From IMG/VR virus record IMGVR_UViG_3300029448_000152, positions 9,718 through 32,866 of that record: 23,149 nt of DNA, one strand, 5' to 3'. Shown in pieces: positions 1 to 23,149 of this stretch. Positions within the stretch are counted from its first letter, which is position 1, and each line of letters starts with the position of its first letter. The position numbers and the translations under genes are program-made. The DNA is from a virus. Below the pieces are notes generated by a model. That model saw nothing but the letters and a program-made list of their open reading frames with translations. It searched no databases and had not been told where the DNA came from.

Positions 1-334
1 GTTCTACTGCATTAGTTTCTTGTAGTGTTATTACTAAACCATCTAATGGTGCTCCAGTTGCAGCTTGTACAGAAGTGTTTACACCAGAGTTAGTAAAAAC
101 AAGATTATAACTGTCATCAGCAGTTGTATCTGTACCACCAGTTCCGTTATAAGTATAATTACTAGATGATATTTCAATACCATTTATAAATACTCTTATC
201 TCAGACTGTTGTGTTGGTCTGGTAGAAAATGCGCTATCAGGTAAATTAAATGATGTTAAAGTACCATTAGCTGTATTCCAACTATATGATTGATTATAAT
301 ACGACTCTTGTGTTGTTGCTCCTAGTAATCCCAT
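1..334 (-). CDS. Fibre/appendage-like structural protein, N-terminal part (3' end outside window)
   Basis: An open frame starts at ATG 334 (MGLLGATTQESYYNQ) and runs off the left edge without a stop, giving about 111 residues. It begins 3 bases after the stop of the preceding gene, so it belongs to the same transcript. The visible part is rich in Thr, Ser and Asn with beta-type alternation. It contains a pattern (SEIRVFINGIEISSSNYTY, then DGLVITLQETN) like the beta-sandwich modules at the N-terminus of phage tail fibres and appendage proteins, where an F-x-V-x-V-N-G-x strand is common. Its place after the capsid and neck genes fits a tail-associated virion protein. The family assignment is inferred from general pattern only. 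Confidence 0.6.
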   Translation of the reverse strand, partial: MGLLGATTQESYYNQSYSWNTANGTLTSFNLPDSAFSTRPTQQSEIRVFINGIEISSSNYTYNGTGGTDTTADDSYNLVFTNSGVNTSVQAATGAPLDGLVITLQETNAVE

Positions 335-337
335 TTA

Positions 338-1072
338 TTATACTTTTTCTTGTTGTTTAGCTTGTAGCTCTTCTTGATTAGCTATACTATATACATCTTG
401 TTGTTTGATAATTATACCAGCTAATTCTAATATTTTTACTACTAAATTTGTTTCTTCAGACATGTGTAGTTCAAAATCTGTACTATTGTTAACATTGTAT
501 AATGCTTCATCTAATACAGTTGTATAAGCCCACTCTACTGTACTAGGTCTAGATATATAGTTACATACCACACCTGAGTTTATAGTTGTTGGGTATAACT
601 GTACAAATCTATCGTTATCTCCTGTTAAAGCTGAAGCTCTAACGTATACAGGTCTGTTTATTGTTGGTTCGGTTAAGGGTGAGTTTATAATGTGATGTAT
701 TTCGTTTTGAGGAATTTTTTCTATTTCTAAATATCTACCATTACATAGATAATATAATTCGCCCATACGATAATAACCGTCAGGTAATAAATATAATCCG
801 TTTTCTACGGATGTATCTTGTAGTTGAATAGGTATTCTGTATTTTTCAAGAATATCTATTTTTTCTTCGATCAAATCGATCATGTCAGAATACGTAGTGT
901 CGTTTCCTGGTTTTGCTCTAAATTGATCTAGATCATAAAAGTATTGTTCAAATATTTCCATTTGAGCTTGATTAGCTAACAAATTATATTCTTGAGGTGT
1001 TATATATCCTCTTTGTTCTTTATTTGCTATTGCTAATACTCTTTGATAAACTGTGTCTACGTTAACTGCCAT
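338..1072 (-). CDS. Putative head-tail connector / neck structural protein
   Basis: This 244-residue protein is encoded two genes after the major capsid gene. The N-terminal 50 residues (MAVNVDTVYQRVLAIANKEQ, then ITPQEYNLLANQAQMEIFEQ) look like helices of a type often seen in conserved virion proteins of marine and Bacteroidota phages at this position. The remainder is mixed alpha/beta with no catalytic motif. Position and helical N-terminus suggest an adaptor between portal and tail, similar in role to P22 gp4 or T7 gp11, but I cannot show homology. The start ATG follows an A/T-only leader with no Shine-Dalgarno. The short gap upstream holds a hairpin. The function is inference; that it is a real gene is well supported by length and spacing. 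Confidence 0.72.
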   Translation of the reverse strand: MAVNVDTVYQRVLAIANKEQRGYITPQEYNLLANQAQMEIFEQYFYDLDQFRAKPGNDTTYSDMIDLIEEKIDILEKYRIPIQLQDTSVENGLYLLPDGYYRMGELYYLCNGRYLEIEKIPQNEIHHIINSPLTEPTINRPVYVRASALTGDNDRFVQLYPTTINSGVVCNYISRPSTVEWAYTTVLDEALYNVNNSTDFELHMSEETNLVVKILELAGIIIKQQDVYSIANQEELQAKQQEKV

Positions 1073-1091
1073 ATTAATTTATTTATAGTAA

Positions 1092-1116
1092 GTAACCACC
1101 CCATAGAGATGGTTAC
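1092..1116 (-). terminator. Intergenic hairpin, possible weak terminator or processing site
   Basis: GTAACCA at 1092-1098 pairs with TGGTTAC at 1110-1116 (7 bp, 11-base loop) in the 59-base gap between the 246-residue gene and the 244-residue gene. On the minus strand it is followed by TTACTATAAATAAATT, which is AT-rich but not a clean U-run, so it may act in RNA stability rather than termination. Confidence 0.4.
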
Positions 1117-1131
1117 CTCTATAAGTGATTA

Positions 1132-1872
1132 TTATTTTAATCTTTTTTCAATAGCTTTAACTACTTCTAAACCGTCATCGGTTTTAAACCAAGCAGATAT
1201 AGCTGAGTATGGGTGTTCTTCAAAAGGAACTTCAAATAACTTTCTACCGTTACTTGCCCACTGAAATGATCTATTATCATCTGCTAACTTTATAATATTA
1301 GCTTCAACAGCTTTTATTGCAAAGTTTCTTAGATGAACATCATCATTTGCCATTAATTGCATAAATAATTTAGATCTGCTTCTAGCGAATAGTAATATAT
1401 CTCTTTGTATTTCTTTCGAAGTCATTTTAGATACTTGATTACCATATTCTACTCTTAATATCGCTTCAGCTTCTTCTATTGATAATTGTTTTGCTGCAAT
1501 TAAAGCATCAACTTCTAAGTTTATATAGTCAAGTTGATCTGTTGCTATCACTTGCTCATCATGCTCATAATACATTTTGCCTTTCAGCGGATGATACAGT
1601 GATAATAATTTTTGTAGGTTCTGTTGTCTAGCAGGAACATATAATGATCCGTTTCTAAAAACAATCCTACCAAGAGTTGCTTGACCTTTTTGCTCGTCAA
1701 CAAACGGTGAGTTTTGGTTTGTTGCGTATCTTAATTCTCTTTGTTGGTTTATCTTTTCGTCCCACCAAAGTAAAGGTCTTTTTCTTGAATGTCTACCTGG
1801 TACTGTAAATACCAAAGGTTGTTTTATTCCAGACAGAATATAATGTCTGTCTTTTATTTCCCAATTTTCCAT
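1132..1872 (-). CDS. Conserved-looking phage structural-region protein, function unknown
   Basis: A 246-residue protein encoded directly downstream of the major capsid gene and its UUCG hairpin. The N-terminal half is beta-rich and basic (HYILSGIKQPLVFTVPGRHS, then RKRPLLWWDEK). The centre is helical (LSIEEAEAILRVEYGNQV), and the C-terminus (HPYSAISAWFKTDDGLEVVK) could be a small helical domain. I see no signal peptide, membrane segment or catalytic motif. The location between capsid and neck genes suggests a head-completion or capsid-associated role, but I do not recognise the family. The start ATG is preceded by an A/T-only leader and no Shine-Dalgarno. It could equally be a non-virion assembly factor. 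Confidence 0.7.
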   Translation of the reverse strand: MENWEIKDRHYILSGIKQPLVFTVPGRHSRKRPLLWWDEKINQQRELRYATNQNSPFVDEQKGQATLGRIVFRNGSLYVPARQQNLQKLLSLYHPLKGKMYYEHDEQVIATDQLDYINLEVDALIAAKQLSIEEAEAILRVEYGNQVSKMTSKEIQRDILLFARSRSKLFMQLMANDDVHLRNFAIKAVEANIIKLADDNRSFQWASNGRKLFEVPFEEHPYSAISAWFKTDDGLEVVKAIEKRLK

Positions 1873-1897
1873 AATATAATATAATTAAAAAGTTTGT

Positions 1898-1935
1898 AAA
1901 AATAAAGGTGAGGGTGCCGAAGCACCCATACCTTT
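1898..1935 (-). terminator. Strong Rho-independent terminator with UUCG tetraloop after the capsid gene
   Basis: On the minus strand, AAAGGT, a two-base internal loop, GGGTGC, TTCG, GCACCC, a two-base internal loop, then ACCTTT form a 12-bp stem capped by the extra-stable C(UUCG)G loop, followed by ATTTTT. It begins 19 bases after the stop of the major capsid gene. Stem, loop and short U-run all fit an intrinsic terminator, probably partial, since the next gene lies only about 30 bases further on in the same direction. Confidence 0.8.
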
Positions 1936-1953
1936 AATTATTTAGATGATTGA

Positions 1954-3474
1954 TTAGTCACCATGTACTGCGTCAGTTTTCTTCAATAATACGAAGTTGT
2001 TAGCCGCTTGAACACATAAACATCTCTCAGATAAGAAATGAACGTTCATTGCGTCTTCATCACTTGTATAATTTCCACCAACAGATCCAGTGATCCATGA
2101 TTTCATTTTTCTATCATCAGCTTCAGAAGCTCTATATCTAACGTGTAAGAAAGGTCTTTTTACGTTTTGACCAAGTATTTGATCATAAACAGTAGAAGTA
2201 CCAGCAGGTACTATAATACCTTCTATATCGTCAGCGTTACCTCTTGTAGTACTGTCATTTAAGTATTTCCAGTCAGTTTTGTAGAAGTCATAAGAACCTC
2301 TTCTGAAACCAGAGAAACCTAAATTAAGTGCCATATCTTCAGAGTTGTTAAATACCCCGTAAGAAGTACCACCAGCTCCGTAAGAATTTTGTTGTGCTAA
2401 CATACTGTCAATTGCTAATGCAATATCTCTATTAGCGAAGATCATGTTTTCTTCAATAGATCCTTGTTTGTCTAATTCTTTAAGGATGTTATCAAATTCT
2501 ACCATACCTTCACCCGCGTCAGCAGATCCAAGCTTACCAAAATCAGCATCGTTATAAACAATACCTCTTGATTCAACAGCAGCAAAAAGACCTTCAGTAC
2601 CAGAAGGGCTAAATCCTGTAGCTCCGAATAATGATCCTGGAGTAATAGTTACACCAGAAGCAGTTTTCTCAGCTTCAATCATTGCCATTTCTAATTGATC
2701 TTCAAATCTTAATCTTGCTTCGTGCTCAGACTTAAGATACCATAAGTATCCTGAAGTTCCTAATTCAGAAGTTACTTCAACCCAACCAATCTGAGCAGTG
2801 TCAGATCCGTTTACACTATACTTGTCTCTAAGAATAATTGGTTTATTACTATAAGAGTCAAATTTAGCGTCAATTGAGTTACCAACTCCTGAAGTTCCTT
2901 TTCCGTATTCAGAACCGTAAACGAATAACTTGATTCCAGTTATTGCAGCAGAAGATGCATCAAATGCAGTTCCTGCAGCAGAGAAATCAGCTACACTATA
3001 AGGTGCCGCTACGAATGTAGGGTTACTAGCGTGAATGCTAGTGATATAAGCTTTAACAGTGTTTCCACTTTTACTTACAGCGATAGTATCACCAACTTTA
3101 AGAAGCGCCTTCTTTTGAGCCGCTGTTTGTCTTAATGCTGATGGTCCAGATGCGTCGTTAATCAAAGTGAACTGAGAGTTACTGTGATCATCTTGTACAA
3201 TCTGTACATCACTAAAAGCTACGTGGATTCTGCCTTGCTCTGACCATACGACTTCATCAGAAGCCATAGGCATTTCAGCGCCAACCATTTTCAAAAAGCC
3301 AGAGATAGTACGGTTACCGTATCTTTCTACCTCTTTCTCATATACTTCTGGAAGGAACTGTTTCGCGAAGTTAAAATCGTTACCCGCGATGTTTAAATAA
3401 TTACTACCCCAAAGATCCTTTACAGGTCTAGGAGTAAGGTGCATTAATTCTGCACCAGTTCCAGCTAATGCCAT
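1954..3474 (-). CDS. Major capsid protein
   Basis: This 506-residue protein would form the head shell. Residues 52-65 (YGNRTISGFLKMVG) and 73-84 (DEVVWSEQGRIH) match a pattern I associate with capsid proteins of marine and Bacteroidota phages with large structural proteins. A mid-region of Gly/Ser/Ala-rich beta segments is followed by helices (LRFEDQLEMAMIEAEKT) like the spine helix and axial domain of HK97-type folds. It is encoded downstream of terminase, portal and a scaffold-like gene, the classical head-gene order, and is followed by the strongest terminator in the window, as expected for a highly expressed gene. The start is the first ATG, with a leader carrying two copies of AACTTAAAA and no Shine-Dalgarno. 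The capsid call is firm from context, the sub-family less so. Confidence 0.87.
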   Translation of the reverse strand: MALAGTGAELMHLTPRPVKDLWGSNYLNIAGNDFNFAKQFLPEVYEKEVERYGNRTISGFLKMVGAEMPMASDEVVWSEQGRIHVAFSDVQIVQDDHSNSQFTLINDASGPSALRQTAAQKKALLKVGDTIAVSKSGNTVKAYITSIHASNPTFVAAPYSVADFSAAGTAFDASSAAITGIKLFVYGSEYGKGTSGVGNSIDAKFDSYSNKPIILRDKYSVNGSDTAQIGWVEVTSELGTSGYLWYLKSEHEARLRFEDQLEMAMIEAEKTASGVTITPGSLFGATGFSPSGTEGLFAAVESRGIVYNDADFGKLGSADAGEGMVEFDNILKELDKQGSIEENMIFANRDIALAIDSMLAQQNSYGAGGTSYGVFNNSEDMALNLGFSGFRRGSYDFYKTDWKYLNDSTTRGNADDIEGIIVPAGTSTVYDQILGQNVKRPFLHVRYRASEADDRKMKSWITGSVGGNYTSDEDAMNVHFLSERCLCVQAANNFVLLKKTDAVHGD

Positions 3475-3492
3475 AGTTTTTAAGTTTTAAGT

Positions 3493-4770
3493 TTAATTAT
3501 TAATTTTGTTAATTTTTACTCGAAGTTTACTAGAATCATCTCCACTAAGCACTTTAAATTTAGTACCTCCTGCAACTACATTTTGATGTTGTTGATTTGG
3601 TGACATGTCAACATTTTTAGCTTTTGCCATACTTTCTTTTATAGCATCTGCTTTTCCTTGTTGATAAAAGTGATTAGCTATAGCGTCTGGGTTGTTTGCT
3701 GTAAATAAAGCTTTATGATAACCTTGTGGGTCCATAAGTTGTTGTTTCTTATCTAAGAACTTACCAACAAAATTATTTAAATCACTTTGGTTATTTTTTA
3801 CTTTATCAGCATCCTTAACATTGAATCTGTATTTTTTATCACCAACGTTGTATTCAAAACCTTTGAATTCATCGCTGAACAGTTGTTCTGTTCTGGATGT
3901 AAATACATCTCTTTGTTCCTCTGCTACTTTGAGATTACTTTCGCTCTCTTCATTGTATCTATCAAAAAAATCAATGGCTTTCTTTTGATCAGGCGTTAAC
4001 TTAACACCAGCCTTGATCTCTTCATAATACCTGGATTTTAAGCCTTCCAAATGGCTTTTAGCGTTCGCAACTTGCTCTTTTAACGCTAATTTTTTTCGTT
4101 TTATATCTTTAGTATCATCTGCTTCTTCATCGATAGCAAATTGATCTTCCATCATAAAACTAATTTCATCGTCAGTAAGATGACCTTTAGTTTGCCTGTA
4201 ATATTCTCTAAGCAAAGTATTATCATCTACGTTATTATAGTCTTGATTCAACTTAACGTATTCATCAAGCGTACCACCAGTTTCATTCATAAAGTCTACA
4301 ACTTTTTGAATATTTTCTGGTAAAGGAGTTGCTGTTTCTTGCGATTGTTTAACAGCATCTTCTACATTTTCTTGAAGCTTTTCAACTTGTTTTTCAACAA
4401 CCTCTTTAACTTCTTCTTCAGTTTTTACCTTAGGTTCTTCTTCAACAACTTCTTCTAGTACTGGAGCTTCTTCAGCTTCTTCAACTGGTTGTTCTTCTTT
4501 AACCTCGTCTTGTTTAACCTCTTCTTTAGGTTTATCTAAATTTACTTTAGTAACCTCAGGTTCAACAAGTTCTTCTTTTTTAAATTTATCTAAGTCAACC
4601 TTTATAGTTTCGTCTTCTTGTTTATTGACAAACTGTTTCGGCTTCTTAGGTAATTTAAGTTTCATATCTCCACCCTCTTCTTTAACTTCTTTTTGAGGAG
4701 TTTCGATTTTGTTTTCGTTTTTAACTTCAGTAATCTCTTCGACTACCTTGTCTTCTTTTTTATTAGCCAT
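3493..4770 (-). CDS. Putative scaffolding / capsid assembly protein
   Basis: A 425-residue highly charged protein encoded between portal and major capsid genes, where scaffolds usually lie. Residues 1-150 are a low-complexity Lys/Glu/Val/Pro region with repeated EEV, KEE and VEE blocks, probably disordered. Residues about 155-215 (PENIQKVVDFMNETGGTLDE, then LTDDEISFMMEDQF) form an acidic helical segment. Residues 225-300 are a predicted coiled coil (KRKKLALKEQVANAKSHLEG). The basic C-terminal tail (FKVLSGDDSSKLRVKINKIN) could be the capsid-binding end. This architecture is typical of scaffolds such as those of P22 and phi29, although sequence does not conserve in that class. A capsid decoration role is the main alternative. 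Confidence 0.72.
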   Translation of the reverse strand: MANKKEDKVVEEITEVKNENKIETPQKEVKEEGGDMKLKLPKKPKQFVNKQEDETIKVDLDKFKKEELVEPEVTKVNLDKPKEEVKQDEVKEEQPVEEAEEAPVLEEVVEEEPKVKTEEEVKEVVEKQVEKLQENVEDAVKQSQETATPLPENIQKVVDFMNETGGTLDEYVKLNQDYNNVDDNTLLREYYRQTKGHLTDDEISFMMEDQFAIDEEADDTKDIKRKKLALKEQVANAKSHLEGLKSRYYEEIKAGVKLTPDQKKAIDFFDRYNEESESNLKVAEEQRDVFTSRTEQLFSDEFKGFEYNVGDKKYRFNVKDADKVKNNQSDLNNFVGKFLDKKQQLMDPQGYHKALFTANNPDAIANHFYQQGKADAIKESMAKAKNVDMSPNQQHQNVVAGGTKFKVLSGDDSSKLRVKINKINN

Positions 4771-4774
4771 AATA

Positions 4775-4790
4775 TAATTTTATAAAATTA
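4775..4790. repeat. 16-bp perfect AT palindrome before the scaffold gene
   Basis: TAATTTTATAAAATTA is a perfect inverted repeat, lying 5 bases upstream of the start codon of the scaffold-like gene. It could be a weak hairpin or a protein site, but in such AT-rich DNA it may be chance. Confidence 0.3.
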
Positions 4791-4796
4791 AACAAA

Positions 4797-7220
4797 TTAT
4801 CTTGGATTAAAAGCATTTAATCCAAAACCACCACCTAATATATCATTACCTGCAGATTCAAAGTTTTTAGGTGGGTTTCCGCTTTTTCTTTGATCTATTA
4901 ATTCAGACTGTTGAGATGCTTGAATTCTAGTTCTTTCATCTTTACGGTCTTCTTTTTGTTTTTCTTTTGAATCGACGTTTTGAAGTTCCATTTGTTTTAA
5001 CTTCATGTTAATTTGAAACTCGTGATTCATTAATTCTTTTTTAACTTGAGCCTCTTTCATCATTCTATTTTCTTCTAACTGAGCTTTACCTTGCTCTAAC
5101 TGCATGTTAGTTTGTACCATTGCTTGTGCTTTTTGTACTTCAGCTTGAGCAGCAACTTGTTGAGCTTGAGCATTAGCCTCTCCTTGAGCTTTTATATTTC
5201 TCTCATTCATTTCTTGATCTCTTTCAGCTTTCTGCTTTCTTCTTAGTTTTAACAACTGGTTAGCAAGTTTTACATTTTTAATTGTTCTTAAATCAATAGC
5301 ATCATCCAGCTCTATTAATCCTTTTGCTAATGCAGCTTGTATGTTATTTTCTAACATTGCTTTTTCTTCTTCATCAGGTGCTAACTCTATAAATATACCA
5401 AAATCATATAAATGTAGATTTGCCATTTCATCTAATGTAGCAACATTGTGATTACCTACTTTTTGTATGAAAGCATCTCTTGTTTCAGAAAATTCTAATA
5501 TATCAGATATTCTTAACGAAACACCCTCACACACTTCAGATGTTAAAAACAAACCACTTTGTAATATATGTCTGGTAGCTGTATTACTATTAGCAGCTGC
5601 AAGTTTTTGTACACCAACAAGAGCTTTAGCATCAGGTGTGCTAGCATCACGTGCCTCGTTCAATCCGGTGACATCTCTGATCATTTGTAAATAGTAGTTA
5701 TATGTTTGTATTAGAGACTGTAATTTTTGTCCTCCTGAACCACTTTGTATTTCTTGAATAGGTATTTTACCTGGGTTCATATCACCCTCTTGCGTAAACG
5801 ATCTACCAATTACAGAACCAGTTTGGAAAAACATATTCAATGCTTCTTGTGGGTTATAATTTGTACCGTTACCTAAATCTATTTCAGCTAAACCATCAGC
5901 ATCTAAATAAACACCGTCTGGCACCATTCTAGCCATCACTTGTTGTAGCTTTAAATGTGTTAACTGTATCATGTCAGCAAATGTTGTTACTCTACCAACT
6001 AATGATTCTATTCTACCTTTATACATTCTAGGTGCTACTAAAGCATAATTCATTTTAACCTTAGTGTAATCACTTTTAGGTCTCATCATGTTTTTAGCTA
6101 ACTCCCATTTTAACAATGTGTTAGTACCTACTATTAAAGCTCCTTCATATAAGACCTCTAAAGATCTTTTCATTTTACCATACTTTTCTTCTAGTACTTC
6201 AATAGGTGGATCAAACTCATCATCACGTAATATAATTTTTGTAGCTCCTGTAGCTGTTTCTTTTACCTTATAAACTTCGTTAGCGAATGTTTTATAATTA
6301 AAATACATTACTTGAACAGTGTTTTTATCTAAATTATTAGATTCTGTTTGTGACCTAAATAACCCACGACTTTGAAAACCAGCACCAGCTGCTTTTTCTA
6401 AATCATCTTGGCTTATTAAAGGGAATTGTTTCTTTAATTCATTTATAGGTATTAACTTTACTTCACCTATGTAATATATATCATCAAAGAAAGGACTTTC
6501 AGTATATGACCAAACTAAATTAGCTGGATCACAGTATTCTATTTTAACACCTTCTGTTGGTGTGTAATGATTTTTAACAGCTCCAATACCTAATACTGTT
6601 AAATCGTAATAAAATCTTTTTCTAATATTTTCATACTGATTACCATCTAATATAACATTGATAGCTTGCTCTTCAGCTATTTCAACAGCTTGCTTGTAAT
6701 TAAGCTGCATGTGTAGTTGTAATTCTTCTTCTGTATCAGGTAGTTTATTAGGATCATTTTCAGCTAAACTTATACCAAATGATTCGTCTATAAATTTAGT
6801 TAATTCTTTTGTCTCCATGTCTCTTAACATAGATTCCATGTAAGCAGTTCTTTTACTAACACCGTAAGGATCTTGTGAGTACGCTTTTACATCATATGTT
6901 CTTTCAGCAATACCATTTACCACTATATCAACAAACTTAGGTATAATAGGTACAGGTTTCCAGTCTAAATTAAGATAAGACAAATCACCATTTATAGATA
7001 ATTCATCTTTGTATTTTTGTATTGATTGCTCTCCTCTAGCGTATAGTCTTAACTTATGAAACTCATTTTGGTTATTGTAAAACCTATTTGTACCTGAGTC
7101 TCTAGTAAACCATTCACTTTCTATAGCTTTAGCAACTTCTAAACCATACTCTGCAGTAAGTTTCTCTTTGTCGCTAACAACTTGACTAGGAAAAGCACCT
7201 TTTAAAACTGATTCAGCCAT
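4797..7220 (-). CDS. Portal protein
   Basis: An 807-residue protein that would form the dodecameric ring through which DNA enters the head. The order terminase, portal, scaffold, capsid fixes the role. Residues 225-270 (GVKIEYCDPANLVWSYTESP, then YYIGEVKLIPINELKKQFP) resemble the wing/stem region of large portals. Residues 400-435 and 500-560 contain the long helices expected for stem and crown, including TGLNEARDASTPDAKALVGV. The C-terminus (about 655-770) is a Gln/Ala/Lys/Glu-rich coiled coil that could extend as a barrel or tentacle inside the head. The length resembles crAss-like and P22-like portals and exceeds the usual 400-550. The start ATG lies 1 base past the terminase stop, so the two are probably translationally coupled. 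Confidence 0.85.
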   Translation of the reverse strand: MAESVLKGAFPSQVVSDKEKLTAEYGLEVAKAIESEWFTRDSGTNRFYNNQNEFHKLRLYARGEQSIQKYKDELSINGDLSYLNLDWKPVPIIPKFVDIVVNGIAERTYDVKAYSQDPYGVSKRTAYMESMLRDMETKELTKFIDESFGISLAENDPNKLPDTEEELQLHMQLNYKQAVEIAEEQAINVILDGNQYENIRKRFYYDLTVLGIGAVKNHYTPTEGVKIEYCDPANLVWSYTESPFFDDIYYIGEVKLIPINELKKQFPLISQDDLEKAAGAGFQSRGLFRSQTESNNLDKNTVQVMYFNYKTFANEVYKVKETATGATKIILRDDEFDPPIEVLEEKYGKMKRSLEVLYEGALIVGTNTLLKWELAKNMMRPKSDYTKVKMNYALVAPRMYKGRIESLVGRVTTFADMIQLTHLKLQQVMARMVPDGVYLDADGLAEIDLGNGTNYNPQEALNMFFQTGSVIGRSFTQEGDMNPGKIPIQEIQSGSGGQKLQSLIQTYNYYLQMIRDVTGLNEARDASTPDAKALVGVQKLAAANSNTATRHILQSGLFLTSEVCEGVSLRISDILEFSETRDAFIQKVGNHNVATLDEMANLHLYDFGIFIELAPDEEEKAMLENNIQAALAKGLIELDDAIDLRTIKNVKLANQLLKLRRKQKAERDQEMNERNIKAQGEANAQAQQVAAQAEVQKAQAMVQTNMQLEQGKAQLEENRMMKEAQVKKELMNHEFQINMKLKQMELQNVDSKEKQKEDRKDERTRIQASQQSELIDQRKSGNPPKNFESAGNDILGGGFGLNAFNPR

Positions 7221-7221
7221 A

Positions 7222-9432
7222 TTATTGTTTTATTAATTTTGATTGCATACCCTTGTTTTTATATTTTGATATACTTATATTCAACTTTTGTTTTTCTCTC
7301 TTTGCGTAAGGTGTGTATAAATGTTTATTACAAGCCATCACAGCAAGTCCAGAACTTATAGTGGCATCAAACTTTGTTCTCTTGTTTATATCAAATCTAG
7401 CCCAATCGTTTAACGTTGTATTAAAATACATATTTCCACACGTCCCATCCATCTTTATACCTACATTATTTTGTATATACATCTCAATAGCAGAAGCGTG
7501 AGCTTGTTTTACGTCCTCACTAGTATTTGGTATACCACCTATTTCTTTTTCTGTTACTGATAATTTATTCCAAACTTTGTCTGGTCTATTCATCGAGTAA
7601 CCTCTATAACCTCTTCTTTTTAAATAATACAAAAGTCTAGGTTTGTTATTTTCACATAATAAAGGCATTCCGTAAAATACTAATGCCATTAAAACATCTT
7701 CAAAAAATATATCAGCAGTTTGTGGTCTAGCTATGTATTCTAAAAAAAATTGACTAGGTGGACAATCTTCCATACTAAACTTACTCAACCCGTGTAAAGA
7801 TCCTTTAGAACCTTTACCATCTACTGTTCCTGATATATCATAACTATCACAACCAAAAGCACCCATATGCTCATTGCCTGGATATTTTCTACCGTTATTC
7901 ATTACTACATTGTTTTGTAGATTAGGTTTCGGTGTCCAGTTGACTTTAAACCTGCCTTTTGGGTCTGGATAAAAAATAACCTTTGTATCTTTTATACCAT
8001 TAACCCATTGAAAATTACCAACTGAAAGATTTTTATTTGTTTCTTCGTTGTAATCTATTTGTTCGTATATTTTAACGAGATTAAATATACTATTATTTGC
8101 TTCATCTCTGAAAGCGTGTTCTTCAGTTCTAGGAAACTGTCTGTAAAACTCATTTAAACCATCTTGGTCATTTTTTAAACCATCTGCTTCATTTTGCCAA
8201 TGCTCTATAACACCTATGTCAATTAAATCTCCCCATGGATCTAATTTTTCTTCATCAGGCGTGTTAAAAACTGGCTGACCATATTGATCAATAAAACCCT
8301 CATAGTTCCATTCCATTGGTATAAATAAACTGTATAAGCCAGAATTAGTTTGGCCATTACGGTTTCGTTGAGTAACATCTGAATCATTGTATAGTTTTTT
8401 AAAGTTATCACCACCTTTATCTAAGGCATTTGATGTTGAACCCATCATACACTTACCAATAATTCTACTACCTAACCTTAATGTTGTTTTTGTTACACGC
8501 CAGTTATTTAATATGTTATCAGGTCTTTCCCATTTACCACTTTCATCATGTACTAGTAGTTTTAGCTTTTCACCGTCATAACTATTATCACCAGTATTTT
8601 TCCAGTCAATAGTTGTATCGAGTCCTGCTAACTCTTCTATTTTATCATTACTAGTTAACTTTCTTCTTGTTAACTTAGTAGCTGGCACTCTATATGCTAG
8701 CTCTGTTTTTGGTCGATCCATACCGTCCTGTATTGGTTTAAAAAAGAACGGATAATTAACTGATATTGGAACAACCTTGTCAGTAAACATCTTTTTAGCA
8801 TCAGCACCTGTTTTTGATAGTATACCAAACCTTGCGTCATTTGATATTGTAGCCATATTAACAGTTTCACCTGATGCCATAAACGAGAAACCAGATCGTC
8901 TATTTTTTAAATAACACATACCATAACATCTAGTATCTGCTTTACAAGCTTCCCAAAATATAAAGAATAATCTATTTGCCTCTCTATAATCTGGATTACC
9001 TACGTCTATTTTACTCCACTGTAGGTACATGTAATGTGTTCCTGTTATATAAGTTGGTTTACCTAAATTATAAAACCAGAAACCCTCTTCTCTTCTTACA
9101 AACTCTTCTTCTATATAACCTGCATGACGTTCTTTAAAATCATCTGGATATTCTCTCCAATCAAATATCGTTTTAATTCTTTGTAACTCCTTTGAATATG
9201 GTGTTACTTGCCATTTGTCATGCTCAAATTTTGTAATATTTTTAGGTAATTTAGGTAACGCTATTTTTAAGTTTTGTATCTCAATAACATCTCCTATCAT
9301 ACCATTTTTAGATATAACAATAACATCATGCTCTTTGTTATATCCATATTTCCATTTTTTAGACTTATTAAGTCTTTTAATTGTATTGACCCTTATATGA
9401 TCTACAATTTTACATAAATTTTGCTCGTACAT
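7222..9432 (-). CDS. terL: Terminase large subunit (ATPase plus nuclease)
   Basis: This 736-residue protein would be the DNA-packaging motor. Residues 108-170 carry a pattern typical of Bacteroidota phage terminases (EEGFWFYNLGKPTYITGTHY). A degenerate Walker A lies near 176-184 (KNRRSGFSF), and Walker B at 291-297 (KLLVHDE) has the Asp-Glu pair. GSTSNALDKGG at 331-341 fits the coupling motif. The RNase H-like nuclease shows D529 (GCDSYD), E594 (LLCENN) and D689 in FDATISSGLAV, the three acidic metal ligands expected. The gene overlaps the upstream 91-residue gene by one base (TAATG). It is longer than most terminases, mainly by an N-terminal 100-residue extension. No intein or frameshift is visible. 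Confidence 0.9.
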   Translation of the reverse strand: MYEQNLCKIVDHIRVNTIKRLNKSKKWKYGYNKEHDVIVISKNGMIGDVIEIQNLKIALPKLPKNITKFEHDKWQVTPYSKELQRIKTIFDWREYPDDFKERHAGYIEEEFVRREEGFWFYNLGKPTYITGTHYMYLQWSKIDVGNPDYREANRLFFIFWEACKADTRCYGMCYLKNRRSGFSFMASGETVNMATISNDARFGILSKTGADAKKMFTDKVVPISVNYPFFFKPIQDGMDRPKTELAYRVPATKLTRRKLTSNDKIEELAGLDTTIDWKNTGDNSYDGEKLKLLVHDESGKWERPDNILNNWRVTKTTLRLGSRIIGKCMMGSTSNALDKGGDNFKKLYNDSDVTQRNRNGQTNSGLYSLFIPMEWNYEGFIDQYGQPVFNTPDEEKLDPWGDLIDIGVIEHWQNEADGLKNDQDGLNEFYRQFPRTEEHAFRDEANNSIFNLVKIYEQIDYNEETNKNLSVGNFQWVNGIKDTKVIFYPDPKGRFKVNWTPKPNLQNNVVMNNGRKYPGNEHMGAFGCDSYDISGTVDGKGSKGSLHGLSKFSMEDCPPSQFFLEYIARPQTADIFFEDVLMALVFYGMPLLCENNKPRLLYYLKRRGYRGYSMNRPDKVWNKLSVTEKEIGGIPNTSEDVKQAHASAIEMYIQNNVGIKMDGTCGNMYFNTTLNDWARFDINKRTKFDATISSGLAVMACNKHLYTPYAKREKQKLNISISKYKNKGMQSKLIKQ

Positions 9433-9707
9433 TATTTAGATCTTCTTTCTGCAAAACCACCAAAAGCAACAGTTTTCTTTTCTTGTTTTGGTTTGTTTTC
9501 TAAAATATTCTCTTCTTCTTGTATACGTGTAAGTATTTCAAAAGCATCAAATATAGCTAACTTTTTAGTAGCGGCTGCGTTTTTTAATCTATCAGCACTA
9601 ATATCTTCATTACTATCAACTATAGGTTCTTTAGCTACTTTTACTAATTCTTCTACAGCTTTATAACCAGCTTGGATTATATTCTTTTTCCTTTCCTTGA
9701 TATTCAT
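9432..9707 (-). CDS. Small protein upstream of terminase, possible small terminase subunit
   Basis: A 91-residue, mostly helical, charged protein. It shares a TAATG overlap with the terminase large-subunit gene and overlaps the upstream gene by 47 bases, so it is clearly part of the operon. The core (SADRLKNAAATKKLAIFDAF) is a helix pair, and the C-terminal tail is basic (GGFAERRSK). Small terminase subunits are often encoded just before the large subunit and are helical DNA-binding proteins, which makes this a candidate. However, it is short for that family and shows no clear helix-turn-helix. The alternative is an uncharacterised packaging accessory protein. Confidence 0.65.
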   Translation of the reverse strand: MNIKERKKNIIQAGYKAVEELVKVAKEPIVDSNEDISADRLKNAAATKKLAIFDAFEILTRIQEEENILENKPKQEKKTVAFGGFAERRSK

Positions 9708-10245
9708 ATTTAATTGTAATGTCTTTTGTTCTTACTTTATATAAACGTTCACCATCAATAATAAATTCATACTCACTGTTTGGAGTAAAACCAACCAAAC
9801 TATTTACTTCTGGTAGATTTTTATTAGTATGTTTTATTATACCTATTAATGGTTGTTCTTTATTAGTATCAAACATATCATTAGATTTTATTGGTTTTAC
9901 AAAACAACAATCATCTAATGGTATCCACTTATTATTTCTTTTATAAGCAAACACTTGATCCATAAAAACAAAATATAAGTTATCTTTATAATAAGCTTTA
10001 CTATCTTGCTCAATACCTCTCACATCTGTATATCTTCTAAATACATTGTGGTGCACTATTATAGTGTCACCTACTTTTATATCTGTTTTAAATAAAGATG
10101 GCGTAGAAATTACTACAGCTTCTCTACTAACATATTGGTGTTGAAAAATATCTGTATTAACTATTATTTCTTTTCCACCTATGTTTTTAGTATTATTGTA
10201 TCTATTATCTTTAGGTTTTATTATAAAGTTATATATACTTTTCAC
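9661..10245 (-). CDS. GroES-like co-chaperonin, with a second GroES-like half
   Basis: A 194-residue protein resembling GroES-family co-chaperonins, which cap GroEL during folding; phages such as T4 (gp31) encode their own for capsid folding. Residues 7-16 (FIIKPKDNRY) match the first GroES strand, and NIGGKEIIV follows like the mobile loop GGI-V motif. IKVGDTIIV (56-64) matches VKVGD-VIF, and YYKDNLYFVFMDQVFAYK (85-102) corresponds to the strand before the terminal IL-A segment. Residues 132-180 repeat the pattern: LIGIIKHTN, NSLVGFTPNSEYEFIIDGER and LYKVRTKDITIKY align with the second half of GroES. The start is GTG, overlapping the upstream TAG stop (TAGTG), so it is coupled. The call rests on motif reading only. 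Confidence 0.6.
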   Translation of the reverse strand: MKSIYNFIIKPKDNRYNNTKNIGGKEIIVNTDIFQHQYVSREAVVISTPSLFKTDIKVGDTIIVHHNVFRRYTDVRGIEQDSKAYYKDNLYFVFMDQVFAYKRNNKWIPLDDCCFVKPIKSNDMFDTNKEQPLIGIIKHTNKNLPEVNSLVGFTPNSEYEFIIDGERLYKVRTKDITIKYEYQGKEKEYNPSWL

Positions 10246-10490
10246 TAATACTCTAAATTATACTCTACGGCTATAGCCATGTTTTTATTAAAGTCTTTCC
10301 AAGGTAAAACTTCATTACCTTTTTGTATGTATATACTGTATTTATCGTCTTCTTCAATTATATCACAAATTGTATGCCCTCCGTAAACCTCTTGTGCTAC
10401 GGAGTAGTGCATAGCTTCATTTTTATAATCTTTACCGATACTAATTTTTCTAATTAACTGTGGCATCTTCTTTATATTTAATAGATCCAT
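10245..10490 (-). CDS. Small hypothetical protein
   Basis: An 81-residue protein with a beta-rich core (YGGHTICDIIEEDDKYSIYI) and an aromatic C-terminus ending EYNLEY. I do not recognise it. It overlaps the upstream coiled-coil gene by 41 bases if the first ATG (10490) is used. An internal ATG at 10466 (MPQLIRKISIG) would cut the overlap to 17 bases and is also plausible; neither has a Shine-Dalgarno. Its TAG stop overlaps the GTG start of the GroES-like gene. Compact size and tight coupling suggest a small accessory or regulatory protein made together with the co-chaperonin. Confidence 0.65.
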   Translation of the reverse strand: MDLLNIKKMPQLIRKISIGKDYKNEAMHYSVAQEVYGGHTICDIIEEDDKYSIYIQKGNEVLPWKDFNKNMAIAVEYNLEY

Positions 10491-10725
10491 CTTGTATGTT
10501 AACGCTTACGTCACCATATTTTTTCTGTAAATCCATGTTATACCCAGTTAGCTTATCTTGCAAAGAACCCATTTTAAAAATAAGTGTTGACTTTTGATAT
10601 TCTAAATTACCTACATCAAGTTGAGCTCTGTTAATAGCTTGGACATAATCCTGCATTGTTTGTAACTCTTCTTTAGTAATTTTAGTAGCTTTAGCTTTCG
10701 CTTTCTTTTTGTATGTATTTCCCAT
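10450..10725 (-). CDS. Small coiled-coil protein, function unknown
   Basis: A 91-residue protein with a basic N-terminus (YKKKAKAKATKITKEELQTM) followed by a long predicted coiled coil (residues about 18-65), then a short beta tail (DVSVNIQDGSIKYKED). It has no cysteine, membrane segment or catalytic motif. It is the first of five genes with overlapping ends that lead into terminase, so it is probably made together with the packaging proteins. The start ATG follows an AATAAT leader after the 51-base gap that holds the TCACGC direct repeat. Oligomerisation through the coiled coil is likely; the partner is unknown. Confidence 0.68.
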   Translation of the reverse strand: MGNTYKKKAKAKATKITKEELQTMQDYVQAINRAQLDVGNLEYQKSTLIFKMGSLQDKLTGYNMDLQKKYGDVSVNIQDGSIKYKEDATVN

Positions 10726-10756
10726 ATTATTTAATTTAATTTACTTGTTTATATTA

Positions 10757-10773
10757 TCACGCAATTGTCACGC
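10757..10773. repeat. Direct repeat TCACGC-N5-TCACGC
   Basis: Two copies of TCACGC (10757-10762 and 10768-10773) are separated by AATTG in the gap between the glycosyltransferase-like gene and the coiled-coil gene. The 11-base spacing is one helical turn, as in operator half-sites. It is GC-rich against an AT-rich background. A chance occurrence cannot be ruled out. Confidence 0.35.
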
Positions 10774-10776
10774 TTT

Positions 10777-11682
10777 TTACTTCTTTTTCTTAACATCAGC
10801 AATAAACCAATCTTTATATGCATCTCTTTTCTTTGATATGTACTCAAAATACTTATCCACCTTCTCTCTCCAATTTTTATCTAACCAAGGATTTATGATG
10901 CCTGATTCAAAATTAGAAAAACTGTGATTAATAAATTCTTTGATATTGTCTTGATGAGTAAAGAGGTAGTTGTTAATTGTATAAAAAGATCCTTGTTGTA
11001 TATTATTCCATATATCAATAGCTTCTATCTTTTTACCTAACACTGCTGCGTATGCAGCACTTTCACTTATGTGAGTAGTATATACTGTTTTAGCTTTTTG
11101 CATGTAATAATACATGTCAATATTTCTAGGTAGTATGCAATCTTCACCAAAAAAATCTTTTAATTCACCTATAATCTGATGTGTTGTAATAGGGTGTGGT
11201 TTAAAATAAATGTTATTACCGTGTTGTTTTTTAATATGCCTTAATCTATTTAAACAAACATTTGTTTTTATTTTGTTAGATCCAGGTAAAACAACCAAAT
11301 AATCTTTTGGTGGATACTTTTCAAAGTCTTGACTTCTTTCAGTATATTTATTAGCAACATTATTTTGTATGTTGTCTATTAAAAATCCAGCATAATCATG
11401 CTTAGGACACTTTGAACAATTCTTATGCCAAGCATCAGCTAATTGTTCATTTCTTAATTTAAAATTTAAAGGTTGTAGATAAAAATTACCTGCAAACTCT
11501 GTATATCCAATAGTTTTAAAATAAGGCATTTCTTCAGCTAATACATCATAGCTTGATTCTATACCATATTCGCTACACTTTCTAATAACATAACCTTCTA
11601 TGTTTTCTAGTTCGTATAGTCTTTTTTCTTTTTTTAAAGGACCTATTCTATTATCCAGCTCCTTTTTATTAAACATTTCCAT
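10777..11682 (-). CDS. GT-B / capsule-polysaccharide-type glycosyltransferase-like protein
   Basis: A 301-residue cytoplasmic-type protein. The C-terminal half has the order of motifs seen in capsule polysaccharide and CDP-glycerol/Kdo-transferase-like GT-B folds. There is a strand with PGSNK (133-137), then NIYFKPHPI (157-165) matching the common KPHP nucleotide-site motif. TVYTTHISESAAYAAVLGKK (199-218) then corresponds to the conserved segment before the substrate loop that usually reads like D-SS-A-EAL-LGKP. A pair of cysteines (CSKC, 89-92) may bind metal. It lies directly downstream of the Thr-rich repeat gene, so it may decorate that fibre or other virion surface. A sugar-modifying role on DNA or host glycan is an alternative. 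The fold call is moderate and the substrate unknown. Confidence 0.58.
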   Translation of the reverse strand: MEMFNKKELDNRIGPLKKEKRLYELENIEGYVIRKCSEYGIESSYDVLAEEMPYFKTIGYTEFAGNFYLQPLNFKLRNEQLADAWHKNCSKCPKHDYAGFLIDNIQNNVANKYTERSQDFEKYPPKDYLVVLPGSNKIKTNVCLNRLRHIKKQHGNNIYFKPHPITTHQIIGELKDFFGEDCILPRNIDMYYYMQKAKTVYTTHISESAAYAAVLGKKIEAIDIWNNIQQGSFYTINNYLFTHQDNIKEFINHSFSNFESGIINPWLDKNWREKVDKYFEYISKKRDAYKDWFIADVKKKK

Positions 11683-11739
11683 ATAATTAAATTTAATTCG
11701 TTAGTATTATAATAGTTACATATAATTACACTTTTCTAC

Positions 11740-13830
11740 CTATGTACCTTGCCTACCACCACTTATGTAAGGATATGTATGTAATAAGCCTTCCATTGCC
11801 TTGTTAGGTAGTTGATACCAATTAGTTATAAACTTAGTACTAGTGCTAGTATTATACGTAGTTGTAGTGTTCGTACTAGTGTTGTACGTGGTTGTTGTTG
11901 ACTTAGTTGTATTATAAGTTGTTATTGTACTTGTACTAGTGTTAAACGCTGTAATAGTTATTGTCTGTGTTATAGTACTAGTGTTAAACGTAGTTGTGTA
12001 AACAGTGGTGGTATCGGTTTGTGTGTTATAAACAGTGGTGGTACTTGTGTTCCATGATGTTTTATACACAGTATTAGTTGTTGTACTAGTGTTAAACGTA
12101 GTCGTAGTTGTTTTACTTGTATTCGTACTAGTATTAAAAGTTGTCGTAAATTCAGTTATCCAAGTAGTTATAGTTATCGTGTTTGTTGATCTACTTGTAT
12201 TCCAGTATGACGTATACTCTGTCGTTGTATCTTTTTGAGTTTCTACAACGGTTGATGTAGCTTTAGACGTAGCCCAAGTCGTAGTTCTAGATGTAATACT
12301 TGATGTTGACACTACAGTTGTTGTGCTAGTGTTATATGTTGTAACAGTGCTAGTGTTAAATGTTGTTGTAGTATTCTTATTAGTATTATACGTTGTAGTA
12401 GTACTTTTACTAGTAACTGTACTTGTATTATAAGCAGTAACAAATGAAGTTATCCATGTTGTTATTGTAATTGTTTGAGTATTTTTACTAGTGTTCCAAT
12501 ATGTTATATATACAGTACTTGTGTCTTTTTGAGTTTCTACAACGGTTGATGTTGACTTACTTGTTGCCCAAGTAGTTGTTCTATTTGTAATTTTACTTGT
12601 TGACCAAGAAGTCGTTCTAGTTGTATTATATACCGTAGTTGTCTGTGTATTAAACGTAGTAGTAGTAGCCTTACTAGTATTAAAAGTCGTAGTAGTTGAC
12701 TTACTTGTTACCGTGCTTGTATTGTACGCTGTTACAAATTCAGTTATCCAAGTTGTAGTTGTGCTTCTACTTTCCGTAGTAGTAGTACTTGTGTTATAAG
12801 TTGTAGTCCTACTAGTAGCCCAAGTAGTAGTAGTACTTTTTGATGTTACTGTACTAGTATTAAATGTTGTGCTAGTAGTATATACTGTACTTGTAGACCT
12901 CTGTTCTACTGTAGTTGTGCTTGTATTATAAGTAGTACTAGTTGTATATATAGTTTGAGTACTCCTACTCTCCGTTGTGTTTTTACTAGTAGACCAACTA
13001 GTAGATCTAGATGTAATAGTACTAGTATTAAACGTGGTACTTGTGGTATAAGTAGTCGTCGTTGACCTTTTCTCTATAGTTGATGTAGAAGTATTAAACG
13101 TGGTACTTGTAGTGTAAGTAGTGGTCGTGCTTCTACTTTCAGTTGTTGATGTACTAGTATTATACGCTGTAGTGGTACCAAATGTGGTGGTCCAACTAGT
13201 TGTATAAACTGTGGATGTTGCGGTTGATGTGTTGTAAACCGTGCTTGTCGTATACACTGTAGTTGTACTTCTTTTTTCTATAGTTGTTGTAGAAGTATTA
13301 TAAGTAGTGGTAGTATTATAAGTAGTAGTAGTATTTCTACTTTCTACTGTGTTTTTACTTGTAGCCCAAGTTGTTGTGGTGCCAAAAGTAGTAGTCCAAC
13401 TAGTAGTGTATGTAGTTGTAGTTGACTTTGACGTATTGAACGTTGTACTAGTTGTATATGTTGTTGTAGTAGTATATACTGTACTTGTACTTTTACTAGT
13501 TGCAAAAGTAGTACTAGTTGATTTACTAGTGTTTGTACTAGTATTATATGCTGTAACAAAATTAGTAATCCAAGTTGTAGTATACGCAGTAGTTGTACTT
13601 TTACTTGTGTTAAATGTAGTTGTTCTAGATGTAGCCCAAGTGGTAGTAGTTGAGTGATTCGTACTTCTACTAGTTGTCCACGTAGTTGTCCTACTAGTAT
13701 TCCAAGTAGTAGTACGTGAAGTGGAACGTAAGTGCGTATTCCTACTAGTAGCCGTATTTTGACTAGCATTAGTTATTCTCTTTGTAAGAGTTGCCCGAGA
13801 TGTCGATGTATTTCTACTAGTATTCGGCAT
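11740..13830 (-). CDS. Giant Thr-rich alternating-repeat protein (fibre candidate) 1
   Basis: A 696-residue protein that is repetitive almost end to end. In the unit I counted, 40 of 98 residues are Thr and 12 Ser. Residues alternate by parity: one parity carries Thr, Tyr/Phe/Trp or Lys/Arg, the other Asn, Ser, Thr, Val or Ile. NTS and NTT (N-x-S/T sequons) recur dozens of times. Two exact-length 98-residue units occur in tandem, and a third begins after them. The only non-repetitive part is the last 30 residues (NWYQLPNKAMEGLLHTYPYI, ending GGRQGT). There is no signal peptide. The alternation implies extended beta structure, probably an elongated homo-oligomeric fibre, though no structure is known to me. 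It is followed by a glycosyltransferase-like gene. Mutational slippage could change its length. Confidence 0.82.
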   Translation of the reverse strand: MPNTSRNTSTSRATLTKRITNASQNTATSRNTHLRSTSRTTTWNTSRTTTWTTSRSTNHSTTTTWATSRTTTFNTSKSTTTAYTTTWITNFVTAYNTSTNTSKSTSTTFATSKSTSTVYTTTTTYTTSTTFNTSKSTTTTYTTSWTTTFGTTTTWATSKNTVESRNTTTTYNTTTTYNTSTTTIEKRSTTTVYTTSTVYNTSTATSTVYTTSWTTTFGTTTAYNTSTSTTESRSTTTTYTTSTTFNTSTSTIEKRSTTTTYTTSTTFNTSTITSRSTSWSTSKNTTESRSTQTIYTTSTTYNTSTTTVEQRSTSTVYTTSTTFNTSTVTSKSTTTTWATSRTTTYNTSTTTTESRSTTTTWITEFVTAYNTSTVTSKSTTTTFNTSKATTTTFNTQTTTVYNTTRTTSWSTSKITNRTTTWATSKSTSTVVETQKDTSTVYITYWNTSKNTQTITITTWITSFVTAYNTSTVTSKSTTTTYNTNKNTTTTFNTSTVTTYNTSTTTVVSTSSITSRTTTWATSKATSTVVETQKDTTTEYTSYWNTSRSTNTITITTWITEFTTTFNTSTNTSKTTTTTFNTSTTTNTVYKTSWNTSTTTVYNTQTDTTTVYTTTFNTSTITQTITITAFNTSTSTITTYNTTKSTTTTYNTSTNTTTTYNTSTSTKFITNWYQLPNKAMEGLLHTYPYISGGRQGT
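12163..12750 (-). repeat. Two tandem 294-bp (98-codon) super-repeats in Thr-rich protein 1
   Basis: Unit 1 spans 12750 to 12457 and unit 2 spans 12456 to 12163; a third unit begins at 12162 and diverges. Each starts with WIT(E/S)F. They align without gaps over 98 codons, for example WATSK at unit position 61, VETQKDT at 71 and TITITT at the end. A stretch of 29 bases is identical between copies (12524-12552 and 12230-12258), whereas elsewhere 12 of the first 21 shared residues use different codons. Confidence 0.85.
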
Positions 13831-13832
13831 AG

Positions 13833-14381
13833 CTACGCGTTTTTAATTGTTGTTTTTGGTACTATTGGAAAATATATTCTACCATTCATATTTATATGAT
13901 CCATATAGTTGTTTTCTAAATCTGTTATATTTTGACCAGTTATTTCAAAATGCCAAAATAAATCAGCGATAATTAAATCGTATTTTTTATTAGGTACGTA
14001 AGTATAAGCATCCGCTTTTATAATATTTATTGGACTAGATAAATAATCAACGTAGTCAATTAACTCTTGATTATTGTCTACAACATCGATAACTTGTACA
14101 AAATCTTTATTATCTTTTATGTATTGAGGTAGTGTACCTAAACCTAAACCCAATACTAAAACATTTGGATAATTAGGTATACCTTCAAATAATCTAAAGT
14201 GCTCTCTTGATGTAGGTACTTCACTATTACCTTCTTCACCTTGACCCATAAAAGCTTTACCATAATGCTCTTTGTTTTCTATGGTATTACCTTCGGTAAA
14301 TGTCAAAGTAGACACACCATCAACTTTTGCAACTGAAAAGCTAGTTCCTGTATATTCTGATATTAATTCTTCGTTTACCAT
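13833..14381 (-). CDS. SAM-dependent methyltransferase / spermidine-synthase-like protein
   Basis: A class I Rossmann-fold protein of 182 residues if started at ATG 14381 (MVNEELISEY). An ATG at 14420 would give 195 residues but overlap the upstream gene, so the shorter start, 13 bases after that stop, is preferred. Motif I is VLVLGLGLGTLP (74-85), the acidic ribose-binding strand is VIDVVDNN (97-104), the next strand ends in KADAY (D124), and motif IV is YDLIIADLFW (134-143). This order and the YD-II-D motif resemble spermidine synthase-like proteins. The family's usual N-terminal beta domain is reduced (about 70 residues). It lies between the two Thr-rich repeat genes, so it may modify them. 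Aminopropyl transfer versus methylation cannot be told from sequence. Confidence 0.72.
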   Translation of the reverse strand: MVNEELISEYTGTSFSVAKVDGVSTLTFTEGNTIENKEHYGKAFMGQGEEGNSEVPTSREHFRLFEGIPNYPNVLVLGLGLGTLPQYIKDNKDFVQVIDVVDNNQELIDYVDYLSSPINIIKADAYTYVPNKKYDLIIADLFWHFEITGQNITDLENNYMDHINMNGRIYFPIVPKTTIKNA

Positions 14382-14394
14382 ATTAATTATTTGT

Positions 14395-16701
14395 TTACCA
14401 TTGACTACAAGTATATACACTTGTTACTACACCACCAGCTCCAACATACACAACTTTATCAGCACTAAATGAAGATGATCCAGATACTGGCCACCATCCA
14501 CTACTTGCATATGATGAACATGATGAATTAGTATATAATGTACTACCTACACCAAAACTAAACCATGACACGTTTGAACCAGCAGCTGTAGCAGTCATTT
14601 CCATACAACCAAATGCTGCTTTTTGTACTGTGCCTGTTGCTCTATAAAATGTAAAACAAGATGTAGTGCTATATGTAGTTGTAGTGTTAAACGTAGTAGT
14701 AGTATTATACTCTGTTTGTATTTGAAAAGCAGTTGTTGTATTAAATACTGTACTTGTACTAGTATTAAATGTTGTTGTTCTACTAGTGTTAAATGTTGTT
14801 GTTCTACTTGTGTTCCAATACGTAGTATAAGTTGTTGTTGTTGATTTTGACGTATTAAATGTTGTTGTTCTAGACGTGTTCCATGTGGTTGTAGTACTTT
14901 TACTAGTTCCTTGACTTGTAGATCTTTTTGTTGTAGTACTAGTATTATAATTTGTTGTCCAAGTAGTAGTTGTATTTCTTGATGTGTTCCAAGTAGTAGT
15001 TGTATTTCTGCTTTCGGTTGTACTTCTACTTTCAGTTGTATTTCTACTAGTGGCCCAAGTAGTAGTTGTTGACCTACTTGTTGTTTTACTAGTTGTTCTA
15101 GACGTTTGTGTCGTGGTACTAGTATTGAAAGTCGTACTTGTTGTATAAGTAGTAGTCGTATTTCTTGATTCACTTGTTGTCTTACTAGTATTGTAATTTG
15201 TAGTAGTTGTATATATAGTCTGTGTACTTCTTGATTCAGTTGTATTTTTACTAGTTGATACAACGGTGCTAGTATTTCTACTTGTAGATTTTGAAGTTGA
15301 TCTAGATGTCTGAGTAGTAGTACTAGTGTTGTATGCGGTAGTTGTACTATATACAGTTGTTGTCGATCTACTTTCAGTTGTGTTTCTACTAGTATTATAC
15401 GTTGTGGTAGTAGTGTATATAGTTTGTGTACTTCTGCTTTCAGTCGTGTTTTTAGATGTAGACCAAGATGTTGTAAATATAGTTATAGTACTAGTATTGA
15501 ATACCGTACTAGTAGTATATGTTGTAGTTGTTGATCTTTTTTCTATAGTATTTTTACTTGTGTTAAAAGTAGTCGTAGTTGTATACGTAGTCGTTGTGTT
15601 TCTACTTTCAGTTGTATTTTTACTTGTCGCCCATGTAGTTGTATAAGCTGTTGTAGTAGATTTACTAGTATTAAAAGTTGTTGTTCTGCTAGTATTGTAA
15701 GCAGTAGTTGTGCTATACACCGTCGTTGTGGACTTAGATGTAGATTTCTTAGTTGTCGTACTTGTATTATATGTTGTTGTATAAGCTGTAGACGTTGATC
15801 TACTCGTTGACCAAGTTGTAGTAGTAGATTTACTAGTTGCCCAGGTTGTAGTTTTTGATGTATTAAAAGTTGTAACAGTACTTGTATTAAAAGTAGTAGT
15901 GTATACAGTATTCGTACTTGTGTTAAAAGTAGTAGTTGTATTCGTACTTGTGTTATATACTGTTATAGTTGTTCTACTAGTTGCTAAACTTGCCTGTGTT
16001 TGATAAACAGTCTCATATATAGTTATTGTATTTTGAGATGTAGATTTCTTAGTTGTTGTACTCGTGTTATACGCAGTAGTATAGGCAGTGGTAGTACTCT
16101 TACTAGTATTATATATAGTAGTAGTTGACTTATTTGTAGACCACGTAGTTTCTTTACTTGTATTAAACGTAGTTACTGTACTAGTATTGAATGTAGTTGT
16201 ATATGTAGTTACAGTACTAGTATTAAATGTTGTGGTCGTGTTTGTGCTAGTATTGTATACAGTTATAGTAGTCCTATCTGTAATCCTACTTGTTTGGAAA
16301 GTAGTTGTATATACAGTTGTGGTATCTTTTGAAGTAGATTTTTTAGTAGTTGTACTAGTATTATACGTAGTAGACCAAGTGGTTGTAGTATTTTTACTTG
16401 TAGACCAATTTGTAGTCGTGTCTTTATTTGTAATTCTAAAGGTTTCCCAAGTTGTTGTTTTACTAGTTGTGTAATATGTAATAGTGATTGTATTCGTGGT
16501 CTTAGAAGTAGCCCACGTAGTTGTATATACTGTAGTAGTATTTTTAGAAGTTTCCCAAGTTGTATCAGTCGACTTGGTAGTATTATATGTAGTAGTAGTC
16601 GCAGTACTCGTGTTAAACGTAGTACTCGTTGACTTACTAGTAGATACAGTAGTATTTTTACTAGTGTTCCATATGTCTAATCTTGACCAAAACCACTTCA
16701 T
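14395..16701 (-). CDS. Giant Thr-rich alternating-repeat protein (fibre candidate) 2, with C-terminal Cys-containing tip
   Basis: A 768-residue paralogue of the protein at 11740-13830. Residues 1-12 are a unique basic/aromatic start (MKWFWSRLDIW). Residues about 12-672 are Thr-rich alternating repeats, including 98-, 100- and 68-residue units. In the first 98-residue unit every residue of one parity is Thr, aromatic or Lys/Arg. The last ~95 residues form a distinct compact domain with four Cys (SCFTFYR, FGCME, SSCSSY, YTCSQW) and VGSTLYTNSSCSS, GWWPVSG, YVGAGGVVTSVYTC. These resemble small C-terminal modules of Bacteroidota phage adhesins, and this could be the receptor-binding tip. No membrane anchor is seen. 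The order fibre shaft, then tip, is inferred. Confidence 0.83.
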   Translation of the reverse strand: MKWFWSRLDIWNTSKNTTVSTSKSTSTTFNTSTATTTTYNTTKSTDTTWETSKNTTTVYTTTWATSKTTNTITITYYTTSKTTTWETFRITNKDTTTNWSTSKNTTTTWSTTYNTSTTTKKSTSKDTTTVYTTTFQTSRITDRTTITVYNTSTNTTTTFNTSTVTTYTTTFNTSTVTTFNTSKETTWSTNKSTTTIYNTSKSTTTAYTTAYNTSTTTKKSTSQNTITIYETVYQTQASLATSRTTITVYNTSTNTTTTFNTSTNTVYTTTFNTSTVTTFNTSKTTTWATSKSTTTTWSTSRSTSTAYTTTYNTSTTTKKSTSKSTTTVYSTTTAYNTSRTTTFNTSKSTTTAYTTTWATSKNTTESRNTTTTYTTTTTFNTSKNTIEKRSTTTTYTTSTVFNTSTITIFTTSWSTSKNTTESRSTQTIYTTTTTYNTSRNTTESRSTTTVYSTTTAYNTSTTTQTSRSTSKSTSRNTSTVVSTSKNTTESRSTQTIYTTTTNYNTSKTTSESRNTTTTYTTSTTFNTSTTTQTSRTTSKTTSRSTTTTWATSRNTTESRSTTESRNTTTTWNTSRNTTTTWTTNYNTSTTTKRSTSQGTSKSTTTTWNTSRTTTFNTSKSTTTTYTTYWNTSRTTTFNTSRTTTFNTSTSTVFNTTTAFQIQTEYNTTTTFNTTTTYSTTSCFTFYRATGTVQKAAFGCMEMTATAAGSNVSWFSFGVGSTLYTNSSCSSYASSGWWPVSGSSSFSADKVVYVGAGGVVTSVYTCSQW
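15034..15441 (-). repeat. Two tandem 204-bp (68-codon) super-repeats in Thr-rich protein 2
   Basis: Unit 1 spans 15441 to 15238 and unit 2 spans 15237 to 15034; both begin ESRSTQTIYTT and share TTTQTSR near unit position 41-47. They are followed by another ESRST at 15033. Length 68 is even, so the alternating residue parity is kept. Confidence 0.8.
15751..16344 (-). repeat. Tandem 294-bp and 300-bp super-repeats in Thr-rich protein 2
   Basis: Unit 1 (98 codons) spans 16344 to 16051 and unit 2 (100 codons) spans 16050 to 15751. Each starts with KKSTS and contains RTTITVYNTSTNTTTTFNTS. The two extra residues of unit 2 lie in QASLATSR where unit 1 has SRITDR. A third KKSTS begins at 15750 and then diverges. 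Confidence 0.83.
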
Positions 16702-16712
16702 ATTCTATTAGA

Positions 16713-17084
16713 TTAAGCGAACATTCCAATATAGTTGATCAACACTTGATCACTAGCATTTACATAGTAAGATATTAAATGAACATTGTTCGCGGTTGTG
16801 TTAAAAGTAATTGACGATCCTCCCGGCGTTTTAATATCACCAGCAGTTCCAGCTACATTTATAGAAAAGCTCAATGATCCAACACTTGCAGGATTAGTTA
16901 TAATAATAGTACCAGCTTGACCAACGACAGAACCAGCTTCATCTAACCGTATAGTTGTAGCTTCGTTAGAAGCATTAACTTTATAATTAGCATTAGTAGA
17001 CAACTTAATATTGTGACTTCCACTAGTGTTAGTTGTTGTTTTTGGTTCTGCAGGAACTGCATTACTTAAAAAAGGTATACCCAT
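16713..17084 (-). CDS. Small virion/fibre-associated structural protein
   Basis: A 123-residue beta-rich protein. It opens with MGIPFLSNAVPAEP, similar to the MAIPILNH start of the next upstream fibre gene. The core (VGQAGTIIITNPASVGSLSF) and the C-terminus (HLISYYVNASDQVLINYIGM) match a pattern I recall from small virion proteins of marine phages, where GTI-ITNP is followed by SYYV and a final YIG-F strand. It sits between the main fibre gene and the first Thr-rich repeat gene, 11 bases before the latter, so it may be a fibre adaptor or shaft-joining protein. No catalytic motif is seen. The upstream gap contains the second UUCG hairpin. Confidence 0.7.
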   Translation of the reverse strand: MGIPFLSNAVPAEPKTTTNTSGSHNIKLSTNANYKVNASNEATTIRLDEAGSVVGQAGTIIITNPASVGSLSFSINVAGTAGDIKTPGGSSITFNTTANNVHLISYYVNASDQVLINYIGMFA

Positions 17085-17103
17085 ATTATTATATTTAAAT
17101 TAA

Positions 17104-17131
17104 TACAGACGGTACCGAAGTACCGCCTATA
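17104..17131 (-). terminator. UUCG-loop hairpin after the main fibre gene
   Basis: On the minus strand GGCGGTAC, TTCG, GTACCGTC form an 8-bp stem (one G-U pair) that extends by four more pairs (TATA with TGTA) to 12 bp. It starts about 20 bases after the fibre gene stop. The downstream sequence is TTAATTTAAATA, so the U-run is weak. It probably acts as an attenuating terminator or 3' end protector. Confidence 0.65.
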
Positions 17132-17150
17132 TTTATTGTTTATTTATTTA

Positions 17151-18869
17151 TTAAGATATTGCAGGGAATTTCTCAATAAGAACCAGATAATCTTCTGTCG
17201 CTGAAGGAGCAGACGCGAAAATTAATGAAACTGCATCATCTGAGTTTCTTTTTATCTCAACCATAACTTGATCATAAGTTGCGCCAGAGCCATTATTACC
17301 ATAATCTAAAACAGTAACACCAACTATTGGCGTGCTAAATGAGTGTGTAATATTAAATGTAGTTGTAGAAGCATCTCCAGATAACTTTTTAGTTAACTTA
17401 TTGGCACTAGCTTCTTTAGCATCTAACTGAGTTTGAATAGCTGAGGTTACACCATCTACATAATTTAATTCAGTAGTTGTGGCTGTAACACCATCCATTA
17501 TATTTAACTCTGAAGCAGTTGCAGTAACACCGTCTAAAATATTTAACTCTGAAGCAGTTGAAGTAACACCATCTAAAATGTTTAATTCAGCAGCTGTACT
17601 AGTTACACCATCAAGGATGTTAAGTTCAGCAGCGGTAGATGTCACACCATCAAGGATGTTAAGTTCAGCAGGAGTTGAGGTTATTGTTTCTGTTGCAGCA
17701 GCAGCAAATAAAGCAACGTGACCAGATAAATTTGGTAATGTTATTGTTTTATCACTACTAGTTGCATCTGCAGCAGTAAGCTTTACTTCATAATCATCAG
17801 CGGTAGTACCCTCAAACTGTATTGTGTTATTCTCTACAACTTGTATTGTTTCGTTCTGTATTGTTTGTGTTCCAGAAACTACTAAGTTACCAGGTATGGT
17901 AATTGTATCACTAGCATCACCAATGCTTGCAGCATTACTTGCAAAACCAGCTCCTAATTTTGTTTTAAAGTTTGCAGCTGAAATATTATCAACAGCTGTA
18001 TCACCAGCTAAAGCAGTTGTACTTGAAGTACCTAATTCTAATAAAGATGTTTTACCATCTAGTAAGTTTATTTCTGTAGCGTTTGATGTAACACCGTCAA
18101 GTATATTAAGCTCTGCTGCAGTAGATGTTACGCCATCTAATATGTTAAGCTCCGCTGCGGTAGAAGTTACACCGTCAAGTATGTTTAATTCCGCGGCAGT
18201 AGAGGTTACTCCGTCTAATATATTAAGTTCAGCCGCTGTTGATGTAACTCCGTCAAGGATGTTTAATTCAGCCGCTGTTGAAGTAACAGAAGTTCCATTA
18301 ATAGCTAAAACGTCAACTTCAGCAGTTCCATCAATATATAAGTTTCTCCATTGTTTTGTACTTGATCCTAAGTCTCTAGCATCATCAGTTCCTGGTATAA
18401 GAGCAGTTCCATTCCATCTTACTTCGCCACCATTAACAGATAGTTTAATCATTCCATCAGTCGCGAAGTCAATCATTTCATGATCACTAGCGTCAACATA
18501 TGCTCTACCGACTTTTAACGCAGTATTATATACACTTGTTATAGTTGTTTGACCTGCAGTAATAGCGACGTCGTTAGCGTTTGCTGTAATACCGTCACCA
18601 CCAACAACATCTAAAGTTGGATTTACTGTGCTTGTGCCGGATTGTGTCATACCGTCTCCAGCGGTTACAGATGTTACAGTACCAGATCCTGATCCAGTAC
18701 CAAGTGTGACCCAATTAGAACCATTATTGAATTTAATGCTTCCTGAGTCGTAAATTATTTGTCCAGCCTCATTGCCAGATATGTCTCCCGTACCTGCTTT
18801 ATGGAGCAGAACGTTTCGGATTTCCCCCTTTTGTTGAAAATCCATGTGATTTAAAATAGGTATTGCCAT
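17151..18869 (-). CDS. Tail fibre protein with TAAELNILDGVTS repeats
   Basis: A 572-residue fibre protein. The start (MAIPILNHMDFQQKGEIRNV) resembles N-termini that attach phage fibres to the tail. Residues 197-274 hold six 13-residue repeats (STAAELNILDGVT), and residues 398-475 hold six more. Between them is IQNETIQVVENNTIQFEG and DKTITLPNLSGHVAL, a block I recall from marine phage fibres. The C-terminal domain (TTFNITHSFSTPIVGVTVLD, ending EDYLVLIEKF) resembles the C-terminal part of the next upstream gene product and may contact the receptor. The repeats probably form a trimeric shaft. The start lies after a hairpin-containing gap. It is not clear whether it or the Thr-rich proteins bind host cells. 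Confidence 0.85.
   Translation of the reverse strand: MAIPILNHMDFQQKGEIRNVLLHKAGTGDISGNEAGQIIYDSGSIKFNNGSNWVTLGTGSGSGTVTSVTAGDGMTQSGTSTVNPTLDVVGGDGITANANDVAITAGQTTITSVYNTALKVGRAYVDASDHEMIDFATDGMIKLSVNGGEVRWNGTALIPGTDDARDLGSSTKQWRNLYIDGTAEVDVLAINGTSVTSTAAELNILDGVTSTAAELNILDGVTSTAAELNILDGVTSTAAELNILDGVTSTAAELNILDGVTSNATEINLLDGKTSLLELGTSSTTALAGDTAVDNISAANFKTKLGAGFASNAASIGDASDTITIPGNLVVSGTQTIQNETIQVVENNTIQFEGTTADDYEVKLTAADATSSDKTITLPNLSGHVALFAAAATETITSTPAELNILDGVTSTAAELNILDGVTSTAAELNILDGVTSTASELNILDGVTATASELNIMDGVTATTTELNYVDGVTSAIQTQLDAKEASANKLTKKLSGDASTTTFNITHSFSTPIVGVTVLDYGNNGSGATYDQVMVEIKRNSDDAVSLIFASAPSATEDYLVLIEKFPAIS
17445..17678 (-). repeat. Six 39-bp in-frame repeats (fibre array B)
   Basis: Six 13-codon units encode variants of STAAELNILDGVT. 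They drift towards the C-terminus: ILDGVTA, then IMDGVTA, then YVDGVTS. There are no spacers, so this is a coding shaft repeat and not CRISPR. Confidence 0.85.
18048..18281 (-). repeat. Six 39-bp in-frame repeats (fibre array A)
   Basis: Five 13-codon units with identical protein sequence (STAAELNILDGVT) are followed by a sixth, degenerate unit (SNATEINLLDGKT). Codons vary between units although the protein is unchanged. Confidence 0.87.
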
Positions 18870-18881
18870 AGTTTGTTTTTG

Positions 18882-18910
18882 TTAAAGTGCGGATTCTGCT
18901 CCGCTGTTAA
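18882..18910 (-). promoter_or_regulatory. Hairpin in the leader of the main fibre gene
   Basis: GCGGA (18889-18893) pairs with TCCGC (18900-18904) around a 6-base loop, and outer TTAA blocks (18882-18885 and 18907-18910) could add pairs. It lies in the 48-base gap between the 115-residue gene and the fibre gene. There is no U-run after it, so a leader/processing hairpin is more likely than a terminator. Confidence 0.4.
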
Positions 18911-18917
18911 TTTGTTA

Positions 18918-19265
18918 TTATTTTTTTAAATAAGCGTATCCGCTTTTTTGATCAATAAAATTTATAGTTAATTGATTTTTATTTACATAAGTTACAATGC
19001 CCATAGCTTGAACATTGTTATATGTTGCACCACCTGATAACTTAACGTTAACATGTGGTAAGTAATCTGTTAAATTCAGATTATGTGTTATTGTCCACGT
19101 TTGAGATGCACTGTTTTGGTGATGTTGATAAGATCCGCCAGTATTACAAAAATCAGCAACGTCTGATAGTTTATAATTTCTTGTTGCTCCAGATACATCA
19201 CTGCCTAGTAATTTATCGTCTCCTGTTAATGTGGTGTCCGTAGTTAATTTATTTATTCTAGGCAT
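18918..19265 (-). CDS. Small fibre-type protein
   Basis: A 115-residue protein. The first 40 residues (MPRINKLTTDTTLTGDDKLL, then RNYKLSDVADF) match the attachment-type N-terminus seen in marine phage fibres. The rest (SQTWTITHNLNLTDYLPHVN, then NQLTINFIDQKSGYAYLK) is a small beta domain related in pattern to the C-terminus of the 572-residue fibre (FNITHSF, SLIFASAP, DYLVLIEK). This TWTITHNL domain is common in tail fibre proteins. It may form a short fibre or a tip assembled on the longer one. It is coupled to the holin-like gene, with a 6-base gap. The start is ATG after an AATAAATAAAG leader. Confidence 0.75.
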   Translation of the reverse strand: MPRINKLTTDTTLTGDDKLLGSDVSGATRNYKLSDVADFCNTGGSYQHHQNSASQTWTITHNLNLTDYLPHVNVKLSGGATYNNVQAMGIVTYVNKNQLTINFIDQKSGYAYLKK

Positions 19266-19271
19266 CTTTAT

Positions 19272-19670
19272 TTATTTTTTTTTAAATTTTTCAACACTTC
19301 GTCCTCCGAAATAAGCACCAATTACAGTTATAAGGACGATCTGTAATAAATCTGTCCATTTTTCTTCAACTTCAAATGCTATAGAACCTGAATCTATAAA
19401 TACCATGAGTACGGTACTTACTATTAAAAATATAAGAACAAGCGGTCTAACTGATCTTGTTAACCAGTTGCCGTGTTCTAAATCCGCCTTCCAACGATCA
19501 GTTACGTTTTTTTGCATTTCAGCTTCAGCTTGAATCATGATGTTAGTCATTTCTTTTTCAAACTCTGCTTTCTCGTCTTTTGTTCTTATAAACTTATCAG
19601 CAACACCAGCAAGCTTGTCAATGACTCCACCTCCAGCATTGCCAAATAGCTTTGCTAATAGTTTGCTCAT
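19272..19670 (-). CDS. Holin-like membrane protein (3TM/GTA-type holin pattern)
   Basis: A 132-residue protein. Residues 1-60 are amphipathic and helical (MSKLLAKLFGNAGGGVIDKL, then KDEKAEFEKEM). The block NWLTRSVRPLVLIFLIVSTV leads into a membrane segment at about 75-92, and a second at about 107-122 is followed by GAYFGGRSVEKFKKK. The combination of W-x-x-R-x-x-R-P-x-x before the first membrane helix and Y-F-G-x-R-x-x-E-K after the second is the hallmark of the holin family related to gene-transfer-agent holins (PF11351 by memory). Holins form membrane holes at lysis. No endolysin gene is recognisable nearby. It could also serve as a tail-associated membrane protein. Confidence 0.77.
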   Translation of the reverse strand: MSKLLAKLFGNAGGGVIDKLAGVADKFIRTKDEKAEFEKEMTNIMIQAEAEMQKNVTDRWKADLEHGNWLTRSVRPLVLIFLIVSTVLMVFIDSGSIAFEVEEKWTDLLQIVLITVIGAYFGGRSVEKFKKK

Positions 19671-19672
19671 AT

Positions 19673-21400
19673 TTATGCGTTATATCCAGGTCTTGATGTA
19701 CCACCAAATTGACCGTTTTTCTTTTTATCGTTTTGGTTGTAGTTACCCATGTTGTTTATATTGGTATCCATCTTTTTACCACCAAAAGTTCTTCTTAATG
19801 CTCCACCAACTAATGTAGGGTTAGCACGTCTTTGAGCTCTTCTAGCTTGTCTGTTATCTAATCTTTGTTGTCTTCTACCTTGTCTAGCATCAAATCTAGC
19901 ATCTCTGTTAGCTTGTCTTTCAGCAGCTCTATTACTAGATGTTGATAAACTATCACTAACTGAAACTGGGTTTGATGATGGTTTAGCAACAGGTAAATCT
20001 CTTCTTACACCGTTAACCTTAGTTGTGCCAGTTGTTCTTTTTGGAGGTGTAGTTGTAGTAGTAGTATTATTGTTATCACCACCACCAGTGTTTCCACCAC
20101 CATTACCGCCGCCGCCGGTTGTAACATTTGGTTTAACATCATCACCACCTCTTGTTCCCATGTAATATCCAGCACCTAAACCAGCTAAACCAACAACTGT
20201 TTTTCTTCCTGGTGTTATTGCCTTAACCGCATTCTTTATTTTAGTACCTAAACCACCTTTTCCAGGAAGATCTCCTTTAGAAACATTTTTAGTTCCTTTA
20301 CCAACATCAGTTACATCTTCATAATCAATATCTATTGTTTTTTCTGGTTTTGCCTTAGGTTTAACTTTAGGAATTTCAGCAGGAAGTAGATCTGTCTTTT
20401 TTGTTAAATTCCTTCCTTTATCAACTGATTTCATAATTTTTGTAAATCTGCTTTTTAATGGTGTTGCGCCTAACATTTTAGATGCTGACGTTGATTTTGG
20501 TTCATACATAGCTATATTCTTTTGTTCTAAATCTCCTGTTTCAGGATTTATTTCTTCGTTTGTTCTATACTTAGAATCATTAATGTTTGTGTAAGTTTGG
20601 TTTTCAGTATCACCTGTATTCTTTTGGAATACCATTTTGTTACTTTCGTAATTTTGACCACCTACTCCAACTCCTCCTGTTTCTCCTGTACCAGATAATA
20701 ATCTAGCAGCGTATAGTTTTTTATCTGCTTTAGTCCATCTTTTTGAGCTACTATAACCTTGATCTTGTGGTTTATCTCCTTTAAATGCTCCTAATTTTCT
20801 TTCATTACGCATTGTGGTATTAATCTTCTTTCTATTACCTCTAGCGTTTTTACCAGCTTGGTATTGAGATTGAACTTCAAAATCTTGAGGAACATCTTCT
20901 GCTTCAAATGTTTCTACTATTTCATCAGGTCCTTGAGTTTGAACATTTCTGCTCATTATATCTTCATCAGATATGTTTTGTAGTTCATCATCACTAACAT
21001 CTCTTGTTTCACCAGCTTCATTAGTTGCTTTAACTCCACCAAACTGTTCAGTGTTACCAGACTTTCTATTTTTTATTAATTTAGATTTTTCGTAATCTCT
21101 AATAGAATCTGCTGTAATATTTTCTAAACCTAGTTTTTTCATTTCTCTACCTAATGGACTATCAGGCGCGTAATAATCTCCTTCATAAAGCTTATTGCCA
21201 GTATAAGATCCCTCAAGACCTTCATCTACACTTGCTCCTGGAACTAATGTTTCTACAAATTTACCTTTCTTAACAGTACCTGTTCTAGGATCGTCAACAA
21301 AAGTTGTTTTATCTTCTTCGTTGTTTTCTGTTTGTTTAGCAGCAGAACGCATATATAATGCTTTTTGTATTCTCTGCGTTATTGGTGAGTTTTTGCTCAT
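19673..21400 (-). CDS. Long disordered, Arg-rich protein; possible internal virion protein
   Basis: A 575-residue, mostly low-complexity protein. It starts MSKNSPITQRIQKAL, sharing PITQR with the 125-residue zincin-like protein. The middle is polar and charged without domains I recognise. A short Gly-rich hydrophobic segment (TVVGLAGLGAGYYMG, about 405-420) could insert in a membrane. It is followed by a Gly/Asn/Thr linker (GGGGNGGGNTGGG then a Thr6 run). An Arg/Gln-rich helix follows (RQANRDARFDARQGRRQQRL), a likely nucleic-acid or membrane binder. It stops 3 bases before the holin-like gene. The role is unknown; a DNA-ejection or head-interior protein would fit the composition. Confidence 0.7.
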   Translation of the reverse strand: MSKNSPITQRIQKALYMRSAAKQTENNEEDKTTFVDDPRTGTVKKGKFVETLVPGASVDEGLEGSYTGNKLYEGDYYAPDSPLGREMKKLGLENITADSIRDYEKSKLIKNRKSGNTEQFGGVKATNEAGETRDVSDDELQNISDEDIMSRNVQTQGPDEIVETFEAEDVPQDFEVQSQYQAGKNARGNRKKINTTMRNERKLGAFKGDKPQDQGYSSSKRWTKADKKLYAARLLSGTGETGGVGVGGQNYESNKMVFQKNTGDTENQTYTNINDSKYRTNEEINPETGDLEQKNIAMYEPKSTSASKMLGATPLKSRFTKIMKSVDKGRNLTKKTDLLPAEIPKVKPKAKPEKTIDIDYEDVTDVGKGTKNVSKGDLPGKGGLGTKIKNAVKAITPGRKTVVGLAGLGAGYYMGTRGGDDVKPNVTTGGGGNGGGNTGGGDNNNTTTTTTPPKRTTGTTKVNGVRRDLPVAKPSSNPVSVSDSLSTSSNRAAERQANRDARFDARQGRRQQRLDNRQARRAQRRANPTLVGGALRRTFGGKKMDTNINNMGNYNQNDKKKNGQFGGTSRPGYNA

Positions 21401-21415
21401 ATTATTGTTGTTTAT

Positions 21416-21754
21416 TTATAATCCCGTGAACTTTCCAGCTCCAAAAAGATTTTGTAAGTTAGTTAATGTTTCTTGTCCAGTAAGACCATCAGCTCCTTTA
21501 GAGTTGAGCCATTCAGCTACTTTCACGTCGTTGTTTTCCCCTTTATTCTCTTCATTAGGATCTTTAGGTGGATCAGAAGGTGGGGTTATCCCAGACTCGT
21601 TTTTTTCTTCTGTGTTTGTTGCTACTGGTTCTTTTTCTTTAAAAATATCTTCTGAGTGATCTTTAAATTTTTTATGATGTTTACCTTCTGTTAAATCAGC
21701 TCTAAAAGTCTGTTTTAACGCGCTTGTTTTAAATGTTATTGGTGTTGCTTTCAT
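21416..21754 (-). CDS. Short disordered acidic protein
   Basis: A 112-residue protein beginning MKATPITFKTSALKQTF, with a PIT motif similar to two neighbouring proteins. Residues about 38-78 are Glu/Asn/Pro-rich and probably disordered (SGITPPSDPPKDPNEENKGE). The C-terminus (VAEWLNSKGADGLTGQETLT, then NLFGAGKFTGL) looks like a small helical, peptidoglycan- or assembly-related module but is too short to assign. Its ATG overlaps the TGA of the zincin-like gene (ATGA), so the two are translationally coupled. The function is unknown; the N-terminal motif suggests it joins the same particle compartment as its neighbours. Confidence 0.66.
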   Translation of the reverse strand: MKATPITFKTSALKQTFRADLTEGKHHKKFKDHSEDIFKEKEPVATNTEEKNESGITPPSDPPKDPNEENKGENNDVKVAEWLNSKGADGLTGQETLTNLQNLFGAGKFTGL

Positions 21755-22128
21755 GCGTTTTGTTGTTTAAATCGGGCATTAGCTTTCCAAGCCTCTTGCT
21801 CCCATGGTAGATTTTTTGCTCCCTCTTCCATTTCTTCTCTAGCGAATGTTTTACCTTTCCAGTATACATTTTTATCATCATAGCTTAAATCACCACGTTC
21901 CATTTGGTTCATATGTACTTTTTCATGTTCAACTGCTTCAGCTTTCTTTTTATCAGAAACATCAGCATCTACAAATATAGTACCATCTTGATTAGCTTCA
22001 GCAACAACTCCAGGTTCTAAATTATCTTTTTCAATAACTGGATATTCGCTGTTAGCAGCAACTTGTGTTCTTACAACTTGATTGTTGTGTAATTGTTGTT
22101 TAGCTCTTTGTGTTATAGGTATCGACAT
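21751..22128 (-). CDS. Small HEXXH zinc-metallopeptidase-like protein
   Basis: A 125-residue protein. Residues 68-72 read HEKVH, the HEXXH motif whose two His bind zinc and whose Glu is catalytic. It is preceded by a beta strand (GTIFVDADV) and an Ala/Glu-rich helix, and followed by QMERGDL and a YWKGK strand. A possible third ligand is E110 or E112 in LPWEQEAWK, as in minimal phage- and toxin-associated zincins where an LPWE-x-EA helix follows. The first eight residues (MSIPITQR) share the PITQR motif with the 575-residue protein. There is no signal peptide. It may cut a virion precursor or host cell wall, or be an inactive structural relative. The active-site reading is direct; the function is inferred. 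Confidence 0.68.
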   Translation of the reverse strand: MSIPITQRAKQQLHNNQVVRTQVAANSEYPVIEKDNLEPGVVAEANQDGTIFVDADVSDKKKAEAVEHEKVHMNQMERGDLSYDDKNVYWKGKTFAREEMEEGAKNLPWEQEAWKANARFKQQNA

Positions 22129-22155
22129 AATCTATATTATAGGTTACACTATTTT

Positions 22156-22992
22156 TTATTTATTAAACTTGTTTTTAGCAGCATTAATCCAAGATTCATC
22201 TAAATTACTCTTTTTATTATTAACGTTGTTATTTACAGGTTTATCTTCATTCTTCTTGTCTTTGTCTTTATTAACATTACTAAATCCAGTTCCTGCGCTT
22301 TCGGCAGCGTCTTCAAACCAGTTATAAGCTTTACTAACTCCGCCTTTTATATCGCCCCATGCTTGACCCATAACATTTCCTTCTTTACCATCTTTAGCAT
22401 CGTACTTAAAATACTCACTTGCAGCTGCAGGTATCGCAGCGTTTGGACCACCTTCAAACATTTTACCTTCTTCATTACCAAAGAACGGTGAAAATTTTGG
22501 TTTAACATTAAATGTTTCTTGAACATTTTCATCTTGTTGAACCATATCAGAACCAAATGCAACATCAAGTGCTGTCATTTTTTTATTAGCTTTTGCAGCA
22601 TCCATTATCGTGTCTCCGTATTTCACACCTTTTCTAGCTAGTTTTGTAGCCGTAGCAACTTGACCAGCTCCTGGTACCGCGGCAGCTGCTGATAAAGCAG
22701 CACTTGCCCAATCACCTTCACCTGCATACCAAGCAGCATTAACACCATCAGCAACAGCACCAACAACTGGTACCATACCCGCCACATCTAATGCTAAATG
22801 TCCCCAATCACTAAACTTGTCATACCATGATTTAGCTTTTAGTGGTGAGAGACCAGCTAAACCACTAGTTCTACCATGTATGTTGCTAAAATCAACGACT
22901 GGTCCTCTACCCCCTGCATCAACAGTCACCTCTTGATAATTGTTATGCTTAGGCGTAAACTGTCTACTGTTTACCTTTTGTATGATGTTCAT
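22156..22992 (-). CDS. Virion-region protein with a pretoxin-like hydrophobic Gly/Ala segment
   Basis: A 278-residue protein. Residues 64-122 form paired hydrophobic helices (HLALDVAGMVPVVGAVADGV, then GDWASAALSAAAAVPGAGQV) closely resembling the pre-toxin segments found before toxin domains in polymorphic toxins (pattern DVAG-xP-xG-xxADG-NA-xYA-xGD-xxSAA-S). No toxin domain follows: the rest is polar (residues about 145-278) and ends in an Asn/Lys-rich tail. It could be a pore-forming or membrane-penetrating virion component used in DNA ejection. Its ATG overlaps the previous gene's TAA by one base. Function is inferred from pattern resemblance only. Confidence 0.68.
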   Translation of the reverse strand: MNIIQKVNSRQFTPKHNNYQEVTVDAGGRGPVVDFSNIHGRTSGLAGLSPLKAKSWYDKFSDWGHLALDVAGMVPVVGAVADGVNAAWYAGEGDWASAALSAAAAVPGAGQVATATKLARKGVKYGDTIMDAAKANKKMTALDVAFGSDMVQQDENVQETFNVKPKFSPFFGNEEGKMFEGGPNAAIPAAASEYFKYDAKDGKEGNVMGQAWGDIKGGVSKAYNWFEDAAESAGTGFSNVNKDKDKKNEDKPVNNNVNNKKSNLDESWINAAKNKFNK

Positions 22993-23149
22993 TATGCTCC
23001 GTAAGAAGATTGATCTTTCCCGTATGTTTTTTCTCTTCTGGCTCTAGTAATTCTTAAAAGCCTAGCTTTTTCAGCTGCAATTGCATCTTTCTTAGCTTGA
23101 AATTTTTCGTTGTGCTCTTGTCTCCATTGAGGTATAGGTCTTTTAGGTT
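22992..23149 (-). CDS. C-terminal end of an Arg/Lys/Ala-rich protein (5' end outside window)
   Basis: The frame is open from the right edge to a TAA at 22994-22992, giving the last ~51 residues: PKRPIPQWRQEHNEKFQAKK, then DAIAAEKARLLRITRARREK, then TYGKDQSSYGA. It is a basic, likely helical tail. The stop overlaps the next gene's ATG (TAATG), so the two are coupled. Too little is visible for a function. Confidence 0.62.
   Translation of the reverse strand, partial: PKRPIPQWRQEHNEKFQAKKDAIAAEKARLLRITRARREKTYGKDQSSYGA

Follow-up and report, generated by a model that had tools for sequence, protein, structure and literature searches.

A dedicated chaperone gene is often found downstream of phage fibre genes, the Peptidase_S74 chaperone is a mark of trimeric fibres, and some phages carry receptor-modifying enzymes near their fibre genes. 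In sialyl- and Kdo-transferases, CMP is bound by a (K/R)XHP motif (PMC12887879), and mycobacteriophages are described as having glycosylated virions (Freeman et al. 2023, as cited in PMC12619734). A literature search that covered few subscription journals found no description of Thr-rich phage fibres. Here we describe a phage locus in which two Thr-rich proteins are encoded together with a predicted glycosyltransferase (P0005), and we propose, with a probability of roughly 0.6, that P0005 is a dedicated CMP-sugar (probably Kdo) transferase that attaches sugar to the Thr face of a tail fibre.

The window, that is the whole stretch of DNA that was analysed, comprises 23,149 nucleotides (positions 9,718 to 32,866) of IMG/VR record IMGVR_UViG_3300029448_000152, an incomplete viral record of 36,334 bases. 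Matches to PHROG families in the window include terminase, portal, capsid and connector genes. The terminase, portal and capsid genes are homologous to those of Elemovirus/Cellulophaga-type podoviruses and stand in the same order, and among the matches listed TerL is 44.5-62.9% identical to that of Flavobacterium phage elemo and of an environmental podovirus. The window phage is probably a relative of the Flavobacterium and Cellulophaga podoviruses. In the coding direction, its fibre block runs P0019, P0004, P0006, Thr-rich protein A (P0002), P0003, Thr-rich protein B (P0001), P0005, small genes and terminase, with the following features:

17151..18869, minus strand: P0004, probable tail-fibre protein with TAAELNILDGVT repeats, in the same fibre gene block
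16713..17084, minus strand: P0006, small protein encoded immediately upstream of protein A (cluster c3)
14395..16701, minus strand: Thr-rich protein A (P0002, 768 aa), with a homologue of 751 aa in the related locus L001
14398..14676, minus strand: non-repetitive C-terminal tip of P0002 (residues ~676-768), probable distal domain with a putative function
13833..14420, minus strand: P0003 (195 aa), AdoMet-binding, spermidine-synthase-like (phrog_15480 methyltransferase, E 7e-4), between P0002 and P0001
11740..13830, minus strand: Thr-rich protein B (P0001, 696 aa), with a homologue of 677 aa in L001
10777..11682, minus strand: P0005 (301 aa), partner enzyme, GT-B-like glycosyltransferase of the phrog_26179 family
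11545..11547, minus strand: Asp46 codon of P0005, putative catalytic acidic residue, 100% conserved in 113 sequences
11191..11202, minus strand: K161-P-H-P164 codons of P0005, (K/R)XHP CMP-binding motif, in 113/113 family members

P0002 consists of an N-terminal MKWFWSRLDIWNT motif, an alternating core of ~665 residues and a 90-residue C-terminal tip containing Cys, Gly and Trp, while P0001 consists of an N-terminal MPNTSRNTS, an alternating core of ~620 residues and a short C-terminal motif. The P0006 group sits upstream of protein A in many loci. In the slot of P0003, other phages have a different AdoMet-enzyme family (cluster c11), and the two families alternate between Thr-rich A and B; P0003 used as a search bait gave no matches. 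Elsewhere in the window, P0018 (19272-19670) resembles the three-helix holin family GTA_holin_3TM (E 9.9e-7), and P0007 (9661-10245), near the terminase gene, has the position of the elemo-phage gene annotated as GroES. Many relatives encode GroEL and GroES themselves, upstream of the fibre block (L001:2-550; cluster c12/c13 loci).

An earlier note on this DNA had proposed that the Thr-rich chains alternate strictly between two faces, one of them holding only Thr, aromatic or basic residues, and recounting bore this out. In the unit at 16344-16051, all 49 even positions are of these kinds (31 Thr, 6 Tyr, 5 Lys, 4 Phe, 2 Arg and 1 Trp), and the odd positions hold one Lys and no aromatic residue. 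The unit at 12750-12457, where the Thr face is odd, obeys the rule with Val71 (Thr face) and Tyr84 (other face) as its sole deviations. A shuffle control over the full cores showed that the bias persists beyond these units, in one register for >600 residues in each protein. Across residues 5-670 of P0002, the odd face comprises 197 Thr, 66 aromatic and 54 basic residues among 333 positions, and the even face has 3 aromatic and 5 basic residues; across residues 35-655 of P0001, the Thr face comprises 195 Thr, 66 aromatic and 37 basic residues among 311, and the other face has 2 aromatic and 3 basic. When the register was fixed globally, the parity statistic came to 317 of a possible 347 for P0002 (z 27.6) and 297 of a possible 317 for P0001 (z 27.0) relative to composition-preserving shuffles, the best of 20,000 of which reached 81 and 69, respectively. 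The register of P0001 flips once, near residue 32. The chains are built from [aromatic or basic]-x-Thr-x units of four residues and [aromatic or basic]-x-Thr-x-Thr-x units of six.

Compared with their L001 homologues, the two ORFs differ at codon positions 1/2/3 in 100/142/308 and 89/138/303 cases, and their codon changes divide into 230 synonymous versus 156 non-synonymous and 228 versus 150. Since the differences pile up at codon position 3 and synonymous changes exceed non-synonymous ones, both Thr-rich ORFs are real protein genes under purifying selection. ORFs that overlap them (window 13344-13769, 13349-13657, 14595-15263, 15326-15646 and 16088-16474) look like by-products of the repeat composition rather than genes. 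The coding strand is indeed poor in G, as had been pointed out (0.128), but this was rejected as a separate feature, since it follows from the amino-acid composition together with the codon use of the phage (predicted values 0.105/0.094). The word 'giant', which had also been used, suits relatives of >2,800 aa; at 696 and 768 aa, the window proteins are modest.

To place the grammar in sequence collections, a degenerate DNA pattern (T-x-[YF]-N-T-[ST]-T...-[YF]-N-T-[ST]-T) was searched for, and it matched at least 120 viral contig stretches. At least 166 Thr-rich ORFs were read, from about 120 viral DNA stretches, and the virus group bearing the grammar is mostly marine. Among 84,980 bacterial and archaeal genomes (11.3 million contigs), a single contig (L125) matched, and it has phage gene order. 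L125 is binned to a Flavobacteriales MAG (TMED123) and is phage DNA with the same block, which gives a hint of the host. Searches of isolate phages by tblastn and blastn with Thr-rich sequences gave no useful matches, low-complexity filtering presumably masking the queries, and isolate phages with Thr-rich ORFs were reached only via enzyme searches. A scan of five isolate records with the DNA pattern, which was fitted to the marine grammar, gave zero matches; a protein search later recovered their ORFs.

Across the Thr-rich ORFs read, a fit over 107,114 core residues called for only 103 register changes; it used the non-Thr residues, which leaves the face counts of aromatic, basic and Ser/Asn residues partly circular. 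The Thr counts and the fixed-register shuffle test on P0001 and P0002 are not circular. In L105, 2,787 core residues run with no register shift. Thr stands at both +2 and -2 for 14,821 of the 16,442 aromatic or basic core residues. The Thr face carries 6,460 Lys/Arg and 792 Asp/Glu, and the other face 171 and 1,736 (the basic counts being partly circular).

Conservation also differs between the two faces. Thr identity is 98.2% of 14,831 aligned sites on the Thr (aromatic/basic) face and 86.4% of 7,818 on the other; Thr/Ser exchanges number 20 of 15,069 versus 816 of 8,843, and Thr/Val exchanges 13 of 15,069 versus 327 of 8,843. Lys/Arg and Phe/Tyr exchange freely in aligned homologues. Since Thr on the Thr face is rarely replaced by Ser or Val, Thr itself is demanded there, beyond a beta-branched or hydroxyl residue, and packing alone could produce this extreme specificity. 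In 81 homologous pairs, which are phylogenetically non-independent, 181 of the 190 core indels are even in length, an excess to which six-base slippage could contribute. Selection on the strict binary pattern is well supported by the fixed register, the even indels and the unequal Thr conservation taken together. Ice-binding TxT arrays, considered as a possible parallel to the Thr face, were set aside, since bulky residues break this face every two or three positions.

No sequence match to the Thr-rich shaft was found in Pfam or PHROGs, queried with P0001 and P0002, or in the PDB, queried with P0002, and the assertion that no described fibre fold has this grammar holds as tested. No Peptidase_S74 domain was found in the window proteins. 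Among relatives, this domain scores above the cut-off in L070 and below it in L010 and L016, and class A relatives have variable C-terminal domains in place of the P0002 tip, some with the Peptidase_S74 chaperone. An 1835-aa protein encoded in a T4-like baseplate context (L032:1930-7437) has a Thr-rich tail of ~900 residues. Given the S74 domain in a class A relative, this fusion in a baseplate context and the position in a tail-fibre block, the two Thr-rich proteins are probably tail fibre shafts.

The pattern fits the extended, two-faced beta structure suggested previously, but an AF2 monomer prediction for the last 300 residues of P0001, based on 46 homologues and a weak test of a probable trimer, gave no confident fold (pLDDT 36, pTM 0.22). 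This value and the low complexity would suit disordered, mucin-like glycoproteins with no regular beta structure, in which parity reflects the preference of an enzyme (X-x-T-x), and the four-residue [R/Y]-x-T-x units in the partners from KVP40 and Caulobacter phages, described below, could be such a sequon. A local sequon alone, however, needs neither a register held for >2,700 residues nor the near absence of odd indels, and we regard disorder of this kind as rather unlikely.

P0005 matches phrog_26179, a family of phage proteins of unknown function, in a profile comparison (E 4.6e-32, residues 13-289). Its AF2 model (pLDDT 88.5, pTM 0.87), compared using Foldseek, has a GT-B fold. Four PDB matches had E <0.001: the Kdo transferase KrkA with CMP (9yfx, E 1.2e-4), KpsC (8fux) and two chains of MnaA, a UDP-GlcNAc 2-epimerase; TagF and the O-GlcNAc transferase GtfA came next. 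The Foldseek probability is ~1 for 9yfx, 8fux and other GT-B enzymes, with low TM-scores of 0.3-0.45. In BFVD, the closest models (TM 0.73-0.81) are those of the homologue from Vibrio phage VH1_2019 and of a protein of 321 residues, which is also the length of the Cr30 enzyme.

Among 113 divergent family members, D46, K112, Y113, N136, K161, H163, P164 and E207 are 100% conserved, and the (K/R)XHP motif, KPHP in P0005, is present in all 113. P0005 lacks the QXXXD nucleophile found in retaining Kdo transferases, and a QXXXD string at residues 110-150 occurs in only 14 of the 113. The mechanism of P0005 would therefore differ, or its donor would be another CMP-sugar, and we do not file it within the retaining Kdo transferase families. 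The best explanation is that P0005 is a dedicated CMP-sugar-type GT-B glycosyltransferase, with CMP-Kdo transferases as the nearest structures to its model. The analysis shows the grammar and its conservation, the pairing of fibre and enzyme genes, a predicted GT-B fold with a CMP motif, and Kdo-synthesis genes in relatives; that the enzyme is active, which donor it uses, which residue accepts the sugar, and the location in the virion and the role are inferred.

The Thr face might instead be purely structural, in an unglycosylated trimeric beta-fibre for which P0005 is a folding helper, a pseudo-enzyme derived from a glycosyltransferase. A tightly packed beta-fibre would equally give strict parity, even indels and Thr invariance, and dedicated downstream chaperone genes are frequent for phage fibres. 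We judge this unlikely, as the CMP-binding and candidate catalytic residues are invariant across branches of ~20% identity, unlike in a pseudo-enzyme, kdsA and kdsB-like genes occur in relatives, and AF2 gave no confident fold for the shaft.

The proposal that P0005 acts on the Thr-rich proteins is addressed by gene order. Among 140 Thr-rich ORFs with room downstream, the next gene encodes a member of the P0005 family in 93, an AdoMet-enzyme in 46 and another protein in 1. The 46 AdoMet-enzyme genes belong to two families and stand between Thr-rich A and B; the sole exception is L032, whose Thr-rich module has no P0005 relative on its contig. In the reverse test, a Thr-rich ORF lies directly upstream of 76/76 close enzyme relatives with room, and of 77/77 enzymes with room from a 24%-identity branch; the loci counted in both directions include redundant contigs. 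The enzyme is also present in 17 of 19 records that hold Thr-rich loci without a visible enzyme. The earlier note, correct as to the grammar of the Thr face, had missed this partner, which changes the likely meaning of that face.

Forty-five records of cultured phages have the enzyme (35 Vibrio, 9 Caulobacter and 1 Stenotrophomonas), and eleven were read as representatives. At 20-26% enzyme identity, the pair is found in KVP40, phi-pp2, QD01, 6E35.1a, D479, F86, BL199, Lullwater and Quill_5.2; in the first six of these, the Thr-rich ORF is just upstream with a small coiled gene between. In these Vibrio phages, 17-24 of 22-27 intervals between aromatic/basic residues are multiples of four, and in the Caulobacter phages BL199 and Lullwater, Thr repeats at lags of 4, 8 and 12 (z up to 8.1) and avoids lags of 2 and 6. 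Cr30 pairs more loosely, with a Thr/Tyr-rich partner that has no periodicity, and DLP6 is the sole enzyme bearer seen without an adjacent Thr-rich ORF.

D479 and F86 were considered as counter-examples and rejected, since each has an unannotated Thr-rich ORF adjoining the enzyme gene. These ORFs (L297:1486-1998, 170 aa, in D479; L296:1501-2058, 185 aa, in F86) are absent from the public annotation, which has small ORFs instead. KVP40-type Thr-rich proteins are labelled 'cell wall mannoprotein' (L130:7893-8423, L292:4237-4770 and L294:3280-3786), a label that is probably a composition artefact.

A clue to the donor comes from genes for Kdo synthesis. KdsA occurs in 9 of the 28 records tested and in 12 of 50,697 isolate records, only 4 of these with >40% identity. 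In one myovirus-like group, with a tail-sheath-like gene nearby (recognized by eye from the sequence), kdsA directly follows the enzyme gene and is followed by a cupin gene and a GT29-like gene; its product scores above curated cut-offs as a KDO-8-P synthase. Within a second group (L026/L085), no more than three genes separate kdsA from the enzyme gene, and in three relatives of the window phage, 68-71 kb long, it adjoins a KdsB-like gene, whose best family, CMP-Kdo synthetase, is matched below the cut-off. No kdsA is present in the window's own record (36 kb, incomplete), and it is absent from 3 of 7 relatives >65 kb. A cassette of cupin, KdsB-like, KdsA and GT8-like genes, the last recognized by eye, was also observed (L311:365-2712, contig G015; L312; 70.8 kb relative of the window phage). 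Recoding of an in-frame TGA in the kdsA of two relatives was considered and rejected, TGA being the normal terminator.

KdsA and KdsB could serve host LPS. P0005 and the Kds enzymes might modify host LPS or capsule for receptor masking or superinfection exclusion and be mere neighbours of the fibre genes, a placement known for receptor-modifying enzymes in some phages; capsule Kdo transferases are among the nearest folds of P0005. Against this, the pairing is near one-to-one and preserves gene order across podoviruses, myoviruses, Caulobacter phages and Vibrio phages, and the Thr-rich partner is kept though rearranged, which makes action on the host alone improbable. That six-base slippage created the pattern at the DNA level with no selection on the protein is scarcely credible: tandem repeats exist and most indels are multiples of six bases, but substitution is unequal between the faces (Thr 98.2% versus 86.4%), variation at third codon positions is free and cellular genomes almost entirely lack the pattern.

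For the preferred reading, a glycosylated Thr face, we propose the following mechanism. One face of an extended chain would consist of Thr punctuated by aromatic or basic residues, and P0005, acting in the cytoplasm, would transfer a CMP-activated acidic sugar, with Kdo as the best candidate, to Thr of this face before or during virion assembly. Lys/Arg spacers would offset the charge of the sugar carboxylates, aromatics would stack against the sugars, and the glycosylated fibre that results would be stiff. A glycosylated Thr face would explain the requirement for Thr only, the excess of basic over acidic residues there (6,460 versus 792, the former partly circular), the constant partner and the Kdo genes. 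More tentatively, these phages might have an appendage of a class so far undescribed: fibres of up to thousands of residues in a two-residue face code that are O-glycosylated with Kdo, an acidic eight-carbon sugar, on nearly every Thr of one face by a phage CMP-Kdo:protein threonine transferase, some of the phages bringing Kdo synthesis genes of their own.

The module is shared by many marine viral contigs and by cultured phages of Vibrio and Caulobacter. Its parts are all either called hypothetical or given wrong names, and some records omit the Thr-rich partner altogether. Should the sugar coat prove real, protein glycosylation would gain a new system, Kdo a new role and phage fibres a new architecture with a simple code; if the sugar is Kdo, a bacterial outer-membrane sugar would be building material of a virion surface.

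Compared with the retaining beta-Kdo transferases KpsC (GT107), WbbB (GT99) and KrkA (GT140), P0005 shares the predicted GT-B fold and (K/R)XHP, and KrkA and KpsC are among its best structural neighbours in the PDB, though with low TM-scores. Unlike these enzymes, P0005 has no QXXXD, is phage-encoded and is tied to a Thr-rich protein; their acceptors are capsule or O-antigen, whereas that of P0005 is presumably a protein. The (K/R)XHP motif, the one motif compared, is also shared with bacterial CMP-sialic acid transferases (e.g. GT42, GT52 and GT80; PMC12887879), to which P0005 has no sequence-family match.

Mycobacteriophages share with our proposal the presence of glycans on phage virion proteins, which here are predicted. 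According to PMC12619734, their glycans are at the C-termini of capsid and tail-tube proteins, whereas the target proposed here is a whole Thr-coded fibre, and the enzyme family differs and is accompanied by Kdo-synthesis genes. Glycosylated-virion chemistry is thus already known, and the present case would be a variant of it. Trimeric S74 tail fibres have a C-terminal S74 in common with some class A relatives but not with the window protein, and their known folds have Gly/Pro-containing repeats that the Thr-rich shaft lacks. As far as we have found, the fibre class and its coupling to the P0005 family have no described counterpart. The same pair of a Thr-rich alternating protein and an enzyme of the same family is formed by KVP40.0254/.0256 and by BL199 gp042/gp043, where the partners, annotated as hypothetical or 'cell wall mannoprotein', differ from those of the window in being shorter (cores of ~110-220 residues) and in having a four-residue unit.

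Follow-up and report, generated by a model that had tools for sequence, protein, structure and literature searches.

Codon divergence between two repeat units of an (X-T)n phage gene very probably reflects an old duplication and saturated drift

Introduction

Repeat units that encode much the same residues with different codons raise the question of whether the coding has been shaped to keep the DNA copies apart, or whether the copies are simply old. The case considered here lies in a stretch of 23,149 nucleotides (the window), positions 9718-32866 of a viral record of 36,334 bp, whose terminase shares 63% identity with that of an uncultured Manatee Spring phage and 32-45% with those of Flavobacterium, Cellulophaga and Tenacibaculum phages. 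Two of its genes, TR1 and TR2, encode long Thr-rich proteins with a strict alternation of residues, written (X-T)n, and TR2 contains two 98-codon units, A and B, both in frame with the 696-aa gene. The features concerned are listed below by window position.

10777..11682, minus strand: GT, a 301-aa GT-B glycosyltransferase-like protein (phrog_26179, function: unknown), directly 3' of TR2
11740..13830, minus strand: TR2, a 696-aa putative (X-T)n fibre gene that contains both 98-codon units; its C-terminal tail is short, NWYQLPNKAMEGLLHTYPYISGGRQGT
12163..12456, minus strand: unit B, 98 codons; orthologs in the relatives L082 (89% identical in nucleotides) and L092 (80%)
12230..12258, minus strand: 29-bp identical block, unit B copy, equal to the unit A copy
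12457..12750, minus strand: unit A, 98 codons; orthologs in L082 (91% identical in nucleotides) and L092 (81%)
12524..12552, minus strand: 29-bp identical block, unit A copy, coding TSTVVETQKD; a candidate short conversion tract
12919..12999, minus strand: SWSTSK segment of 27 residues, TR2 copy; 26/27 residues are shared with the TR1 copy, with 15 synonymous differences
13833..14420, minus strand: MT, a methyltransferase-like protein between TR1 and TR2, with weak matches only (phrog_15480, E=6.7e-4)
14395..16701, minus strand: TR1, a 768-aa putative (X-T)n fibre gene; C-terminal domain with a cysteine, without an S74 chaperone domain
15388..15468, minus strand: SWSTSK segment of 27 residues, TR1 copy, counterpart of the TR2 copy

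Elsewhere in the window, the gene at 17151-18869 carries 13-residue STAAELNILDGV repeats arranged as two blocks, and includes a 66-bp stretch that is 86% identical to Prochlorococcus phage P-RSP2. A holin-like gene with three transmembrane segments is found at 19272-19670 (GTA_holin_3TM, E=9.9e-7).

Codon use in units A and B

An earlier note on this DNA had counted 21 of the first 22 residues of the units as the same, 12 of them written with differing codons and including a switch of Ser from TCA to AGT. Recounting gives exactly these figures; the 29-bp identity between 12524-12552 and 12230-12258 holds to the base, and the SWSTSK segments of the two genes are nearly identical in protein, as had been described. 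Over all 98 codons, A and B share 77 residues, with 37 codons identical and 40 changed synonymously, and beyond the 29-bp block the offset of 294 gives no exact run of 12 bp or longer. At the 74 informative positions with the same residue, 34 codons are identical, against 31.8 ± 4.1 expected under a within-gene synonymous shuffle (P=0.34); with the block excluded, the count is 25 of 64 and the expectation 27.6. This agreement with independent draws indicates that the synonymous positions hold no residual memory of the common origin of the units. Codon usage is broadly like that found elsewhere in the phage, apart from an enrichment of AGT for Ser. The codon shuffling between A and B is ordinary saturation under protein-level selection; as the proteins are built from few residue types with several codons each, saturated drift comes to resemble deliberate shuffling.

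The explanation that we consider very probable for this (X-T)n fibre gene is that an old tandem duplication inside it would have yielded units A and B. The protein would since have been held by selection for a two-residue register, with a face of large and charged residues opposed to a face of small ones, while drift would have saturated the third positions as well as the two codon boxes of serine. The codon pattern would then be a product of ordinary molecular evolution, removing the tempting story of a coding scheme directed against recombination. The 29-bp block runs against saturated drift, as an identical run of this length between A and B would be improbable under simple drift (P=0.0026 by codon shuffle); the probability of any 29-mer repeat arising in the TR2 gene is about 0.01-0.02.

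Age of the duplication and selection on the protein

Two near relatives, L082 (TR2 protein 95% identical) and L092 (77%), were used for comparison. Orthologous units across the window, L082 and L092 are 78-91% identical in DNA, whereas the paralogous units A and B inside each of the three genomes are 70-72% identical and equally distant. Since the paralogs are less alike than the orthologs, the duplication predates the split of these three lineages. Between the window and L082, TR2 shows a dS of 0.29 and a dN/dS of 0.096, and the neighbouring genes from GT to TerL show dS values of 0.19-0.34 with dN/dS of 0.07-0.15; nothing distinguishes synonymous evolution in TR2 from that of ordinary genes. 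The low dN/dS, the neighbour-like dS and the effectively random synonymous positions between A and B support the strong protein selection plus drift that the earlier note had put forward, and divergence between the units is largely no greater than the age of an ordinary duplication would give.

Amino acid changes between the window and L082 are concentrated in one part of each unit.

12508..12621, minus strand: unit A codons 44-81, with all 9 amino acid changes of unit A relative to L082
12214..12327, minus strand: unit B codons 44-81, with all 7 amino acid changes of unit B relative to L082

For both units together there are 16 nonsynonymous and 10 synonymous changes inside codons 44-81 and 0 and 24 outside (Fisher P=1.2e-6, an optimistic value as the boundary was picked after viewing the data). 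Synonymous divergence is not elevated in these codons, which makes import from another phage unlikely; the segment may be one that is exposed or diversifying locally.

Register of the (X-T)n proteins

Pooled over 95 sequences, one face of the alternating pattern is 58% T, 19% Y/F/W and 12% K/R, and the opposite face is made up of S, T, N, A, V and I. A two-state register model with a low slip prior recorded 192 slips in 70,874 residues and 605 in 27,616 shuffled ones; because its fit used these very sequences, it is the comparison with shuffled residues that carries weight. In the window the register of TR1 is unbroken over residues 1-750 (750 residues), and TR2 shows no slip past residue 32 (664 residues unbroken). 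Internal indels between orthologs respect the same step, 122 being even in length and 5 odd. An extended beta-strand register would call for just such two-step indels and a two-residue register, and arrays that follow an every-second-residue rule over hundreds of residues would be a clean natural system in which to test the requirements of a continuous beta-register fibre. Recent tandem duplication was considered as the source of the indels and rejected: inserted segments resemble their neighbours no more than chance (mean identity 0.54 vs 0.51), and 0/52 reach at least 95% identity to the neighbouring DNA.

Neither TR1 nor TR2 had a match among 50,697 phage records or in Pfam, PHROGs or NCBIfam, a PDB sequence search with TR2 returned no relative, and tblastn of both against phages gave nothing, in part owing to active low-complexity filtering. 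The fetched regions of five isolate or reference relatives that were checked contain no (X-T)n stretch. The open-licence papers searched gave no description of Thr-rich phage fibres of this kind or of a cassette of fibre and enzyme, and a description elsewhere is possible.

Identity of the TR products

The Peptidase_S74 chaperone domain is typical of tail fibres. Such a domain is located at the C-terminus of TR1 in relatives of the window (L103, 26.4 bits; L111, 24.4 bits; Pfam cut-off 22), and in L085 and L164 the S74 match falls under the cut-off. The C-terminus of TR1 in the window (14398-14781) has no Peptidase_S74 match. TR1 of the window (14395-14690) and of L092 (7040-7346) stops only a few residues from the cysteine found ahead of S74 in relatives such as L085. 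The S74 domain thus seems cleanly absent from these two proteins. Among known proteins, T5 pb1 is a tail fibre or spike with an auto-cleaved chaperone domain of the S74 type (PMC12750041). In comparison with fibres and spikes that carry S74 (PF13884), T5 pb1 and gp085 of Cellulophaga phage phi38:1 among them, the TR proteins share the S74 end in many relatives' TR1 and the form of a long fibre-like protein adjoining structural genes; they differ in that TR1 of the window and L092 ends right before S74 and in that their shaft is one (X-T)n array without interruption.

The S74 ends in relatives and the structural-gene neighbourhood suggest that the TR product is likely a long beta-type tail fibre. 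As the AlphaFold monomer model of the repeats yielded no reliable structure (pLDDT 29.9), the beta fibre is read from the sequence. It is unlikely that the (X-T)n proteins are instead secreted, mucin-like or ice-binding-like products made in infected cells and foreign to the virion. The Thr/Ser-rich composition would suit such proteins; however, in relatives the genes adjoin terminase, portal and other structural genes, and many carry the C-terminal S74 chaperone domain, which tail fibres and spikes are known to have. As a separate observation, an upstream fibre fragment in another genome (L017, 2-616) has a C-terminal domain that appears Hint/intein-like by eye (C...LTTEEHLHVI...THN), with no Pfam match.

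Gene conversion and exact repeats

If ongoing gene conversion homogenised the repeats patchwise, the 29-bp block would be one such patch. The block itself is where this idea is strongest. Besides the improbability of the run by codon shuffle, units A and B of the window both read ACC GTT GTA GAA ACT there, and both units of L082 read GTA TCG ACA. At unit codons 72-73, A equals B within the window and within L082, and L092 keeps two states apart, A reading GAA ACT and B reading TCA ACT. The rare ACC, three codons before, occurs in both units of the window and otherwise just in unit A of L082. Sister lineages that each underwent a tiny conversion, in opposite directions, would fit this pattern, and it is plausible that the block records one conversion, or two, of very short length. 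For the 29-bp identity as such, a single recent tract of very short length, from conversion or template switching, is evenly balanced with chance retention.

The wider family gives a different picture. In a quartet test, a repeat pair was compared in two orthologous genes, and joint changes within a genome (concerted) were counted against crosswise changes (crossed). Over 37 non-redundant ortholog pairs, synonymous sites gave 329 concerted and 371 crossed (P=0.12), and over all pairs 531 and 562; adjacent synonymous site pairs of the same kind were equally frequent, 25 concerted vs 26 crossed. Nonsynonymous sites gave 65 concerted vs 16 crossed, an excess that was set aside because the test selects its windows by within-genome amino-acid identity, which favours this pattern. 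A family-wide signal of gene conversion is not detectable by this test. Nor is concerted evolution of the arrays seen in the window, L082 and L092, where repeats within a genome are not more alike than orthologs and the A-B distance is equal in all three. The locus shares with concerted evolution by gene conversion the one 29-bp tract with its short-conversion-like pattern, but its orthologs are more similar than its paralogs, and concerted sites are not in excess in the quartet test. Ongoing patchwise homogenisation is therefore quite improbable, and of the patches of recent conversion proposed in the earlier note, at most the one short tract at the block is retained, the family-wide part having found no support.

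Selection against recombination offers another account, in which codons were diversified since repeats identical in DNA would undergo deletion or rearrangement. In its favour, exact repeats never exceed 32 bp in the first set of 82 related genes, despite arrays of up to 1850 codons, and short-read assembly would mask only repeats far longer than this. However, exact 12-mers in the two TR genes of the window are commoner than in protein-preserving codon shuffles (ratios 1.46 and 1.57), and over the 82 related genes the ratio has a median of 1.20 for 12-mers (below 1 in 13 genes) and of 1.55 for 18-mers (below 1 in 25). Codons for the same residue lying near one another differ no more than chance at distances 1-30. 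Distant members of the family contain exact repeats of 70-107 bp, which implies that such repeats are tolerated; the diverged (X-T)n fibres L227, L231, L273, L233, L230 and L239, unlike relatives of the window, have them at 74-107 bp. As exact repeats are not depleted in the window or in the 82 related genes, the selection against repeat recombination that had been suggested is left unsupported, and we regard it as very improbable. The mild excess of exact repeats does indicate that some younger similarity is present, which counts against saturated drift as a complete account. Least probable is a constraint at the level of nucleic acid, such as a regulatory element or RNA structure preserving the 29-bp block with no conversion: A and B share no other long identical run, but both units of L082 and L092 show differences inside the block, so the exact bases are not conserved.

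The glycosyltransferase-like gene downstream

The gene directly 3' of TR2 is tied to the TR genes well beyond the window. Among relatives selected by their GT, a TR gene lies upstream in 68 of the 68 with enough sequence, and in loci found by DNA pattern alone a GT homolog follows the TR gene, usually within 200 bp. The pair is present in 40 loci that have no other detected neighbour of the window type, with GT identity as low as 21%, and in every checked relative of one diverged GT (L195), from which that search was started. Of the 33 relatives whose sequence upstream of the GT gene exceeds 5 kb, 25 have the methyltransferase-like gene. There are also GT homologs with no (X-T)n fibre, in Caulobacter and Stenotrophomonas phages and in L302-L304.

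The GT sequence matched no Pfam family. Residues K161-P162-H163-P164 are invariant across 23 homologs, and an SES motif is likewise invariant. The AlphaFold model (pLDDT 69.9) has its best fold match to WbbB, a GT-B protein (Z 9.4 over 181 residues at 4.4 A), followed by KrkA (9.0), KpsC (8.9) and a polysialyltransferase (8.6), all Z values being only slightly above background; the best Foldseek match is a UDP-GlcNAc 2-epimerase (E 2.8e-4). In sialyltransferases the HP motif binds the CMP-sugar donor (PMC2169525), and retaining Kdo transferases have a QxxxD nucleophile motif (PMC12887879). The predicted fold aligns with those of GT38 polysialyltransferase, GT99 WbbB, GT107 KpsC and GT140 KrkA, GT-B enzymes with an HP motif, which is present here within the invariant KPHP. 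Unlike the Kdo transferases (GT99, GT107 and GT140), the enzyme shows no QxxxD among the invariant columns of its homolog alignment.

A sugar-transferring enzyme that acts on the fibre would be the most economical reading of the linkage, the alternative being conserved gene order. It is the linkage that points to the fibre as substrate, and glycosylation of its Thr/Ser-rich surface by the GT-B-like enzyme is a proposition to which we give slightly less than an even chance. More tentative still is the broader proposal that uncultured phages widely carry (X-T)n beta-register tail fibres of up to about 1400 residues with a dedicated glycosyltransferase, forming a self-glycosylated, mucin-like cassette across diverged backgrounds. 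The tight linkage of a predicted glycosyltransferase to fibre genes makes phage fibre glycosylation directly testable.

Two further observations concern the distribution of these genes. A GT-B-like gene lies directly downstream of (X-T)n fibre genes in diverged phages (L183-L297, L301 and L305-L324). The TR1-MT-TR2-GT cassette also occurs in a contig (L181) binned to a Flavobacteriales MAG (TMED123), a weak hint of the host.

Follow-up and report, generated by a model that had tools for sequence, protein, structure and literature searches.

A predicted methyltransferase with a shortened spermidine-synthase-type fold, encoded between two Thr-rich fibre-like genes of a phage

The window analysed here is a stretch of 23,149 nucleotides from a marine bacterial virus (positions 9,718 to 32,866 of the 36,334-base virus record IMGVR_UViG_3300029448_000152). 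The focal gene, at 13833-14381 on the minus strand, has its ATG at 14381 and its stop at 13833 and encodes a protein of 182 amino acids, predicted to be a methyltransferase of spermidine-synthase fold; an alternative in-frame GTG start is possible at 14420. Fibre-like gene A (14395-16701, minus strand, 768 amino acids) is located upstream of it across a gap of 13 bp, and fibre-like gene B (11740-13830, minus strand, 696 amino acids) lies downstream across a gap of 2 bp. Both are rich in Thr, Ser and Asn. A gene for a protein of 301 amino acids (10777-11682, minus strand; phrog_26179), which is the anchor point of this fibre module among relatives with Thr-rich fibres, completes the minus-strand transcription order of gene A, focal gene, gene B and 301-aa gene. 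A GroES-like co-chaperonin (9661-10245, minus strand; PHROG 13932, E 7e-21) is encoded just upstream of the packaging genes. Terminase relatives of the window were found in 87 records, 86 of them below 60% identity, and the named phages among them have Flavobacterium, Cellulophaga, Tenacibaculum and Maribacter as hosts, mostly the first two.

Genes A and B encode proteins with 41-44% Thr, 15-16% Ser and 8% Asn. A search of PHROGs with the two gave no match, and they are treated here as putative fibres; gene A ends in a C-terminal tip domain that is common to fibres of other phages. The Lys and Arg residues of the window fibres occur mostly in a Ser-Lys/Arg-Ser/Thr/Asn-Thr setting, which would provide regular methylation sites. 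Aromatic residues in both proteins follow even-numbered spacings (22, 18, 28, 8, 14). The 301-aa protein retains an invariant KPHPITTH motif and is 66-97% identical across phages. An idea formed by eye, that it is a GT-B glycosyltransferase, was abandoned: queries of 9 or 25 sequences gave no PDB match at E <= 0.1, and there was no useful Pfam match.

Scans of viral contigs with the single protein and with profiles, which gave 9, 28 and 63 loci in succession, place relatives of the focal gene in 65 different viral loci besides the window. In a tree of 51 distinct sequences, each 150 amino acids or longer, the nearest neighbour of the window protein is that of locus L002. The dN/dS ratio is 0.12-0.31 in all 11 gene pairs compared, which indicates purifying selection; the ORF is a real, selected gene. 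Among 50,697 phage records, tblastn with the window protein and its relatives L018, L065 and L046 found no match, and a fifth query, L029, found two weak partial ones. A first scan of bacterial genomes detected no relatives, and a second detected two distant ones, of which one is a PF01564 protein. Two members of the family (L028:4433-4981 and L030:3-527, the latter among the loci cut at the gene start) are divergent, with EYYHH replacing DLWW at motif IV. They may be non-catalytic partners; L028 has an adjoining enzyme resembling guanidinoacetate N-methyltransferase (GAMT).

The original prediction recognized the motifs GLGLGTLP, VIDVVDNN and YDLIIADLF in this ORF and took their order as that of spermidine synthases. 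All three are present, and the comparison holds at the level of the fold. A structure model built from 52 aligned relatives (pLDDT 90.8, pTM 0.89) was used in place of an earlier nine-sequence model (pLDDT 60.4), which was set aside. Its best VIA-align match is the spermidine synthase 3gjy (Z 13.3, rmsd 3.0, 163/182 residues, model range 6..182), and aminopropyltransferases account for 36 of the 50 matches listed, including the top 11; the first other family is TrmR at Z 12.2, so that the lead of the spermidine synthases is small (about 1 Z, approximately the range of a tie). Ranked by E-value, Foldseek places TehB first, small-molecule N-methyltransferases next and spermidine synthase eleventh, and those listed of its 507 PDB matches at E <= 0.001 are methyltransferases and aminopropyltransferases. 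The fold of the model is accordingly that of the class I SAM-dependent methyltransferases, and within the model the kinship with spermidine synthase stands at fold level. The N-terminal beta domain is cut down, as had been proposed: the reduced part spans residues 8-35 (14277-14360, minus strand), where DSSP assigns only strands 15-20, 23-28 and 33-35, and most VIA-align spermidine synthase rows align from model residue 8. The model contains no target-recognition domain.

Sequence kinship is more diffuse. A sequence-profile search of the PDB gave the plantazolicin methyltransferases BamL and BpumL (5dm1, 4kwc) as best matches at E 1.1e-5, with the alignment largely confined to the core common to class I enzymes, and spermidine synthases at E 0.0017; BamL and BpumL act on a peptide amine. 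A polyamine aminopropyltransferase model recognizes 16 of the 26 members tested, at E 4e-5 for the best of them, and scores 14.1 bits against the window protein, for a cut-off of 304. The profile search originally proposed, of PF01564 against the window protein, returned no match at E <= 1; two of the 26 members match weakly, with a best E of 0.05. Comparison of the 52-sequence profile by hhalign gave a probability of 88.6 with Escherichia coli SpeE and of 96.9 with the bacterial PF01564 protein (L071), and no GAMT match was found for the window protein or the A3 profile. The kinship was to have been overturned by a profile match to an unrelated methyltransferase family with clearly different substrate residues. 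The substrate residues do clearly differ, but the protein cannot be assigned to any one other methyltransferase family.

The putative SAM site is well preserved. Motif I (VLVLGLGLG, residues 74-82, 14136-14162), the segment DVVDNN (residues 99-104, 14070-14087) and YDLIIADLFW (residues 134-143, 13953-13982) follow one another on the minus strand. In the 52 aligned relatives, G78, G82, D99, V100, E106, Y134 and D135 are invariant and G80 is kept in 48. Residue 102, which aligns with the ribose-binding acid of SpeE, is Asp or Glu in all 52, and residue 140, the catalytic acid, is Asp in 49 and Glu in three. With these residues retained in sequence and model, the focal protein would be expected to bind SAM. 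Two other positions have diverged. In spermidine synthase, the Asp of the GGGD motif is described as holding the aminopropyl group, a second Asp as deprotonating putrescine and a third as anchoring it (PMC10146546). Residue 81, in the place of the GGGD Asp, is Leu, Met, Ile or Phe in 52/52 relatives, and residue 143, in the place of the anchoring Asp, is acidic in none of the 52 and Trp in 42, as it is in the window protein; this second assignment comes from hhalign to SpeE, the MAFFT add-on alignment being gapped after residue 142. The pattern has a bacterial counterpart, since L071 has Ala for the GGGD Asp and DIWG as its second motif.

These substitutions bear on the suggestion that the enzyme makes polyamines. 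A minimal aminopropyltransferase, producing spermidine or a relative from the decarboxylated SAM of the host, would account for the closest whole-chain fold match and for the weak kinship to polyamine aminopropyltransferase models, and phages with a genuine spermidine synthase are reported (PMC9992855). However, two of the three catalytic Asp residues are replaced in every relative, and PF01564 reaches its curated cut-off in none of 20 virus records, with one sub-threshold match of 13.8 bits. The SAM decarboxylase SpeD, with which one phage and two viral genomes are described as pairing their synthase (PMC9992855), is likewise found in 0/20 records, in a search whose positive control was detected in 8/14 genomes; as the completeness of the records is uncertain, this absence is weak. 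Polyamine synthesis is rejected as unlikely, and an aminopropyltransferase of this kind is very improbable. From the residues, and with SpeD missing from these records, methyl transfer seems more likely than aminopropyl transfer.

There is precedent for such a change. When the GGGD Asp of Datura spermidine synthase alone is replaced by Ile, synthase activity is reported to be lost and a low methyltransferase activity with SAM to appear, and in the putrescine methyltransferase of Datura an Ile is conserved at this position (PMC3725402). In plant putrescine N-methyltransferase, a spermidine-synthase fold has come to serve methyl transfer, a hydrophobic residue occupying the site of the GGGD Asp (PMC3725402). 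The plant enzymes still act on putrescine and are about 60% identical to plant spermidine synthase. The phage family, by contrast, lacks the anchoring Asp as well and is much more divergent. With spermidine synthase (PF01564, SpeE, and its PRK04457 subgroup), the phage protein has in common the whole-chain fold, the motif order and two acidic residues, the ribose-binding and the catalytic one; it differs in the two missing Asp residues, in its trimmed N-terminal beta part, in having no SpeD partner found and in having no match at the curated cut-off.

The position of the gene between two fibre-like genes was thought to be unusual for an enzyme of this type. It is instead the rule for the family. 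In 56 of the 66 loci (window included), an ORF of 60 amino acids or more lies upstream; in 51 of these 56 the gap to it is between -4 and +20 bp, and one of two homologous types of fibre end is directly upstream in 51/56. Strict profile clustering of 44 distinct upstream C-termini gives these two types and leaves five outside both (lenient E-value clustering merged the types, and the strict run is used for all counts). Type 1, with 28 distinct sequences in 32 loci, is a tip mostly ending at or near a Cys. Type 2, with 11 distinct sequences in 19/56 loci, is an S74-like self-chaperone end, of which the one in L027 matches Pfam S74 at E 3.7e-4, just under the cut-off. On the enzyme tree, the type of fibre end switches at least four times, so the fibre end appears to be swapped while the enzyme stays. 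The family also adjoins fibres that are not Thr-rich, and the Thr repeat therefore cannot be the sole substrate. In two loci (L005:4122-5990 and L014:4428-5990), the fibre that precedes the enzyme contains a match to the von Willebrand factor A domain, which in L005 scores above the Pfam cut-off (24.4 versus 23.8).

A gene directly downstream of a fibre gene resembles the arrangement of T4 gp37-gp38 and lambda stf-tfa, in which the assembly gene follows the fibre gene. The focal protein could by analogy be a fibre assembly factor whose methyltransferase fold no longer does any enzymatic work. The fold of Tfa and T4 gp38 is different from that of the focal protein, and, unlike these proteins, the phage protein keeps its SAM-site residues, with little or no variation among relatives. 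S74 ends probably assist the folding of the fibre that bears them, and the retention of the gene behind S74-like ends in 19/56 loci thus speaks against a chaperone role; a non-orthologous methyltransferase can, moreover, fill the same slot. An assembly role is on these grounds unlikely. The location suits a modification enzyme, as was originally proposed.

The slot itself was surveyed in the best 80 of 179 relatives of the 301-aa gene. An upstream ORF is present in 73 of the 80, and loci in which the contig ends inside fibre B (27) or less than 200 bp upstream of it (2) were excluded. In each of the 44 testable Thr-rich loci that remain, a methyltransferase gene is located directly before fibre B, and in 36 of them fibre A is found immediately ahead of the methyltransferase as well. 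Several of these contigs are near-identical and thus not independent; among the 39 rows (counting the window) whose fibre B is distinct, the slot contains the focal family alone in 29 (some start-truncated), a GAMT-like enzyme alone in seven and both in tandem in three. A wider survey covered those terminase relatives, 33 of 80, that have 3.5 kb or more of upstream sequence. Neither enzyme is present in 30 of these, and the remaining three have the GAMT-like enzyme, among them L193; no other of the 33 has Thr-rich fibres. The enzymes thus seem to go with the Thr-rich module rather than being general to these phages.

The GAMT-like genes that occupy or share the slot in other Thr-rich phages form a lineage separate from that of the window protein. 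Their products match human guanidinoacetate N-methyltransferase at E 4.9e-12 and 6.4e-10; Rmt2 is a relative of GAMT. A DTY motif is invariant in them, and its Asp would correspond, by alignment and a one-residue offset, to the residue named as catalytic Asp134 in GAMT (PMC12471008). An extra gene in L028 was considered as a dimethyladenosine-type methyltransferase, a profile match that is outdone by a stronger match to GAMT. A search of 20 records for GAMT-like genes, run without a positive control, gave no match and is given no weight here. In seven loci (L080, L081, L086, L090, L093, L100 and L118) the GAMT-like ORFs are of 349-366 amino acids and have a C-terminal Hint/intein-like tail; its assignment is weak (Intein_splicing 0.0053, under the cut-off), and no clear splicing partner was found for these proteins. 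That two unrelated methyltransferase lineages replace or accompany each other at this position speaks for methylation itself as the conserved function of the slot.

The protein is most likely a SAM-dependent methyltransferase on a shortened spermidine-synthase-type fold, with the flanking fibres as its most probable target; the two together form a reading that we consider to have about an even chance of being right. In such a model, the focal gene would probably be expressed late, together with the fibre genes on both sides, and the enzyme would most likely methylate these fibres before or during assembly. Methyl transfer is suggested by the sequence and the model, and the fibre is the nearest candidate target by position. 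The acceptor could be an amine or guanidine nitrogen of Lys or Arg, or a sugar on the Thr-rich shaft. A precedent for methylated Lys and Arg is reported on virion proteins of Cellulophaga phages, among them a putative tail fibre (PMC13288928), and Cellulophaga is, with Flavobacterium, the main host of phages with related terminases. A gene for a GT2-like glycosyltransferase is located directly downstream of the enzyme, overlapping or abutting it, in L017 (3739-4353), L021 (504-1118), L024 (3860-4471) and L031, and has relatives in 104 phage records, mostly of cyanophages. Methylation of a fibre glycan is therefore an alternative within the fibre-directed reading.

The same glycosyltransferase gene could equally point to glycan work on the host, and a methyltransferase with a target other than the fibre is a possible, if rather doubtful, alternative. 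The substrate would then be a host surface glycan, a host protein, a nucleic acid or a small metabolite, and the position beside the fibre would be an operon or cargo slot. The missing target-recognition domain is consistent with this, as are the label of PHROG 15480, which 25 of 26 members match and which says simply 'methyltransferase', and the changes of upstream fibre end while the enzyme is retained. Yet the gene hugs a fibre gene in 51/56 loci, and all 44 testable Thr-rich modules have a methyltransferase, where a loose cargo slot should vary or sometimes be empty.

Some evidence also counts against methylation of the fibres by this enzyme. Were the spermidine-like enzyme to act on Lys and the GAMT-like enzyme on Arg, the share of Arg in Arg plus Lys should differ with the occupant of the slot. 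It does not, either in fibre B (29 rows with the focal family only versus 10 with a GAMT-like enzyme, p = 0.31) or in fibre A (p = 0.76), and this division of labour is rejected; that the Arg share of the fibres does not follow slot type also tells against the fibre reading itself, as does the lack of any such enzyme in 30 of the 33 terminase relatives. In addition, the Cellulophaga phages whose virion methylation was reported in 2026 are said to encode no methyltransferases, with host enzymes indicated instead (PMC13288928). Host enzymes can thus carry out virion methylation.

A broader proposal, which is offered tentatively and which we regard as doubtful, is that marine flavobacterial phages have a dedicated fibre-methylation slot. 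Thr-rich fibres would be obligately paired with N-methyltransferases drawn from two or more unrelated lineages that act on amines or guanidines (the spermidine-synthase-like and the GAMT-like, which in some phages stand in tandem), and these enzymes would methylate regularly spaced Lys and Arg residues of the shaft and would be the first phage-encoded methyltransferases of virion proteins. What is new here is the slot and the replacement of its occupant, not the fold. No published description of a fibre-linked, spermidine-synthase-like methyltransferase was found in open-access full text, an absence that is not proof.

The focal gene is a phage-encoded candidate for virion methylation, located beside fibre genes, whereas the 2026 work on Cellulophaga points to host enzymes (PMC13288928). 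The almost unfailing pairing with Thr-rich fibres allows the idea to be tested directly by mass spectrometry of virions. If it is true, viruses would have adapted the spermidine-synthase fold to methyl transfer, as plants did in their putrescine methyltransferase, and if the fibres are indeed modified, methylation would give phages a new means of tuning their contact with the host.
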